Positions 1 through 64,000 of a DNA stretch of 64,000 nucleotides are shown piece by piece; positions within the stretch are counted from its first letter, which is position 1, and every line of letters starts with the position of its first letter. The notes beneath the pieces are model-generated. The model searched no databases. It had not been told where the DNA came from and was given only the letters and a program-made list of their open reading frames with translations. The DNA is from Burkholderiales bacterium (GTDB taxonomy: Bacteria > Pseudomonadota > Gammaproteobacteria > Burkholderiales > SG8-39), in contig JAOAEA010000002.1 of the NCBI GenBank assembly GCA_026417035.1, forward strand, positions 1-64,000, in the 5' to 3' direction. The translations under genes were made by a program, and so were the position numbers.

Positions 1-1
1 C

Positions 2-250
2 GCGACGACGCCCCTGATCCCCGCCGTGCTCGTGCGCGACGCGCTCGCCGCGGAGCCCGCCGGCCTCACGCCCCTCGACGAAGCGAAGCGCGCGTTCGAA
101 CGCGACTATCTCGTGCGCCTACTCAAGATCACGCGCGGCCGGGTCACGCACGCCGCGCGGCTCGCGCAGCGCAACCGCACCGAGTTCTACAAGCTCCTCG
201 AGCGCCACGGCCTCGAGCCCGGGATGTTCAAGCAGGCGGACGAACGATGA
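2..250 (+). CDS. NtrC-family sigma-54-dependent response regulator, C-terminal end (GlrR/QseF-like), 5' truncated
   Basis: The window opens inside this gene, so only about 82 C-terminal residues are visible. They form a Fis-type helix-turn-helix: a conserved lead-in (AKRAFERDYLVRLL), then helices containing GRVTHAARLAQRNRTEFYKL and a short tail. The RNRTEFYKLL recognition helix is typical of the GlrR/QseF branch of sigma-54 activators. Receiver and AAA+ domains would lie upstream and are not seen. Family members bind enhancer sites and drive sigma-54 RNA polymerase. A near-consensus sigma-54 promoter lies about 670 bases downstream and is a natural candidate target. The stop codon overlaps the ATG of the next gene (ATGA), so the two are probably co-transcribed. 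Confidence 0.85.
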   Translation, partial: ATTPLIPAVLVRDALAAEPAGLTPLDEAKRAFERDYLVRLLKITRGRVTHAARLAQRNRTEFYKLLERHGLEPGMFKQADER

Positions 251-570
251 CCGGGCGAGCCGCCTCGCGCCGGTCCGGCACGGTCGTTGCGTCGCGCCCG
301 GGCGTGTCCCGCACCTCCGGCGTCTTCGTGGTGCTCGCCCTCGCGGCCGCGGCTGCAGGCTGCGCCGACACGCCGGCGCGCGGCCGCGAGCCCGAGCCGA
401 CGGGCGTCTCGCGCACGCTCAACCTCTCGGGTTTCCCGGTCGAGTACCGGCGCGCGTTCGAGGACGGCTGCACGGCGGCGAAGCGCAACAACCCCGCGTC
501 ACGGCCGCGCGGCGACGGCCCCGAGGCGCAGGGCTGGAACGACGGCTACGCTTACTGCCGTCCGCGCTGA
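247..570 (+). CDS. Small predicted lipoprotein, function unknown
   Basis: This is a 107-residue protein. A basic N-terminus is followed by a hydrophobic stretch (FVVLALAAAAAGC) that ends in a lipobox-like AAGC near residue 39, so it is probably exported and lipidated. The mature part is about 68 residues, polar, with two further cysteines (EDGC, YCRPR) that could pair. The ATG overlaps the stop of the regulator upstream by four bases, which suggests translational coupling. The E. coli glrK-qseG-glrR locus also carries a lipoprotein gene, but position and length differ and I see no clear homology to QseG. I do not recognise the family. Confidence 0.6.
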   Translation: MTGRAASRRSGTVVASRPGVSRTSGVFVVLALAAAAAGCADTPARGREPEPTGVSRTLNLSGFPVEYRRAFEDGCTAAKRNNPASRPRGDGPEAQGWNDGYAYCRPR

Positions 571-918
571 CGGCGCTCGCCCGGCGCGCGGCGGGCCGCG
601 TGTCGTGCGCCACCGACAAGGCTTTGCCCTGACAGGCCGCTGAGCCTTGCGTCGCGGGCGTCGGGCCGTGGCGACGACTGCGCGCGAGCGAGGCCGCGCG
701 CCCGCACCTCTCGGCCCCATTCTGGACGACCACGCCTCGACACATAGCATGCAGGGAGCGCAGAGGGACGCAGGGGAGGGCCGGTCTTCCGTGGGGCGGT
801 GCCGACGCGTGCGGCGTCGCCCAGAGGCGGGTCGCATCGCGTCGGACTCGCGTCCCTTCTTCTGCGGCCGCTGCGTTGCAGCTTCCGACTGCCTGATCGC
901 CGGAGGCTCGCGGCGCAC
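571..918. other. Intergenic region without a recognisable gene
   Basis: About 350 bases lie between the small lipoprotein and the sigma-54 promoter. Both strands have open frames, but their translations are arginine- and alanine-rich in the way expected of GC-rich non-coding DNA. Enhancer sites for the regulator at the window start would be expected here; I could not identify a convincing repeated palindrome by eye. Confidence 0.5.
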
Positions 919-934
919 TGGCACGCGCCTTGCA
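919..934 (+). promoter_or_regulatory. Sigma-54 (RpoN) -24/-12 promoter
   Basis: The sequence TGGCACGCGCCTTGCA contains the -24 element TGGCAC and the -12 element TTGC, with GG and GC separated by exactly ten bases as RpoN requires. Transcription would start near 945, about 22 bases before the GTG of the next gene. The end of an NtrC-type activator gene lies just upstream. Confidence 0.75.
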
Positions 935-966
935 ATGGGGCGGGCAGCATCATCGGTCCCGCCCCC

Positions 967-1407
967 GTGGAAGCCAGACGAGGCCAACGCGTTTCCCCGC
1001 TCGTCGCCGGCGCGGCCGCGTCGATCGCCGTCGCGAGCCTCGCGGTTGCGGCGGCCGTCACCGGGCTCCTTCCGGCGGCCCGCCCGGGCGGCGCCGATGC
1101 GCTCGCGCGCGCCGACACGCGCAAGGCGGCGATCGCCGCCGAGGTAGGCTGCGCCACGTGCGGCGTCGTCGATTCGGTGCGCGCCGTCAGAACGCGCGGC
1201 GAGGGCACCGGCTTCGGCGCGGTCGCGGACGATGAGGCCGGGAAGACCGTGCGCAGCCGGACCGTGTATCGCGTGACGGTGCGCATGGACGACGGCTCGT
1301 GGCGCACCTTCTCGCAGCCCGCCGCATGGCGCCCGGGCGAGCGGGTGCGCGTGGTGGACGGGAGCCTCGTCGCGGCGGACGGCCCCCAGGAGGGCCGCGC
1401 GCGCTAG
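967..1407 (+). CDS. Small membrane-anchored protein, possibly related to glycine-zipper outer-membrane proteins
   Basis: The likely product is 146 residues from a GTG, the first plausible in-frame start after the sigma-54 promoter; no clear Shine-Dalgarno is visible. The N-terminus has one long hydrophobic stretch (about residues 10-35, VSPLVAGAAASIAVASLAVAAAV) that could be an uncleaved anchor or signal. The rest carries CATCGVVDSVRAV and a late YRVTVRMDDGSWRTFSQ segment. These resemble the flanks of glycine-zipper 2TM proteins, where a zipper sits between them; here the zipper itself is missing. The protein may be periplasmic and facing a stress-type regulon. Function is unknown. A strong terminator follows at 1505. 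Confidence 0.6.
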   Translation: MEARRGQRVSPLVAGAAASIAVASLAVAAAVTGLLPAARPGGADALARADTRKAAIAAEVGCATCGVVDSVRAVRTRGEGTGFGAVADDEAGKTVRSRTVYRVTVRMDDGSWRTFSQPAAWRPGERVRVVDGSLVAADGPQEGRAR

Positions 1408-1504
1408 AGGCGGAGAACTCGCGCGGTGCCCGCCCGCTGGCGCGCGCCCGCACACCGAACGACCCGCGCGGGCGAGGCGAGCCCGCGACGCGTTCCTCCC
1501 CGTT

Positions 1505-1539
1505 GGCCCGCCTGCACCTCCCGGCGGGCCTCTTTTTTT
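1505..1539 (+). terminator. Rho-independent terminator
   Basis: A perfect 8-bp stem, GGCCCGCC at 1505-1512 and GGCGGGCC at 1523-1530, with a 10-base loop, is followed by TCTTTTTTT. The U-run is on the plus strand, so it ends the transcript coming from the sigma-54 promoter, ahead of the convergent thyA. Confidence 0.85.
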
Positions 1540-1576
1540 CCGGGCTGCCGCTCGCGCGTCGGCGTCCCCGCCGGGC

Positions 1577-2386
1577 TCAGACCGCGATCGGCGCGCGGAT
1601 CGCCGGGTGCGGCTCGTAGCCCTCGAGGGTGAAGTCGGCGTAGTCGAAGCCGAAGATGTCGCGCACCGCCGGATTGAGCCGCAGGCGCGGGAAGGGCCGT
1701 GGCGTGCGCGCGAGCTGCTCGCGCGCCTGGTCGAGGTGGTTCAGGTAGAGGTGCGCGTCGCCGAGCGTGTGCACGAACTCGCCGGGTGCGAGCCCCGTCA
1801 CCTGCGCGACCATGAGCGTGAGCAGCGAATAGGACGCGATGTTGAAGGGCACCCCGAGGAAGATGTCGGCGCTCCGCTGGTAGAGCTGGCAGGAGAGCTC
1901 TCCGCGCGCGACATAGAACTGGAAGAGCGCATGGCAGGGCGGGAGCGCCATCCTGTCCACCTCGCCGGGGTTCCAGGCCGTGACGATGTGGCGGCGCGAG
2001 TCCGGATTGCGGCGGATCGACTCGACCCCCCTGGCGATCTGGTCGATCTCGCGCTTCGGATCCTCGGGCGTCGGCGCCGGCCAGTGCCGCCACTGGTGCC
2101 CGTACACCGGCCCGAGCTCGCCCGAGGCGTCGGCCCATTCGTCCCAGATGGTGACGCCGCGCTCCTGGAGCCAGCGCACGTTGGTCGAGCCGTTCAGGAA
2201 CCAGAGGAGCTCGTAGGCGATCGACTTGAAGTGCAGCTTCTTCGTGGTGAGCAGCGGGAAGCTCGTGCGCAGGTCGAAGCGCATCTGCCAGCCGAAGATC
2301 GAGAGCGTCCCGGTGCCGGTGCGGTCGGTCTTCTCGTGCCCGCGCTCGAGCACGTGGCGCATGAGGTCGAGGTAAGCCTGTTCCAT
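1577..2386 (-). CDS. thyA: Thymidylate synthase
   Basis: The enzyme methylates dUMP to dTMP using methylene-tetrahydrofolate, in the cytoplasm. The 269-residue product is close to the usual 264. Visible family signatures are the [19 protein letters not shown] phosphate loop near residue 21, WDEWAD near 81, and the catalytic cysteine in [13 protein letters not shown] (about Cys151). [20 protein letters not shown] near the C-terminus is also typical, and the product ends PAIRAPIAV. The gene lies 72 bases downstream of the receiver-kinase gene on the same strand and converges on the terminated small gene at 967-1407. Nothing appears broken. Confidence 0.97.
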
Positions 2387-2458
2387 CCGGGGTCCGCGGC
2401 GGTCGGTGCGGCGCGTAGGATACGCCGCACGCGCCGCGCGTGCAGAGGCCGCGCGCCC

Positions 2459-3700
2459 TCAGTGCGCGATGTAGGCGAAGAGCTCGCGCGCCGACTGGAA
2501 GCGCTCCTCGGGCTTCTTCGCGAGCAGCCGGTCGACGATCGGCTGGTAGCCGGCGAGCCGCTGCGGCAGGCGCGGGATCGCGCCGTGCACGTGCTGGTAC
2601 GCGAGCGCCGGCGCGTTGTCGCCGCTGAAGGGCACCTCGCCGGTGAGCATCTCCCAGAAGATCACGCCGGCGCTGTAGAGGTCGCCGAGCGGCCCGTGCG
2701 GCTGGCCGAGGCACTGCTCCGGGCTCATGTAGAGCGGCGTCGCGAACACCATGCCGCGCTGGGTGAGGGTCGTGGTCGCGTCGAGCTCGCGCGCCAGGCC
2801 GAAGTCGAGGATCGCGACCTTGTGGTTCTCGCGGTACATGATGTTCTGCGGCTTGAGGTCGCGGTGCACGACGCCGGCCGAGTGCACCGCGTCGAGCGCC
2901 TTGGCGATCTGCGCGAGGATCTTGAGCGCCGCCATCGAGGTCATGCGCTTGGCGATGTGCTGCTTCAGGTCCCCGCCCGGGAAGTACTCCATCGCGAAGT
3001 AGGCGTGCCGCGCGGTGACGCCCTGGTCGAAGATCGCCACCACGTTCTCGTCGCGGATGCGGCTCAGGATGCGGTACTCGCGCAGGAAGCGCTCCCGGAA
3101 CTGCGGGTCGGCGTGCAGGCGCGGGTCGAGCACCTTCAGGACGAGCTGCAGCCGGTCCGCCTGGCGCTCGGCGAGATAGACCTTCGACATCCCGCCGCGG
3201 CCGATCTCGCGCAGGATCGCGTAGCCGGGAATGTCGACGGCGTCGTCGCCGACGGGCTTGCCGATGCTCGTGACCGGGAGCGGCTGCGTGATCGCGAGGC
3301 TCGCCAGGTCGCGCCGCGGCTGCGAGCCCTCGAGGATCGCCTCGCGGATCGCGGCGGCGAGGCGCCGCGCGTCGAGCGCGTCCTTCGGCACGTAATCGGC
3401 GGCGCCCGACTTCACCGCGCGCACCGCGTTCTCCTCGCCGCCCGAGTCGGCGAGCATCACCGCCGGCGGTGCGGCCGGGTTCTCGCGGAAGTCGCGCAGC
3501 CACGCGAAGCCGTCGGCCTGCGGCGCGGGCGCCTCGTCGAGCAGCATCACGTCGTAGCGGCGCCAGTCGAAGCTCGGCCCCGGCTTGCCGTAGGCGACCG
3601 GGTCCCAGCTGTCCACCTCGGCCTCCGGCAGCGCCTCGCGCAGCATCTGCCGCAGCCGCAGCCGGAAGAAGTCCGAGTCGTCGATGAGCAGGATGCGCAC
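2459..3700 (-). CDS. Response-regulator receiver domain fused to a Ser/Thr protein kinase
   Basis: The protein has 413 residues. Residues 1-125 form a CheY-like receiver: acidic pair DD at 7-8, phospho-acceptor Asp55 in VMLLDEAP, Ser86 at the switch position and Lys106 in YVPKD. After a linker (126-155), residues 160-413 are a Hanks-type kinase. It has the glycine loop GRGGMSKVY, ATP-anchoring Lys189, catalytic HRDLKPQN (Asp281), DFG at 299-301 and SPEQ in the activation segment. No membrane segment or PASTA domain follows, so it should be soluble. All catalytic residues are present in both halves, suggesting that a histidine kinase could gate Ser/Thr phosphorylation. The DUF2784 gene lies 29 bases upstream. 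Targets cannot be told from sequence. Confidence 0.93.
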   Translation of the reverse strand: MRILLIDDSDFFRLRLRQMLREALPEAEVDSWDPVAYGKPGPSFDWRRYDVMLLDEAPAPQADGFAWLRDFRENPAAPPAVMLADSGGEENAVRAVKSGAADYVPKDALDARRLAAAIREAILEGSQPRRDLASLAITQPLPVTSIGKPVGDDAVDIPGYAILREIGRGGMSKVYLAERQADRLQLVLKVLDPRLHADPQFRERFLREYRILSRIRDENVVAIFDQGVTARHAYFAMEYFPGGDLKQHIAKRMTSMAALKILAQIAKALDAVHSAGVVHRDLKPQNIMYRENHKVAILDFGLARELDATTTLTQRGMVFATPLYMSPEQCLGQPHGPLGDLYSAGVIFWEMLTGEVPFSGDNAPALAYQHVHGAIPRLPQRLAGYQPIVDRLLAKKPEERFQSARELFAYIAH

Positions 3701-3729
3701 GGGTCAGCGCCGGCTCGGGCGCGCCGCCC

Positions 3730-4113
3730 TCAGCGCGCCCGGGGCCGCGGCGGCCACAGGCGCCAGGCCGCCGCGACCGCGGCGGCGAAGAGGACGTAGG
3801 CGAGCGTGAAGGCCCATTCGGGGAAGTCGTAGTAAAGGAGCCGGCCGACCCAACGGCCGACGAAGCTCGTGCTGCCGCCCTCGGCGCGTCGGAGCGCATC
3901 CTCCCAGAGGGTCAGCGGGCAGGCCATGCCCGCAACCGATTCTCCGGCAACGAAAAGTATCGCGGCGAGGTGGGCGAGCCGGAAGGAAGGATTGCGCACC
4001 CATCCCCACCCCGCGACCCCACCGGCGACGATGAGGGCGAAGCCGCCCACCACGAAGAGCACGAAAGCGAAGTGGGCGAGGAGGACCGCGTCGGCGGCGA
4101 GCGCACGGTCCAC
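3730..4113 (-). CDS. DUF2784 family inner-membrane protein
   Basis: This 127-residue protein has four hydrophobic segments: about residues 8-35 (AVLLAHFAFVLFVVGGFALIVAGG), 45-62, a region around 85-95, and 98-120. The layout and the motifs HFAFVLFVVGG and ACPLTLWE are typical of DUF2784, a small membrane family of unknown role. It lies between the sulfurtransferase and receiver-kinase genes on the minus strand with short gaps of 25 and 29 bases, so the three are probably in one transcript with thyA. No enzymatic residues can be proposed. Confidence 0.85.
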   Translation of the reverse strand: MDRALAADAVLLAHFAFVLFVVGGFALIVAGGVAGWGWVRNPSFRLAHLAAILFVAGESVAGMACPLTLWEDALRRAEGGSTSFVGRWVGRLLYYDFPEWAFTLAYVLFAAAVAAAWRLWPPRPRAR

Positions 4114-4138
4114 GGCCCGCCCGTTTCCCCGGGGGCCG

Positions 4139-4993
4139 TCAGGGCGCGGCGCCGGTCGCGCGCGGACGCGCGGGGTCGGCGCACCACTCGCTCCAGGAGC
4201 CCACGTAGAGCCGTCCCGGCGCGAGGCCCGCGACCTCCATCGCGAGCTGGTTGAGGCACGCCGACACGCCCGAGCCGCACTGGTGGATGACGCGCTCGGG
4301 CGGCACGTCGCGAAGGAGCGCCGCGAGCTCGGCGCGCAGGGTCGGCGGATCCTTGAACGTGCCGTCGGCCGCGAGGTTGTCGCGGAAGAAGCGGTTCACG
4401 GCGCCGGGGATGTGGCCCGCGGCGGGGTCGATCGTCTCGGCTTCGCCGCGGTAGCGCTCGGCCGAGCGCGCATCGAGGACGAGGTACCAGGGGTCGCGCA
4501 AGTGCAGGGCGACGAAGTCCGTGTCCACCACGGCCGGCCGCGGCGTCGCCCGATACACCGTCGGCGCGGGCACGGGGATCTCGGCCGTCTCCGGATAGTC
4601 GTCGCGCAACCACTTCGCCCAGCCCCCGTCGAGCACCGCGACCGCCTCGTGGCCGAGCCAGTGTTTCAGCATCCACCACAGGCGCGAGCAGATGCCGCCG
4701 CCCTGCGCGTCGTAAACGACCACCTGCTTGCCGGGGTCGATGCCGATCGCGCCGAGCTTCGCCATGAACGCGTCCGGGTCGGGCAGGGGATGGCGGCCGT
4801 TCGCCCCGGTCGTCGGGCCGGAGAGGTCGCGGTCGGCGTGTAGGAACCGCGCGCCGGGGATGTGCGACTTGCGGTAGGCGAGCTCCCCGGCGGCGGGGTT
4901 CGCGAGGTCGTGCCGGCAATCGACGACGACCCAGGCGGGATCGTCGAGATGGCGGGCGAGCTCTCCGGTGGGGACGAGGGTCGTGAAGCGCAT
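4139..4993 (-). CDS. sseA: Sulfurtransferase of the 3-mercaptopyruvate/thiosulfate (SseA) family
   Basis: The product is 284 residues from the ATG at 4993; the frame stays open further upstream but that part is antisense-like. It has two rhodanese domains. The inactive N-terminal one (about 5-130) has VVDCRHDL and HIPGARFLHAD. The catalytic one (about 150-280) has the active-site loop QCGSGVSAC with Cys239 as the sulfur carrier. The loop CGSGV(S/T)A is the 3-mercaptopyruvate type rather than the CRKGVTA of thiosulfate rhodaneses. The enzyme would move sulfane sulfur from mercaptopyruvate to thiols or cyanide in the cytoplasm. It is divergent from xseB, with a TATAGT -10 element 34 bases upstream of the start. 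Confidence 0.9.
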   Translation of the reverse strand: MRFTTLVPTGELARHLDDPAWVVVDCRHDLANPAAGELAYRKSHIPGARFLHADRDLSGPTTGANGRHPLPDPDAFMAKLGAIGIDPGKQVVVYDAQGGGICSRLWWMLKHWLGHEAVAVLDGGWAKWLRDDYPETAEIPVPAPTVYRATPRPAVVDTDFVALHLRDPWYLVLDARSAERYRGEAETIDPAAGHIPGAVNRFFRDNLAADGTFKDPPTLRAELAALLRDVPPERVIHQCGSGVSACLNQLAMEVAGLAPGRLYVGSWSEWCADPARPRATGAAP

Positions 4994-5026
4994 GGCCGCT
5001 CGCGGCGTTGGAAGCCGGGTCGGCCG

Positions 5027-5032
5027 ACTATA
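5027..5032 (-). promoter_or_regulatory. Probable -10 element for the sulfurtransferase operon
   Basis: On the minus strand this reads TATAGT, five of six to consensus, about 34 bases upstream of the sulfurtransferase ATG in the 150-base divergent gap with xseB. I see no good -35 at 16-18 bases. Confidence 0.4.
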
Positions 5033-5143
5033 GCCGCGCCGCCCGCGGCTGTCACCGTCGTGCGCGCGGGCCCGCAGGGGGGCGGTCCGCGAAGCGGTTC
5101 GTGCAATAATTCGAGCCCCTGCGATCACCCCTCGCGACGCCCG

Positions 5144-5395
5144 ATGCCCAAGGCCCCGCCCCCCGAAAGCGCGCCCGCGCCGCCCTCGTTCGAGGCCGCC
5201 CTCGGCGAGCTCGAGGCGATCGTCGCGCGCATGGAGTCGGGGGAGCTCGGGCTCGAGGAAGCGCTCGCCGCCCACAAGCGGGGCCTCGAGCTCGCGCGCT
5301 ACTGCCAGGGCGTGCTCGCCAAGGCGCAGCAGGACGTGCGCATCCTCGAGGAAGAGACGTTGAAGGCGTTCCCCGGTGGCGAGTCCGACGGCTGA
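5144..5395 (+). CDS. xseB: Exodeoxyribonuclease VII small subunit
   Basis: The 83-residue product matches the family length. The core FEAALGELEAIVARMESGEL, then LEEALAAHKRGLELARYCQ, is the XseB signature of two helices that coat the XseA catalytic subunit; together they degrade single-stranded DNA. A proline- and alanine-rich start of about 15 residues precedes it. The gene opens the xseB-ispA-dxs-folE2 run, and its last 20 bases overlap the start of ispA, so translation is probably coupled. The pairing of xseB with ispA and dxs is widespread in proteobacteria. xseA itself is not in the window. Confidence 0.95.
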   Translation: MPKAPPPESAPAPPSFEAALGELEAIVARMESGELGLEEALAAHKRGLELARYCQGVLAKAQQDVRILEEETLKAFPGGESDG

Positions 5396-6278
5396 CTTCG
5401 CCGCCTGGACCGCGGCCGTGCAAGCGCGCGTCGAGGCGGCGCTCGAGCGCGCGCTGCCCGCGGCCGGCCACCTCCCGGCGCGGCTGCACGAGGCGATGCG
5501 CTACGCGGTGCTCGGCGGCGGCAAGCGCGTGCGCCCGCTGCTCGTCTTCGCCGCGGGCGAGGCCACTGCCGCCGACGCCGCGCGCCTCGACATCGCCGCC
5601 TGCGCCGTCGAGCTCATCCACGCGTATTCGCTCGTCCACGACGACCTCCCCTGCATGGACGACGACGTCCTGCGGCGCGGCAAGCCGACGGTGCACGTCG
5701 AGTACGACGAGGCCACGGCGCTCCTCGTGGGCGACGCGCTGCAGTCGGCGGCGTTCGAGCTCCTCGCCGGCACCCCGGCCGCACGCGACGCGGCGACGCA
5801 GCTCGAGATGGTCCGCACGCTCGCGCTCGCCGCCGGCTCGCGCGGCATGGCGGGCGGACAGGCGATCGACCTCGCGTCGGTGGGACGTGCGCTCACCCTG
5901 CCCGAGCTCGAGCTCATGCACATCCACAAGACCGGCGCGCTGATCCGCGCGGCGGTCCGGCTCGGCGCGCTCGCCGGCGAGCCGCTCGCGCCGGAGCGCT
6001 TCGAGCGGCTCGACCGCTACGCCAAGTGCGTCGGCCTCGCGTTCCAGGTGGTGGACGACGTGCTCGACGCCGAGGCGAGCACCGCGACGCTCGGCAAGAC
6101 CGCCGGCAAGGACGCGGCCCAGGGCAAGCCGACCTACGTCTCGACCCTCGGGCGCGAGCGGGCGAAGGCGCTCGCCGGCGAGCTCAGGCGCGAGGCGCAC
6201 GCCGCGCTCGAAGGGTTGGGCGCCGCGGCGGGACGCCTCGCCGGGCTCGCCGACTTCATCGTCCTCAGGAAGTTCTGA
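5376..6278 (+). CDS. ispA: Farnesyl diphosphate synthase (short-chain (2E,6E) prenyltransferase)
   Basis: The 300-residue enzyme condenses isopentenyl diphosphate with DMAPP and GPP to give farnesyl diphosphate, feeding ubiquinone and undecaprenyl synthesis. The first aspartate-rich motif DDLPCMDDD is at about 89-97 and the second, DDVLD, at about 227-231; both bind Mg-diphosphate. GGGKRVRP near 47 and KTGALI near 185 are also family marks. It starts inside xseB (20-base overlap) and lies 33 bases before dxs, so one transcript probably supplies both precursor synthesis and chain elongation. Confidence 0.95.
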   Translation: MASPTADFAAWTAAVQARVEAALERALPAAGHLPARLHEAMRYAVLGGGKRVRPLLVFAAGEATAADAARLDIAACAVELIHAYSLVHDDLPCMDDDVLRRGKPTVHVEYDEATALLVGDALQSAAFELLAGTPAARDAATQLEMVRTLALAAGSRGMAGGQAIDLASVGRALTLPELELMHIHKTGALIRAAVRLGALAGEPLAPERFERLDRYAKCVGLAFQVVDDVLDAEASTATLGKTAGKDAAQGKPTYVSTLGRERAKALAGELRREAHAALEGLGAAAGRLAGLADFIVLRKF

Positions 6279-6311
6279 GAGCGGGCGGACACGACCACTC
6301 CCGGACCGCGG

Positions 6312-8180
6312 ATGTACGAGCTCCTCAAGACCATCGACGACCCGGCGACGCTGCGCAAGCTCGACCGCAAGGAGCTCCACCGCCTCGCCGACGAGCTCCG
6401 GCAGTTCGTTCTCGAGTCGGTGTCGAAGACCGGCGGGCACCTCTCGTCGAACCTCGGCACGGTCGAGCTCACCATCGCGCTGCACTACGTCTTCAACACG
6501 CCGCACGACCGCATCGTCTGGGACGTCGGCCACCAGACCTACCCGCACAAGATCCTCACCGGGCGCCGCGAGGCGATGGCGCGCCTGCGGATGTTCGGCG
6601 GCATCTCCGGCTTCCCGCGGCGCAAGGAGTCCGAATACGACACGTTCGGCACCGCGCACTCGTCCACCTCGATCTCGGCGGCGCTCGGCATGGCGGTCGC
6701 GGCGAAGAGAAAGGGCGAGAGCCGCCAGGTCGTGGCGGTGATCGGCGATGGCGCGATGTCGGCCGGCGAGGCCTTCGAGGCGATGAACAACGCCGGCGTG
6801 CTCGACACCGACCTCATCGTCGTGCTGAACGACAACGAGATGTCGATCTCGCCCGCGGTCGGCGGCCTCAACCGCTATCTCGCCCGGCTGATGTCGGGCC
6901 CGTACGTCGCGGCGCGCAAGGCGGGCGAGCGGCTCCTGAAGTCGATGCCGCACATGCTCGAGTTCGCCAAGCGCGTCGAGGGGCACGCGAAGGGCCTGGT
7001 GGTGCCCTCGACGCTCTTCGAGGAGTTCGGGTTCAACTACATCGGGCCGATCGACGGCCACGACCTCGAGTCGCTGATCCCGACGCTGCGGAACATCAAG
7101 TCGGCCAACGGCCCGCGCTTCCTGCACGTCGTCACGCGCAAGGGGCAGGGCTACAAGCTCGCGGAGGCCGACCCGGTCCTCTACCACGGCGTCTCGAAGT
7201 TCGAGCCGCAGTCCGGGATCGCCTCCGGCAAGGGCGGCGGCAAGCTCACCTACACCCAGGTGTTCGGCGACTGGCTGTGCGACATCGCCGCCGCCGACGA
7301 GCGCATCGTCGGCATCACCCCGGCGATGCGCGAGGGCTCCGGGCTCGTGCGCTTCGCGGCCGAGTATCCCGACCGCTATTTCGACGTCGGCATCGCCGAG
7401 CAGCACGCGGTGACGTTCGCCGCGGGCCTCGCCTGCGAGGGCCTGAAGCCGGTGGTCGCGATCTACTCGACGTTCCTGCAGCGCGCGTACGACCAGCTCA
7501 TCCACGACGTCTGCATCCAGACCCTGCCGGTGGTGTTCGCGCTCGACCGCGCCGGGCTGGTCGGCGCCGACGGCGCGACCCACCACGGCGCGTTCGATCT
7601 CTCGTTCCTCCGCTGCCTGCCGAACATGGTGGTCATGGCGCCGGCCGACGAGAACGAGTGCCGGCAGATGCTCTACACCGCGACGACGCTCGCGGGGCCC
7701 GCCGCGGTGCGCTACCCGCGCGGCAGCGGGACCGGCGCCGCGATCGAGGCGGAGATGCGCGCGCTTCCCGTCGGCAAGGGGGAGGTCCGGCGGACGGGCC
7801 GCGGGGTCGCGATCCTCGCCTTCGGCTCGATGTTGCGGACCGCGCTCGACGCGGCCGAGGAGCTCGACGCGACCGTGGCGAACATGCGCTTCGTGAAGCC
7901 GCTCGACGCCGCGCTCGCGCTCGAGCTCGCGCGCTCGCACGCCCTCGTGGTCACGATCGAGGAGAACGCGGTGATGGGCGGGGCCGGGAGCGCGGTCGCC
8001 GAGGCGCTCGCGGCGGCGGGCGTGAGCGTGCCGATCCTGCACCTCGGGCTGCCCGACGTCTTCATCGACCACGGCGACCAGGGGCAGCTCCTCGCTTCCG
8101 TCGGGCTGGACAAGGCGGGCGTCGTCGCCGCGATCCGCGCCCGGCTCCCCGGGAGCGGCCGCGCGATCCAGGCGGCCTGA
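6312..8180 (+). CDS. dxs: 1-deoxy-D-xylulose-5-phosphate synthase
   Basis: The enzyme joins pyruvate and glyceraldehyde 3-phosphate, using thiamine diphosphate, in the first step of the MEP isoprenoid pathway. The 622-residue length is standard. The TPP motif is [17 protein letters not shown] at about 150, with [12 protein letters not shown] near the N-terminus and [14 protein letters not shown]. The catalytic glutamate region [13 protein letters not shown] lies near 370 and the transketolase C-domain ([13 protein letters not shown]) near 505. It follows ispA by 33 bases and precedes folE2. Another MEP gene, ispH, is elsewhere in the window at 34.1 kb. Confidence 0.97.
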
Positions 8181-8321
8181 GCAGCGCCCCCAGCCCGCGG
8201 GCGGGCGTCGCAAAGCCCATGATCCGCATGCGGTTTCGTCGTCGGAGCCGCACGCAGGGCGCGTGCTAAACTGCGCGCGTTTCCGCGCCGCCCGGCGCCG
8301 CGTCCCGTGAAAGGCCCCCCG

Positions 8322-9131
8322 ATGAACCAGCGCGACTTCACCCCGGCGATGCCCGACGTCCAGGGCTCGGCCGACACGCGGCGGCTCGCCATCGACAAGG
8401 TGGGGGTGAAGTCGATCCGCCACCCGGTGCGCATCGCCGAGCGCGGCGGCGGGGTGCAGCACACGGTCGCGACCTTCAACATGTACGTCGGCCTGCCGCA
8501 CCACTTCAAGGGCACGCACATGTCGCGCTTCGTCGAGATCCTCAACGCGCACGAGCGCGAGATCTCGGTGGAGACGTTCCGGGTGATGCTCGCCGAGATG
8601 GTCGAGCGCCTCGAGGCGGAGTCGGGGACGATCGAGATGACCTTCCCGTACTTCGTGAACAAGGCCGCGCCGGTGTCGGGCGTGCAGAGCCTCATGGACT
8701 ACGAGGTCACCTTCACCGGCGAGATCCGCGGCGGCCACCAGCGCTTCACGATGAAGGTCGTCGTCCCGGTCACGAGCCTCTGCCCGTGCTCGAAGGAGAT
8801 CTCGGCCTACGGTGCTCACAACCAGCGCTCGCACATCACGATCACCGCGCGCACCACCGGCTTCGTCTGGATCGAGGACCTCGTCGACTGCGCCGAGAAG
8901 AACGGTTCCTGCGAGCTCTACGGCCTCCTGAAGCGCCCCGACGAGAAGTACGTCACCGAGCGCGCCTACGACAACCCGAAGTTCGTCGAGGACCTGGTGC
9001 GCGACGTCGCTGCCGCATTGAACCGCGACCAGCGCATCGGCTGGTTCGTGGTCGAGAGCGAGAACTTCGAGTCGATCCACAACCACTCGGCGTACGCGCT
9101 CATCGAGAGCGAGAAGGGGCGGGGCGCCTAG
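8322..9131 (+). CDS. folE2: GTP cyclohydrolase I type 2 (FolE2, formerly YciA/DUF198)
   Basis: The 269-residue enzyme converts GTP to dihydroneopterin triphosphate, the first step toward folate. FolE2 is the metal-flexible alternative to FolE. Seen: [15 protein letters not shown] near the start, [34 protein letters not shown] with its active-site cysteines, NQRSHITI, and [10 protein letters not shown] near the C-terminus. I chose ATG 8322 because AAAGG stands upstream at a usable distance; a GTG at 8307 would add five residues. It lies 141 bases after dxs and may have its own promoter. Folate made here ultimately serves ThyA, encoded at 1.6 kb. Confidence 0.96.
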
Positions 9132-9139
9132 GGGGCGCC

Positions 9140-9769
9140 GTGCGCCGGCTCCCGCTCGCGCTCGCCGCCGCCGCGTTCCTGTTGGGAGCCGGCGCGCAGG
9201 CCGGGCCGCACGTCATGGTGATGTCGCTCGGCGTGGACCGCGCCGAGCTCCTCGTGAACGGCACCGCGGTGCGGTCGCTGCGCGGCGGCCAGACCTCACC
9301 CGAGGGCGTGACGCTCGTGGAGGCGACGCGCACGGCCGCCGTCGTCGAGGTCGAGGGGCGCCGCTACACGCTGGGCCTCGGCCAGGCGACCGCCGCGACC
9401 GCCGTCCTCAAGGCCGACCGCCAGGGGCACTTCAGCGCCACGGCCTACATCAACGGCGTCGCCGCGCCGGCGGTGGTGGACACCGGCGCCACCGGCGTCG
9501 CGCTCTCGGCCGACACCGCGCGGCGCATCGGCATCGATTACCTGCGCGGGCAGCCGATGAAGGTGGCGACGGCGGGCGGCCAGCGCAGTGGCTGGCGGGT
9601 CAACCTCGCGAGCGTGCGCGTCGGCGAGGTGGCGCTCGCGAACGTGGACGGCGTGGTGCTCGACGTCCCGCCCGGCGACCTGCCGCTGGTGCTCCTCGGG
9701 ATGAGCTTCCTCGGGTATCTCGAGATGCAGCGCGTCGGCGACACGCTGACGCTCACCAAGCGGCGCTGA
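9140..9769 (+). CDS. Periplasmic retropepsin-like aspartic protease with GspC/PilP-like N-terminal domain
   Basis: The likely start is GTG 9140, giving 209 residues and a clean signal peptide (RRLPLALAAAAFLLGAGAQA). Residues 25-85 hold a repeated beta pattern (VNGTAVRSLRGGQ ... VEVEGRRYTLGLGQ). I read this as like the periplasmic homology region of GspC/PilP proteins; this is inference. Residues 95-209 are a clan AA retropepsin-like domain with the catalytic DTGAT at 114-118 and the flap-side LPLVLLGMSFL. It would act as a dimer in the periplasm; substrates are unknown. It follows folE2 by eight bases and faces a paralogue (9821-10465) tail to tail. Confidence 0.8.
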   Translation: MRRLPLALAAAAFLLGAGAQAGPHVMVMSLGVDRAELLVNGTAVRSLRGGQTSPEGVTLVEATRTAAVVEVEGRRYTLGLGQATAATAVLKADRQGHFSATAYINGVAAPAVVDTGATGVALSADTARRIGIDYLRGQPMKVATAGGQRSGWRVNLASVRVGEVALANVDGVVLDVPPGDLPLVLLGMSFLGYLEMQRVGDTLTLTKRR

Positions 9770-9820
9770 CCGCGTGTCGCGCGGCGCCCTGGTCGGGCTG
9801 CGGGTCCGCCGGCGCGCGTT

Positions 9821-10465
9821 TCAGAAGCGCTTGATCAGCACCATCTGCTCCCCCTCCAGGCGGACGTCCGTCCGGTTGAGGAAGCTCATGCCGAGGAGCG
9901 CGACCGGGAGGCCGCCCTCCTGGACGACCGCGTCCACGTTGTTCAGCGTGATCTCGCCCACCTGCACGACGTCGAGCTTCACGCGGTAGGCGGTGGTCGG
10001 GCCGTTCGCGGTCTGGACGATGCCTATCGGCGCGTTGAGGTAGCTCACGCCGATGCGGCGGGCATCCGCCGCCGGCAGCGCGACCAGCGTCGCGCCGGTG
10101 TCCACGAGGAAGCGCACCTGGCCCCCGTTGACCGTGCCGTTGGTCCAGAAGTGCCCCTTGCCGTCGGACTGCAGGACGGTCTTCGCCCCGCCCGGCCCCG
10201 CGGGGCCGGCCGAGAAGCCCTGCCCGATCGCGAGCGTGCGGCGCGCGCCGCCGACGTCGAAGGTCGCGCTCTGGCCATCGACGGCGAGGAGGGTCACCCC
10301 CTCGGCCGTCTTCTGGCCGACCGAGAGCGTACGCGGCGCGGCGCCGCCGATCGACACGACGGCCTTGCCGGGGAACACGCCGACGACGCGCACGTCGGCC
10401 GCGCCTGCGGCGCCCGCGTAGGCCGCGAGCGCCGCCGTTAGAATGAGCTTGCCCAGATCTCGCAT
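9821..10465 (-). CDS. Periplasmic retropepsin-like aspartic protease, paralogue of the facing gene
   Basis: The product is 214 residues from ATG 10465, with a signal peptide (RDLGKLILTAALAAYAGAAGA). The layout matches the gene facing it: an N-terminal beta domain (VRVVGVFPGKAVVSIGG ... VGGARRTLAIGQ), then the retropepsin part with DTGAT at 122-126 and LPVALLGMSFLNRTDV. The N-terminal half resembles the homology region of GspC more clearly than its partner does. Identity between the two appears moderate and spread along the length, so the duplication is old. Its start lies only 16 bases from that of the divergent amidotransferase, leaving no space for a normal promoter between them. Confidence 0.8.
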   Translation of the reverse strand: MRDLGKLILTAALAAYAGAAGAADVRVVGVFPGKAVVSIGGAAPRTLSVGQKTAEGVTLLAVDGQSATFDVGGARRTLAIGQGFSAGPAGPGGAKTVLQSDGKGHFWTNGTVNGGQVRFLVDTGATLVALPAADARRIGVSYLNAPIGIVQTANGPTTAYRVKLDVVQVGEITLNNVDAVVQEGGLPVALLGMSFLNRTDVRLEGEQMVLIKRF

Positions 10466-10481
10466 GGCCGTTCGCATCGAC

Positions 10482-11189
10482 ATGAAACCGGTCGCCATCT
10501 TCCGCCACAGCCGCATCGAGGGTCCAGGGTATTTTTCCTGGTGGCTCGAGACGCGCCGCATCCCCTGGCGACTGGTGCGCATCGACGCGGGGGAAGCCGT
10601 GCCGGCCGACCCGCGCGCGTTCTCGGGGCTCGCGCTGATGGGCGGCCCGATGAGCGTGAACGACCCGCTGCCGTGGGTCGCCGCGGTCCTCGAGCTCGTG
10701 CGACAGGCGGCAGCGGCCGATGTTCCGGTCCTCGGTCACTGCCTGGGCGGGCAGCTCCTCGCCAAGGCGCTCGGCGGCACGGTCGCGGCCAATCCGGTGA
10801 AGGAGATCGGCTGGGGCCGGGTCGCCGTAGCGGACTCGTCCGCGGGCCGCGACTGGTTCGGCGAGACGCGCGAGTTCCTGTCCTTCCATTGGCACGGCGA
10901 GACCTTCTCCCTGCCGGCGGGCGCGGCGCTGCTCGCCTCGAGCCCGCACTGCGCGCACCAGGCGTTCGCCGTCGGGCCGCATCTCGGCCTGCAGTGCCAC
11001 GTGGAGATGACGCCGGGCCTCGTTCGCGCCTGGTGCGCGGCCGGCGCCGAGGAGATCGCGGCGAGCCGCGCGAGCCCCGCCGTGCAGACGCCCGAGGAGA
11101 TGGAGCGCGACCTCGACGCACGCATCGCGCAGCTCCGCGCCGTGGCCGACCGCCTGTATTCGCGCTGGGCGGAGGGGCTGGCGCGCTGA
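10482..11189 (+). CDS. Class I glutamine amidotransferase domain protein (GuaA-like GATase)
   Basis: From ATG 10482 the protein has 235 residues; another in-frame ATG at 10464 overlaps the start of the divergent gene. It is a lone GATase-1 fold: nucleophile elbow GHCLGGQLLAKALGG with the catalytic cysteine near residue 88, then LQCHVEMT with the catalytic histidine near 175. GLALMGGPMSVND is the oxyanion region. Such proteins release ammonia from glutamine or act as gamma-glutamyl hydrolases. No synthetase domain is attached, so the partner and substrate are unknown. It ends 13 bases from the convergent rhomboid gene. Confidence 0.88.
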   Translation: MKPVAIFRHSRIEGPGYFSWWLETRRIPWRLVRIDAGEAVPADPRAFSGLALMGGPMSVNDPLPWVAAVLELVRQAAAADVPVLGHCLGGQLLAKALGGTVAANPVKEIGWGRVAVADSSAGRDWFGETREFLSFHWHGETFSLPAGAALLASSPHCAHQAFAVGPHLGLQCHVEMTPGLVRAWCAAGAEEIAASRASPAVQTPEEMERDLDARIAQLRAVADRLYSRWAEGLAR

Positions 11190-11202
11190 GAGCGCGCCGC
11201 GC

Positions 11203-12747
11203 TCAACGCTGCGGCGGCGGGCCGTTCGCGTCGCTGCCGGCCGGCTGCGACCGCTCGCCTGCGGCGCCGGGGCGCCGCGCGTCCTGCGCCGCGCGCGCCT
11301 TGCGCACGAGGGCATTCGCTTCCGCCATCTTGCGCTCGGCCGACTTCATGAGCAAAGGATTGCCCTCGCGGACCGAGCTCGCGGCGAGCCTGAGCGCATC
11401 CCGGCGCAGCTCGAGCGCGGTGACGACCGTGTCGCGCGCCTGCGCCATGCCGGAGGGCGAGCCCGGGTCGAGCGGCAGGGCGCGGAAGCGCGCGACCTCC
11501 TCGTCGTGCAGGGCGGCGTCGGCTTCGATCGCGCGCGCGAGCGCCTCGCGCGAGATCTCGCCGAGACGGTAGCGCCCGAAGGCGCCGCGCGCGGTCTCGC
11601 CCGAGGCTTCCGTCCGCCGCGCCTCGAGCGCCGCGTGCTCGAGCGCCGCCCGGAACTCGAGCTCGGCCCGGTACGCCGGACCGGTGTCGCGGACGAACTG
11701 GACGAGGATCACGGAGGCTGCGGCCAATGCGATCGCCGCGGCCCCCGCGCTCGCCGGCGACCAGCGCGGCCGGTCCTCGGCGAGCGGCAGCGCCAGCATG
11801 AACCCGAGGCCGAGGCCCGTGGCGAGCCCGCCGAGGTGGGCGGCGTTGTCGATGTTGGTGCCGAGGAACCCGTAGGCGAGCGAGTACGCGACGAAGACGA
11901 CGGCGGCGCGGAAGTGGAACCGCATCACCGCCGGCGGCAGGCCGTTGCGGCGGTCGGTCACGTAGGCGATCAGCGCGCCGAGCACGCCGAAGATCGCGCC
12001 CGAGGCGCCGGCGCTGTTGACCCAGGGATTCCACGCGACGCTCGCCAGCGCGCCCGCGATGCCGCTCGCCGCGTAGATGAAGAGGAAGTGGACGCTGCCG
12101 TAGAGCCGCTCGACGAGCCGGCCGGCGTCCCACAGGGCGAGCATGTTGACCGCGAGGTGCACCACGCCGAAGTGGATGAAGGCCGAGCTCGCGAGCCGCC
12201 ACCATTCGCCGCCGGTCGTGAGCGGCCCGAAGTTCGCGCCCCACCGGATCGCGATGTCGGCGTGCGGCGTCACGAACCCGCCTCCGGCGAGCGCGAGGGC
12301 GAGGAACGCCGCGAGGTTCGCCGCGATGAGCACCGGCGTCACCGGCGCGTGCGGGTGGGCGAGCAGGATGCGCGCGTCGAAGTCGACCGCGCCGGGGACC
12401 CCGGCGTCGCGCGGCACGCGCGCCGCGTCGAGGCGGGTGACGAACGCCCGGGCCGCAGCCGCATCGGCGAACCGCGCGATGACGATGCGCCGGGAGAGGC
12501 GCGTGCGCCCCGGCTGCACGACCATCCGCACCGCCTCGCCGTCGAGCTGCGCCCCCTCGATCGCGGCGAACGGCAGCGCGAGCGTGTCGCGCTCCCAGCG
12601 GAAGAAGCGCCGCCGTCGGCCGGCGATGGCGATCCCGTCGCGGTCGATCGCGATCGCGCCGGGGCCCCGGAAGCCGAGCTGGTTCCGCTGCAGGGACAGG
12701 AAGGCGTCGAACGCGACGTCGTAGCACGCCGCGGCGGCGGAGGTCAT
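11203..12747 (-). CDS. Rhomboid family intramembrane serine protease with extra N- and C-terminal regions
   Basis: This 514-residue protein has three parts. Residues 1-135 are soluble and PH-like or unknown (FRGPGAIAIDRDGIAIAGRRRRFF). The middle, about 145-335, is a rhomboid core: WWRLASSAFIHFGVVHLAVNMLALW (the HxxxN helix), SAGASGAIFGVLGALI with the catalytic serine, and IDNAAHLGGLATGLGLGF with the catalytic histidine. The last 170 residues are helical and charged. Both catalytic residues are present, so it should cleave transmembrane substrates in the inner membrane. It lies 26 bases downstream of yajQ on the same strand. Physiological substrates cannot be inferred. Confidence 0.88.
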   Translation of the reverse strand: MTSAAAACYDVAFDAFLSLQRNQLGFRGPGAIAIDRDGIAIAGRRRRFFRWERDTLALPFAAIEGAQLDGEAVRMVVQPGRTRLSRRIVIARFADAAAARAFVTRLDAARVPRDAGVPGAVDFDARILLAHPHAPVTPVLIAANLAAFLALALAGGGFVTPHADIAIRWGANFGPLTTGGEWWRLASSAFIHFGVVHLAVNMLALWDAGRLVERLYGSVHFLFIYAASGIAGALASVAWNPWVNSAGASGAIFGVLGALIAYVTDRRNGLPPAVMRFHFRAAVVFVAYSLAYGFLGTNIDNAAHLGGLATGLGLGFMLALPLAEDRPRWSPASAGAAAIALAAASVILVQFVRDTGPAYRAELEFRAALEHAALEARRTEASGETARGAFGRYRLGEISREALARAIEADAALHDEEVARFRALPLDPGSPSGMAQARDTVVTALELRRDALRLAASSVREGNPLLMKSAERKMAEANALVRKARAAQDARRPGAAGERSQPAGSDANGPPPQR

Positions 12748-12773
12748 CGGCGCGGGCCCCGGGCGGCGGCGCC

Positions 12774-13259
12774 CTAGTCGCGGAAGTTGCCGAACTGCAG
12801 CGGAATCTCGGTGATGGACTTGCGCACGAGGGCGATGGCGGCCTGCAGGTCGTCCTTCTTCGCGCCCGAGACGCGGACCGACTCGCCCTGGATCGACGCC
12901 TGCACCTTGAGCTTCGCGTCCTTGATGGTCTTCACGATCTTCTTCGCGGTCTCGGCTTCGATGCCGTGACGCACCGCGACCGCCTGCTTCACCTTGTTGC
13001 CCGAGATCTTGTCGACCGCCTGCGGCGCGAGCGCGCGCACGTCGACGCCGCGCTTGGCGAGCTTCCCGGTGAGGACGTCGGTCACCTGCTTCAGTTTGAA
13101 GTCGTCGTCGGCGTAGAGCGTGAGGGCGAGGTCCGCCAGCTCGATGCGTGCATCCGAGCCCTTGAAGTCGAAGCGCGTGGCGATCTCCTTGTTCGCCTGG
13201 TCGACGGCGTTGCGGAGCTCGACCTTGTTGACTTCGGAGGTGATGTCGAAGGAGGGCAT
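12774..13259 (-). CDS. yajQ: YajQ family nucleotide-binding protein
   Basis: The 161-residue protein has the standard YajQ start ([20 protein letters not shown]), the [11 protein letters not shown] core and [18 protein letters not shown] before the end. Members bind nucleotides; in Xanthomonas a YajQ protein is a cyclic di-GMP effector that binds DNA with a regulator. The fold is a double ferredoxin-like repeat. It lies between the Bmp-like lipoprotein (65 bases upstream) and the rhomboid (26 bases downstream). The window also encodes a GGDEF/EAL protein and a PilZ-like protein, so cyclic di-GMP signalling is likely in this organism. Confidence 0.95.
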
Positions 13260-13324
13260 GGCGGTGCGCGCCGGCTCGCGGGAAGCCGCGGATTATATCG
13301 GATGCGTCCGCGGCCCCCGCCGGC

Positions 13325-14326
13325 TCATCCCGGCGTGAACTCCGGGCCGGCGTAGCGCTCGGGGATGGGGATGCGTCCGGCCACGAGCTGCGCGCCGAGC
13401 TCGTCGGTGCGCGCGCGCACCGTCTCGGGGACGTCGGGCGCGAGCGCGAGCCGCACCGCCGCGGGGACCCTGAGCCCGAAGCGCCGCACGAGGTCGCCGA
13501 CGAAGACGTTGTCGTGGATGTCGCGCGCGGCGGCGAGCACCGCGTGGCCGCCGTCCGCGATGGCCGCCGCGACGAAGGACTCGGGCGCCCGGGCCGTCCA
13601 GTCGGCGACCGCACCGACGAGCCGAAGCCCCCGGGGTCGCGCGACGTCCGCCGCGCCGGCGCGCACCGCGTCGGGCATCGCGAACGCGATGTCCGCGCCC
13701 TGATCGGCGAGCGCCGCCACGAAGGCAGGAACGCGCTCGGGCGTGCCGGTGAAGCCGGTGAGGAGCCTCGCCTTCGGGTCGGTCGCCTGCACCCCGGCGG
13801 CGAAGGCCGCGCGCGCCGCGGCTGAATACGCGTCGCGCGCGACGCCGACGTGACCGACGGTGCCCGAGCGCGTGAGCAGCGCCGCGGCGGCGCCCGCGAG
13901 CCAGGCCGACTGCGGTTGCTCCACCACGTAGGCCGCGAGGTTGGGCCGCAGCAGCGTGCCCTGCAGCACGGCGAAGCGCTGCTCGGGGAATTCCCACGCC
14001 GCGCGCTGCGTCGCCTCGCTGGTTTCGGCGCCGACGACGATCACGAGGGCGGGCTTCGCGGCGGCGAGCTCGCGCACCGCGGCGAGGAGCCGCTCCCGCT
14101 CGAGCCCAACGCGCTCGAGATGGCGGATCTCCACGCCGAACGTCGCGGGGATCCGCTCGAGGCCGCGCAAGGCCGATTCGGCGAAGCCGCCGTCCTCCGC
14201 CGCACCGGGGAACACCGCCGCGATCGGCCGCCGCTCCGGCGGCACCGTGAACAGCCCCTCGAGGCGGGCGCAGCCCGCGAGCGCCGTGGCCCCTGCTGCT
14301 GCCGCGAGGAGCTCGCGGCGCTTCAA
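13325..14326 (-). CDS. Bmp-family (PnrA-like) substrate-binding lipoprotein
   Basis: I place the start at TTG 14326, with GGAG seven bases upstream; this gives 333 residues beginning KRRELLAAAAGATALAGC, a signal with RR and a lipobox ending at Cys19. The mature part has a type I periplasmic binding fold like the BMP/PnrA nucleoside receptors (PIAAVFPGAAEDGGFAESALRGL, VIVVGAETSEATQRAAWEFPEQRFAVLQG). Such lipoproteins deliver ligands to ABC transporters. No permease or ATPase gene is nearby, so it is an orphan here and its ligand is unknown. It heads the minus-strand run with yajQ and the rhomboid. Confidence 0.8.
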   Translation of the reverse strand: MKRRELLAAAAGATALAGCARLEGLFTVPPERRPIAAVFPGAAEDGGFAESALRGLERIPATFGVEIRHLERVGLERERLLAAVRELAAAKPALVIVVGAETSEATQRAAWEFPEQRFAVLQGTLLRPNLAAYVVEQPQSAWLAGAAAALLTRSGTVGHVGVARDAYSAAARAAFAAGVQATDPKARLLTGFTGTPERVPAFVAALADQGADIAFAMPDAVRAGAADVARPRGLRLVGAVADWTARAPESFVAAAIADGGHAVLAAARDIHDNVFVGDLVRRFGLRVPAAVRLALAPDVPETVRARTDELGAQLVAGRIPIPERYAGPEFTPG

Positions 14327-14676
14327 CGCGGCGCTCCACGTCCGGCCGAAGGCGCCCGCGACGGCGCGCGCATGGGAGCACCCGCGGGCCGGGCGGCGCC
14401 AGTCGTGACGCCGCCGCGCGTGACGCCCGCTGCCGGGCATCGCGCGCGCTCGGCACGCACGCCACCCGCCGGCCCGCTCTTCGAGCGGCCGGTTCCCCGC
14501 GTCGCAGTCCTGTCCACCGTGCAGTCCCTGTGTCTTTCGCGGCCGCCGCCCGAGTGGGCCGGCGGCGCGAGCGCGACGATACACGCAAAACCGGCCCGCG
14601 CGCGACCGGCCTCGCGGGCCGCGGGCACGCGAACGCGCTTCGGCGCGCGCCTTCCGCGGGATGCAGCCGCGCCTTC
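14327..14676. other. Divergent intergenic region without a recognisable gene
   Basis: This is about 350 bases between the lipoprotein start and the promoter of the FAH-family gene. Open frames exist on both strands, but their composition is that of non-coding GC-rich DNA. I see no hairpin with a U-run and no known RNA motif. Confidence 0.5.
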
Positions 14677-14705
14677 TTGCCATCGCCTCCGGCAGCACGT
14701 AGGAT
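14677..14705 (+). promoter_or_regulatory. Sigma-70 promoter of the FAH-family gene
   Basis: TTGCCA (14677-14682) and TAGGAT (14700-14705) are separated by exactly 17 bases, five and four of six to consensus. The start would be near 14712, leaving a leader of about 110 bases before GTG 14824. Confidence 0.6.
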
Positions 14706-14823
14706 GCGCGGCCCTCGCGCGCCGGCCCGCCGGGACCGCCGACCGGCAACGGCGGCGGTTCGTCCGATGCGGCCGGATCGCCCCCGCGCGCGTGGCGGGC
14801 ATTCGGACGAAAGGGGAAACGAC

Positions 14824-15591
14824 GTGAAGTGGCTGCGATTCGAACGAGGGGGTGCGACCGGCTTCGGGACGCTCGAGGGCGACGACACGGTCGCGGTGCA
14901 CGCCGGCGACATGTTCGCGGGGGCGAGGGCGACGGGCGAGCGGCTGCCGCTCGCGGAAGTGCGCCTGCTCGCGCCGTGCGTGCCGACGAAGATGGTGGCG
15001 CTGTGGAACAACTTCCACGCGCTCGCGGCGAAGCTCGGCAACCCCGTGCCGCCGGAGCCGCTGTATTTCCTCAAGGCGAACAACGCGTTCGCCGCGCCCG
15101 GCGGCGTGATCCGCCGGCCGGCGCACTACGACGGGAAGGTCGTCTTCGAGGGCGAGCTGGGCGTCGTGATCGGCCGGCGGACGAGCGGCGTGTCGGAGGA
15201 CGAGGCGCGGGCGGCGATCTTCGGCTACACCGTGGTGAACGACGTGACGGCGGTGGACATCCTCAAGAAGGATCCGACCTTCGACCAGTGGACGCGGGCC
15301 AAGAGCTTCGACACCTTCGGGCCGTTCGGGCCGGTGATCGCGACCGGCATCGACCCGCTCGCGGCGCGCGTGAAGGTGGTGCTGAACGGCGACGAGCGGC
15401 AGAACTACCCGCTCGCCGACATGGTGTTCGCGCCGGCGAAGCTCGTCGCGCTCGTCTCGCGCGACATGACCCTCGAGCCGGGCGACGTCATCGCCTGCGG
15501 CACCTCGGTGGGAGTGGGCTCGATGAAGCCGGGCTCGACGGTGAGCGTGACGATCGACGGGATCGGGACGCTCGCGAACCGCTACGAGTAG
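14824..15591 (+). CDS. Fumarylacetoacetate hydrolase family protein
   Basis: The start is GTG 14824, with GGGGA a few bases upstream; the product has 255 residues. It is the C-terminal catalytic fold of the FAH family: YFLKANNAFAAPGGVIRRP, then the metal ligands in FEGELGVVIGR and the conserved VVNDVTAVDILKKDPTFDQWTRAKSFDTFGPFGP block, ending with CGTSVGVG and KPGSTVSVTIDGIG. Members include 5-carboxymethyl-2-hydroxymuconate isomerases/decarboxylases and acylpyruvases such as FAHD1. The short N-domain argues against true fumarylacetoacetase. It converges on the TPP decarboxylase; a link to aromatic amino acid catabolism is possible but only inferred. Confidence 0.88.
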   Translation: MKWLRFERGGATGFGTLEGDDTVAVHAGDMFAGARATGERLPLAEVRLLAPCVPTKMVALWNNFHALAAKLGNPVPPEPLYFLKANNAFAAPGGVIRRPAHYDGKVVFEGELGVVIGRRTSGVSEDEARAAIFGYTVVNDVTAVDILKKDPTFDQWTRAKSFDTFGPFGPVIATGIDPLAARVKVVLNGDERQNYPLADMVFAPAKLVALVSRDMTLEPGDVIACGTSVGVGSMKPGSTVSVTIDGIGTLANRYE

Positions 15592-15742
15592 CGAGGGAAC
15601 CGCGGCGGCGCCGAGGGCGCGAAGCCGCGCACGCTCAAGGCCATCGGAGCTCCGGCGACAACGCGCGCCGCGTGGGTTGCGGCGAGGCCGGCGGGGACCT
15701 TTGGCGTCCCTTGGCGCCCTGCGCGTTCTTGCGGTTCGCCTC

Positions 15743-17365
15743 TCAGCTCCCCTTCGCCGACAGCCGCTTCACGCCATCCACGAAGCGCGCGAGCGTCCGC
15801 GACAGCGCGCCGCGCGGGATCATCGCCTCGACGAGCTGGAAGCGCCCGCGCGTCGCCGCCGCGCGCTCGAGCGCCGCGGCGAGCTCGCCGCGCGTGCGCG
15901 CCCGCACGCCGTCGCCGCCGAGTGCGCGCGCGACCGCCGCGAAGTCCCACTCGCCGAGGTCGTTGAAGGCCGATTCGGGCTGGAACGCGCGCAGCATCTC
16001 CCAGCTCGCGTTGTTGAAGACGACGACGATCGGGTCCCAGCCGTAGCGGCGCGCGTTGCCGAGCTCGAGGCCGGTCATCTGGAACGCGCCGTCGCCCACG
16101 AGCACCAGCGAGCGCTTGCCGGTGGCCGCCTGCAGGCCGAGGCCCGCCGGGACGCCGTAGCCCATCGTGGCGTAGTAGCCCGGCGCGGTGAGCTCGGTGT
16201 GGTCCACGTCCATCGCGGTGAAGAGGCAGTCGCCGACGTCGGCGGCGATCGGCATGCGTCCGTGCTTGGCCATCAGGTCGTTCACCGCCGCGGCGATGTC
16301 GGTGGGCCGGATCGGCGCGTCGTCGGCGGCGAGCCCGCGCGGATACGCCGCCGGCGCGGGCGGTGCGAAGGCGCGCGGCGCGGCGCGCGCGAGCAGCGCG
16401 TCCACCAGCGCCCCGAGCGGGACCTCGGGGTAGACGTGGTGGCCGAGCGCCACGCGGCCGTCGAGCGCCTGGATCGTCGCCCGGAAGTCGATGCGCCGCG
16501 CCGACACGCCGAAGTTCGTGTCGGAGACGATCACGCCGAGGAGGAGCAGCGCGTCGGAACCCTCGACGAGCTCCGTGACCTCGGGCGCGCCGGCGACGCC
16601 GAGGTAGGTGCCGACGAGCGGCGCGTCGGCGTGCGCGAGGAGCCCGCGGCCGAGCATGCTCGTCACCACCGGCAGGCCGAGCCGGCGGGCGAGCCGCGCG
16701 ACCTTGTCCTCGAGCCCGAAGCGCCGCACCTCGACGCCGACCATCATGACCGGCGACCGCGCGCGCCCGAGGCGCTCCAGGATCTCCGCCGCGGCGGCCT
16801 CGACCTGTTCGGCATCGACGGCCGGCGGGGCGAGCGGCACGACCGGCGCCGCCGCCACGGCGACCATGTCGCGCGGCACCTCGATGTACACCGGCCGCGA
16901 TTCGCGCCGGCAGCGTGCGAGCACCCGGGCGATGTCGGCCGGCGCCCGCGCCGCGTCGTCGAGGCGCGTTTGGTCGCAGGTGATGTGCCGGTAGATCTCG
17001 AACTGCGAGTCGATGGTCTTCGCCTGGTGGTGCAGGAGCAGCCCGGTCGCGGCTTCGCCCTTGCCCGGCGCCCCGGAGATCACGACGAGAGGCGATTTCT
17101 CGGCATAGGCGGCGGCCACGGGATTGGTCATGTTGAGCGCGCCCGCACCGTAAGTGACCGCGGCGACGCCGAGGCTCGAGTGGATCCGCGCGGCCGCGTC
17201 GGCCGCGAAGCCGACCGCGGGCTCGTGCGAGAGCGTATAGAGCGGCAGGATCCGCGAGCGCTCGATCTCCCGGAAGAAAGGCAGGGCGAAGTCCCCGGGG
17301 ATGCCGAAGATCTCGCGCGCGCCGTGGTCGCGCAGCGCGGCGAGGAGGGTCTGGGCGAGGTTCAT
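15743..17365 (-). CDS. ipdC: Thiamine-diphosphate phenylpyruvate/indolepyruvate decarboxylase (Azospirillum type)
   Basis: The protein has 540 residues with the three domains of TPP decarboxylases: PYR (1-165, TLSHEPAVGFAADAAARIHS with the catalytic glutamate-type region), a central domain (about 190-330), and PP (about 355-530). The last carries the TPP motif GDGAFQMTGLELGNARRYGWDPIVVVFNN. The start GIPGDFALPFF and LLHHQAKTIDSQFEIYRHIT strongly resemble Azospirillum IpdC/PPDC, which decarboxylates phenylpyruvate and indolepyruvate on the route to phenylacetate and indole-acetate. Substrate preference cannot be fixed by eye. It lies 65 bases downstream of the phosphoesterase gene, last in the arg run. 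Confidence 0.85.
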   Translation of the reverse strand: MNLAQTLLAALRDHGAREIFGIPGDFALPFFREIERSRILPLYTLSHEPAVGFAADAAARIHSSLGVAAVTYGAGALNMTNPVAAAYAEKSPLVVISGAPGKGEAATGLLLHHQAKTIDSQFEIYRHITCDQTRLDDAARAPADIARVLARCRRESRPVYIEVPRDMVAVAAAPVVPLAPPAVDAEQVEAAAAEILERLGRARSPVMMVGVEVRRFGLEDKVARLARRLGLPVVTSMLGRGLLAHADAPLVGTYLGVAGAPEVTELVEGSDALLLLGVIVSDTNFGVSARRIDFRATIQALDGRVALGHHVYPEVPLGALVDALLARAAPRAFAPPAPAAYPRGLAADDAPIRPTDIAAAVNDLMAKHGRMPIAADVGDCLFTAMDVDHTELTAPGYYATMGYGVPAGLGLQAATGKRSLVLVGDGAFQMTGLELGNARRYGWDPIVVVFNNASWEMLRAFQPESAFNDLGEWDFAAVARALGGDGVRARTRGELAAALERAAATRGRFQLVEAMIPRGALSRTLARFVDGVKRLSAKGS

Positions 17366-17430
17366 GGCGGGCTCCGGCGATGTGTCGCCGCAAGGCTACC
17401 CCAACGCGGCGACCGCGCGCCGGCCCGGGC

Positions 17431-18165
17431 TCACACCTCGACGACGAGATCGGGCCGGAAGCCGGTCTGCTCGTGGGGATAGCCGCGCGCGTTGCAGACG
17501 ACGCGCGTGCCGCCGGCGACGTAGTCGAGCGCGGCATGGGTGTGGCCGTGGATCCAGAGGGCGGCGCGCCCCATCAGCCGCGAGAGGTCGGTCGCGAATC
17601 CGGGGTTGAAGCGGTGGCCGGCGAAGCGCGGCGCGATGCTCGCCGGGTGGGGCAGGAAGTGGGTGACGACCACGGTCGGCCCGTCGCAGCGCTCGGCGAG
17701 CCGCGCCTCGAGCCAGGCGAGGTCGGCGCGATGCAGCGCGATCCAGTCGTCGGTCGTGAAGAGCCGCCCCCGGAACCGGACGATGCGGAAGTCGGGCGCG
17801 ACGCGCGGCAGCTCGGCGAGCGCGCGTTCGCGGGCGGCGGGGCCGTCGAGCGCGAAATCGCTCCAGAGCGTCGCGCCGAGGAAGCGCACCCCGCCGATCA
17901 CCGCCTCGCCGCGGTCGAGCACGACGACGTTCGAGCCCGCCGCCGCGGCGTGGAGCGCGGCCAGGGTTTCGTGGAAGTCCGCGCCGAAGGGCTCGTGGTT
18001 GCCGGCGACGAAGACGACCGGCTGCGTGAACGAGCGCTTCGCCCATTCCACCCCGGCCGCGCCGTTGGCGACGTCGCCCGCGAGCACGACGACGTCGGCG
18101 CCCGCGGGCGGCGCCTCCCAGGGCGCGTCCTCGAGGTGCAGGTCGGAGAGGACCCGGATGCGCAC
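17431..18165 (-). CDS. Calcineurin-like metallophosphoesterase
   Basis: This 244-residue protein shows all the metal-binding motifs in order: SDLHLED at 7-13, LAGDVANG near 30, VAGNHEPFG near 53, VVTHFLPHP near 167 and IHGHTHAALDY near 205. It is a cytosolic single-domain enzyme with no signal peptide. Close relatives are annotated only as putative phosphoesterases; the substrate is unknown. It sits 42 bases after argG, ahead of the decarboxylase, and is probably read through from the arginine genes. Confidence 0.92.
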   Translation of the reverse strand: MRIRVLSDLHLEDAPWEAPPAGADVVVLAGDVANGAAGVEWAKRSFTQPVVFVAGNHEPFGADFHETLAALHAAAAGSNVVVLDRGEAVIGGVRFLGATLWSDFALDGPAARERALAELPRVAPDFRIVRFRGRLFTTDDWIALHRADLAWLEARLAERCDGPTVVVTHFLPHPASIAPRFAGHRFNPGFATDLSRLMGRAALWIHGHTHAALDYVAGGTRVVCNARGYPHEQTGFRPDLVVEV

Positions 18166-18207
18166 GCTCGCGGCCCCCGGTCGCGGCCTGCGGCGCCCCG
18201 TGCGCGC

Positions 18208-19458
<1,251 letters not shown>

Positions 19459-19491
19459 CGCTCTCCCTCTTCCGTCGTGCTCTCGGGAACT

Positions 19492-20511
19492 TCAGTCGAT
19501 CTTCGCGCCGGTCGCCCGGATCACCGGCGCCCAGCGCGCCGCTTCCGCGCGCACGAGCTGCCCGAACGCCTCGGGCGTGCCGCCCGCGGGCTCGAGACCC
19601 GCCGCGTGGAGGCGCGCGCGCACCTCGGGCTCGGCGAGGATCGCGTTCACCTCGCGGTTCAGGCGCTCGACGATCGCGCGCGGCGTGCCCGCGGGCACGA
19701 CGATGCCGTTCCACGCGGTCGCCTCGAAGCCCGGCACGCCGGACTCGGCGAGCGTCGGGAGCTCCGGCATCAGCGCGAAGCGCGCGGCGCTGGTGACCGC
19801 CAGGGCGCGCACGCGGCCCGACTTCAGGTGCGGGTTGATCGCCGTCGGCACCGCCATCAGCATCTGCGTGTCGCCCGCGGCCACCGACGCCGCCGCCGGC
19901 GGGGCGCCGTTGTACGGGACGTGCACGATCTCGAGGCCGGCGGCGGACTTCAGGCGCTCCATCGCGAGGTGCGAGGAGCTGCCGTTGCCGACCGATGCGT
20001 AGTTGTACTTCCCGGGATGCGCGCGCACGACGGCGAGGAATTCCGCCACCGTCGCGGCGGGGAAGCCGGCGTTGACGGCGAGGACGTTCGGCTGGCTCGA
20101 GGTGAGCACCACCGGCGCGAGGTCCTTCTGCGGGTCGTACGGCAACCGTTCGTAGAGGTAGGGCGCGAACGCGAGCGGGCCGTTGAACGCGAGGCCCATC
20201 GTGTAGCCGTCGGGCGCGGCTTTCGCGACGGCGTGGGTGCCCGCGGTGCCGCCCGCGGCCGGGATGTTCTCGACGACGATCGGCTGGCCGAGGCGGTCCT
20301 TCAACCGCTCGGCGAGGATGCGTCCCAGGACGTCGATCGAGCTCGCCGGCGGCGCGGTCATCACGAACCGGACCGGGCGCTGCGGCCAGCTCTCTTGGGC
20401 GGCGGCCCCGCTCGCGGCGAGCCCCGCCGCGAGCGCCAGGGCGGCGATGCGCTTCGCCGCGGCCCGCCGGCCGGACGCGCCGCGGCCCGCGGATGGCAGC
20501 GTCGCGGTCAC
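19492..20511 (-). CDS. Bug/TctC-family tripartite tricarboxylate transporter substrate-binding protein
   Basis: The start is GTG 20511, which shares GTGA with the argF stop; 339 residues follow. After a signal peptide (RIAALALAAGLAASGAAAQ) the mature part shows the Bug signatures WPQRPVRFVMTAPPASSIDVLGRILAERL, VVENIPAAGGTAGTHAVAKAAPDGYT, NYASVGNGSSSHLAMERLK and VPYNGAPPAAASVAAGD. Bug proteins bind carboxylates or amides in the periplasm; Burkholderiales carry many orphan copies. No TctA/TctB permease is nearby. Its position between argF and argG, with overlapping translation, suggests co-expression with arginine synthesis. The ligand is unknown. Confidence 0.93.
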   Translation of the reverse strand: MTATLPSAGRGASGRRAAAKRIAALALAAGLAASGAAAQESWPQRPVRFVMTAPPASSIDVLGRILAERLKDRLGQPIVVENIPAAGGTAGTHAVAKAAPDGYTMGLAFNGPLAFAPYLYERLPYDPQKDLAPVVLTSSQPNVLAVNAGFPAATVAEFLAVVRAHPGKYNYASVGNGSSSHLAMERLKSAAGLEIVHVPYNGAPPAAASVAAGDTQMLMAVPTAINPHLKSGRVRALAVTSAARFALMPELPTLAESGVPGFEATAWNGIVVPAGTPRAIVERLNREVNAILAEPEVRARLHAAGLEPAGGTPEAFGQLVRAEAARWAPVIRATGAKID

Positions 20512-21431
20512 GTCGCCTCGACGCGCCCGAGGACGAGGAACTCCATCAGCGCCTTCTGCGTGTGCAGCCGGTTCTCCGCCTCGTCCCAGACGACGCTCTG
20601 CGGCCCGTCGATCACCTCGGCGGCGACTTCCTCGCCGCGGTGCGCCGGGAGGCAGTGCATGAAGAGCGCGCCGGGCCGCGCGCGGCCCATCATCGCGCCG
20701 TCCACGCGCCAGCCGGCGAACGCCTTGCGCCGCGTCTCGTTCTCGGCCTCGAACCCCATGCTCGTCCAGACGTCGGTGGTCACGAGGTCCGCCCCGCGCG
20801 CCGCGTCCATCGGGTCGGCGAAGGTCTCGAGGAAGGACGACGCGGCCGCGGCGCGCGCCGGGTCGACGCCGTAGCCCTCGGGCGAGGAGACGTTCAGCTT
20901 GAAGCCGAAGATCGGCGCGGCCTCGAGCCAGGTGTGGAAGACGTTGTTGGCGTCGCCGATCCACGCCACCGTCCGCCCCGCGATCGCGCCGCGGTGCTCG
21001 ACGTAGGTGTAGATGTCGGCGAGGATCTGGCAGGGGTGGTACTCGTTGGTGAGGCCGTTGATGACCGGCACGCGCGAGTGCGCCGCGAAGCGCTCGACGA
21101 TCGACTGCTCGTAGGTGCGGATCATGACGAGGTCGACCATGCGCGAGATCACCTGCGCCGCGTCCTCGACCGGCTCGCCGCGCCCGAGCTGCGTGTCCCG
21201 GGTGTTGAGGTAGATCGCGGCGCCGCCGAGCTGGTGCATGCCGGCCTCGAAGGAAAGCCGCGTGCGCGTCGACTGCTTCTCGAAGATCATCGCGAGCGTG
21301 CGGTCGACGAGCGGCCAGTAGCGCCGGTAGGCCTTGAACTCGGCCTTGATCCAGCGCGTGCGCGCGAACAGATGCTCGAGCTCGTCGCGCGAGAGATCGG
21401 AAAACCGGAGGAAATGCCGCGGGGCGGGCAT
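20508..21431 (-). CDS. argF: Ornithine carbamoyltransferase
   Basis: The enzyme transfers a carbamoyl group to ornithine, giving citrulline. In 307 residues, close to family length, it shows the carbamoyl phosphate loop EKQSTRTRLSFE near 51, GRGEPVEDAAQVISRM, HPCQILAD near 130 and the ornithine-binding HCLPAHRGEEV near 265. It starts 18 bases after argD and overlaps the receptor gene by four bases. The product Citrulline goes to ArgG, encoded two genes on. Confidence 0.97.
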   Translation of the reverse strand: MPAPRHFLRFSDLSRDELEHLFARTRWIKAEFKAYRRYWPLVDRTLAMIFEKQSTRTRLSFEAGMHQLGGAAIYLNTRDTQLGRGEPVEDAAQVISRMVDLVMIRTYEQSIVERFAAHSRVPVINGLTNEYHPCQILADIYTYVEHRGAIAGRTVAWIGDANNVFHTWLEAAPIFGFKLNVSSPEGYGVDPARAAAASSFLETFADPMDAARGADLVTTDVWTSMGFEAENETRRKAFAGWRVDGAMMGRARPGALFMHCLPAHRGEEVAAEVIDGPQSVVWDEAENRLHTQKALMEFLVLGRVEAT

Positions 21432-21449
21432 GGCGATGGCCGCGGACGC

Positions 21450-22634
21450 TCAGGCCGGCGGCCGGGCGAGGAACGCGCGGACGAGCGGCGCGAGACGCGC
21501 GACGATCTCGCGGGCCTCGCTTTCGGCGAGCACGAGCGGCGGGAGCAGGCGGATCACGCGGTCCGCCGTGACGTTGATGAGCAGCCCCGCCTCCAGCGCG
21601 AGCTTCGGCAGCTCGCCGCACGGGCGGTCGAGCTCGACGCCGACCATGAGGCCCATGCCGCGCACCTCGACCACGCCCGCGACGCCCGCGAGCGCGTCGC
21701 GCAGCGCCTCGCGGAGGAGGTCGCCCATCCGGGCCGCGTTCGCGAGGAGCCCCTGCTCCTCCATCGCGGCGAGCGTCGCGAGCCCGGCGGCGCACGCGAG
21801 CGGACTGCCGCCGAAGGTCGAGCCGTGGTTGCCGGGCTTGAACACGCCTCTGGCCCGGCCACCCGCGACGCAGGCGCCGATCGGCACGCCCGAGCCGAGG
21901 CCCTTCGCGAGCGTGATCACGTCGGGGAGGATGCCCGCGTGCTGGAAGGCGAACCACTTGCCGGTGCGGCCGATGCCCGACTGCACCTCGTCGATCATCA
22001 GGAGCCAGCCCTGCTCGTCGCAGATCCGGCGCAGGAAGCGCACGTAATCGGGGTCGGCGACGTGGATTCCGCCTTCGCCCTGCAGCACCTCGACGAGCAC
22101 TGCCGTGATGCTGCGGTTCACCTCGGCGGCGCGGCGTACGGCGTCCGCGTCGTTGTAGGGCACGCGCACGAAGCCCGGCACGAGCGGCTCGAAGCCCGCC
22201 TGCGCCTTGCGGTTGCCGGTCGCCGAGAGCGTCGCCAGGGTCCGCCCGTGCCAGGCGTGCTCCATCACGACGATGCTCGCGTTCGCGATCCCGTTCTGGT
22301 GGCCGTAGAGGCGGGCGAGCTTGATCGCGGCCTCGTTCGCCTCGGCGCCCGAGGAGCAGAAGAACGCCTCCTCCAGGCCGGAGAGCGCGGCGAGACGGTC
22401 GGCGAGCGCGCTCTGATTGGGGATCTCGTAGATGTTCGAGGTGTGGATCACCCTCGCCGCCTGCTCCGCGATCGCGCGCACGAGCCTCGGGTGCGCGTGG
22501 CCGAGCCCGGACACCGCGATGCCGGCGAGCGCGTCGAGGTACTTCCGGCCGGCGGTGTCGTAGAGCCACACGCCCTCGCCGCGCGCGAACGCGACGGGGA
22601 GCCGGTTGTAGGTATTCATGAGATGCGAGCCCAT
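21450..22634 (-). CDS. argD: Acetylornithine/succinyldiaminopimelate aminotransferase
   Basis: A class III PLP aminotransferase of 394 residues from ATG 22634 (MGSHLMNTYNRLP); the second ATG at 22619 is also used by some relatives. Visible: GLGHAHPRLV, FFCSSGAEANEAAIKLAR (PLP phosphate loop), EVLQGEGGIHVA, LLMIDEVQSGIGRTG, the Schiff-base lysine in ITLAKGLGSGVPIG and HGSTFGGSPLACAAG. It makes N-acetylornithine, and often also serves lysine synthesis. First gene of the minus-strand arg run. Its leader holds a terminator-like hairpin (22685-22715) beyond a TATGAT -10 element, which may mean attenuation. Confidence 0.95.
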   Translation of the reverse strand: MGSHLMNTYNRLPVAFARGEGVWLYDTAGRKYLDALAGIAVSGLGHAHPRLVRAIAEQAARVIHTSNIYEIPNQSALADRLAALSGLEEAFFCSSGAEANEAAIKLARLYGHQNGIANASIVVMEHAWHGRTLATLSATGNRKAQAGFEPLVPGFVRVPYNDADAVRRAAEVNRSITAVLVEVLQGEGGIHVADPDYVRFLRRICDEQGWLLMIDEVQSGIGRTGKWFAFQHAGILPDVITLAKGLGSGVPIGACVAGGRARGVFKPGNHGSTFGGSPLACAAGLATLAAMEEQGLLANAARMGDLLREALRDALAGVAGVVEVRGMGLMVGVELDRPCGELPKLALEAGLLINVTADRVIRLLPPLVLAESEAREIVARLAPLVRAFLARPPA

Positions 22635-22684
22635 GGCCTCGCAGTCCTCGCGGTCCGCTGGGGGTGCGCTCGACGCCGCCCCCG

Positions 22685-22715
22685 AAAAACCGAACGGCGG
22701 CCCCGCGGCCGCCGT
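22685..22715 (-). terminator. Terminator-like hairpin in the argD leader (possible attenuator)
   Basis: On the minus strand, ACGGCGGCC and GGCCGCCGT form a perfect 9-bp stem around a four-base loop, followed after four bases by UUUUU and then GC-rich leader. It lies between a TATGAT -10 element (22746-22751) and the argD start (22634), so it would stop transcription before the operon unless opened. Confidence 0.55.
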
Positions 22716-22745
22716 CTGCCCGAGCCTTCCGACGCGGGCGCGGCG

Positions 22746-22751
22746 ATCATA
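22746..22751 (-). promoter_or_regulatory. Probable -10 element for the arg operon
   Basis: The minus strand reads TATGAT, five of six to consensus, in the only AT-rich part of the 181-base gap between argD and parA. I see no clear -35. The start would be near 22738, giving a leader of about 100 bases that contains the hairpin. Confidence 0.4.
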
Positions 22752-22815
22752 ACATAGCGGACCGGGGGCGCGCCGCGGCGGCGCGGGCGGCGTCCGGTCG
22801 GGATCCAGGGGGCGG

Positions 22816-23592
22816 ATGCGGCTCGCAGTCTTCAACCAGAAGGGCGGCGTGGGCAAGACGACGACCGCGCTCAACCTCGCCGCGGCGCTCGCCGCCCGCG
22901 GGCTCGAGCCGCTCCTCGTGGACCTCGACTCGCAGGCGCACCTCACCGGCATCCTCTGCGGCGGCGTCGCGTCCGCCGAGGAGAGCCTGTTCGCGTTCTA
23001 CAGCGAGGGCCGCCGGCTCGCCGAGCTCGCGCGCCCGGCGCGGCTCGCCGGGCGCGGCCGCGGCGAGATCGTGCCCGGCCATGCCGAGCTGATGAAGGTG
23101 GACTCGCTCTTCGGCAAGGGCCCGCGCATCCTCTACCGGCTCCGCGAGGGGCTCGACGCCGCCGAGTCCGGCGCCGCGCGGCCGGTGCTCATCGACTGCT
23201 GCCCGATGCTCGGGGTGCTCTCGCTGTCGGGCATCTTCGCGGCCGACCGGATCCTCGTGCCGGTCTCGGCCGACTATCTCGCCGTGCGCGGCGCGCTCGC
23301 GCTCGAGCGCACGCTGAAGGCGCTCGAGCACGTCCTCAAGAGGCGCGTCGCGCGGCGGTTCGTGCTCACCCGGTTCGACGCGCGCCGCGGCATGGCGCAC
23401 CGCATCGAGGCGGAGCTGCGGGAGCGCTTCGGCGAGGAGCTCGCCGCGACGCGCATCGCCGAGGCGGTGGGGCTGGCGGAGAGCCCGTTTCACGGCAAGG
23501 ACGTGCACGCCCACGCGCCGGGAAGCCGCGGCGCCCGCGATTACGAGGCGCTGCTCGAAGAGCTCCTGGCGAGCGGCTTCTTCGAGGTGTGA
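22816..23592 (+). CDS. ParA/Soj-family ATPase, without a ParB partner
   Basis: This 258-residue protein has the deviant Walker A motif KGGVGKTT at 9-16, the Walker A' DLDSQAHLTG near 38-47 and the Walker B-like VLIDCCPMLGVLS near 125. These place it in the ParA/MinD group, which uses ATP-dependent dimers to position DNA or protein cargo. No parB gene or obvious parS site lies next to it, so it is not the chromosomal segregation pair. Orphan ParA proteins position chemotaxis arrays, cellulose synthase, carboxysomes or pili. The cargo is unknown here. It is divergent from argD and convergent with a 73-residue gene. Confidence 0.88.
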   Translation: MRLAVFNQKGGVGKTTTALNLAAALAARGLEPLLVDLDSQAHLTGILCGGVASAEESLFAFYSEGRRLAELARPARLAGRGRGEIVPGHAELMKVDSLFGKGPRILYRLREGLDAAESGAARPVLIDCCPMLGVLSLSGIFAADRILVPVSADYLAVRGALALERTLKALEHVLKRRVARRFVLTRFDARRGMAHRIEAELRERFGEELAATRIAEAVGLAESPFHGKDVHAHAPGSRGARDYEALLEELLASGFFEV

Positions 23593-23610
23593 GCGCCGGC
23601 AGACCGGCGA

Positions 23611-23832
23611 TCACTTCGCCAAGAGGGCGACGACGTCCTCGAAGGAGGGGGCGGGCGCGCCGGCGGGCGGCGCGGGCGGGACGCACTCGAGCACGCGGCA
23701 GTGGGGATACATGCGCTCGAGCTTGCGCGTCGCTTCGGCCTCGTCCCGGCCGTGGATCGCGAGGCGCTCGACCAGCATCCCGCTGCGCGTTCGGATCCGG
23801 AAGGCGTATTTCGTCGTACCGCTGGGCTGCAT
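23611..23832 (-). CDS. Small protein of unknown function
   Basis: From ATG 23832, preceded by an AGGGGGGAG ribosome-binding site, 73 residues follow. The first half (GTTKYAFRIRTRSGMLVERLAIHGRDEAEATRKLERMYPHC contains it) looks like a beta-beta-alpha fold; the tail is proline- and alanine-rich and ends SFEDVVALLAK. A promoter with exact 17-base spacing lies upstream, which supports the gene being real. A longer frame reaches 23925 but lacks such signals. It converges on parA with an 18-base gap. I do not recognise the family. Confidence 0.65.
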   Translation of the reverse strand: MQPSGTTKYAFRIRTRSGMLVERLAIHGRDEAEATRKLERMYPHCRVLECVPPAPPAGAPAPSFEDVVALLAK

Positions 23833-23937
23833 GCGCTCCCCCCTGTGCTCGTGCCACGAGGGAACCTTTGCCCCCGCGCTCCCCGGAGCCGGCCGACGCG
23901 CCGTCTGCAACGCGTTCGCTCCCAAGCCCTTGCCGGC

Positions 23938-23966
23938 GGTATAGCACGGGCCTTCGAGTAACGCAA
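23938..23966 (-). promoter_or_regulatory. Sigma-70 promoter of the 73-residue gene
   Basis: On the minus strand TTGCGT (23966-23961) and TATACC (23943-23938) are 17 bases apart. The -35 is identical to that of rpsT. The start would be near 23931, leaving a leader of about 100 bases with a CTCGT/ACGAG hairpin before the ribosome-binding site. Confidence 0.6.
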
Positions 23967-24063
23967 CGTAACCTCTCAGCCGGAAAGCGGAATTTTGCCC
24001 CGCGCCGGGGCGGGGCCGGACGGCACCGGGCGTCGCCTTGTCCGTGCGGCGGTGGCCGGCTGG

Positions 24064-26034
24064 TCAGCCGATCTTCTTGAGCGACTTCTCCTCGCCGGGC
24101 TTCAGGACGCGCAGGCAGGGGAGATAGCCGTCGTAGACGATGCCGTGCATCTCGACCCGCTTCTGCGAGCGCAGCAGCCCCACGAGGAAGTCGACGACGG
24201 TGCGCGTGATCTGCTGCCCGGGCACGAGGACCGGGATGCCGGGCGGGTAGGGGGTGATCTGGTCGGCGCAGACGCGGTCGACCAGCGCCCGGTTCACGTT
24301 GTCCTTCTCGTCGAGGAGCGGCACCGCCTCGCCGCCGGCGTAGTAAGCGTCGCGCGGCAGGAAGCGCAGCTTCGTGAACTCCGGGATGTCGGGGAACTGG
24401 TAGAGGCGCTGCGGCGCGCGGCCCTCGCGGGCGATGCGCATGAGCGCGTCGTAGAGGCGCGACACCTTGCTGCGCGTCGTGCCGATGGTGAGGAGCAGCG
24501 TGAGCGTGTTGAAGGTGGACTTCTCCACCTGGATGTTGAACCGGTCGAAGAGCTCGCGCTGCAGCTCCTCGACGGTGTAGCCGCTGCGCGAGATGTCGAC
24601 CGTCACCTTGGTCGGGTCGAGGCGGATGCCGTCGTGGCGCACCTCCTCGGGCAGCAGCTCCTCGAGCGCGAGCACCCGGAACACGCCGGTCGAGTCGATC
24701 TGCTTGCGCAGCTCCTGCGCGAGCGCGAGCGTGCGCGTGAGCAGCTTGTAGCCCTCCATCATCATTTGTTTTCTCGCCACGTCGAGGCTCGCGATCATCG
24801 CGTACTGCGGCGACGTCGACGTGTGCATGTTGAAGTTCTCGCGGAAGATGTGCTCGTTGAACTGCGGGTCGTTCACGTGGATCATCGACGCCTGCGAGAA
24901 CGCGCTCATCACCTTGTGGGTGGACTGCGTCGCGTAGTCGGCGCCGGCCTCGAGCGCGGTCGGGCGGAACTCCGGGTGGAAGCGGGCGAAGCCGTACCAG
25001 GCCTCGTCGATGATCACCTTGATGCCCTTCTCGTGCGCCGCCTCGACGATCGCCGGCAGGTCGTAGCGCAGGCCGTCGTAGGTGCACGAGGTGAGGATGA
25101 GCGCCTCGGCGTCCGGGTGCGCCTCGATCGCCTCGAAGATGGTGCGCTTCGGCACCGGCCCGTAGAGCCCGTACTTGCGGTTCACCGACGAGTTGAGGTA
25201 GATCGGGTGCGCGCCGGAGAGCACCACCCCGTGGTGCACCGACTTGTGGCAGTTGCGGTCGAGGAGCAGCTTCTCGCCCGGCGCGAGCAGTGTCTGGAAG
25301 ATGACCTTGTTGGCCGTCGAGGTGCCGTTGGTGGCGAAGAAGGTGCGCCGCGCGCCGAACGCCTTCGCCGCCATCGCCTGCGCCTCGGCGATCACGCCGC
25401 GCGGCTCCATCAGCGAATCGAGCATCGGCACCGACACGGAGAGGTCCGCGTCGAAGATGTGCTCGCCCATGAACTCGTAGAAGTCCGAGACCCACGGGTC
25501 GTTGCGCAGGCTCTCGCCCGAGGAGTGGCCGGGCGTGTGCCAGGAGTCCTTCGCCATCCAGACGTAGTTCTTGAGCTGGTCGTAGAAGGGGGTGCGCGCC
25601 TTCTCCTGGATCTGCGCGTTGACGATGCGGTAGATGCCCCGGTAGTCCTTCTCCTCGCGGTAGAAATAGCCGTCCACGGCCTCGGCGAAGAGCGCGTCGA
25701 CGACCTCGTCCTCCTGCTCCTGCGCGATCAGGATGTAGACGTCGAGCTCGGGGCGCAGGCGCGTCACGCGCTGCACCAGCTCGAGCGCCGACATCTGCAG
25801 CTTGCGCGACTTGCCGCCGTTGATGGTGTAGAGCTTGTCGTCGACTACCACCGCCTGCAGGTCGCCGTCCTCCTCGATCGCCGCGAGCGCCTGCTTCGCG
25901 GTCGTGACGCCCGTGAAGACGATGCCGAGCGGGTTGTCGAGCGAGCGCGCCGCCGCGTTGAGGCTGCGGAGGAACTCCTTCAGGACGAGCGGCTCGTCGT
26001 TGATGACGAGCACGCGGCTCACGGGCTTGCGCAT
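24064..26034 (-). CDS. Orn/Lys/Arg decarboxylase family (PLP fold type I) with receiver-like N-terminal wing
   Basis: The 656-residue protein starts with a receiver-like wing domain (about 1-130, RVLVINDEPLVLKEFLRSL, AVVVDDKLYTINGG). The PLP core follows: TPGHSSGESLRNDP near 165, ATNGTSTANKVIFQTLL, DRNCHKSVHHGVVLSGA, IIDEAWYGFARFHP and the Schiff-base region TQSTHKVMSAFSQASMIHV near 370. The C-terminal domain has ITPYPPGIPVLVPGQQIT. Family members decarboxylate arginine, lysine or ornithine to polyamines and often serve acid resistance. It is shorter than E. coli SpeF, CadA or AdiA (over 700 residues), and substrate cannot be assigned by eye. It has its own promoter. Confidence 0.92.
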   Translation of the reverse strand: MRKPVSRVLVINDEPLVLKEFLRSLNAAARSLDNPLGIVFTGVTTAKQALAAIEEDGDLQAVVVDDKLYTINGGKSRKLQMSALELVQRVTRLRPELDVYILIAQEQEDEVVDALFAEAVDGYFYREEKDYRGIYRIVNAQIQEKARTPFYDQLKNYVWMAKDSWHTPGHSSGESLRNDPWVSDFYEFMGEHIFDADLSVSVPMLDSLMEPRGVIAEAQAMAAKAFGARRTFFATNGTSTANKVIFQTLLAPGEKLLLDRNCHKSVHHGVVLSGAHPIYLNSSVNRKYGLYGPVPKRTIFEAIEAHPDAEALILTSCTYDGLRYDLPAIVEAAHEKGIKVIIDEAWYGFARFHPEFRPTALEAGADYATQSTHKVMSAFSQASMIHVNDPQFNEHIFRENFNMHTSTSPQYAMIASLDVARKQMMMEGYKLLTRTLALAQELRKQIDSTGVFRVLALEELLPEEVRHDGIRLDPTKVTVDISRSGYTVEELQRELFDRFNIQVEKSTFNTLTLLLTIGTTRSKVSRLYDALMRIAREGRAPQRLYQFPDIPEFTKLRFLPRDAYYAGGEAVPLLDEKDNVNRALVDRVCADQITPYPPGIPVLVPGQQITRTVVDFLVGLLRSQKRVEMHGIVYDGYLPCLRVLKPGEEKSLKKIG

Positions 26035-26057
26035 GGCGGGCGGTGCGAAAAGCCCCG

Positions 26058-26086
26058 TTTATCCTGCAAATCCGGCCGCGGTTCAA
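26058..26086 (-). promoter_or_regulatory. Probable sigma-70 promoter of the decarboxylase
   Basis: The minus strand has TTGAAC (26086-26081), 17 bases, then GATAAA (26063-26058); each is four of six to consensus. The start would be near 26051, about 17 bases before the ATG. Confidence 0.45.
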
Positions 26087-26515
26087 GGGCGCTCGCGGCG
26101 CGCGCGGCGAAAGTGCCTCCGCGGTCCCCGCGCGGCGCGCCGGCGGTCAGCGCGGTGAAAGGCCGCCCTCCCGGGCGGGGTACGGCAGCGGACTCGCGGG
26201 ACGCGCCTTCAGGCTTCGGGGCGGAGGCCTCGGCGGAGCGCGAGCCGGGGCGGCCTGGGCGGGCGCTCCGCGTTTCGTGCCGTTGGCGTTTCCCGCCCGG
26301 CCCGGGCCCGAGCGGGTCCTCGAGGTCCTCGCGCGGCCGGGCGGGCGGCGCCCGCCTGAGTCAGCGCGACTGCACGGTGCTTCGGGCAGGGAATGCCGTG
26401 CTCCGCCGCCGGTAGCGGACCGGGCGCGGCGCTACGGGTGCGGAAAAGGGGAGGTCGGTGGGAACCCCGGGGATACGGGGCCGCGGCAGGCGCGTTCCGG
26501 CCGCGGCCAGGGGCC
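26087..26515. other. Intergenic region without a recognisable gene
   Basis: About 430 very GC-rich bases lie between the decarboxylase promoter and the end of rpsT. The frames that stay open show no family motif. Just after rpsT on the minus strand, GGCCGCGGC and GCCGCGGCC form a 9-bp hairpin without a U-run, so it may slow polymerase but is not a standard terminator. Confidence 0.5.
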
Positions 26516-26779
26516 TCAGGCGAGGGCCTTGATCTGCGCGGCGAGGCGGCTCTTGTGCCGCGCGGCCTTGTTCTTGTGGATGATTCTCTTGTCCGCGATG
26601 CGATCGACGGTGCTCGTCGATGCGCGGAACGCGGCGAGCGCCGCGCTCTTGTCGCCAGCGGCGATCGCCTTGCGCACCTTCTTGACGGCGGTGCGGAGCT
26701 CCGAGCGGAGCGCCGCGTTGTGCTGGCGGCGCTTCTCCGACTGGCGGGCGCGCTTGCGGGCCTGGGCAGTGTTGGCCAT
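26516..26779 (-). CDS. rpsT: 30S ribosomal protein S20
   Basis: The 87-residue basic protein begins [21 protein letters not shown], the family signature, and continues [17 protein letters not shown] and [20 protein letters not shown]20 binds the 5' domain of 16S rRNA early in 30S assembly. It is divergent from murJ, the same arrangement found in many betaproteobacteria. A well-spaced promoter stands upstream with a leader of about 29 bases. Confidence 0.98.
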
Positions 26780-26814
26780 GGGTTCGATCCGGTCCGTTGC
26801 GAGGAAAGCCCGAA

Positions 26815-26843
26815 ATTCTAATGAGTTATCCCGGTGCACGCAA
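26815..26843 (-). promoter_or_regulatory. rpsT promoter
   Basis: On the minus strand TTGCGT (26843-26838), exactly 17 bases, then TAGAAT (26820-26815). Five of six bases match in the -10. The start would be near 26808. Confidence 0.7.
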
Positions 26844-26864
26844 GGCGCGCGCACGCACCGGGAC

Positions 26865-26870
26865 TATAAT
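26865..26870 (+). promoter_or_regulatory. murJ -10 element
   Basis: A perfect TATAAT lies 53 bases before the murJ ATG. The -35 region overlaps the rpsT -35 and has no good match, so the two divergent promoters may compete. Confidence 0.5.
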
Positions 26871-26922
26871 CGCGGCGCCATGGAGAGGGCCGCGTGGGGC
26901 ACGGGCGGGAAGCGCTGAGCCG

Positions 26923-28458
26923 ATGAATCTTCTGCGCGCGCTCGCCACCGTGAGCGGGATGACGCTCGTCTCCCGCATCCTCGGGTTCGTCCGCGACGCG
27001 ATCATCGCGCGGATGTTCGGCGCCGGGCTGGCGACGGATGCCTTCTTCGTCGCCTTCCGCATCCCGAACCTGCTCCGGCGCCTCTTCGCCGAAGGCGCGT
27101 TCTCGCAGGCTTTCGTCCCGGTCCTCGCCGAGTACCGCAACCGCGAGGGCGAGGCGGGAACGAAGCGGCTCGTCGACCGCACCGCGACCCTGCTCGCGCT
27201 CGCCCTGCTCGCCGTCTCCGCGCTCGGGGTGGCCGTCGCGCCTCTGGTCATCTACGTGTCGGCCCCCGGCTTCGCGGCGACGCCCGAGAAGTTCGAGCTC
27301 ACCGTCGCGATGCTGCGCATCACCTTCCCCTACATCCTGTTCATCTCGCTCGTTTCGCTCGCGGGCGGGGTGCTCAACACCTGGAGCCGCTTCGCGATCC
27401 CCGCGTTCACGCCGACGCTGCTCAACGTCGCCTTCATCGCGGGGGCGCTCTTCTTCGCCCCGTACTTCCATCCGCCGGTGATGGTGCTCGCGTGGGCGGT
27501 CTTCGCGGGCGGCGTCCTGCAGCTCGCGCTGCAAGTGCCGGCGCTCGCGCGCCTCGGCATGCTGCCGCGCTGGGACCTCGCGTGGCGCGACCCGGGCGTG
27601 CGCCGCATCCTCGTGCTGATGGGGCCGGCGGTGATCGGCGTGTCGGTGAGCCAGGTGAGCCTGCTCCTCAACACGATCTTCGCCTCGTTCCTCGAGACGG
27701 GCAGCGTGTCGTGGCTCTACTACGCCGACCGGCTGATGGAGTTCCCCACCGGCCTCCTCGGCGTGGCCCTGGGGACCGTGCTGCTGCCCAGCCTCGCGCG
27801 CCACCACTCGACCGGGGCGAGCGAGGCGTACGCGGCGCTCCTCGACTGGGGCCTGCGGCTCACGCTGCTCCTCGCGCTGCCCGCGGCCGTCGCGCTCGCG
27901 ATCCTCGCGGTGCCGCTGATCGCGACCCTGTTCATGCACGGCGCGTTCGACGCGCACGACCTCTTGCAGACGCGCAAGGCCCTGGTGGCCTACTCGGTGG
28001 GGCTGCTCGGGCTGATCCTCGTGAAGGTGCTCGCACCCGGGTTCTACGCGCGCCAGAACATCCGTACGCCCGTCAAAATCGCGCTGGCGACGCTCGCCGC
28101 GACCCAGCTGATGAACCTCGCGTTCGTCTTCCCCCTGCGGCACGCGGGACTCGCGCTCGCGATCGCGCTCGGCGCCTGCCTGAACGCGGCGCTGCTCTAC
28201 CGGCAGTTGCGCGCGCACGGGATCTACGCGCCGCAGCCGGGCTGGACCGCGTTCGCGCTCAAGGTCGGCGCGGCGATCGCCGCGATGGCGGCGGCGCTCG
28301 CGCTCGCGATCGGCGCCGAGGCCTGGTGGATCGCGGCCTCGTGGCAGGCGCGCACGTTGCGCCTCACGGGTCTGGTGGCGCTCGGGGGCGCGGTCTACCT
28401 GGCCGCGCTGGGCCTGCTCGGATTCCGCCTGCGCGACTTCCACCGCCGCGGCGCCTGA
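26923..28458 (+). CDS. murJ: Lipid II flippase MurJ (MviN)
   Basis: The 511-residue protein starts [33 protein letters not shown] in the conserved MurJ manner. It has about fourteen hydrophobic segments, with [24 protein letters not shown] near residue 38, an essential arginine-rich cytoplasmic-facing site, and [42 protein letters not shown] in the middle. MurJ moves lipid II across the inner membrane for peptidoglycan synthesis. It is divergent from rpsT and the only cell-wall gene here. Confidence 0.97.
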
Positions 28459-28636
28459 GGCCGGCCCCGCCGGCCCGCGTCGGGCTCGTCTGTTTCGCCG
28501 GCCGGTGCTATCGTCCGCGCTCGCGCGCGCGGGCGGCCCCTGCCTCCGCGCGGCGCCGACAGCGTGCGGCGGAGCGGTGGCGAGACGAAGCCGGGCTGCC
28601 GCCGCCGCAGTATCACTCGATCGAGGGAGTCCCGAA

Positions 28637-29266
28637 ATGCAAGTCACGAGCACGAGCTTCAAGGACACGCAGCGCATCCCGGCGCGGTGCGCCTTCTGCG
28701 CGCCCGACCCCAAGACGCACGCCACGCTCTCCGAGAACCGCAACCCGCAGCTCGCGTGGAGCGGGGCACCCGCCGGGACGAGGTCGTTCGCGATCATCTG
28801 CCACGACCCCGACGTGCCGAGCAGGCCCGACGACGTGAACAAGGAGGGCCGCACCGTGCCCGCGTCGCTCCCGCGCGTCGATTTCTTCCACTGGGTGCTG
28901 GTGGACGTTCCGGCGACGTGGACGTCGATCGACGAGGGCGCGTTCTCGAGCGGCGTGACCGCGCGCGGGAAGCCCGGCCCCGCCGGCCCGGACGGCACCC
29001 GCCAGGGGATCAACGACTACACCGCGTGGTTCGCCGGCGACAAGGACATGGGCGGCGACTACTACGGCTACGACGGCCCCTGCCCGCCGTGGAACGACGA
29101 GCGCCTGCACCACTACGTCTTCACCGTCTACGCGCTCGACGTGGCGAAGCTCGCGCTCGACGGGGCTTTCCGCGGACCGGACGTTCGCAAGGCGATGGAA
29201 GGTCACGTGCTCGCGGCCGCGTCGATCACCGGTACCTACACGCTCAACCCCGCGCTGGGGCTCTGA
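28637..29266 (+). CDS. YbhB/YbcL-family phosphatidylethanolamine-binding-like protein
   Basis: From ATG 28637, with GGGAG upstream, 209 residues follow. PEBP features are seen in order: NRNPQLAWSGAPAGTRSFAIICHDPDVPS, FFHWVLVDVPA, GINDYTAWF, and GYDGPCPPWNDERLHHYVFTVYALD, which holds the ligand-pocket DxP and HxY-type residues. There is no signal peptide, so it is cytoplasmic. The fold is related to Raf kinase inhibitor protein, but bacterial roles are largely unknown. It is longer than E. coli YbhB (158) because of an insert around 60-90. Confidence 0.9.
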   Translation: MQVTSTSFKDTQRIPARCAFCAPDPKTHATLSENRNPQLAWSGAPAGTRSFAIICHDPDVPSRPDDVNKEGRTVPASLPRVDFFHWVLVDVPATWTSIDEGAFSSGVTARGKPGPAGPDGTRQGINDYTAWFAGDKDMGGDYYGYDGPCPPWNDERLHHYVFTVYALDVAKLALDGAFRGPDVRKAMEGHVLAAASITGTYTLNPALGL

Positions 29267-29370
29267 GAGCGTCCCTCCGGGGCGCTCGGCCCGCGCCCGG
29301 CGACGCGGCGGCGCGCCCCATGGCGGCGGCGCGGCGCGGCCCCGCGCTCGCGTCCTCGAGTGAAAGCCGC

Positions 29371-29376
29371 TAGAAT
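29371..29376 (+). promoter_or_regulatory. Probable -10 element for the ribF operon
   Basis: TAGAAT stands 14 bases before the ribF ATG at 29391. If used, transcription would begin near 29383 and leave a leader of about eight bases. No good -35 is visible. Confidence 0.4.
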
Positions 29377-29390
29377 TCAATGCTTTGCAA

Positions 29391-30326
29391 ATGCTCGTCA
29401 CGCGCGGTTTCCTCCCCTCGTCGCCGCGGCCGGTCGCGCTCACGATCGGCAACTTCGACGGCGTCCATCGCGGCCACCAGGCGATCCTCGAGCGCCTCGT
29501 GCGCGAGGCGCGCGCGCGGGGTCTGGCGGCGGCGGTGCTCACCTTCGAGCCGCATCCGCGCGAATACTTCTCGCCCGAGACCGCGCCGACGCGGCTCACG
29601 TCGCTGCGCGAGAAGCTCGAGCTCCTCGCAGCGTTCGCGATCGACCAGGTCCACGTGCAGCGCTTCGACGCGCGCTTCGCACACCTCACCCCGGTGCACT
29701 TCATCGAGCGCGTGCTGGTGCAGGGCCTGCGCACCCGCTGGCTCCTCGTCGGCGACGACTTCCGCTTCGGCGCCAAGCGCGCCGGCGACTTCGGCCTGCT
29801 CGCCGAGGCCGCGCCGCACTACCACTTCGCCGTCGCGGCGATGCCCACGGTGAGCGACGCCGGCCTGCGCGTCTCGAGCTCGGCGGTGCGCGACGCGCTG
29901 GCGCGGGGCGACCTCGCCGCCGCGCGCGTGCTGCTCGGGCGCGACTACTCGATCAGCGGGCGCGTGGTCCACGGCGCGAAGCTCGGGCGCGCGCTCGGCT
30001 ATGCGACGGCCAACGTGCAGCTGCGGCACAACCGGCCGCCGCTCACCGGCATCTTCGCGGTGCGCGTGTCCGGCATCGACGGCGGCGTGCGGCCCGGCGT
30101 CGCGAGCCTCGGCTTCCGCCCGACGGTCGAGGACGAGGGCCGCGCGCTGCTCGAGGTGCACCTCTTCGATTTCGCCGCCGACCTCTACGGCTGCCACCTC
30201 CGCGTCGAGTTCCTGCACAAGATCCGCGACGAGGAGAAATACGCCGACCTCGAGACGCTCAAGGCCCAGATCGCGCGCGACTGCGATGCCGCGCGCGCAG
30301 TGCTCGGAACCTCCGCCCATGGCTGA
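29391..30326 (+). CDS. ribF: Bifunctional riboflavin kinase / FAD synthetase
   Basis: The 311-residue protein makes FMN and then FAD. Residues 12-190 form the adenylyltransferase: [19 protein letters not shown] with its nucleotide-binding HxGH-type site, [11 protein letters not shown], and [16 protein letters not shown]. Residues 190-305 form the kinase: [22 protein letters not shown] and [20 protein letters not shown], then [21 protein letters not shown] 29391 is the likely start; an in-frame TTG at 29385 is an alternative. The last eight bases overlap ileS, opening the ribF-ileS-lspA-fkpB-ispH run. Confidence 0.96.
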
Positions 30327-33099
30327 CTACAGAAAGACGCTCAACCTTCCCGACACCCCGTTTCCGATGCGGGGCGACCTCGCGAAGCGCGAGCCGCAGT
30401 GGGTGCGCGAGTGGCAGGAGGGCAGGCTCTACCAGCGCATCCGCGAGGTCTCCAAGGGGCGGCCGAAGTTCGTCCTGCACGACGGCCCGCCGTACGCGAA
30501 CGGCGACATCCACATCGGCCACGCGGTCAACAAGATCCTCAAGGACATGATCGTCAAGTCCAAGCAGCTGGCCGGCTTCGACGCGCCCTACGTGCCGGGC
30601 TGGGACTGCCATGGCCTGCCGATCGAGCACCAGATCGAGAAGACGCACGGCCGCGGGCTCGACGGCAACGAGGTGCGGCGGCTCTCGCGCGCCTATGCGG
30701 CCGAACAGATCGAGCGGCAGAAGCGGGACTTCATGCGCCTCGGGGTGCTCGGCGACTGGGATGCGCCCTACCAGACGATGAACTACGGGACCGAGGCCGC
30801 CGAGATCCGCGCGCTCGGCCGCATGCTCGAGAAGGGCTTCCTCTTCCGCGGCCAGAAACCCGTGAACTGGTGCATCGACTGCGGCTCGGCGCTCGCCGAG
30901 GCGGAGGTCGACTACGAGGACCGCACCTCGGATGCGATCGACGCCGCCTTCGAGGTGGCCGATCGCGACGCGCTCGCGCGCGCCTTCGGCCTCGCGTCGC
31001 TGCCCGACCGGCCCGCGTTCGCGGCCATCTGGACCACCACGCCCTGGACCCTTCCCGCGAACCAGGCGGTGGCCGCGCACCCCGAGTTCGACTACGAGCT
31101 CGTCGCCACGGCGAAGGGCCTGATCGTGCTCGCGCCGGAGTTGAAGGCAGCCTCGCTCGCGCGGTTCGGCCTCGCCGAGGAGGGGGTCCTCGCGCGCGCG
31201 CGCGGCGCGGCGCTCGACGGCGTCACGCTGCGCCATCCCTTCCAGGACCGCGCCGTGCCGCTGATCGTCGGCGAGCACGTCACGCGCGACGCGGGCACGG
31301 GGCTCGTGCACACCGCGCCCGCGCACGGTGCGGAGGACTACGACATCGGCCAGAAGTACCGGCTCCCGGTCGACAACCCGGTCGGCGACGACGGCCGGTT
31401 CTTCGCGAGGGTCCCGCTGGTGGGCGGCCTCACCGTCTGGGAGGCCAATCCGGTCGTGATCGCCGAGCTCGAGCAGCGCGGGCGGCTCCTCGCGCGCGCG
31501 CGGCTCACGCACAGCTACCCGCACTGCTGGCGGCACAAGACGCCGATCATCTTCCGCGCGACGACGCAATGGTTCGTGGGCATGGACCGCCCGGTCGCGG
31601 GCGGGCGCACGCTGCGCGAGCTCGCGCTCGACGCGGTGAACGCGACGCGGTTCTACCCCGCCTGGGGGCAGGCGCGGCTCTACGGGATGATCGCGAACCG
31701 GCCCGACTGGTGCGTCTCGCGCCAGCGCAACTGGGGCGTGCCGATCCCGTTCTTCGTCGACCGGGAAACGGGGGAGCTCCACCCCGACACCCCAGCGTTG
31801 CTCGAGCGCGCGGCGCAGGCGGTCGAGAAGGGCGGCATCGAGGCCTGGTTCGCGATGAGCCCCGAGGACTTCGGCGTGGACGGGAAGCGCTACGCGAAGC
31901 TCGCGGACACCCTCGACGTCTGGTTCGACTCGGGCACGACGCATTTCACCGTGCTGCGCGGCCACCCGGACCTCAAGTATCCGGCCGACCTCTACCTCGA
32001 GGGCTCGGACCAGCACCGCGGCTGGTTCCACTCGTCGCTCCTCACCGGCTGCATGCTCGACGGCCGCGCGCCCTACGAGGGGCTGCTCACCCACGGGTTC
32101 ACCGTGGACGGCAACGGCCGCAAGATGTCGAAGTCGCTCGGCAACGCGATCGCGCCGCAGGAGGTGTCCGATACGCTCGGCGCGGAGATCCTGCGCCTGT
32201 GGGTCGCGGCGACCGACTACTCGGGCGAGCTCTCCATCTCGCAGGAGATCCTGAAGCGCGTCGTCGAGAGCTACCGGCGCATCCGCAACACCCTGCGCTT
32301 CCTGCTCGCCAATCTCGCCGACTACGATCCGGCGAAGCACGCGCTGCCGGTGGCGGAGTGGATCGAGCTCGACCGCTACGCGCTCGCGCTCGCCTCGGCG
32401 TTCCAGGACGAGGTCGTCGCGCACTACGCGCGCTACGAGTTCCACGTCGTCGCGCAGAAGCTCGTCACCTTCGCGGCCGAGGACCTCGGCGCGTTCTACC
32501 TCGACCTCCTCAAGGACCGCCTGTACACGAGCGGCGCGGACTCGCGCGCGCGGCGCTCGGCGCAGAACGCCCTCCACCACATCACGGCGAGCCTGCTCCG
32601 GCTGATGGCGCCGATCCTCTCGTTCACCGCCGAGGAGGCGTGGAAGGTGTTCTCCGGGAAGGGCGACGACAGCATGTTCTTCCACGTCTGGTACACGTTC
32701 CCCGAGGTCGCGGGAGCCGAAGGGCTGCTCGCGCGCTGGAAGGAACTGCGATCCGTGCGCGCCGAGGTGCAGAAAGCGCTCGAGGACCTGCGCGCCGCCG
32801 GCAAGATCGGGTCGTCGCTGCAGGCCGAGGTGGAGGTGCTCGCTTCCGGGGCGCGCTACGAGGCGCTCGCCGGGCTCGGCGACGACCTGCGCTTCGTGCT
32901 GCTCACCTCCGCGGCGAAGGCGACGCGCGTCGCGGACCAGGCCGCCGAGCGCGTGCTCGCGACACCGAGCCCGCACGCGAAGTGCGAGCGCTGCTGGCAC
33001 TATCGCGCCGACGTGGGGCACGACCCGGCGCACCCGGCGCTCTGCGGCCGTTGCACCGCCAACCTCTACGGCGCGGGCGAGCCGCGGCGGCATGCCTGA
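30319..33099 (+). CDS. ileS: Isoleucyl-tRNA synthetase
   Basis: The 926-residue class I synthetase shows HIGH at about 65-68 (GDIHIGHAV), the CP1 editing domain ([22 protein letters not shown]), KMSKS at about 602-606 and a C-terminal zinc site built from [12 protein letters not shown] and CGRC. It charges tRNA-Ile and edits valine. The length and zinc finger are those of the bacterial IleS1 type, which is normally mupirocin-sensitive. It overlaps ribF by eight bases and lspA by eight, the usual betaproteobacterial arrangement. Confidence 0.98.
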
Positions 33100-33628
33100 C
33101 GCCGGCCCCGGCATGGCGACGCCGGCGTCCGCGGCGCGAGCGGTTCCGCTCGTCGCCTGGCTCGCGCTCGCGGCGGCGATCGCGGCGGCCGACCAGCTCG
33201 CGAAGCTCGCGGTGGCGCGGGCGCTCGCCCCCGGCGAGGTGGTCCCGGTCACGCCTTTCTTCAACCTCGTGCATGTCTTCAACAGGGGCGCGGCGTTCAG
33301 CTTCCTCGCCGGCGCCGGCGGCTGGCAGCGGGAATTCTTCATCGCCGTGACCGTGGGCGCGGCCGCGTTGATCCTCTATCTGCTGCGCCGGCACGCGGGG
33401 GAGCTGCGCTTTTGCCTCGGGCTCGCCCTGATCCTCGGCGGGGCGGTCGGGAACCTGTGGGACCGGGTCGCGCTCGGGCACGTCGTCGACTTCCTCGATT
33501 TCCACGTCGCCGGCTGGCACTGGCCCGCCTTCAACGTCGCCGATGCCGCGATCACGGTCGGCGCCGGCGTGCTCATCCTCGACGCGTTCCTTTCCGGCCG
33601 GCGTGGCCAGGGCGGCGCGTCCCGATGA
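33092..33628 (+). CDS. lspA: Lipoprotein signal peptidase (signal peptidase II)
   Basis: In 178 residues it has four membrane segments (about 18-38, 75-95, 103-122, 145-165). The catalytic aspartates lie in [18 protein letters not shown] and [11 protein letters not shown], and [12 protein letters not shown] is the conserved N-A-F loop. It cleaves the signal peptide of prolipoproteins after diacylglyceryl transfer; several predicted lipoproteins in this window would be substrates. The N-terminus is about ten residues longer than usual, so an internal ATG at 33113 is also possible. It overlaps ileS, and its TGA overlaps fkpB. Confidence 0.96.
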
Positions 33629-34074
33629 GCGATGCACCGCGCGTCGCGGCCGGCAGCCTGGTGACCCTGCGGTATCGGCTCGCGTTCGCGGACGGGCGCG
33701 AGCTCGTCAGCACCCTCGGCGGCAACCCCGCGACGTTCCAGCTCGGGGCAGGAGAGCTCGCGCCGCCGCTCGAGGAAAGGCTCATCGGGCTGGCGGCCGG
33801 AGAGCGGCGCGTCTTCGAGCTCCCGCCGGACGCCTTTGGCGCCCGGGCGCCGGACCTCGTGCGGCGCGCGCGGCGCTCGGACGTCCCGGCCGACGTGCCG
33901 CTCGCGGTGGGCGCCGTGGTGGATCTCGTCGGACCCCAAGGGCAGCCGATCGCGGCGCGCGTGGCGGCGATGGACGATCTCGCCGTGACCCTGGACTTCA
34001 ACCACCCCCTCGCCGGCCGCGCCCTCGTCTTCGAGGCCGAGGTCGTTGCGGTGCTCCCGCCGGCGGCGGCGTAG
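33625..34074 (+). CDS. fkpB: FKBP-type peptidyl-prolyl isomerase, SlpA/FkpB type
   Basis: The 149-residue protein starts at an ATG that shares ATGA with lspA. It has the FKBP split by an IF insert seen in Slp[22 protein letters not shown] and [35 protein letters not shown] at the start, the insert near 70-120, then [21 protein letters not shown] at the end. It would catalyse proline isomerisation and act as a chaperone in the cytoplasm. The gene order lspA-fkpB-ispH is shared with E. coli. Confidence 0.93.
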
Positions 34075-34093
34075 AATCCCCGGTCTCCCGAGA

Positions 34094-35062
34094 ATGCCCA
34101 TGGAAGTGGTCCTCGCCAACCCCCGCGGTTTCTGCGCCGGCGTCGAGCGGGCGATCGCCATCGTCGAGCGTGCTCTGGAGCTCTTCGGCTCGCCCATCTA
34201 CGTGCGCCACGAGATCGTCCACAACCGCTACGTGGTCGACACGCTGCGCGCCCAAGGGGCGGTGTTCGTCGACGAGCTCGACGAGGTCCCCGCGGGGGCC
34301 ACGGTGGTGTTCTCGGCGCACGGTGTCTCGAAGGCGGTGCGTGCCGAGGCCGAAGCGCGGGGCCTGCGGGTCTTCGACGCCACCTGCCCGCTCGTCACCA
34401 AGGTCCACGTCGAGGTCGCCAAGATGCGCGCCGAGGGGCGCGAGATCGTGATGATCGGCCATCGCGGCCATCCCGAGGCCGAGGGCACGCTCGGCCAGTC
34501 CGAAACGGGGATGCACCTCGTGGAGACGGTGGCGGACGTCGCCCGCCTCGAGGTGCGCGATCCGCGGCGCCTCGCCTTCGTGACGCAAACGACGCTGTCG
34601 GTGGACGACGCGGCGCAGGTGATCGCCGCGCTCACGGCGCGCTTTCCCGGGATCGTCGGACCGAAGAAGGACGACATCTGCTACGCGACCCAGAACCGCC
34701 AGGACGCGGTGAAGGCGCTCGCGCGCGAAGCCGAGGTCGTGCTCGTCGTCGGCTCGCCCAACAGCTCCAACTCGAACCGCCTGCGGGAGGTCGCCGAGCA
34801 CGCCGGGATCCCCGCCTACATGGTGGAGCGCGCGGCGGATCTGCGGCCGGAATGGGTGGCCGGGAAACAGCGGGTCGGGCTCACCGCCGGCGCCTCCGCG
34901 CCGGAGGTCCTCGTGGACGCCGTCGTCGCGCGCCTGCGCGAGCTCGGCGCGACGTCGGTCCGCGCGCTCGCCGGCGTCGAGGAGCACGTCGTCTTCCCGA
35001 TGCCCAAGGGCCTCGGCCGCGAGGCCGGCGAGGCGGCCGCCGCGCCCGCACGGCGCGGCTGA
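34094..35062 (+). CDS. ispH: 4-hydroxy-3-methylbut-2-enyl diphosphate reductase
   Basis: The last MEP-pathway enzyme, making IPP and DMAPP with an iron-sulfur cluster. The 322-residue protein has three cluster cysteines in [13 protein letters not shown] (about 14), [12 protein letters not shown] (about 99) and [12 protein letters not shown] (about 200). The substrate-binding [23 protein letters not shown] and [10 protein letters not shown] are also present. Start ATG 34094; ATG 34100 is two codons on. A TAGAAT at 34072, within the fkpB stop, may give an extra promoter. Dxs for the same pathway is at 6.3 kb. Confidence 0.97.
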
Positions 35063-35099
35063 TCCCCCTTTCCGCCGGCTCCCTCCCGGCGCGCCGACG

Positions 35100-35137
35100 A
35101 AAGAAAGCGGGCGCGGCCCGTGAGGGCCGCGCCCGCC
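35100..35137 (-). terminator. Strong terminator of the pilin operon
   Basis: A perfect 13-bp stem (35108-35120 with 35125-35137) closes a GTGA loop. On the minus strand it is followed by TTTCTTTT, 17 bases after the pilY1 stop. On the plus strand no U-run follows, so it mainly serves pilY1. Confidence 0.85.
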
Positions 35138-35154
35138 GTGTCCGTCCCCGTCGG

Positions 35155-38100
35155 TTACTGGACGAGCTCGCGCCAGCTGATGCGGCGTCCCGTCGGGTTC
35201 GGCGGGGCCACCGGCGCCTCGGTGGTCGTCTGCTTGGAGTCCGACGTCGTCACGATCACGACCGTCTTGCCGCCGGGCAGCCGCACCACGTTGAGACCCA
35301 CGGCGAGCGAGTCGGCGATCTTCTGCCCGATCGAGCCGTTCACGGCCGTCGCCACCGCGAGCCCCGTCTTGTAGTCGAGGTAGTTGATGTAGCTGTAGCC
35401 GCCGATCGAGCACTCGGACGACACCGGCACGTTGCTCGCGACGATCAGCGTGCCGAGCTGCAGCTTCGGATCCACGTTCACCCGCTCGCCCATGTCCGGC
35501 AGGTCGACGAACCAGCCCTTGTCGGTCGACGCCGTGCAGTTGTAGGTGCAGGTCACCTTGCGCACGCCGCCCGAGGACGTCACCGTGCGGCCGATCAGCG
35601 TGGTGCGCAGGTCGGGCAGCGTCGTCGAGCCCAGGTTGTCCTTGATCGCGTAGATCGACTGCCGCTGGGTGTTGCCGATGTCCGAACCCCCGAGGTAGCG
35701 GCCCGTCGCCACGTAGATGTACGGCGCGGGCGGGCTGCCGACTTCGGCGAGCTCGGGCTTGGTCGTGATCGGCTGCGGCTGGCCGCCGATGGCGTCCCTC
35801 ACCGTCGCGACGAGCTGCACGTCCCGGCCGGGGGCGCCGTAGATGTCGTTGACGTCGAAGCGCCAGACGTTGCCGCGCAGGTCCACGCCGTACACCCGGT
35901 CGGTGAAGTTGTTGGTGGTCGTGTCGTTCACCCAGTTGGCGATCTTGCCGAGGCCGCTCGGCAGCGACGAAGACCCCGCGCCCGTGCCGAGCTTGAACAG
36001 GATCCGGCCGTCGATCGGGTCGAGCGCGTAGAGGTAGCCCTTGCCGTCGTTGATGTCGCCGTTGAGGTTGTTGTAGCCCGAGGTCACGAACACCACCCAG
36101 CGGCCCTCGTCGTAGCCCGCCCACTTGATCTTGGTGACGACCGGGTTGCCGAACGAGAAGCCGAGATTGCAGTCGGTGTACTGGGGCGTGCCGAGCGCGG
36201 CGTTGTAGCACGCGCCCTGCTTGAACTCCCAGAGCCCCTTCGGCGCGGCGGGGTTGGTGATGTCGAGGGCGTAGTAGCCCCGGCCACCGCCGTTCAGGCC
36301 CGCGACGAGGATGGTCTTCCACGCGCCCGCGGCGGGGTCGTAGACGTCTCCCACCGTCGGCGTGCCGTCGGTGTAGTAGTCGTGGAGGTTCGCGTAGTTG
36401 TTGTCCGCGAGCTTGTAGAGCTTATTCGCGACCATCGTGGGGATGAAGCTCCAGGCTTCCTCGCCGCCCTGCGTGTCGGAGACCGACGTGCCGGCATAGA
36501 AGGCGTGCAGCTGGCCGTCGTTCGCCGCCGCGTACACCATCGGCGTGCGGTTCGCGTTGGCGGCCTTGAACGCCGAGTACCCGGTGTCGCCGTAGGAGGC
36601 GAACGGTCCCTTCACGAACACCGGCTGCGCGTTCACGATGTCGCCGAGCGCGCGCTGCCGGGTGCGGTAGAGGCGGTCGAGGTCGTTGGTGATGAACCCT
36701 TCCTTGCCCTTCTGGCCGCGCAGGTAGTTCACCAGGTTCGCGCCGGCCGCCGCCGCGCGCTGGTTCACGGTGCCGCTCGTGCCGTCGGTCATCGACCCGT
36801 AGTGGCTGAGGAGCGTCACGGCGGAGGCGCCGAAGTAACCCTGCTCGGTCGAGTCGAGGGTCGTGAGCGTCGGCCCGGTCGGGTTGCCCGCGGTGTCGCA
36901 GGCCTGGGTGTTCCACTTGAACTCGGTGAGCTTGCCGGTCACGCTGCCGCGGAAGAGGTAGATCGTGCGGTTGTCGCACGCCTGCCCGACCTTCTTGTCG
37001 AGTTTGTCCGCGGCCGACCAGATCGGCGTGGCGCTCACGAAGCCGGTCACGAGGTCGATCGCCCGTGCGGTCAGCTCGCCCGTCCATTCGGCGGTCACGT
37101 AGCTTGCGGTGTAGGCGAAGTTGTCCCCCGCGACCGGCTCGAGGTTCGAGGTCGCCGCCGCCGAGGCCGACGCCACGCGGGCGTTGATGCCGGTGAGCGC
37201 TTCGGTGAGACCGGCGACCACGGAGTCGGGGTTCGCGGCACTGAAGAACTGGCCGCGGCCGTTCACCGCGGTGTGCCACAGGTCGTCGAGCGCCGAGGGC
37301 GAGTCCGCGACTGGCACCGGCCAGGTCTTCGTGCCCGCGCGGATCTCGGCGAAGTCGCCCGTGGTCGCCGTGAGGTAGTCGGGCCGGAAGAGCAGGTTGC
37401 CGGTGAGGCCGAGGCCCATGGTGAAGGTCGTCATGTGCTGGTGCGCGGCCTTGTCCGCCTCCGCGCCCGTGCCGCCTGAGGGCACGTTGTTCTCCGTGAC
37501 GTCCTTCCCGAGCGCGCCGACCGGCTTGGTCGCCGACGTGCGCAGATCGGTGATGTAGTAATACTGGGCAATGTCGGCGAGCGAGTTCGCGCTCGCGGGG
37601 GTGCCGCCCGAGGCCGTGGTGGTCGGCGTGCCCGCGACCGGGCCGGGGTAGCCGGTCGGCAGCGTCGGGCTGCTGCGGCACTCCTGGTTGTTCCAGATCG
37701 TCGCCGGCGCGGTGCTGCTCGAAGTGCTCGTGCCGAGCGCGATGCTGCCGCTGAAGCTCGTCGTCGTCGTCGTCGTCGTGACCTGCTGCCAGACGCTGGT
37801 CCGGCTCGAAGGCGAGCAGTTCGACGTGCCGTTCGACTGCTTGTTGTTGGTGAAATAGACTGTCGAGGTCTGGGTCGTCGTGCTCGTGCTCGTCGTCGAG
37901 CCGTCCCACATCGGCCGCTGCGAATTCGAGTCGGAGAGCGTCCCGTCGTAGTTGTCGCTCGCGCCCATGGCGGTGCCGTCGAGGCGGCGGCCGCCGGCGC
38001 CGTTCCAGTAGCCGTCGGTCGTGAGGATGGTGAAGTTCTGCTGGCACGAGTACTGGACGGGATCGCCGGTCATGCCCTGGTTGATGCCGTCCTGGTAGCC

Positions 38101-39084
38101 GGCGTAGTGCCGCCCGGCGCGCGAGAGCGCCTCGCGGAGCGGCGTGCCGCCGCTCGGGCTCTGCGCGAAGAGCTTGTTGAACCACGCGGTCTTCTGCGTG
38201 TTGTCGAAGTCCGCGATCGCGAGGTAGCGGTTCGACGAAACCGGGCTGCCCGGGTTGATGGTGATGAACCCGACGCGGTACTGGCTGCCGAGCTGGATGA
38301 ACGCGCGGCTCGTCGCGCCCTTCATCATCGCCATCCGGGTGCGGTAGTACTGGTACCAGTTCGCGAAGTTGGTGCGCTCGTCGGTGCCGCCCGGCCCCGA
38401 GGTCGAGCTGACGTTGACCTTCTCCCAGTTGGAGCCGGGGTTGTTGAGCGGCCTCGCGCACTGGCCCGTGCGCAGGTTCGTGAACTTCGCGTCCACCGGC
38501 GAGCCCGTGCCCTTCCACCGGTAGTAATAGGCCGCCTGCTCGTTCTCGTTGTAGTACTGCGAGCACCGGCGGTTGCCGCTCCCCCAGCAGGTGTTGTCGT
38601 CGAAGGCCCTGAATTTCGACGAAAGGTTCACGGTGCTGCCCGAGGGGCTCACGTAGAAGTCGTACACCGCCGCCGTGAACGAGGCGTCCGGATGGCTCGT
38701 CCCGTCCGGCTTGCGCGGCGGCAGGTACTTGATGTTCGGGTTGTAATAGATCGTGTTGCAGAGGTGGTTGCGGTAGCCCACCTTGTCCGTCAGGCCGGTC
38801 CAGCCGAGGCCGCCCTCGGCGGTGACCTGCCAGCTCACGGCGTCGTTCGGGTCGTCGAAGAGCGCGTCGGGCATGTGCGACCACGACATCGAGCCCGAGT
38901 CGTCGAGGACGAACAGGATGTTGGGCTTCACCAGCGCGGTGGACGAGCTCGCGAGCGGAGTCGTGGAGATGTCGGTCACCTGCGCGAATGCCTGCCCTTG
39001 CGCGAGCACCGTCGCCGCCAGGGTTGCGTAGGTCACGCCCGCCTTCAGCTTCGTCATGCGGGCCCTGCGTTTGCCGTTTGCCAT
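35155..39084 (-). CDS. pilY1: Type IV pilus tip/assembly protein PilY1
   Basis: The 1309-residue protein has a signal peptide (about 11-34, LAATVLAQGQAFA). A von Willebrand A domain follows with the MIDAS start DDSGSMS at 61-67, and the C-terminal half is a beta-propeller of PilY1 type (IVNAQPVFVKGPFASYGDTGYSAFK, MVYAAANDGQLHAFYAGTS, GKGYLYALDPIDGRILFKL). PilY1 sits at the pilus tip, aids adhesion and surface sensing, and primes pilus assembly. The A domain carries a long Ser/Thr-rich insert (about residues 390-470) with seven threonines encoded by a CGT/ACG triplet repeat. AGGAG precedes the ATG. It ends the operon. Confidence 0.95.
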   Translation of the reverse strand: MANGKRRARMTKLKAGVTYATLAATVLAQGQAFAQVTDISTTPLASSSTALVKPNILFVLDDSGSMSWSHMPDALFDDPNDAVSWQVTAEGGLGWTGLTDKVGYRNHLCNTIYYNPNIKYLPPRKPDGTSHPDASFTAAVYDFYVSPSGSTVNLSSKFRAFDDNTCWGSGNRRCSQYYNENEQAAYYYRWKGTGSPVDAKFTNLRTGQCARPLNNPGSNWEKVNVSSTSGPGGTDERTNFANWYQYYRTRMAMMKGATSRAFIQLGSQYRVGFITINPGSPVSSNRYLAIADFDNTQKTAWFNKLFAQSPSGGTPLREALSRAGRHYAGYQDGINQGMTGDPVQYSCQQNFTILTTDGYWNGAGGRRLDGTAMGASDNYDGTLSDSNSQRPMWDGSTTSTSTTTQTSTVYFTNNKQSNGTSNCSPSSRTSVWQQVTTTTTTTSFSGSIALGTSTSSSTAPATIWNNQECRSSPTLPTGYPGPVAGTPTTTASGGTPASANSLADIAQYYYITDLRTSATKPVGALGKDVTENNVPSGGTGAEADKAAHQHMTTFTMGLGLTGNLLFRPDYLTATTGDFAEIRAGTKTWPVPVADSPSALDDLWHTAVNGRGQFFSAANPDSVVAGLTEALTGINARVASASAAATSNLEPVAGDNFAYTASYVTAEWTGELTARAIDLVTGFVSATPIWSAADKLDKKVGQACDNRTIYLFRGSVTGKLTEFKWNTQACDTAGNPTGPTLTTLDSTEQGYFGASAVTLLSHYGSMTDGTSGTVNQRAAAAGANLVNYLRGQKGKEGFITNDLDRLYRTRQRALGDIVNAQPVFVKGPFASYGDTGYSAFKAANANRTPMVYAAANDGQLHAFYAGTSVSDTQGGEEAWSFIPTMVANKLYKLADNNYANLHDYYTDGTPTVGDVYDPAAGAWKTILVAGLNGGGRGYYALDITNPAAPKGLWEFKQGACYNAALGTPQYTDCNLGFSFGNPVVTKIKWAGYDEGRWVVFVTSGYNNLNGDINDGKGYLYALDPIDGRILFKLGTGAGSSSLPSGLGKIANWVNDTTTNNFTDRVYGVDLRGNVWRFDVNDIYGAPGRDVQLVATVRDAIGGQPQPITTKPELAEVGSPPAPYIYVATGRYLGGSDIGNTQRQSIYAIKDNLGSTTLPDLRTTLIGRTVTSSGGVRKVTCTYNCTASTDKGWFVDLPDMGERVNVDPKLQLGTLIVASNVPVSSECSIGGYSYINYLDYKTGLAVATAVNGSIGQKIADSLAVGLNVVRLPGGKTVVIVTTSDSKQTTTEAPVAPPNPTGRRISWRELVQ

Positions 39085-39172
39085 CGCTAGCTCCTAGGAT
39101 CGCCGGCCTTGCGGCCGCACTCCGTCCTTTATGCGGATCCGACTCGTTCTTCTTCTGCCTGCTGCGCGGCGG

Positions 39173-39778
39173 TCAATAGACCACCGTCTGGATGTACGAA
39201 ACCGTGCGCCGCGGGTCCACGACCCGCACCGTCACGCGGTAGTAGGGCTGCTGCGTGTTCGAGAGCGGCAGCTGGCCGTACTGGCCGCCCACCTTCGACG
39301 AGCTCGCGCCCGCCCCCTGCAGCGTGATGCACGCCTGCGTCGGGGCGTTCACGTCCTGGTTGGCCATGCGGCAGAGCCGGTGGACCACCCAGCGCACTTC
39401 CATCTCCGGCAGGTTCATCGCGGAGCCGGCGAGGTTGACCGGGACGCCGTTGTTCTGCCACCAGTTGGCGGGGGCGTTGACGGGGTTGAACGTGTCGTCC
39501 CAGTTCGAGAAGTAGCCCGAACCGACGGCGCCCGTGGTGGTGAGGTTGCCGAGCGGCTGCGCGAGGAGCCAGTTGCGCCCGGCCTCCACGCCCCAGTCGG
39601 CGACGCTGGTGATCGACTGCTTGGCGGCGAGGTTGCCCGCCACCAGCACGCCGCTCGTCACCGAGCGCATGAGCGCGAGCCCGGCGAGGGTCATCGCGAC
39701 GAGCACGACCAGCGAGATGAAGAGCACCACGCCGCGCTGGCGGCGCGGGCGCTGCGGAAGGTGGATGCGGTTCGCCAT
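39173..39778 (-). CDS. pilX: Type IV pilus minor pilin assembly protein PilX
   Basis: This 201-residue protein begins with a basic stretch and RQRGVVLFISLVVLVAMTLAGLALMRS, the prepilin-like start of the PilX family (GVVL with hydrophobic helix and no standard GFTLIE). Residues 35-75 continue the long helix; the remainder is a pilin head. It ends YRVTVRVVDPRRTVSYIQTVVY, typical of the family. PilX works with PilV, PilW and PilY1 to form the tip complex that starts pilus growth. It sits 88 bases before pilY1. Confidence 0.88.
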   Translation of the reverse strand: MANRIHLPQRPRRQRGVVLFISLVVLVAMTLAGLALMRSVTSGVLVAGNLAAKQSITSVADWGVEAGRNWLLAQPLGNLTTTGAVGSGYFSNWDDTFNPVNAPANWWQNNGVPVNLAGSAMNLPEMEVRWVVHRLCRMANQDVNAPTQACITLQGAGASSSKVGGQYGQLPLSNTQQPYYRVTVRVVDPRRTVSYIQTVVY

Positions 39779-39810
39779 GTTCGGCCTCGGTCGCTTCTCG
39801 GTGCGCGCGC

Positions 39811-40974
39811 TCACGGGATGTTGCCCCAGACCATGTTGCGGATCGGCACCAGCGTCTCGTACACGCGGTAGCGGTAGTTGCGCCAGTTGTTCGGGTCGCC
39901 CTTCGTCGCGTCGCCGGGGTTGGTGTCCGCGGAGCCGTCGACGTTGTTCATGACGAAGGCGCCGCCGGCCCAAGTGGGCGCCGCGTTGGTGACCTTCTCC
40001 TTCTCCGCCTGCTTGCTGCGGGCGAGGATCGCGAAGCGCACGGCGTAGATGCTCGAGGTGTCGGCCGGCACCGCGGTCTGCCAGGCGCCGATGCGGTCGA
40101 GCTGGCCGTCGCCGTTCGAATCGACGGCGACGCCGTACTCGGCCTGCAGATTGATGATGTCGTCGTAGACGGCGACGAAGTCGTTCGTGCCGTCGCCGTC
40201 CGCGTCGGTCCAGCGCATGTCGTTCTGGACGACGAGCCGTTGCAGGCCGTTCACCGTCTGGATGGACCAGACGTTGCGCACGGGCGCATTGCCGAGGTTG
40301 TAGATGAACCCGTTCAGGAAGGCCGGGGCCGCCGCCTTGTTGTAGCGCGCGACCGCGGCCGTGGCGCCGTCCTCGAGCGTGTAGCCGCCGGTGGCGTGGT
40401 CGATCGTCACGGCGTCGGCGTTGGTGTTGCCGGTGACCTCGATCAGCTGGCAGGCGAGGGCGCCGCCCACCTGTCCGGCGATCAGCAGGATGTCGCCCCG
40501 CAGCAGGCCGATGCGGCCGCCGAGCGAGGAGGAGGTCTGCTTGGTGCTCGCGCTGGAGCCCACGAACGCCTTGCCGGCGACGACCAGGTTCGAGTTGCCG
40601 TAGAACGAGATCACCGTGTCCGGCGCCCCGCCCGCGCCCTGGTTGATCATGATGGGCGCGAGGTTGAAATCGAAGTCCGGCACCGGCCGCTGCGCGTCGT
40701 AGGCGTCGACGACGCAGTTCATCGGGTTGGAGACGCCGAAGCGGCCGAAGCCGTAGCCGGCCTGCTTGAGGTCGCGCTCGAGCGAGAAGAGCGCGATCGC
40801 GCCGGCGGTCTGGGCGTCGCTGCCCGCGGTCGTCGTGCGCTTGCGCGCCTCGGCGACGGCGAGCACCGAGAAGATCACCACGATGCCGATCATCGCGATC
40901 AGGACGCCGACCAGGATCTCGACCAGGCTCAGGCCCTGCTCGCGCCGGGGGGCTCGCACGGAGGTGGCTCGCAT
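39811..40974 (-). CDS. pilW: Type IV pilus minor pilin PilW
   Basis: The 387-residue protein has a class III type prepilin start: EQGLSLVEILVGVLIAMIGIVVIFSVL, with the leader cut expected after Gly14. The large head domain (about 45-387) has GAIALFSLERDLKQAGYGFG, conserved in PilW. Near residue 265 are two calcium-loop-like motifs, DADGDGTND and DSNGDGQLD, spaced about 28 residues apart. PilW is part of the initiating tip complex with PilV, PilX and PilY1. It lies between pilV (10 bases) and pilX (32 bases). Confidence 0.9.
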   Translation of the reverse strand: MRATSVRAPRREQGLSLVEILVGVLIAMIGIVVIFSVLAVAEARKRTTTAGSDAQTAGAIALFSLERDLKQAGYGFGRFGVSNPMNCVVDAYDAQRPVPDFDFNLAPIMINQGAGGAPDTVISFYGNSNLVVAGKAFVGSSASTKQTSSSLGGRIGLLRGDILLIAGQVGGALACQLIEVTGNTNADAVTIDHATGGYTLEDGATAAVARYNKAAAPAFLNGFIYNLGNAPVRNVWSIQTVNGLQRLVVQNDMRWTDADGDGTNDFVAVYDDIINLQAEYGVAVDSNGDGQLDRIGAWQTAVPADTSSIYAVRFAILARSKQAEKEKVTNAAPTWAGGAFVMNNVDGSADTNPGDATKGDPNNWRNYRYRVYETLVPIRNMVWGNIP

Positions 40975-40984
40975 GGGTGTCGGC

Positions 40985-41467
40985 TCAGTTGATGTTCGCG
41001 ACCACGACGTGCTGGTGGGCGTAGGTGTCGCCCGGCGCGCGCCAGCAGACGGTCACGGTCACGCGGTTGAAGTTCGCCGTGTCCACGAGGATCTGGTTGG
41101 TCGCGGCCCCGGCGCCGGGAAGGCCGGTGCCCGGGGCGGTGATCGCCGCGAGCCACGCGGCGACGTCGGCGTTGGCGGACGCGGCGCCGCTGAAGTTGCA
41201 GTTCCCGCCGCCCGGCCGGTGCTGGTAGGCCTGCAGCGAGGCGGTCAGGTTCGCGGCCGTGGAGCGGTCGACGTTCGCCCAGATCTGGCCGAGGATGCGG
41301 TTCGCGTGGTTCGCGGCCTCGATGCGGTACTGCGAGTCCGTGGTCCGCGACACCGCGCTCGTGTACATCCCGACGAGCGCGAGGATGCCCATCGAGAAGA
41401 TCAGGATCGCGATCATCGACTCGATCAGGGTCATGCCCTGCTGGTCCCTGCGAAGCGCGGTCGTCAC
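40985..41467 (-). CDS. pilV: Type IV pilus minor pilin PilV
   Basis: From GTG 41467, preceded by AGGGAG, the protein has 160 residues. The prepilin signal is QQGMTLIESMIAILIFSMGILALVGMY: cleavage is expected after Gly11, with the conserved Glu at +5. The helix ends near 37 and a small globular head follows. PilV is the second minor pilin of the tip complex. The gene lies between fimT and pilW with gaps of 17 and 10 bases. Confidence 0.9.
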   Translation of the reverse strand: MTTALRRDQQGMTLIESMIAILIFSMGILALVGMYTSAVSRTTDSQYRIEAANHANRILGQIWANVDRSTAANLTASLQAYQHRPGGGNCNFSGAASANADVAAWLAAITAPGTGLPGAGAATNQILVDTANFNRVTVTVCWRAPGDTYAHQHVVVANIN

Positions 41468-41484
41468 GATGCTTCTCCCTCGTC

Positions 41485-42093
41485 CTAGCACCGGCGGGTG
41501 TCGCCGGCGGCGTTCACGGCCGGGTCGCACATCCGCACCTGGCCGCCGCGCGTCACGACCACGTTCATGCAGCGCATCGGCCCGCCCGCGGCCTTGCACT
41601 CGCCGCCGGCCGGGTTGGTGATCTGGATCACCTCGTCGGCGGCGTTGGTCGTGCTGCCGAGCGGCGTGAACACGACGCGGCCGGTCGTGGCGAGGACCTC
41701 GACGTTCGTCGTTCCGGGGGAGCCGGAGCCCTCGGCGGCCGACTTCATCGTGAGCATCGTCATCTGGTTCTGGCCGGAGGCCGGGTTGTAGACGTTGCCG
41801 CGGATGAGGAAGTTCTTGCCCGTCGCGCTCTCGCCCAGGGCCGTGAAGTTGCCGAGGTTCGGCGTGTCGTCGGTCAGCAGGAACTCGACGTTGGCGTTGA
41901 GCCGGATCGCCTCGGCGCGCGCGAACTGCACCGCGGCGAGCGTCACGGCCGCGTTGTCGCGCAGCTTCTGGTTCTGCAGGAAGGTGCCGAAGGCAGGCAC
42001 GCCGAGCATGAGGACGAAGGCGAGGAGCGCCACCCCGATCATCAGCTCGATCAGGGTGAAGCCGCGCTGCCGGCGGCGGCGGGCGCTCAGCAT
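41485..42093 (-). CDS. fimT: Type IV pilus minor pilin FimT/GspH-like
   Basis: The 202-residue protein starts [35 protein letters not shown], a classic type IV prepilin signal cut after Gly11. The following [31 protein letters not shown] is the signature of the FimT/FimU/GspH family. It ends with two cysteine-containing stretches ([10 protein letters not shown] and [14 protein letters not shown]) that could form disulfides. FimT/FimU is the first in the tip complex, and FimT pilins can bind DNA during uptake; a role in competence is possible but not shown. Its first seven bases overlap pilE. Confidence 0.88.
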
Positions 42094-42521
42094 GACCCGT
42101 CCTTCTTCATGACCCAGCAGTTGCTGCCCGCGCCCGCCCAGCCGGCGGGGACGCCGGTCGTCGTGCGCACGTTCGATTCGTTGATCGTGAACACGAAGCC
42201 CGCCATGCCGCCCTGCCCGGTCGCGGTGATGGTGAAGGTGTTCCCGGCGAGCGCGCAGGCGTAGGCGAAGTACTTCATGTTCTGGTTGATCACGGTGGCG
42301 TTGCAGGGGAAGCCCGCCCCGTCCGCGCCGGTGTACTGGCGGTTGTCCTGGTAGTACTGCTCGAGCTTCGCCCGGGCGTCCATGAGCTGCGAACGCGCTT
42401 CGGCGAGCCGCGCCCGCTGCGTGTAGTCCTGGTAGCTCGGATACCCGATCGCCGCGAGCACGCCGATGATGGCGACGACGATCAGGACTTCGATCAGGGT
42501 GAATCCTCGCTGTGCGCTCAT
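42087..42521 (-). CDS. pilE: Type IV pilin PilE-like, first gene of the pilin operon
   Basis: The 144-residue pilin has a six-residue leader (MSAQRG) and the N-terminal helix [40 protein letters not shown], with Glu at +5. The small head ends with CNATVINQ and a final pair of cysteines ([11 protein letters not shown]) bounding a likely disulfide D-region. The motif [16 protein letters not shown] is common in PilE minor pilins of beta- and gammaproteobacteria. GGGGAAA precedes the ATG. This operon has pilE first, whereas Pseudomonas places it last. It overlaps fimT by seven bases. Confidence 0.9.
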
Positions 42522-42872
42522 CGCTTTCCCCTTTAAAGGACGATTGGATGATAGGAAGCGCCCGCGTCAACCTCCACCGCGGGCGGACGGGCGGCTCGGC
42601 GTCGCGGACGAGCGGTGCCGTGCGCCCGTCGGAGCGTGAAATTGTTCTCACGCGCACCGCGCGCTTCGAGCGCGGTGCCCCCGTCGTCCCGCGGCGCCCG
42701 GGCGCTGCGCGCCCTCGGGTGAGCCGGCGCCCTGGCGGCGCGGCGCGATTCGGTCGGCGCAGCTCGAGCCGTCGCCACCCGACGCAGCGCGGCCTCACGC
42801 CGCGATCGGCACGCCGCCTGGGCCCCGCGCTGCGTGGCCGGGCGGGGTGCAACGCCGATCCCGTGTACCGGG
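42522..42872. other. Divergent intergenic region between pilE and the Fur-family gene
   Basis: About 350 bases without a gene. Near pilE, the minus strand has a TATCAT that could be a -10 element but has only a poor -35 at 17 bases. I found no sigma-54 site of the kind that PilR uses for pilA. The middle is GC-rich and shows no hairpin with a U-run. Confidence 0.5.
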
Positions 42873-42903
42873 ATTAGACAAAGTCCAAATCATGGGCTAC
42901 CAT
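42873..42903 (+). promoter_or_regulatory. Promoter and palindromic operator of the Fur-family gene
   Basis: TTAGAC (42874-42879) and TACCAT (42898-42903) are 18 bases apart and could be the -35 and -10. The -35 lies in the imperfect inverted repeat ATTAGAC-AAA-GTCCAAA (42873-42889, five of seven pairs), similar in layout to Irr/Fur-type boxes. Binding there would block RNA polymerase, so the gene may repress itself. The start would fall next to the ATG at 42911. Confidence 0.45.
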
Positions 42904-42910
42904 CAAGTCC

Positions 42911-43336
42911 ATGAATTTCAAGCCGTATAGCCGAGACGACCTCGCGGGCCTGCTGCGCTCGCACGGGATCACGCCCACGCATCAGCGCATCGAGATCGCG
43001 TTCGTCCTCTTCGAGAAACGCGAGCACCTCTCGGCCGACCAGATCCTCGCGCTCGTCAACGCGCGCCATGCCGAGACGTCGAAGGCGACGGTCTACAACA
43101 CGCTCAAGCTCTTCCTCGAGAAGAAGCTGGTGCGCGAGCTGATCGTCGATCCGGCGAAGGTGTTCTACGACCCGAACACCGAGCCGCACCACCATTTCTA
43201 CGACGTCGACTCGGGGGAGCTCACCGACATTCCCGCCCAGAGCGTGCGGGTGGAAGGGCTGCCGCCGCTCCCCGAGGGTGTCGTTGCAGAAGGCGTCGAC
43301 GTGATCGTGCGCACGCGGCGCGCCGCGGCGTCCTGA
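42911..43336 (+). CDS. Fur-family metalloregulator without cysteines (Irr/PerR-like)
   Basis: The 141-residue protein has a winged helix (about 1-80: LLRSHGITPTHQRIEIAFVLFE, SKATVYNTLKLFLEKKLVRELIV) and a dimerisation domain with EPHHHFYDVDSGELTDIP near 97. The HHH stretch is the regulatory metal/haem region in Irr-type members. There is no cysteine at all, so the structural zinc sites (CxxC) of Fur, PerR and Zur are missing; Irr proteins share this. It probably senses iron, haem or peroxide. The regulon is unknown; the only candidate operator seen is at its own promoter. It is followed by tRNA-Thr. Confidence 0.85.
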   Translation: MNFKPYSRDDLAGLLRSHGITPTHQRIEIAFVLFEKREHLSADQILALVNARHAETSKATVYNTLKLFLEKKLVRELIVDPAKVFYDPNTEPHHHFYDVDSGELTDIPAQSVRVEGLPPLPEGVVAEGVDVIVRTRRAAAS

Positions 43337-43367
43337 TCGCAGCTCGCGCCGGGATGTCGGCCGGCGC

Positions 43368-43373
43368 TATAAT
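43368..43373 (+). promoter_or_regulatory. -10 element of the tRNA-Thr gene
   Basis: A perfect TATAAT stands 38 bases upstream of the tRNA 5' end. No good -35 is seen at 16-18 bases. GC-rich bases follow, as is common at stringently controlled promoters. Confidence 0.5.
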
Positions 43374-43410
43374 CCGCGCTCCCGCCGCGCCCCTCGCGGC
43401 GTGGCAGATC

Positions 43411-43486
<76 letters not shown>

Positions 43487-43668
43487 CCCCCGGCCCGTCG
43501 TTCGCCGGCGGGGTGCCCCGAAGGGTCCCCGGAAGCCTCCCGTCGCGCCCCCCTCCGGCCGGCGCGCTCCGGGCGGAAACTTGCCACACGCCGCCGTCGC
43601 CGCGGGTTGCCGCGCGGTGGCGCGTTCGGCATCCTGCGGCGAATCGCCCCTTTGCCCGCGCGCGACCC

Positions 43669-45195
43669 ATGCTGAAGATCTTCAGCGGTTCCAAGCCCGA
43701 CCACCCGATGGGAGACCTGAAGGAGGCGCGCCGGCTCGTAGCCGAGCTGCCCGCGGGCGACCCGATCAAGACGCTCGAGGAGCTCGCCCACTGGTTCGAA
43801 TCGGTGCGCGCCGAATCCTTCGCGCCCGGGCACCGCGCGCAGGTGGCGTTGCTGCTCGACGAGGCCGGGCAGCCGGCGGCGCGGCGGCTCGGGCGCGAGT
43901 ACATCGGCGCGCAGCGCCTCTCGAAGGTCCAGGAAATCCGCTGGTGGAAGGCGCTCGACGGGTTCTGGCGCAACTCCGCGCAGGCGTTCGTCGACGTGCT
44001 CAAGGCGTTCGAGGCGGGCGAGAAGGGCGCCGACGCGCTCAAAGGATCGCTCGGTCTCATCGCGGTGCGGGCGCTGCGCTCGCTCGCGACGCAGATGAAG
44101 TGGCTCCACGTCCGCTACGGGCCGCTGGAGCAGGGCGTGTGGCGCATGGCGGGCGGCGTGCTCGGGCTCGCCGAGTGGCGGAAGGTTTCGCGGGTCCCGG
44201 TGCAGGTCTACCAGGGAATCCCGGGCGACTCGACGCCGGAGCAGGAGTTCCTGCGCATGGTGCTCTTCAGCGTGAGCGCGCCCGACAGCCTCCTGCCGCT
44301 CGAGATCGACATCGCCGAGCGCATCATCGCGGCGATGGTCCCGTCGCAGACGATCACGGCGACGCCGCCCGCGGAGGCCACCTATTGGGTGGACATCGCC
44401 GCGGGCACACCGCCGCTTCGCCACGCGCGGCCCCCCGAGAAATCGACCACGGTGCGCTACGTCGCCACGGCCGGGGCGGCGGAGCGGGCAGCCGCCTTGC
44501 ACGAGGCGGCCGTGCGCACGCGCGCGATGCCATCCGAACTGGGACTGGGCGATCTCTACGAGCTCGGCCCGGTCGTCGAGGTGCTCGCGCATCTGGCGGC
44601 GCAGTGGGCATCGAAGCCGCCGGAGCGCCGCCACGAACGGCACCGCGTCAAGGCGCGCCTCACGGTCGCACCCGGCTTCGACGGCGCGGTGGACGTGCTG
44701 CAGCCGGGCGCGTCGCTCGCGTTCACCGGCGAGGGCACGGAGAGCTGGATCGTGGAGAACGTGAGCGCCGGCGGCTTCGGGGCCATCGTCACGCAGGCGC
44801 CGAGCGACTGGGTGAAGATCGACGGGCTCCTCGCCCTGCAGCCGGAAGGCGGCACGAACTGGGTGCTCGGCGTCATTCGCCGCATCACGCGGGAGGCGCT
44901 CGACAAGGCCGGCATCGGGATCCAGACCATCGCGCGCGCGCCGACGCCCGTCGAGCTGCGCGTGCAATCGGGGAACGTCCTCGGGCTCGATTCCGAGATC
45001 GGGATCCTCGCCGCGCCGCCGCGGCCCGGCGACCGCGAGGCGCGGCTCGTCGTGCGCGCGGGCGTCCACGCGCCGGGACAGAACCTGGTCCTCGAGCACG
45101 AGGGGCGCGGCTTCGTCCTGACGCCGCAGGCGATCGCCGAGCGCGGCCCGGACTACGAGCTGCTCGACTGCAGGGTGATGGTGCGCGAGGGCTGA
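43669..45195 (+). CDS. PilZ-like domain protein, probable cyclic di-GMP-responsive, function unknown
   Basis: This 508-residue soluble protein has no signal peptide. Residues 1-310 form an alpha-helical region of unknown fold (LGREYIGAQRLSKVQEIRWWKALDGFW, IAVRALRSLATQMKWLHVRYGPLEQGVWRM). Residues about 320-420 look like a PilZ domain: arginine-rich RRHERHRVKARL, then ENVSAGGFGAIV matching the (D/N)xSxxG motif, and LLALQPEGGTNWVLGVIRRI. The C-terminus is beta-rich. Cyclic di-GMP binding is inferred from these motifs. It lies after tRNA-Thr, two genes from the pilin operon on the other strand. The same architecture occurs in other betaproteobacteria as uncharacterised proteins. Confidence 0.75.
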   Translation: MLKIFSGSKPDHPMGDLKEARRLVAELPAGDPIKTLEELAHWFESVRAESFAPGHRAQVALLLDEAGQPAARRLGREYIGAQRLSKVQEIRWWKALDGFWRNSAQAFVDVLKAFEAGEKGADALKGSLGLIAVRALRSLATQMKWLHVRYGPLEQGVWRMAGGVLGLAEWRKVSRVPVQVYQGIPGDSTPEQEFLRMVLFSVSAPDSLLPLEIDIAERIIAAMVPSQTITATPPAEATYWVDIAAGTPPLRHARPPEKSTTVRYVATAGAAERAAALHEAAVRTRAMPSELGLGDLYELGPVVEVLAHLAAQWASKPPERRHERHRVKARLTVAPGFDGAVDVLQPGASLAFTGEGTESWIVENVSAGGFGAIVTQAPSDWVKIDGLLALQPEGGTNWVLGVIRRITREALDKAGIGIQTIARAPTPVELRVQSGNVLGLDSEIGILAAPPRPGDREARLVVRAGVHAPGQNLVLEHEGRGFVLTPQAIAERGPDYELLDCRVMVREG

Positions 45196-45246
45196 AGCCC
45201 TAGCCGCGCGCGCCGCGGCGCAGGGGCTCGGCCGCGCGAGCCCGCC

Positions 45247-45942
45247 TCAGAATCCCAGCAAGCCGCGCATCCCGTCCTTGATACGGGCCGGACCGAGCGT
45301 CTGCGCCGTGCGCGCGGCGATCGCGTCGACGATGACGCTCGCGAGCTCCTCGGGCGTCACCCCGCCGCGTTTGCGGCCGACGTTGGTGAGCACGATGTCG
45401 GGCAGGGCGAGCTGCACCTCGGCCGAGGTCGAGATCGCGGCGGGCGCGTAGCCGAGCGTCCCGCGCCGGATCACGAGCCGGTCGACGATGAGCCTTCTCC
45501 CGGGCGCCGGCTTTCCCGCCGGCGCCGGTGTTTCCGGCGCCTTGGCGCCGCGCGCGGCGGTACGCTTCAGCGCGTCGAGGTTGCTGCCGGAGGCCGCGGT
45601 CTCGTAGACGATCGCCGGCCCGGTCACCTCCAGGCGGCGGATCACGAGCACGTCGGAGGCGAGCGTCGCCGGGTCCACCTCGAGCTCGATGCGGGCCGCG
45701 CTCGCGGCAGTCGGACGCCTGAAGCCCGGTGGATTCGCGACGCGCAGCCCGTCGACCTCGCCCCGGCCGTCGGCCGGGGAGAGCCTCACCCGGTCGACCT
45801 TCACCGCGACGCCGAGCGCCTCGCTCCCGAAGTGCTCGATGGCGCGCTTCGCCACGTGATCGAGCGAGAGCCACAGCCATGCGCCCGCGCCGATCGCGGC
45901 GGCGACGAGCAGGGCGAAACCACCGACGATCGCGCGTTTCAC
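45247..45942 (-). CDS. AsmA-like membrane-anchored periplasmic protein
   Basis: From GTG 45942 the protein has 231 residues. One membrane anchor (about 4-27, IVGGFALLVAAAIGAGAWLWL) is followed by HFGSEALGVAVKVDRVRLSP and GEVDGLRVANPPGF, a beta-helical pattern typical of AsmA/DUF748-like proteins. The middle has a low-complexity Pro/Ala linker (KAPETPAPAGKPAPG). The end, GGVTPEELASVIVDAIAARTAQTL, is helical. AsmA-type proteins are linked to lipid transport or outer-membrane homeostasis, but this is far shorter than AsmA. It lies 19 bases after the esterase. Confidence 0.7.
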   Translation of the reverse strand: MKRAIVGGFALLVAAAIGAGAWLWLSLDHVAKRAIEHFGSEALGVAVKVDRVRLSPADGRGEVDGLRVANPPGFRRPTAASAARIELEVDPATLASDVLVIRRLEVTGPAIVYETAASGSNLDALKRTAARGAKAPETPAPAGKPAPGRRLIVDRLVIRRGTLGYAPAAISTSAEVQLALPDIVLTNVGRKRGGVTPEELASVIVDAIAARTAQTLGPARIKDGMRGLLGF

Positions 45943-45961
45943 GCCGCGGTCCCCCGGCGCA

Positions 45962-46627
45962 TCACGCGAGTGCCCCGGCGAGCCACGCCGAGATGTCCGC
46001 GATCTCCTCGGGGCACACGGCATGCGGCATCGGGTATTCGTGCCATTCGACCCGGTGGCCCATCCTCACGAGCCGGTCGCGCGACCGCGCCCCGAGCCGC
46101 AAGGGCACGACCGGATCCTCCGTGCCGTGCGCCATGAAGATCGGCGTTTCGCGGTTCGCGGGATGCGCCTCCGCGCCCAGGGCGTCGGCCACCGGCACGT
46201 AACAGGAGAGAGCGACGATCCCCGCCAGCCGCTCGGGCCCGCGCAGACCGGTGAAGAGCGCCATCGCGCCGCCCTGCGAGAAACCGGCGAGCACGACGCG
46301 CGCCGCGGCGATGCCGCGCGCGCCCTCGCGTTCGACGAGCGTGGCGAGCAGCGCGTGCGAGGCGCGCACGCCGGCTTCGTCTTCGCGCCGGTCGACGTCG
46401 AGCGAGGCGATGTCGTACCACGCGCGCATCACGTAGCCCGCGTTCACGGTCACCGGCCGCAGCGGGGCGTGCGGGAAGACGAAGCGCACCGCGCAGGGCA
46501 GCGGCGCGAGCTCGGGAACGATCGGCGCGAAGTCCGACCCGTCCGCGCCGAGGCCGTGCATCCAGAGGACTGCTGCCGCCGGGCGCGGGCCGGTCTCGAT
46601 CTCGATCGCGTCGAGGCGCTCCGTCAT
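45962..46627 (-). CDS. Alpha/beta-hydrolase carboxylesterase (phospholipase/carboxylesterase family, EstB/YpfH-like)
   Basis: The 221-residue protein shows LWMHGLGADGSDFAPIVPEL (oxyanion region), nucleophile elbow VVLAGFSQGGAMAL near residue 115, the acid in FMAHGTEDPVVPL near 170 and histidine in YPMPHAVCPEEI near 203. These form a complete Ser-Asp-His triad in the short family that includes acyl-protein thioesterases and bacterial carboxylesterases. There is no signal peptide. It lies 162 bases after mog and 19 bases before the AsmA-like gene. Confidence 0.93.
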   Translation of the reverse strand: MTERLDAIEIETGPRPAAAVLWMHGLGADGSDFAPIVPELAPLPCAVRFVFPHAPLRPVTVNAGYVMRAWYDIASLDVDRREDEAGVRASHALLATLVEREGARGIAAARVVLAGFSQGGAMALFTGLRGPERLAGIVALSCYVPVADALGAEAHPANRETPIFMAHGTEDPVVPLRLGARSRDRLVRMGHRVEWHEYPMPHAVCPEEIADISAWLAGALA

Positions 46628-46789
46628 GGCCCGATGGTCGCGAATGCGCGGCCCGGACGCGAGGACGGAGTTCCTGAAGGCCGTCGCCGCACGGCCGGGG
46701 CGGGCGCGGCGGAAGCGGCGTCTTCCCCGTGTCGGGACGCCGGCGCAAGGGGCGCAGCGCGTCGCCCCGAACGGGTCAGCGGGCCGTGC

Positions 46790-47389
46790 TCAGCCGCCCT
46801 TGGGCCGCTGCGCGGACTTGGGGCGGAAGGCCTTCACGACGGCGTCGTTCGTCTCGACATAGGGGCCGCCGATGAGGTCGATGCAGTAGGGCACCGCAGC
46901 GAAGATGCCATGGACGACGGCGTTTCCCGCAGCGTCCTTCACGCCCTCGAGCGTCTCGCGGATCGACTTCGGCTGGCCGGGCAGGTTGATGATGAGCGCC
47001 TTGCCGCGCACCACCGCCACCTGCCGTGAGAGGATCGCGGTCGGGACGTAGTGGAGCGACACCTGGCGCATCTGCTCGCCGAAGCCGGGCAGCACCTTGT
47101 CGGCCACCGCGAGCGTCGCCTCGGGCGTCACGTCGCGCGGTGCCGGGCCGGTGCCGCCGGTCGTGAGCACGAGGTCGCAGCCGGCCGCATCGACGAGCTC
47201 CGCCAGCGTGCGCTCGATGGTCGCCCGGTCGTCGGGGATGAGGCGCGTCGTGGTCTCGAAGGGCGTCGCGAGCGCGGCCGCGAACCACGACTCGAGCGCG
47301 GGGATGCCTTCGTCCCGGTACACGCCGGAGGACGCGCGGTCGCTCACCGAGACGAGGCCGATCCGCAGCGGACGGTCGAGCGTGTTCAT
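46790..47389 (-). CDS. mog: Molybdopterin adenylyltransferase
   Basis: The 199-residue protein adenylates molybdopterin before molybdenum insertion. Seen: RIGLVSVSDRASSGVYRDEGIPAL, the MPT-binding VLTTGGTGPAPRDVTPEAT, and GKALIINLPGQPKSIRETL, all Mog signatures. It shares ATGA with the DUF3617 gene upstream. Within this window it could serve the molybdenum hydroxylase at 58.6-61.3 kb. Confidence 0.95.
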   Translation of the reverse strand: MNTLDRPLRIGLVSVSDRASSGVYRDEGIPALESWFAAALATPFETTTRLIPDDRATIERTLAELVDAAGCDLVLTTGGTGPAPRDVTPEATLAVADKVLPGFGEQMRQVSLHYVPTAILSRQVAVVRGKALIINLPGQPKSIRETLEGVKDAAGNAVVHGIFAAVPYCIDLIGGPYVETNDAVVKAFRPKSAQRPKGG

Positions 47390-47835
47390 CGCGTTCGCGC
47401 GGCCGGCGGCGCGCAGTCCCCGATTCGCACGCCCGAGTAGGACTGGTTCACCACGATCGGCCGTCCGTCCTCCCGGGTCTCGACGCGCGTCGCGCCCGAG
47501 TAGGACGCGCCCTGCCAGACGATCGAGCCCGAGCCGGTCATCGGGTTCCCGCCCTTGCAGTCGAAGGTCCACGAGGCGCCCTCGGCGGTCGCCTTGTAAT
47601 CGCTCACCGTGCAGTCGCCGCGCGGCGCGGCAGGGCTCGCGCTGGCCGCTTCCTTGACCTGCTCGGGAGTGACGCACCGCCGCAGGGTCTCAACCTCCGC
47701 CGGCCGGCCCGCCACTTCGACACGGAACGTCACCTCCCAGAGGCCGGGCTGCATGTTGGGTGCCTGCGCGCGGGCCGGTGCGGCAGCCGTCGCTGCCGCG
47801 ACCAGCAGTGAGAGGCAGGCCGCGCCGCGCATCAC
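47386..47835 (-). CDS. DUF3617 family periplasmic protein
   Basis: The 149-residue protein has a signal peptide (RGAACLSLLVAAATAAAPARA) and the DUF3617 layout: MQPGLWEVTFRVEV, CVTPEQVKEA, CTVSDYKATAEGASWTFDC and GSIVWQGASYSGATRVE. Cysteines near 53, 75 and 92 probably pair in the periplasm. The function of the family is unknown. It overlaps darP and mog by four bases each; the pairing with mog recurs in betaproteobacteria only as far as I can judge from memory, so treat it as unverified. Confidence 0.85.
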   Translation of the reverse strand: MMRGAACLSLLVAAATAAAPARAQAPNMQPGLWEVTFRVEVAGRPAEVETLRRCVTPEQVKEAASASPAAPRGDCTVSDYKATAEGASWTFDCKGGNPMTGSGSIVWQGASYSGATRVETREDGRPIVVNQSYSGVRIGDCAPPAARTR

Positions 47836-48359
47836 GTCGCGGCCGCGCCGGGGGCGGCGTCCTCGAGCAGCGCGCGCACGAGCCGGAAGAGCTCGCGGTA
47901 ACGGCGCGGCGGCTGCCCGGCGGCCTGTTCCCGGCGCGCCTCGCGGACGAGCCCGCGCAGCGCCGTCAGGTCAGCGGCGGGCACGGCCTGCGCGAACGCC
48001 GTCAGGGCGTCCTCTTCGGCGAGCAGGCGCTCGCGCCAGCTCTCGGCGAGGCGGTGCATCGCCGTGTGCGCCGCGAGCTTCCCCTCCCACTCCTCGAACT
48101 TCGCGCGGATCGGTGCGGGATCGACCTCGCGCATGAGCCGCCCGATGTACTGGAGCTGGCGGCGGCGCGCCTCGCGCGCGGTCATGCGCTGCGCGTCGCG
48201 CACGGCTGCGAGAAGGTCTTCGGGCAGGCCGATCTCCGCGAGCCGCTCGGCGGAAACGCCGACGAGGCGTTCGCCGAGCGCCTGCAGCGCGTGCATGTCG
48301 CGCTTCTTTTGCGACTTGCTCGGCGCCTGCGGCGCGGGTTCGGCACGGGGTCGGGGCAT
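47832..48359 (-). CDS. darP: Ribosome-associated protein DarP (YjgA, DUF615)
   Basis: This 175-residue alpha-helical, charged protein has the DUF615 signatures SKSQKKRDMHALQALGERLV, MTAREARRRQLQYIGRLMREVD and EEWRERL-like helices later. E. coli DarP (YjgA) is a late 50S subunit assembly factor. It is divergent from pmbA, the standard pmbA-yjgA arrangement. Its stop overlaps the start of the DUF3617 gene. Confidence 0.93.
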   Translation of the reverse strand: MPRPRAEPAPQAPSKSQKKRDMHALQALGERLVGVSAERLAEIGLPEDLLAAVRDAQRMTAREARRRQLQYIGRLMREVDPAPIRAKFEEWEGKLAAHTAMHRLAESWRERLLAEEDALTAFAQAVPAADLTALRGLVREARREQAAGQPPRRYRELFRLVRALLEDAAPGAAAT

Positions 48360-48369
48360 GACGGGCTGC

Positions 48370-48375
48370 TATGAT
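48370..48375 (+). promoter_or_regulatory. pmbA -10 element
   Basis: TATGAT, five of six to consensus, 26 bases before the pmbA ATG in the 41-base divergent gap with darP. No good -35 is visible; that region lies inside the darP start. Confidence 0.4.
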
Positions 48376-48400
48376 ACCGGCTTTCCCGCAGTGAAAAGCC

Positions 48401-49741
48401 ATGGCGAAGGCGAGGTTCTCCTACACGCTCGACACGTTGCGCGCCATCGCGGCCGACGTGCTCGCGCGCGCCAGGGCGGGTGGCGCGACCGCGTGCGAGA
48501 CCGAGGTCTCGGAAGGCTACGGACAGACCGTCACGGTGCGCATGGGCGAGGTCGAGACCATCGAGCACAACCGCGACAAGGGCATCGGCGTCACCGTCTA
48601 CGTCGGCAAGCAGAAGGGCTACGCGAGCACTTCCGACTTCTCGCCCAAGGCGGTCGCCGACACGGTGGATGCGGCGCTCTCGATCGCGCGCTTCACGGCC
48701 GCCGACGATGCGGCCGGGCTCGCGGAGCCGGAGCTGCTCGCGCGGGAGATCCGCGACCTCGACCTCTTCCACCCCTGGGACCTCCCGGTCGAGCGCGCGA
48801 TCGACATGGCGCGCGCCGCGGAAGCGGCGGCGTTCCGGCTCGATCCGCGCGTCACCAATTCCGAGGGCGCGACGGTCTCGGCGCAGCAGTCGCAGTTCAT
48901 CGCCGCGAACTCGCACGGCTTCATGGCCGGATACCCGAGCTCGCGGCACTACGTCTCGGTCGCGGTGATCGCCGCCGAGGGCGACGAGATGGAACGCGAC
49001 GACTGGTACTCGAGCGCGCGCGCGAGCGGCGACCTCGCCTCGCCCGAGGCGATCGGCGACTACGCCGGCCGGCGCGCGCTCGCGCGCCTGCGCAGCCGCA
49101 AGCTCTCGACGCGGCGCGCGCCGGTGCTCTTCGAGGCGCCCGCGGCGAACGGCCTGCTCGGCCACTTCGTGGCCGCCGCGAGCGGCGGCAACCTGTACCG
49201 CAAGGCCTCGTTCCTCGTCGACGCGCTCGGCACTCAGGTGTTCGCGCCGCTGGTCGGGCTGCGCGAGGACCCGCATCGCCCGCGCGGCCTCGCCTCGGCG
49301 TATTTCGACGACGACGGCGTGGCGACCCGTCCGCGCGACGTCGTGAAGGACGGCGTGCTCCAGGGCTATTTCCTCGGCGTGTATTCGGCCCGCAAGCTCG
49401 GGATGCAGACCACCGGCAACGCCGGCGGCAACCACAACCTGGTCCTCGCGCCGGGGCCTGACGACTTCATCGGCCTCATCCGGCGCATGGGCACCGGCCT
49501 CCTCGTGACCGAGCTGATGGGCCAGGGCGTCAACACGGTGACCGGCGACTACTCGCGCGGCGCGGCCGGCTACTGGGTGGAAGGGGGCGAGATCGCCTAC
49601 CCGGTGAGCGAGATCACGATCGCCGGCAACCTGCGCGAGATGTTCCGCAACATCGTCGCCGTGGGCAACGACACGCTGGTGCGCGGGTCGCGCATCTGCG
49701 GCTCCATCCTGGTCGACGGCCTGACCATCGCCGGCAACTGA
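48401..49741 (+). CDS. pmbA: Metalloprotease PmbA/TldE
   Basis: The 446-residue protein is the TldE half of the TldD/TldE protease, which matures peptide antibiotics such as microcin B17 and degrades CcdA in E. coli. Seen: ETEVSEGYGQTVTVRMGEVETIEHNRDKG at the start, VTNSEGATVSAQQSQF, RRAPVLFEAPAANGLLGHFVAAASGG, and near the end VTELMGQGVNTVTGDYSRGAAGYWVEGGEI. No HExxH motif is present, as expected for TldE, since the metal ligands lie in TldD. tldD is not in the window. Confidence 0.96.
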   Translation: MAKARFSYTLDTLRAIAADVLARARAGGATACETEVSEGYGQTVTVRMGEVETIEHNRDKGIGVTVYVGKQKGYASTSDFSPKAVADTVDAALSIARFTAADDAAGLAEPELLAREIRDLDLFHPWDLPVERAIDMARAAEAAAFRLDPRVTNSEGATVSAQQSQFIAANSHGFMAGYPSSRHYVSVAVIAAEGDEMERDDWYSSARASGDLASPEAIGDYAGRRALARLRSRKLSTRRAPVLFEAPAANGLLGHFVAAASGGNLYRKASFLVDALGTQVFAPLVGLREDPHRPRGLASAYFDDDGVATRPRDVVKDGVLQGYFLGVYSARKLGMQTTGNAGGNHNLVLAPGPDDFIGLIRRMGTGLLVTELMGQGVNTVTGDYSRGAAGYWVEGGEIAYPVSEITIAGNLREMFRNIVAVGNDTLVRGSRICGSILVDGLTIAGN

Positions 49742-49760
49742 CGCCGCCGGCGCCCTGCGG

Positions 49761-50483
49761 TCAGCGGAAGCTCGGCCCGCAGGCCCAGGCGACGAGCGAG
49801 CGCCGGATGCCCGCTTCGATGGGCGTCACGCGGTGCGCCATGTAAGCGGGGAAGATGATCGCGTCGCCCGGCGCGCGCGCGCCACCGCCCGCCATGCCGA
49901 CGAACTCGAGCGCGCCGCCCGAGTAGTCCGACCCGGCGGTGAGCTGAACCGACATCGAGAGCTTGCGCGCGGCGGTGCGGTCCGGCCCGAGGTCCATGTG
50001 CCAGCCGAAGTGCTCGCCCGGCCCGTACACCGTGTACTGCAGCGCGTCCACGAACCCGGCGAGGTCGAATCCGTAGCGCGCGTTCGCCTCGTGGAAGAGG
50101 AGCGCCAGGCGGTGGAAGAGCCAGTGCGTATCGGGCGCCGGCACGATCCAGCTGATGCGGCTCACCCGGTAGGTGCTGTCGCCCTTCTCGACGCCGCCCG
50201 CCTGCGCCGGCAGCGCCTCCCCGATCGCGACGATCCGGGCGCACTCGTCCGGTGTGAAGGCGCCCGAGCGGACTTGGATCACGTGCGGCGCGCCCGTGAG
50301 GGGGAGCGCGCGGGACGGATGGAACGGATCCTCGCCTTTCGGCCACGCGAGCGACCGGCCCCCGGCGGCCGTTTCCCGGACTTCCGAGGGGAAGAGATAG
50401 ACGAAGGGCGCCTCGGCGGGCTGGGCCACGGCCGCTCCGATCGGGAAAGGCCGCAGGATGCCCGCAGGGCCTGCCGGCGGCAA
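49761..50483 (-). CDS. 2-oxoglutarate/Fe(II)-dependent dioxygenase (PKHD-type hydroxylase)
   Basis: The protein has up to 240 residues; the exact start is uncertain. The double-stranded beta-helix shows the iron ligands HxD in EHFGWHMDLG near 160, a histidine in YMAHRVTPIEAG near 213 and the 2-oxoglutarate arginine in IRRSLVAWACG near 227. Before the core is an atypical N-terminal region (about 1-70). PKHD members hydroxylate protein side chains or small molecules; the target is unknown. It is divergent from dctP and convergent with pmbA. Confidence 0.88.
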   Translation of the reverse strand: MPPAGPAGILRPFPIGAAVAQPAEAPFVYLFPSEVRETAAGGRSLAWPKGEDPFHPSRALPLTGAPHVIQVRSGAFTPDECARIVAIGEALPAQAGGVEKGDSTYRVSRISWIVPAPDTHWLFHRLALLFHEANARYGFDLAGFVDALQYTVYGPGEHFGWHMDLGPDRTAARKLSMSVQLTAGSDYSGGALEFVGMAGGGARAPGDAIIFPAYMAHRVTPIEAGIRRSLVAWACGPSFR

Positions 50484-50503
50484 GAAGTCCCGGGGCCGAT
50501 CTG

Positions 50504-50509
50504 TATAAT
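50504..50509 (+). promoter_or_regulatory. dctP -10 element
   Basis: A perfect TATAAT about 58 bases before the GTG start of the TRAP receptor gene, in the divergent gap with the dioxygenase. No good -35 is visible. Confidence 0.45.
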
Positions 50510-50567
50510 CCGACCGCGGTCCGGACCTTCCGGATCTTCCACCGGCTCACAGAGAGAGGAGACCCAA

Positions 50568-51653
50568 GTGAAAAGACGAGAATTCCTGAAGAAGGCGGGT
50601 GTCGGCGCTGCCGCCGCCGGGGCGGTCGCGGCCCCCGCGATCGTCAAGGCGCAACCGACCATCAGCTGGCGGCTCGCCTCGAGCTTCCCGAAGTCGCTCG
50701 ACACCATCTTCGGCGCGGGCGAGTACGCGGCGAAGCTCGTGAACGAGATGTCCGGCGGCAAGTTCACCATCCGCGTGTTCGCCGGGGGCGAGATCGTCCC
50801 CGGGCTCCAGGTCCTCGACGCGGTGCAGAACGGCACCGTCGAGATCGGCCACACCGCGCCCTATTACTACGTCGGCAAGGATCCGACCTGGGCGTTCGGC
50901 ACCGCCATCCCCTTCGGCCTGAACGCGCGCCAGTACAACGCCTGGTGGTACTTCGCGAGCGGCGACAAGCTGTTCAACGAGTTCTCCGAGGCGAACGGCG
51001 TGGTGTCGCTGCTTGCCGGCAACACCGGCGCGCAGATGGGCGGCTGGTTCCGCAAGGAGATCAAGTCGCTCGCCGACCTGCAGGGCGTGAAGATGCGCAT
51101 CGGCGGCTGGGGCGGCCAGATCATGGCGAAGCTCGGCGCGGTGCCGCAGCAGATCGCCGGCGGCGAGATCTACCAGGCGCTCGAGCGCGGCACGATCGAC
51201 GCGGCCGAGTGGGTGGGCCCCTACGACGACGAGAAGCTCGGCTTCAACAAGGTCGCCAAGTTCTACTATTACCCCGGGTGGTGGGAGGGCGGCCCGGCGC
51301 TGCACTTGCAGGTGAACAAGAAGTCGTGGGAAGGCCTGCCGAAGGACTACCAGGCGATGCTGACCGCCGCGGCGCACGGGGCGAACGAGTACATGATGGC
51401 CAAGTACGACGCGCAGAACCCCGCGGCCCTGCGCCGGCTGGTCGCCTCCGGCACCCAGCTGCGCGCGTTCCCCCGCGAGATGATGGAGGCGGCGTTCAAG
51501 GCGGCGAACGATCTCTACGCCGAGACCGCGGCCAAGAACGCGCCGTTCAAGAAGATCTACGAGAGCTACATCGCGTTCCGCAACGACTCGATCACCTGGA
51601 TGCGCGTGACCGAGAACACCTTCGACGACTTCATGGCGACGGTGAAAAAGTAG
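50568..51653 (+). CDS. dctP: TRAP transporter solute receptor, DctP family, with Tat signal
   Basis: The start is GTG 50568, preceded by AGAGGAGA; 361 residues follow. It begins KRREFLKKAGVGAAAAGAVAAPAIVKA, a twin-arginine signal, so the receptor is exported folded. The mature part has ISWRLASSFPKSLDTIFGAGEYAAKLVNEMSGGKFTIRVFAGGEIV and PQQIAGGEIYQALERGTIDAAEWVGPYDD, the subgroup with the YiaO/TakP-like motif seen in alpha-keto acid receptors (TakP). Ligand is probably a carboxylate. Its permease genes lie convergently downstream rather than behind it. A two-way terminator separates them. Confidence 0.93.
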   Translation: MKRREFLKKAGVGAAAAGAVAAPAIVKAQPTISWRLASSFPKSLDTIFGAGEYAAKLVNEMSGGKFTIRVFAGGEIVPGLQVLDAVQNGTVEIGHTAPYYYVGKDPTWAFGTAIPFGLNARQYNAWWYFASGDKLFNEFSEANGVVSLLAGNTGAQMGGWFRKEIKSLADLQGVKMRIGGWGGQIMAKLGAVPQQIAGGEIYQALERGTIDAAEWVGPYDDEKLGFNKVAKFYYYPGWWEGGPALHLQVNKKSWEGLPKDYQAMLTAAAHGANEYMMAKYDAQNPAALRRLVASGTQLRAFPREMMEAAFKAANDLYAETAAKNAPFKKIYESYIAFRNDSITWMRVTENTFDDFMATVKK

Positions 51654-51676
51654 CCCCCGGCGCCGCGCCGGAAGCG

Positions 51677-51706
51677 AAAAGCCCCGCCGCGCGCGGGGCT
51701 TTTTTT
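51677..51706 (+). terminator. Bidirectional terminator between dctP and dctM
   Basis: AAAAGCCCCGC and GCGGGGCTTTT pair across a five-base loop (stem core 51681-51687 with 51693-51699). Seven T follow on the plus strand and four on the minus strand, so it can end both convergent transcripts, more strongly for dctP. Confidence 0.85.
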
Positions 51707-51731
51707 CGCGTACCGGCCGCCCGGCGCGCGG

Positions 51732-53249
51732 CTATTTCTTCGGCTCGTTCTCCTTGAGCATCTTCATGATCTCGTCCGTCTCCTCGGCTGGCTTCTCGCC
51801 GCCGGCCTTGCCGGCCTCGCGCATCATCCGCTGCAGCGCGTCCTCGGCGCCTTCCTCGGGCTTCCCGGCGTCGATCGACTCGATCTCGATCTTCACGTCG
51901 CCCGGATCCACGCGCTTGGTGCTGCCGGTCATGAACATCACCTCCTCCGGCCACACGATGATCGTGGCGAGGGCGAGGAGCTGGATCGCGATGAAGCTCA
52001 CCACGCCCTTGTAGATGTCGCCGGTGGTGACGCCCTTGGGGGCGACGCTGCGAAGGTAAAAGAGCGCGAAGCCGAACGGCGGCGTGAGGAACGAGGTCTG
52101 CAGGTTCATGCCGATCATCACGCCGAACCACACGAGGTCGATGCCCATCTTCTCGGCCACCGGGCCGAGCAGCGGCAGCAGGATGAAGGCGATCTCGAAG
52201 AAGTCGATGAAAAACCCCAGCAGGAAGACGATCAGGTTCACCACCAGGATGAACCCGAGCTCGCCGCCCGGCACGAGCCGGAAGAGGTGCTCCACCCAGA
52301 GGTCGCCGTCCACCGCGCGGAACACGAGCGCGAAGATGGTCGAGCCGATCAGTACGAACATCACGAACACGGTGAGCTTGGTCGTGGCGTCCATCGCCTC
52401 GCGCAGGACTTTCATCGTGAGGCGCCGGCGCGACCACGCGAGGACGAGGGCGCCGACCGCGCCCATCGCACCGCCCTCGGTCGGCGTGGCGACGCCGAGG
52501 AAGATCGTGCCCAGGACGAGGAAGATGAGCACGAGCGGCGGCACCATCCCGAAGAGCGCGTGCCGGTACAGCTCGAGGCCGCGCATGGTCCGCGCCTCCG
52601 GCGGCAGCGCCGGCACCGCCGAGGGCTTGAAGATCGAGAGCGCGAGGATGTAGAGCGCGAGGAGCCCGATCAGCATGGCGCTCGGGATGAGCGCGCCGGC
52701 GTACATGTCGCCTACCGACGCCCCCAGCACGTCGGCGAGAACGATCAGCACGAGCGACGGCGGCACGATCTGCGCGAGCGTGCCCGAGGCGCAGATCACG
52801 CCGGTGGCCACCTTCTTGTCGTAGCCGTAGCGCAGCATGATCGGCAGCGAGATGAGGCCCATGGCGATCACCGAGGCGGCGACGACGCCGGTGGTCGCCG
52901 CGAGCAGCGCGCCGACGAAGATCACCGCGTAGGCGACGCCGCCGCGCACCCGCCCGAAGAGCTGCCCCACGGTGTCGAGCAGGTCCTCGGCGAGGCCGCT
53001 CCGCTCCAGGATGATCCCCATGAACGTGAAGAACGGGATCGCGAGCAGCACCTGGTTCGCCATGATCCCGAAGAGCCGCTGCGGCAGCGCCTGCAGGAGC
53101 GCCGGCTGCAGCCAGCCCATCTCGATGCCGATGAAGGCGAAGAGGAGGCCATTGGCCGCGAGCGCGAACGCCACCGGGAAGCCGGTGAGCAGGAAGAGCG
53201 CCAGCGTGAGGAACATGATGGGCGCGATGCCCTCGTGCCCGGAGACCAT
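51732..53249 (-). CDS. dctM: TRAP transporter large permease, DctM family
   Basis: The 505-residue protein has 12 or so membrane segments with family marks: GFPVAFALAANGLLF, LLAIPFFTFMGIILERSGLAEDLLDT, ATTGVVAASVIAMGLISLPIM, GTLAQIVPPSLVLIVLADVLG and MNLQTSFLTPPFGFALFYLRSVAP. It imports the ligand delivered by DctP, driven by a sodium gradient. After the last membrane helix a charged cytoplasmic tail of about 65 residues (EDALQRMMREAGKAGGEK, EIMKMLKENEPKK) is present that most DctM proteins lack. It follows dctQ by 65 bases. Confidence 0.95.
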   Translation of the reverse strand: MVSGHEGIAPIMFLTLALFLLTGFPVAFALAANGLLFAFIGIEMGWLQPALLQALPQRLFGIMANQVLLAIPFFTFMGIILERSGLAEDLLDTVGQLFGRVRGGVAYAVIFVGALLAATTGVVAASVIAMGLISLPIMLRYGYDKKVATGVICASGTLAQIVPPSLVLIVLADVLGASVGDMYAGALIPSAMLIGLLALYILALSIFKPSAVPALPPEARTMRGLELYRHALFGMVPPLVLIFLVLGTIFLGVATPTEGGAMGAVGALVLAWSRRRLTMKVLREAMDATTKLTVFVMFVLIGSTIFALVFRAVDGDLWVEHLFRLVPGGELGFILVVNLIVFLLGFFIDFFEIAFILLPLLGPVAEKMGIDLVWFGVMIGMNLQTSFLTPPFGFALFYLRSVAPKGVTTGDIYKGVVSFIAIQLLALATIIVWPEEVMFMTGSTKRVDPGDVKIEIESIDAGKPEEGAEDALQRMMREAGKAGGEKPAEETDEIMKMLKENEPKK

Positions 53250-53314
53250 CGAATCGGTTCCTCGTCAGTGGGGGAAGCGGTGTGGGCGCGGGGCGCCGGT
53301 CCCGGCGGCGGTGC

Positions 53315-53878
53315 TCACTCGACCCTCGCGTCCGGCGGGGCCTCGTCGGGGGCGTGGCCCAGCCCCTCCCAACGCACCCTGCCGCGCAGGTAGGCGATGC
53401 GCTTGACGAGCTCCGAGACCGATTGGAGCAGGAGCAGCAGGAACCCGATCGGGACCAGCACCTTCACCGGCCAGCGGATGAGGCCGCCGGAGTCGGCCGA
53501 CATCTCGCCGCGCGCGTACGAGTCGTAGAACATGTCCCAGCCGAACTTGAGGAAGACGAGGCAGGTGGGGATCAGGAACACGACGATGCCAACGAGGTCG
53601 ATCCACGCGTTCGTCCGCCGGCGCAGGCGGTTGGCGACGAGGTCGATCCGCACGTGGGAGTTGCTGAGGAGCGCGTACCCGCCGCCGAGCAGGAAGATCG
53701 CGGAGAAGAGGTACCACTGCACCTCCAGCCACGCGTTGCTGCTCAGGTTGAAGCCGTAGCGCGAGACCGCGTTCCCGGCGCTGATGAGCGTGGTCACGAG
53801 CACGAGCCAGCCGACCGTCCGGCCGACGCGGTCGTTGAGCGCGTCGATGGCACGGGAGAGGGAGAGGAGCAGGTCCAC
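53315..53878 (-). CDS. dctQ: TRAP transporter small permease, DctQ family
   Basis: The likely start is GTG 53878, giving 187 residues; the frame is open upstream but without signals. Four membrane segments are seen (about 18-38, 48-68, 92-112, 135-158), with NAVSRYGFNLSSNAWLEVQWYLFSAIFLLGGGYALLSNSHVRIDL, characteristic of DctQ. It joins DctM to form the TRAP membrane complex. It precedes dctM on the minus strand. Start assignment is moderate only. Confidence 0.85.
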   Translation of the reverse strand: MDLLLSLSRAIDALNDRVGRTVGWLVLVTTLISAGNAVSRYGFNLSSNAWLEVQWYLFSAIFLLGGGYALLSNSHVRIDLVANRLRRRTNAWIDLVGIVVFLIPTCLVFLKFGWDMFYDSYARGEMSADSGGLIRWPVKVLVPIGFLLLLLQSVSELVKRIAYLRGRVRWEGLGHAPDEAPPDARVE

Positions 53879-54167
53879 TGCGCGGCTCGCTTCTGTGAGG
53901 TTGACGGCGGTCGGCTCGGGCGCACCGATCGCTTCGCGGCGTGTTCGCGGAGGCTCATGCCGCGTCCGTCGGCGAAAGCGGCCCCGCGATTCTCCCGAAA
54001 CTCCGCGCCGAAGGCAAAGTATCGGGCGACCGTGCTTGCGCACCCCTGACGTCCCGCGTGGCGGTGACCCGACGCCACGGTGCGGCTCGGGCGCCCTGCG
54101 CGCGGGGTGACGCGGCCGACCTGCGGCGCGCGCTCCGCCTTTCCAGCTCCGGTCGCATGGACATCGA
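53879..54167. other. Intergenic region upstream of dctQ
   Basis: About 290 bases, continuing into the inverted-repeat segment and then to the DUF3429 gene at 54526. Frames here are open on both strands but have no family motif. I see no strong promoter for dctQ. Confidence 0.45.
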
Positions 54168-54411
54168 TGTCCTGGACAAAATGGCGAAACTAGGGTAACG
54201 TGCGAGCTGACCGACGGGGCGGGCCGGTTCCACGTCACTCCCTCCTCCCTCCCTCACGACCGAGCCGCGGAGCCGGTCCGTTCCCGTCAGTCACCTCGAT
54301 CGCCAGAGAGACCGCCTCGGGCGCCCGCGGGGAGGTAGCCCCTGATGAGGGTTGGGTGGCTCGCCAGGGCGCGAGTCGGGTTCTGACAGGTCGCTAGATG
54401 TCCAGGACAAC
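54166..54411. repeat. Inverted repeat bounding a 242-bp non-coding segment
   Basis: GATGTCCTGGACA at 54166-54178 and its inverse complement GTTGTCCTGGACA read on the minus strand from 54411 to 54399 match at 12 of 13 positions. Each core, TGTCC-N-GGACA, is itself a palindrome. The left copy is preceded by GGACATCGATGTCC, another palindrome. The interior has no clear coding region. It may be a remnant mobile element (MITE-like), or a pair of operator sites. Confidence 0.5.
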
Positions 54412-54525
54412 AAGACGGTTCGACCGCCAAGAGCGCTTAGCCGCTCGGCAGGTTCGGTGCGGAGCTCCGCCAACGATCGAGCGAGCGCGCCGGGCGCGGA
54501 TGCGTTCAGCGATCGCGGGGGGGCG

Positions 54526-54981
54526 ATGCTGACTGTGATCGCGACCGACCGCGCGCCGACGCCCTTCCTGATGCTCGGCGCGGGCGGCCTGATCCCGTTC
54601 CTCGCGGGCGCGGCCGCCCTCTGGCTCGCGCCGCCCGATGCCAAAGCCGTCGTGCGCGAATGGCTTGCCGCGTACGGGGTGGTCATCCTCGCTTTCGTGG
54701 GCGCGCTCCACTGGGGAATCGTCGCGCAGGTCCGGCAGGCGCCGGCGGCCTCGGTCTGGGTCGCGGCGGGCTGGGGCGTCGTCCCGGCGCTGGTCGCCTG
54801 GGTCGCGCTCGCGATCGATCCGGCCACGACGCTCGTCGTCCTCGCCGGCATGTTCGCGTTGCAGCTCGCGATGGACCGCTGGCTGGCGCGGAACTTCCCC
54901 GTGGCGGGCTGGTTCCTGCGCCTGCGCGCCGGCCTCACCGCGGTCGTGGTGGCGGCCCTCGCCGCCGGCGCGCTCGCCTGA
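54526..54981 (+). CDS. DUF3429 family membrane protein
   Basis: From ATG 54526, with a G-rich ribosome-binding site, 151 residues follow. Five hydrophobic segments: about 12-34 ([21 protein letters not shown]), 47-66 ([16 protein letters not shown]), 75-95, 97-113 and 130-150. [13 protein letters not shown] is the DUF3429 signature. The family's role is unknown. It is convergent with the large GGDEF/EAL gene, ten bases apart. Confidence 0.85.
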
Positions 54982-54991
54982 AGAGGTCGCC

Positions 54992-57900
54992 TCAGACCGG
55001 GCCGAGCACGCCGTGCGCGCCGAAGAGCCGCTCGGCTTCGGCGGCCGGGAGCGGCTTGCAGAAGAGGTAGCCCTGCACCTCGTCGCAGCCGTGCGCGGCG
55101 AGGAACTCGAGCTGCTGCTCGTTCTCCACGCCTTCGGCCACGACCCGCAGCCGCAGGCTCTTCGACATCGAGATGATCGCGCGGGTGATCGCGGCGCCGT
55201 CGGCGTCGCCGGGGACGTTGCGCACGAACGAGCGGTCGATCTTCACCCGGTCGATCGCGAAGCGCTTGAGGTAGGAGAGGCTCGAGTAGCCCACGCCGAA
55301 GTCGTCGATCGCGATCTGCACGCCGAGCGCCGCGAGCGCGTCGAGCGCGGCGGCCGCCGCGTCGAACTGCTCGATCAGCGTGTGCTCGGTCACCTCGATC
55401 TCGAGGAGCTGCGGCGCGAGCCCGGTGCGCGCGAGGATCCCCCGCACCGCGTCGGCGAAGTCGCGCTCGCGGAACTGGCGCGCCGACAGGTTCACCGAGA
55501 TCGGCACGGCCGGGTAGCCCTCGGCCTGCCAGCGCCGCGCCTGGGTGCAGGCCTCGCCGAGCGCCCAGTGGCCGATCTGGTGGATGAGGCCGGTCTCCTC
55601 CGCGATCGTCACGAACGCGCCGGGCGGCAGCAGCCCGCGGCTCGGGTGGCGCCAGCGCACCAGCGCCTCCATCGCCCGCACGCGGCGCGAGTCGAGCTCG
55701 ACGATCGGCTGGTAGAAGAGCTCGAGCTCGCCGCGGCGCAGGGCGGCGCGGAGCTCCGTCTCCACCGCGAGGCGCCGGTTGGCCGCCGCGTTCATCGTCG
55801 CCGCGAAGAACTGGAAGCCGTTCCGGCCGCCCTCCTTGACGTGGTACATGGCCGTGTCGGCGTTGCGCATGAGCGCGTCGATGCCGTCGGCGTCGTCGGG
55901 GTACACGCTGATGCCGATCGAGCCGGACACGTACAGCTCGCGGCCGTCGATGGTGAACGGCGGCCCGATGCGCTCGAGGAGGTGCTGCGCGACGGTCGCG
56001 GCGTCGCCGCCGGCCTTGATGTTCGCGAGCACGATCACGAACTCGTCGCCGCCGAGCCGGCACACCGTGTCGCCCGCGCGCAGCGCGCCGGTCAGGCGCT
56101 CGGCCACCTGCGCGAGCAGCTGGTCGCCGACGAGGTGCCCGAGGGAGTCGTTGATGGTCTTGAAGCGGTCGAGGTCGAGGAACATCACCGCGACCTTGGT
56201 GCGGTTGCGCACCGCGAAGGCGAGCGCCTGCCGCAGCCGGTCCTGCAGGAGGTGGCGGTTCGGCAGCCCGGTGAGCGTGTCGTGGTGCGCGAGGCGCCGC
56301 AGCTGGTCCTCGGCGGCGCGCCGCTGCGAGGCTTCCAGGGCGAGCGCGATCATCACCGCGATGCCGGAGGCGAAGTCCACGTCCTCGGCCTGCCAGACGC
56401 GGCGCGCGCGCAGCGACTCGATGCAGACCACGCCCACCACCTGCCCGTCGAGCCACACCGGGATGTCGATCGTGGAGCGCACGCTGCAGGGCACGAGGTA
56501 AGCCTCGGCGAGCGAGGCGGTGGCCGGGTGCGCGAGCGCGTCCTCCGCGACGATCACCTGCTTCGCGCGCAGCGCCTCGAAGTAGGGCGCGTGGTCCTCG
56601 GCGTCCAGGGCGTGCGCGCCGACGCTCGAGAGCACCGGCCCGCGGTCCGCGAAGTACTGCCGCTCGCACACGATGCGCCGCCCCTCGCGCGTCGCGCGCC
56701 AGAAGCTCGCGCAGTCGATGTCGAGCGTCTGCACCGCGGTGCCGAGGATGCGGTCGACGGTCTTCTCGAAATCGCCCTTGTCGAGCTGCGCGAGCTCGAG
56801 CAGGCGGTTGCGGTGGAAGGCGAGCCGGTCGTTGTGCTCGCGCAGCCGCTCCTCCGCGAGGCGCCGCTCGCTGATCTCGTTCTCGAGCGCGGCGTTCTTG
56901 CGCTGGATGTCGGCGGTGCGCTCGCGCACGTGCTGCTCGAGCTCGTCGCGCGCCCGGGCGAGCGCGGCCTGCGCCTCGCGCTGCGCCGTGACGTCCTGGG
57001 TGATCCAGATCGAGCCGCTCTCGGGCTCGCCGGGGGTCACCAGCCGGCCCGAGAGCCGCACCCAGATGCGCTCGCCGCGCTTGGTGCGCCAGCGGACCTC
57101 CGTCTCGATCTGGCGCCCGTCCATCATCACCGGCAGCACCGCCTGGCGGAAGCGCTGGTAGTCGGCCTCGGACTCGAAGCCGCGCCCGCCGCCCTCGCCG
57201 ACGAGCTCGGCCGGCTCGTAGCCGAGGATCTCCGCGTAGCGCCGGTTGCACCGCTCGATCACCCCGCCGCGCAGGAACACGATGCCCACCGTGGCGTTGG
57301 CGAGGATCAGCTCGAGCTCGGCGAGCGTCGCCTGCAGGCTCTCGGCGGCGCGCCGCTCCTCGGTGACGTCGTCCACGATCCAGACCGTGCCGCCGGTGGG
57401 GACGTCCGGGTCGATCGCCTGCGCCGACACGCGGCACCACAGCGGCGACCCGTCGCGCCGACGGAACTCGAACTCGGCGTGATAGGGGCGCCCGAGGCCG
57501 AGCGTCGGCCCCGCGAGCCGGCCCATCAGGGCGTACGACTCCTCGCTCGGGTAGAAGATCGACCCGGGCTGGCCGAGGAGCTCCTCGGGCGCGTAGCCGA
57601 AGAGCTCCGCGAGCCTGCGGTTGCAGCGCATGACGCGCTGGTCGCGCATGAACACCACGCCCACCGAGGCGTTGTCGAGGATCGCCTGCTGCTCGCGGTG
57701 CGCCGCGGCGAGCGCCTGCTCGGCGCGCTTGCGGTCGGTGATGTCGCGCACGGTCCAGATCGTCTGCGAGCCGCTGCCGGAGCCGGCCGGCTGCGCGTCG
57801 ACCTCGGCCCAGAACAGGCTGCCGTCGCGGCGCCGCGCCTCGATCTCCGCGTGGTAGGGCTCGCCGCGGGCGAAGCGCAGCCGCGCGGCGTGCTCGGCCG

Positions 57901-58468
57901 ACACGTACGCCCCGGGCGAGGCGAAGAGCGTCGCGAGCGGCCGGCCGGCGAGCGCGGCCGGCGCGTAGCCGAACGTCTCGGCGAGCCGCGCGTTGAGCCG
58001 CACGATCTCGCCGCCCTGCGCGAACAGGATGCCGACGAGCGCGTTGTCGAGGAGCGCCTTGTGCTCCGCGAGCATCTCGGAGAGGCGCCGCTCGACGCCC
58101 GCGACGCCGGTCACGTCCACGAGCGAGCAGATCGCGTACGAGCCCTCGGCGGTCTCGAGCCGCCGCGCCGCCACGAGAGCTTCGAGAGCCGAACCGTCGT
58201 CGCGGACGAGCGTCCAGTGGCCGGGCGCGCCCGCGCCGCTGGCGAGGCTCGACCGGAACACGCGCAGCGCCGCCTCGCGCGCCGCCGGCGGGAAGAGATC
58301 GGTGAACGGCCGGCCGGCGAGCGCCGCCGCGTCGTACCCGAGCGCGGTCGCGAACGCCTGGTTCACCCGCAGCAGCGTCCCCTCGAGGTCCACGACCGCG
58401 AGGCCGGTCCCGGCGAGGTCGAACGCGTCGACGAGCAGACGTTCCGGGAGCGGGGGCGCGAGATGCAT
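54992..58468 (-). CDS. Diguanylate cyclase/phosphodiesterase with four PAS domains and a GAF domain
   Basis: The product is 1158 residues from ATG 58468. Domains in order: four PAS (about 10-125, 130-250, 260-380, 385-505), a coiled coil (505-560), GAF (570-715), GGDEF (730-890) with the intact GGDEF at 806-810, and EAL (905-1150) with EAL at 934-936 and [16 protein letters not shown] later. There is no membrane segment, so it is a soluble sensor of cyclic di-GMP turnover. Both catalytic motifs are intact, so it may be bifunctional or regulated by ligand. PAS cofactors cannot be told. It is convergent with the DUF3429 gene and divergent from the hydroxylase genes. Confidence 0.95.
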
Positions 58469-58571
58469 CGGACGATTATATCGACGGGTCTCGCGCGCCC
58501 TCGGGCGGGCGCGTGGCGCGCAGGCAATAGTGCGGATACCATGCCGCGTCGCCATCCCGGGGCCCGGCCCG

Positions 58572-59039
58572 ATGACCGAATTCGACCTGAACGGCAGGCG
58601 CGTCCGTCCCGACGCCAGCCCCGACATGCCGTTGCTCTGGGTGCTGCGCGACCGGCTCGGCCTCACCGGAACCAAGTACGGTTGCGGCATCGCCCTCTGC
58701 GGCGCCTGTACCGTCCTCGTCGACGGGCAGCCGGCGCGCTCCTGCGTGACGCCGCTCGGCGCGGTGGCCGGCAGTCGCGTGACGACCATCGAGGGCCTCT
58801 CCGCCGGGCAGTCCGACCGGGTGTCGCGCGCGGTGCAGGACGCGTGGATGCGGCTCGACGTCGTGCAATGCGGCTACTGTCAGTCCGGCCAGATCCTCGC
58901 CGCCGTGGCGCTCCTGCGCGCGAAGCGGCGGCCGACCGACGCGGAGATCGACGGCGCGCTCGCCGGCAACGTCTGCCGCTGCGCGACCTATCAGCGCATC
59001 CGCGCCGCGATCAAGGACGCCGCGAGGGTGCTGGGGTGA
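58572..59039 (+). CDS. iorA: Molybdenum hydroxylase [2Fe-2S] subunit (isoquinoline 1-oxidoreductase alpha-like)
   Basis: The 155-residue protein has the plant-type cluster motif [20 protein letters not shown] (three of its four cysteines, near 38-46, with the fourth in SCVTPLGAV) and the second cluster's cysteines in QCGYCQSGQ near 100 and [11 protein letters not shown] near 134. It passes electrons from the molybdenum site of the large subunit. No FAD subunit is encoded, as in isoquinoline 1-oxidoreductase and membrane-bound aldehyde dehydrogenases. Its stop overlaps the next start (GTGA). The symbol iorA reflects the family, not proven substrate. Confidence 0.9.
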
Positions 59040-61261
59040 GGGCCCCCGCGTTGCAGGGCGTGGCGATCGTCAACGCGAGCCGCCGGGGATTCCTCAAGGC
59101 CGGGGTGGGCCTCACGCTCGTGGTGGTCGCGGGCGGTGCCGCCGCGCAGGCGGGGCCCGGGAAGGCGGGCCGGGCGAACGCCGCGGCGCCGTTCGTGCCG
59201 AACGCCTTCGTGCGCATCGGCACGGACGGCTCCGTGACGGTGATCGCGAAGCACCTCGAGATGGGCCAGGGCGCCTACGCCGGGCTCGCGACGCTCGTCG
59301 CGGAGGAGCTCGATGCCGCATGGCCGCAGGTGCACGTCGAAGGCGCGCCGGCGGACGCGAGCCGCTACAACAACCTCTTCTGGGGTCCGGCGCAGGGCAC
59401 CGGCGGCTCGACGGCCATCGCGAACTCGTTCGACCAACTGCGGCAGGCCGGCGCGGCGGCGCGCGCCATGCTCGTCGCGGCGGCGGCGAACCGCTGGGGC
59501 GTCCCGGCCGGGCAGGTCAGCGTCGCGAAAGGCATCGTGTCGCACCCGCCGTCCGGCCGCCGGGCGACGTTCGGGGAGCTCGCGGCCGCTGCGGCGCGGC
59601 TGCCGGTCCCGCGCGAGGTGAAGCTCAAGGATCCGCAGGACTACGTCTTCATCGGCAGGCGGGCGCCGCGCCTCGACAGCGGTCCGAAGACGAACGGCCG
59701 CGCGATCTTCACGCAGGACCTGCGGCTGCCGCGCATGCTGACGGCGCTCGTCGCGCATCCGCCGCGCTTCGGCGCGCGGGTGAGATCGTTCGATGCGGCG
59801 AAGGCGAGGGCGGTCGCCGGCGTCGCCGACGTCGTCGCGATTCCGTCCGGCGTCGCCGTCGTGGCGCGGGACTTCTGGACGGCGAAGACGGCGCGCGACG
59901 CGCTCGGGATCGAGTGGGACGAGGCCGCCGCCTTCCGGCTCGGCTCGGCGGAGATCGTGGCCGAATACCGGCGCCTCGCGGCGACGCCCGGCGCGCGGGC
60001 TCGCCGCGACGGCGACCCGGCGGCTGCGCTCGCCGCAGCCGCGCGCCGCTTCGAGGCCGAGTACGAGTTCCCGTATCTCGCACACGCCGCGATGGAGCCG
60101 ATGAATTGCGTCGTCCAACTCGGTCCGGGCGGCTGCGAGATCTGGAACGGCGCGCAGATGCAGACGGGCGACCAGCGCGCCGTGGCGGCGGCGCTCGGGC
60201 TCGCGCCGCACCAGGTGAAGATCAACATGCTGTTCGCGGGTGGCAGCTTCGGCCGGCGCGCGAACCCGGGCGCCGACTATGTGCTCGAGGCGGCCGAGAT
60301 CGCGAAGGCGCTCGCCGGCGGGCCCCACGCGGGCCGCCCGGTGAAGCTCGTCTGGACGCGCGAGGACGACATGCGTGCGGGCTGGTACCGGCCGCTCTTC
60401 GTGCACCGCCTCGAGGCCGGGCTCGACGCGCACGGCGACATCGTCGCCTGGCAGCATCGGCTGGTGGGCCAGTCGATCCTCGCGGGCACTCCCTTCGCGG
60501 GCGCGCTGGTGAAGGACGGGATCGACGTCACGTCGGTGGAGGGCGCGAGCACGTTGCCTTACGCCATCCCGAACCTCGGCGTCGAGCTGCACTCGCCGAA
60601 GCTCCCGGTGCCGGTGCAGTGGTGGCGCTCGGTCGGCTCCACGCACACGGCCTACTCCACCGAGACGTTCCTCGACGAGCTCGCCAGCGCAGCCGGCAGG
60701 GATCCGGTCGAGCTGCGCCGGCGGCTCCTCGACAAGCATCCCCGGCACAAGGCGGTGCTCGAGCTCGCCGCGCAGCGTGCGCGGTGGGGAACGCCGCTCG
60801 CGCCCGGTGAGGCCGGCGAGCGCCGCGGCCGCGGCGTCGCGGTCCACGAGTCCTTCAACACCTTCGTCGCGCAGGTGGCGGAAGTGACGGTGCGCGCCGA
60901 CGGCTCGCTCCGCGTGGACCGCGTGGTCTGCGCGTTGGACTGCGGGCTCGCCATCAACCCCGACAACATTGCCGCCCAGGTGGAGGGCGGGATCGGCTAT
61001 GGGCTCGCCGCGGCACTCCACGGCGCGATCACGCTCGCTGCCGGGATCGTCGAGCAATCCAACTTCCACGACTACCGGCCGCTGCGCATCGACGAGATGC
61101 CCGCCGTCGAGACGCACATCGTCGCCTCCGCCGAGCCGCCGACCGGCGTCGGCGAACCCGCCACTCCCGTTATCGCGCCGGCGGTGGCCAATGCCGTCGC
61201 AGCCGCCACGGGCAAGCGCCTGCGCAGGCTCCCGTTCGAAGGGGAGGCGCTGAGGGCCTGA
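59036..61261 (+). CDS. iorB: Molybdenum hydroxylase large subunit with Tat signal (isoquinoline 1-oxidoreductase beta-like)
   Basis: From GTG 59036, with GAGG seven bases upstream, 741 residues follow. The N-terminus [22 protein letters not shown] is a twin-arginine signal, so the folded enzyme with its cofactor is exported. The body has [73 protein letters not shown] and, near the end, [20 protein letters not shown] with the catalytic glutamate region. It oxidises N-heterocycles or aldehydes at molybdopterin cytosine dinucleotide. No cytochrome c subunit or XdhC-like chaperone follows. Confidence 0.92.
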
Positions 61262-61371
61262 GGCTACCGCCGGTGCGGGTCGACAGGGCGGCGCCGGGCG
61301 AGGCATGATGCCGGCCTCCGGGAACGCCCGGGGTTGCAGCAGGGTTTGATCCAGCCAGGAAGGAGAAGGCA

Positions 61372-62235
61372 GTGAACCGATTCGTTCGTGTCGCGGGCGC
61401 CCTCGGGGCGGCGCTCGCGGTTTCCATGCCGGCGGCGGCGCTCGCGCAGGCGCAGCCGAAGGGCGAGTTCCAGCCGCAGGTCGGCCAGGCGGGCAAGGAC
61501 GTCATCTGGGTGCCGACGCCCGACGCGCTCGTCGAGCGCATGCTCACGATGGCGCAGACGACGCCCAACGACTTCGTGATCGATCTGGGCGCGGGCGACG
61601 GGCGCATCGCCATCGCGGCGGCGAAGCGCTTCGGCGCCAGGTCGATGGGCATCGAGTACAACCCGGACATGGTCACCCTCTCGAAGAAGAACGCGGCGAA
61701 GGAGGGCGTCGGCGAGAGGGCCGAGTTCGTGCGCGGCGACATCTTCGAGACCGACTTCTCCAAGGCGACCGTCGTCACGATGTATCTCCTGCCGACGCTC
61801 AACGCCAAGCTGCGGCCGAAGATCCTCGAGATGAAGCCCGGGACGCGCGTCACCTCGCACCAGTTCGACATGGAGGACTGGGAGCCCGACGAGCTCGACG
61901 TCTTCGACGGGCGGCGCGCCTACCTCTGGATCGTGCCCGCGAAGGTGCAGGGCGCCTGGCGGCTGAAGTACCCGGCCGGCGACGGCGCCGCACAGCGCGA
62001 GGTCGCGCTCACCCTCGAGCAGCGCTACCAGAACGTGAAGGGCAGCGTGCGGCTCGGCGAGATCAACGCGGGCATCCGCGAGCCGGCCCTGCGCGGCGAC
62101 GTCATCCGGTTCGCGTTCGTCGACGCCGCGGGCGTGCGCAGGGAGTTCACCGGCAAGGTGTCGGGCAACACCATGGAAGGCACCGTGCGCACCGACGGCG
62201 GCGCGGAAGGGCGCTGGTCCGCGACGCGGAGCTAG
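61372..62235 (+). CDS. SAM methyltransferase-fold protein with N-terminal signal peptide
   Basis: From GTG 61372, with AAGGAG upstream, 287 residues follow. Residues 1-27 form a standard signal peptide (RVAGALGAALAVSMPAAALAQA). Then a class I methyltransferase fold: motif I DLGAGDGR at 71-78, the acidic E95 in SMGIEYNPDM and the GDIFETDFS region near 124. The last 100 residues are a beta-rich domain (ALTLEQRYQNVKGSVRLGEI, FTGKVSGNTMEGTVRTDG). Such proteins occur in other proteobacteria, but SAM is not known to be supplied to the periplasm, so activity there is open. It is followed seven bases later by a lipoprotein hydrolase. Confidence 0.85.
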   Translation: MNRFVRVAGALGAALAVSMPAAALAQAQPKGEFQPQVGQAGKDVIWVPTPDALVERMLTMAQTTPNDFVIDLGAGDGRIAIAAAKRFGARSMGIEYNPDMVTLSKKNAAKEGVGERAEFVRGDIFETDFSKATVVTMYLLPTLNAKLRPKILEMKPGTRVTSHQFDMEDWEPDELDVFDGRRAYLWIVPAKVQGAWRLKYPAGDGAAQREVALTLEQRYQNVKGSVRLGEINAGIREPALRGDVIRFAFVDAAGVRREFTGKVSGNTMEGTVRTDGGAEGRWSATRS

Positions 62236-62242
62236 ATCGCCC

Positions 62243-63151
62243 GTGACCGCGCGAGCGCTCGCGGCATCCGCACTCGCCGCGCTCCTCACCCTCGGCGGCG
62301 CCGGCGGCTGCGCGTACATCGAGACCAAGCAGCGGGAGCTCATCTTCCGGCCGGTCCGCGAGATCCACGCGACGCCCGCCGACCGCGGCATGGCGTACGA
62401 GGACGTGTGGATCCGCGTCGCCGGCGGCGACGCCGGCGAGGCGAAGATCCACGGCTGGTTCGTCCCCGCCGCGCGCAAGGCGCCCGCCGGCGGCGGGCCG
62501 CCGCCCGCGGTGCTCTACCTCCACGGCGTGCGCTGGAGCCTATCCGGCCACCTCTTCCGCATCGCGCGCTGGCGCGAGATGGGCTTCGACGTGCTCGCGA
62601 TCGACTATCGCGGTTTCGGCAGGAGCGACGGCGACCTGCCGTCGGAGGCGCAGACCTACGCCGATGCGCAGGCGGCGTGGGAGTGGCTGAAGGCGCGCGT
62701 GCCCGACGCGTCGCGCCGGGTGGTCTATGGCCACTCGCTCGGCGGCGCGGTGGCGATCGAGCTCGCCTCGCGCAACGCGGATGTGGCTGCGCTCGTCGTC
62801 GAGTCCTCGTTCACGTCGATGCAGGCGATGGCGGCGCGACAGGGCTACGGGTTCCTGCCGGTGTCCCTGGTGCTCACCGAACGCTACGACTCGCTCGCCA
62901 GGATCGCTGCCGTGCGCGCGCCGGTGCTCTTCGTCCACGGCACCGGCGACGGGTTCGTCCCGCCCGAGATGAGCGAGGCGCTCTACGCCGCCGCCAACGA
63001 GCCCAAGCGCCTGCTGCTCGTCGAGGGCGCGAGCCACAGCAACGCGTCCGGGTACGCGTTCGAGCGCTACGCCGCGGCGGTGCGCGAAATCGTCGCCGTG
63101 GGGAGCGGCACGCACAGGGCCTGCCGCGAGGCCGCGCCGGCGTCCTGCTGA
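62243..63151 (+). CDS. Alpha/beta-hydrolase lipoprotein
   Basis: From GTG 62243 the protein has 302 residues. A signal with lipobox (ALLTLGGAGGC, cysteine at 23) makes it a lipoprotein. The hydrolase fold has YLHGVRWSLSGHLFRIARW, VLAIDYRGFGRSDG, nucleophile elbow VYGHSLGGAVAIEL near 168, acid in FVHGTGDGFVP near 232 and histidine in EGASHSNASG near 258. The family (DUF-type serine aminopeptidase/BAAT-like) has unknown substrates. It lies seven bases after the exported methyltransferase-like gene, so the two are probably co-expressed. Confidence 0.88.
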   Translation: MTARALAASALAALLTLGGAGGCAYIETKQRELIFRPVREIHATPADRGMAYEDVWIRVAGGDAGEAKIHGWFVPAARKAPAGGGPPPAVLYLHGVRWSLSGHLFRIARWREMGFDVLAIDYRGFGRSDGDLPSEAQTYADAQAAWEWLKARVPDASRRVVYGHSLGGAVAIELASRNADVAALVVESSFTSMQAMAARQGYGFLPVSLVLTERYDSLARIAAVRAPVLFVHGTGDGFVPPEMSEALYAAANEPKRLLLVEGASHSNASGYAFERYAAAVREIVAVGSGTHRACREAAPASC

Positions 63152-63161
63152 GCGTGCGCCG

Positions 63162-64000
63162 TCACACGACGGCGAGCTCGGTGAGCGGCCGGCCCGCGGC
63201 GATGCGCCCGAACCCGAGCGGCGAGAGGTCGAGCGTGCGGTAGCCGCCGTGCACGACGAGCTCGGCGATCCCCCGGCCGACCGCGGGGGACTGCTGGATG
63301 CCGTGCCCCGAGAAGCCGTTGGCGAGCGCGAAGTTGCCCCACTCCGGGTGGAAACCGACGATGCCGTTCTGGTCGAACGTGTTGAACTCGTAATAGCCCG
63401 CCCACGCGCTCGTCTGCCGCAACGCCTCGAACGCCGGCACGCGCGCGGCGAGCGCCGGCCAGATCACCTCGTCGAACAGCGTGTGGTCCACGTCGAGCGG
63501 CGCGTCGTCCGGGTCGCTGCCCGGATCGGGCGAGACGCCGCAGATGTAGCCGCGGCCTTCCGGGCGGAACCAGACGCCCGACGGGTCCACCACCAGGGGG
63601 CAGGGCACGACCGGCGTCGGGCAGTTGAAGACGAAGACGCAGCGCCGGCGCGCGCGCACCGGGAGGTCGATGCCGAGCCAGCGCGCCACGGCTGCGGCCC
63701 AGGGGCCCGCGGCGTTGACCGCGACGTCGCAATCGAGCGTGGCACCGTCGGCGAGGACGACGCCCGTCACCCGGTGCCGCGACGTCGTGAAGCCCGCCGC
63801 CGAGGCGTCGAGATACCGCGCGCCGAGGGACCGCGCCTTGCGGCGGAAGGCCTGCAGCAGGCCATAGCCGTCGAACCAACCCTCGCCCGAGAGGCCCAGG
63901 GATCCCAGCGCGATGCCGTCGGTGGCGAGCCAGTGGAAGCGGCTGCGCAGCTCGCGCGGCTCGAGCAGCGCCACGTCCACGCCGAGGGCGCGCTGCAGCC
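63162..64000 (-). CDS. FAD-dependent oxidoreductase of the DAO family, N-terminus cut by the window end
   Basis: The frame stays open to the last base, so the N-terminal FAD-binding Rossmann part lies outside the window. About 278 residues are visible: RFHWLATDGIALGSLGLSGEGWFDGYGLLQAFRRKARSLG, VAVNAAGPWAAAVARWLG, PVRARRRCVFVFNCP, and the C-terminal FAD-binding NGFSGHGIQQSPAVGRGIAELVV. This is typical of the FOXRED1/glycine oxidase-like branch of D-amino-acid oxidase family enzymes. The substrate is unknown. It is convergent with the hydrolase. Confidence 0.88.
   Translation of the reverse strand, partial: LQRALGVDVALLEPRELRSRFHWLATDGIALGSLGLSGEGWFDGYGLLQAFRRKARSLGARYLDASAAGFTTSRHRVTGVVLADGATLDCDVAVNAAGPWAAAVARWLGIDLPVRARRRCVFVFNCPTPVVPCPLVVDPSGVWFRPEGRGYICGVSPDPGSDPDDAPLDVDHTLFDEVIWPALAARVPAFEALRQTSAWAGYYEFNTFDQNGIVGFHPEWGNFALANGFSGHGIQQSPAVGRGIAELVVHGGYRTLDLSPLGFGRIAAGRPLTELAVV

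Follow-up and report, generated by a model that had tools for sequence, protein, structure and literature searches.

Does a sigma-54 promoter motif that lies downstream of a glrR gene answer to that gene's product and, if so, what does it turn on? The question arises at the start of a Burkholderiales contig, of which we analyzed a stretch of 64,000 nucleotides (the window), together with its genome and the corresponding loci of relatives.

The promoter motif and its neighbors

Because the contig starts at base 1 of the window, the front of glrR is missing. What is left of this stress-response regulator, a sigma-54 activator, is the C-terminus, 82 residues and a stop codon (2-250, + strand; NCBIfam PRK15115, E 1.3e-23). 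It shows 91% identity with the corresponding part of GlrR in a genome of the same genus, G001. There, the order is kinase, lipoprotein-like ORF (assigned by eye), GlrR and then a homolog of the target gene. The full-length GlrR of G001 has receiver and sigma-54-activator domains and shows 57% identity with its E. coli counterpart over 446 aa; the kinase has HisKA and HATPase domains, a weak HAMP match and 34% identity to E. coli GlrK over 477 aa. The lipoprotein ORF stands where E. coli has qseG (gene order glrK-qseG-glrR) and bears a weak resemblance to QseG (E 0.07). In the window, a small ORF of 107 aa with a lipoprotein-like start (247-570, + strand) overlaps the glrR stop (ATGA) and ends in GWNDGYAYCRPR. 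It stands between glrR and the promoter region, where the first-pass annotation was silent on it, and matches no Pfam or NCBIfam entry at E 1; relatives of it follow glrR in four genomes (G010, G014, G015 and G086) and, more distantly, in some named loci.

The promoter motif, TGGCACGCGCCTTGCA (919-934, + strand), departs at no position from the sigma-54 consensus TGGCACGN4TTGCW. Its GG (920-921) and GC (932-933) stand ten bases apart, so that the -24 and -12 elements are present with the spacing first claimed for them. The distances given in the first-pass annotation, about 670 bases past the activator gene and 33 bases ahead of the next one, are likewise accurate: the glrR stop ends at 250, the promoter begins 669 nt later, and a GTG start follows at 967, 33 nt past 934. 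The genome encodes rpoN, and a consensus scan of 560-1600 for sigma-70-type promoters found none. With the usual spacing between a sigma-54 promoter and its start point, transcription would be expected to begin near 945.

By itself, the motif is not significant. Allowing one mismatch, TGGCACN5TTGCW matches once in the 64-kb window, where 0.80 matches are expected; in the 3.77-Mb genome there are five exact copies and 24 sites with at most one mismatch, against 26 for a reversed-pattern control. We therefore rejected the motif as sole evidence for a promoter, and the case is decided by its surroundings, namely the putative GlrR sites and the conserved module to which they belong.

Putative GlrR sites and a module that recurs beside glrR

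Three GlrR/QseF sites of the form TGTN12ACA are described upstream of E. coli glmY (PMC6075780), and a stricter consensus, TGTCN10GACA, has been given (PMC8745638). The first-pass annotation had marked 570-918 as the place to look for enhancer palindromes, and two were found there, in a layout conserved beside glrR in relatives. Candidate site 1, TGTCGTGCGCCACCGACA (601-618), fits TGTCN10GACA exactly; candidate site 2, CGTCGGGCCGTGGCGACG (659-676), is off at two of the eight defined positions. Both fall in the gap of 348 nt that separates the small ORF from the promoter. A matrix was built, with the window excluded, from 31 loci of relatives that together supply 58 sites upstream of promoters; it scores the two palindromes at 16.8 and 13.7 bits and ranks them first and second of all positions in the 64 kb. 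Among 5000 dinucleotide shuffles of the gap (571-918), none held two sites of at least 13.5 bits, and ten held one of at least 16.8 bits. Further, in 6 kb of E. coli K-12 the same matrix places the three sites upstream of glmY first to third (20.2, 16.5 and 12.9 bits), with the fourth-ranked position at 5.8.

The same arrangement was sought in relatives. GlrR C-termini occur in 55 of 98 family genomes, at 62 places; we read 61 of these, including the window and counting some genomes twice. A sigma-54 site with at most one mismatch lies within 800 nt downstream of glrR in 32 of these 61 loci; there are 34 such sites in 47.9 kb, versus 10 in 879 kb elsewhere in the same loci, a 62-fold difference in density. 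The strict layout, a pair of GlrR sites with a promoter (at most two mismatches) 75-100 nt further on, is found at 29 of 61, a count that is partly circular because the matrix came from family loci. The independent tests of the matrix are E. coli and a named set of 70 loci (80 minus 10 that repeat family contigs), which lies outside its training. In the named set, 29 of the 70 loci have the sigma-54 site within the same limits, and 27 combine a GlrR site with a promoter (27 in 53.5 kb versus 5 in 1.18 Mb elsewhere); the strict pair layout occurs in 12 (versus 4 elsewhere). No promoter of this grade was seen within 800 nt at 29 family and 41 named loci, some of them cut by contig ends. A looser search for one GlrR half-site plus promoter matched at least 76 of the 98 genomes and many controls too; the window's own genome is absent from these matches because its spacing is too long. 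In G001, the promoter has one mismatch and the usual layout is kept.

The module has a third element. An IHF-like box, CGACTGCCTGATC (886-898, + strand), stands 33 nt before the -24 element of the window; it is weak and degenerate, with three mismatches to the IHF consensus. In 45 of 59 relatives the best match to such a box lies 31-33 nt before -24, an offset that the window shares. A box with at most two mismatches is present between -46 and -22 in 47 of the 59, while 200 shuffles gave a mean of 6.5 and a maximum of 13. Two GlrR sites, an IHF-like box near -32 and a sigma-54 promoter thus form a module that recurs downstream of glrR in relatives, and the linkage of this cassette to glrR is kept over many genera. 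Among the culturable relatives with the cassette are Methylovorus mays, Methylovorus menthalis and Novimethylophilus kurashikiensis.

The window departs from its relatives in geometry. Its two GlrR sites are spaced at 58 bp, with 260 bp from the second to the -24 element. The spacing of the pairs in relatives is 65-67 bp in 24 of 27 cases, and there the nearer site lies 81-96 bp before -24 in 29 of 31 loci, in two clusters (81-84 and 93-96) about one helical turn apart. Spacing of that kind, which is usual for the GlrR/QseF regulon but does not strictly define it, is not seen in the window, where the sites are some 170 bp further from the promoter and the order of the module is kept. We rejected a repeat as the source of the additional DNA, since a search of the genome with 676-918 gave no further copy at E 0.001. 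A GlmY-like small RNA in the gap was also rejected, as positions 1-2500 gave no Rfam match at E 1.

Elsewhere in the genome the combination is scarce. Among the five exact promoters, only 919-934 has an exact TGTCN10GACA within 500 bp upstream. Exact pairs of GTCGN8CGAC, a strict pattern that misses degenerate sites, occur at three places, and only that of the window is followed by a sigma-54 site within 300 bp; at a second (C225), an exact sigma-54 site is about 1.3 kb off, on the wrong side. The suggestion of a one-gene target is plausible, in that only one of these three places has a promoter nearby. A one-mismatch promoter, L057 (G000:C112:79049-79064), also has an exact TGTCN10GACA, 214 bp upstream. 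Two further one-mismatch sigma-54 sites lie within 5 kb of it, and these may be additional targets.

The best explanation overall, to which we assign a probability of roughly 0.8, is that a genuine RpoN-dependent promoter lies at 919-934 and that the adjacent GlrR activates it. The more general statement, that the gene downstream is regulated by GlrR and sigma-54, is very probably correct, to judge from the sequence comparisons. The proposal of a local target for the neighboring regulator is therefore well supported, both by the top-ranking sites and by the conservation of the arrangement beside glrR. Another possibility is that the promoter depends on RpoN but is served mainly by a different NtrC-class protein (PilR- or NtrC-like, for example), with GlrR a mere neighbor. 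Sigma-54 activators can indeed cross-talk; nevertheless, the top-scoring sites of the window are GlrR-type palindromes, the matrix that found them recovers the glmY sites of E. coli, and the cassette has stayed with glrR across genera, all of which makes a different main activator most improbable.

The E. coli GlrK-QseG-GlrR system (QseEGF; targets glmY and rpoE P2) offers the closest comparison. It has a homologous regulator, the same palindromic sites, a sigma-54 promoter and, as in the window, a target beside the regulator genes; IHF assistance, described for E. coli (PMC6075780), we count as shared. The enterobacterial regulator is reported to activate glmY and rpoE (PMC6075780). The systems differ in that the E. 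coli target is the small RNA GlmY, encoded upstream of glrK, whereas in the window it is a protein gene downstream of glrR.

A zipper-less, SlyB-like protein as the probable target

The putative target gene (967-1407, + strand) is supported by codon GC, homologs, a structure model and the family profile. It begins with GTG, preceded by no obvious Shine-Dalgarno sequence, encodes 146 aa and has GC contents of 0.78, 0.64 and 0.90 at the three codon positions. The terminator that had been placed at its end is present as a six-pair stem with a T-run (1510-1529, + strand), about 100 nt past the stop, between the convergent target gene and thyA.

The protein consists of one predicted membrane helix, a linker, a CxxCG motif and a small beta-barrel. 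In the structure model, the helix spans residues 12-31 (with low confidence) and five strands fall within 65-136. Fifty residues have pLDDT of at least 90; the mean pLDDT of 69.4 and the pTM of 0.47 reflect a poorly fixed anchor and linker. No lipobox was seen by eye, and the model shows the helix in place of a lipoprotein anchor. The CxxCG codons (1150-1164, + strand; C62, C65 and G66) are invariant both in an alignment of 19 family members, where the only other invariant positions are the start and G124, and in one of nine zipper-less members. A PADLOC search gave no match.

Several comparisons point to SlyB as a relative of this family. Searched with a profile of the 19 members, the PDB sequences yield a single entry below E 0.001, SlyB (E 1.6e-14), and the alignment spans both barrel halves and the glycine zipper between them. 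Foldseek with the model of the target lists SlyB in its first row (E 0.014, TM-score 0.31). A second aligner places it ninth (Z 6.2, 75 residues, rmsd 3.1), below eight small barrels that are unrelated by name, none of which reaches Z 8. The window protein alone finds no PDB sequence at E 1, and we accordingly rejected direct sequence homology between it and SlyB. With the profile of the nine zipper-less members, SlyB is missed at E 10, and the weak rows that do appear (the best a ribosomal protein, E 0.097) were taken as chance. The link thus rests on the zipper-bearing members of the family, which is likely, on these sequence matches, to be related to SlyB. The family resembles SlyB, a lipoprotein that guards the outer membrane (PDB 7ojf, 7ojg), in the profile match and in the zipper between the first two barrel strands. 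It differs in that the target has a predicted membrane helix and not a lipid anchor, in the added CxxCG, which is lacking from the SlyB stretch of the alignment, and, for the window protein, in the loss of the zipper.

The first-pass annotation had reported the glycine zipper missing between the two conserved parts of the protein, and this is correct. Pfam PF05433 (glycine zipper 2TM) matches 13 of the 19 family members at E 0.1 and does not match the window protein, which has no Pfam family at E 1 and lacks the zipper hairpin. The distance from CxxCG to the second strand is exactly 66 residues in 27 of 49 listed proteins, versus 34 in the window. Relative to G001, which keeps the zipper, about 32 residues of it are missing with the reading frame intact. 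The approximate junction of this loss lies at 1222-1227 (+ strand), in the beta1-beta2 loop (78-96 of the model), and the first zipper turn (GEGTGFGAVA) and the exit are retained. The linker before CxxCG also differs from that of G001, with a 17-residue gap in the window. Other zipper-less forms are found in G010, G014, G030, G086, Methylobacillus caricis, two Methylovorus species and one betaproteobacterium. No promoter or GlrR site of comparable grade was seen after glrR in Methylobacillus caricis. In a tree of 46 rows (the 49 minus two without a second barrel half and one duplicate gene), presence or absence of the zipper changes eight times, degenerate zippers being counted as present; the starred branches force at least four changes for the zipper-less group. 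Six rows of the tree are long branches.

Such a loss, together with the aberrant spacing (58 and 260 bp) and the degenerate IHF-like box that coincide with it in this genome, might mean that 919-934 is a chance match or the remnant of an ancestral cassette, with activation broken by the spacing and a zipper-less gene in decay; the usual layout of G001 and a motif no commoner than its control would fit this as well. The promoter of the window, however, is perfect and so better than that of G001, the frame has been kept through the deletion, the third-position GC is 0.90, and the CxxCG and barrel residues are intact. In G010 and G014, zipper-less versions accompany the usual cassette, and in G086 one that is slightly shifted. 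Further, NtrC-class activators can act from several hundred base pairs away. We thus consider decay unlikely.

With GlrR as the activator, an envelope cue would lead GlrK to phosphorylate GlrR, which would bind 601-618 and 659-676. The DNA would bend, a step in which the IHF-like box at 886-898 may help, and the RNA polymerase-sigma-54 complex waiting at 919-934 would be remodeled by the ATPase of GlrR. Transcription from near 945 would then yield the 146-aa protein, anchored in the inner membrane by its single N-terminal helix, with the CxxCG and the SlyB-like barrel presumably in the periplasm, a topology pieced together from its parts.

The role of the product, called unclear in the first-pass annotation, can be narrowed: we infer that it is a zipper-less, membrane-anchored SlyB-like protein. 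A review describes rings formed by SlyB, which may encapsulate outer-membrane proteins (PMC13067283). With the zipper lost in frame, the target probably cannot form membrane rings of that type and would more likely bind a partner through its barrel or CxxC pair. Our best guess, a tentative one, is that it serves as an envelope-protection or feedback component by one of these means. Only a little less credible is that the regulation is as proposed and the gene encodes a CxxC protein with metal or redox activity, functionally unrelated to SlyB. The invariance of CxxCG in all 19 aligned proteins, its absence from the aligned SlyB stretch and the generic small barrels that make up most other structural matches speak for a CxxC function; the family's match to SlyB, in covering both barrel halves and the zipper, speaks against it.

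What the cassette carries

Cargo was counted by eye downstream of 32 family promoters, that of the window included. A SlyB-like gene comes first in 11 and stands behind an EF-hand/BON gene in two; the one EF-hand/BON protein scanned, that of G031, has a match to OsmY (E 6.1e-17) that stays under the cut-off of that family. In three, a large secreted-type protein comes first and a SlyB-like gene further on. A membrane protein of about 110 aa occupies the slot in 10 and follows a transposase-like ORF in two; tblastn confirmed 11 of these 12 loci, all except L113. Another secreted-type protein is found in one, and three have no clear cargo. One member of the ~110-aa family, when scanned at E 0.01, matched neither Pfam nor NCBIfam.

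We propose, with somewhat less than even confidence, that in Betaproteobacteria and some Gammaproteobacteria a conserved enhancer-IHF-sigma-54 cassette next to glrR is under the control of GlrR, that different envelope proteins (SlyB-like, OsmY-like EF-hand/BON or the ~110-aa membrane protein) can replace one another in its downstream slot, and that repeated zipper loss turns a ring-forming SlyB relative into a partner or feedback protein. If so, GlrR would be a general envelope-defense switch rather than mainly a small-RNA regulator. Both the sequence that GlrR recognizes and the promoter layout are found again next to glrR in distant lineages, which points to small envelope proteins as direct targets. 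The finding provides a concrete, testable regulon and ties GlrR to outer-membrane protection of the SlyB type, and the role of the zipper could be revealed by the zipper-less forms, which amount to natural deletions.

The review cited above places SlyB itself under the control of PhoPQ and sigma-E, not GlrR (PMC13067283). GlrK-GlrR pairs are reported from beta-proteobacteria (PMC8895600), with no target named in the sections available, and the Bordetella sigma-54 activator of PMC11722255 is not called GlrR there. A search of titles and the starts of abstracts, in which subscription journals are thinly covered, returned no GlrR driving a SlyB-like or glycine-zipper gene; nor did it return papers for GlrR combined with Betaproteobacteria, with EF-hand proteins or with Burkholderia and RpoN.

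Some individual loci show how varied the slot can be. The ~110-aa membrane protein family stands beside glrR at L088 (454-777), L115 and others; at L092 and L101, the transposase-like ORF (recognized by eye) lies between the sigma-54 promoter and the gene for this protein. In the gammaproteobacterium Wenzhouxiangella sediminis (L151), GlrR sites and a one-mismatch promoter precede an EF-hand/BON gene in the slot. At L035, L076 and L099 the cassette stands before the large secreted-type protein, with the SlyB-like gene some 2.4-2.7 kb past the promoter. The secreted-type protein of L076 has, by eye, a lipobox-like start, fibronectin-like repeats and a CxxCH near its end.
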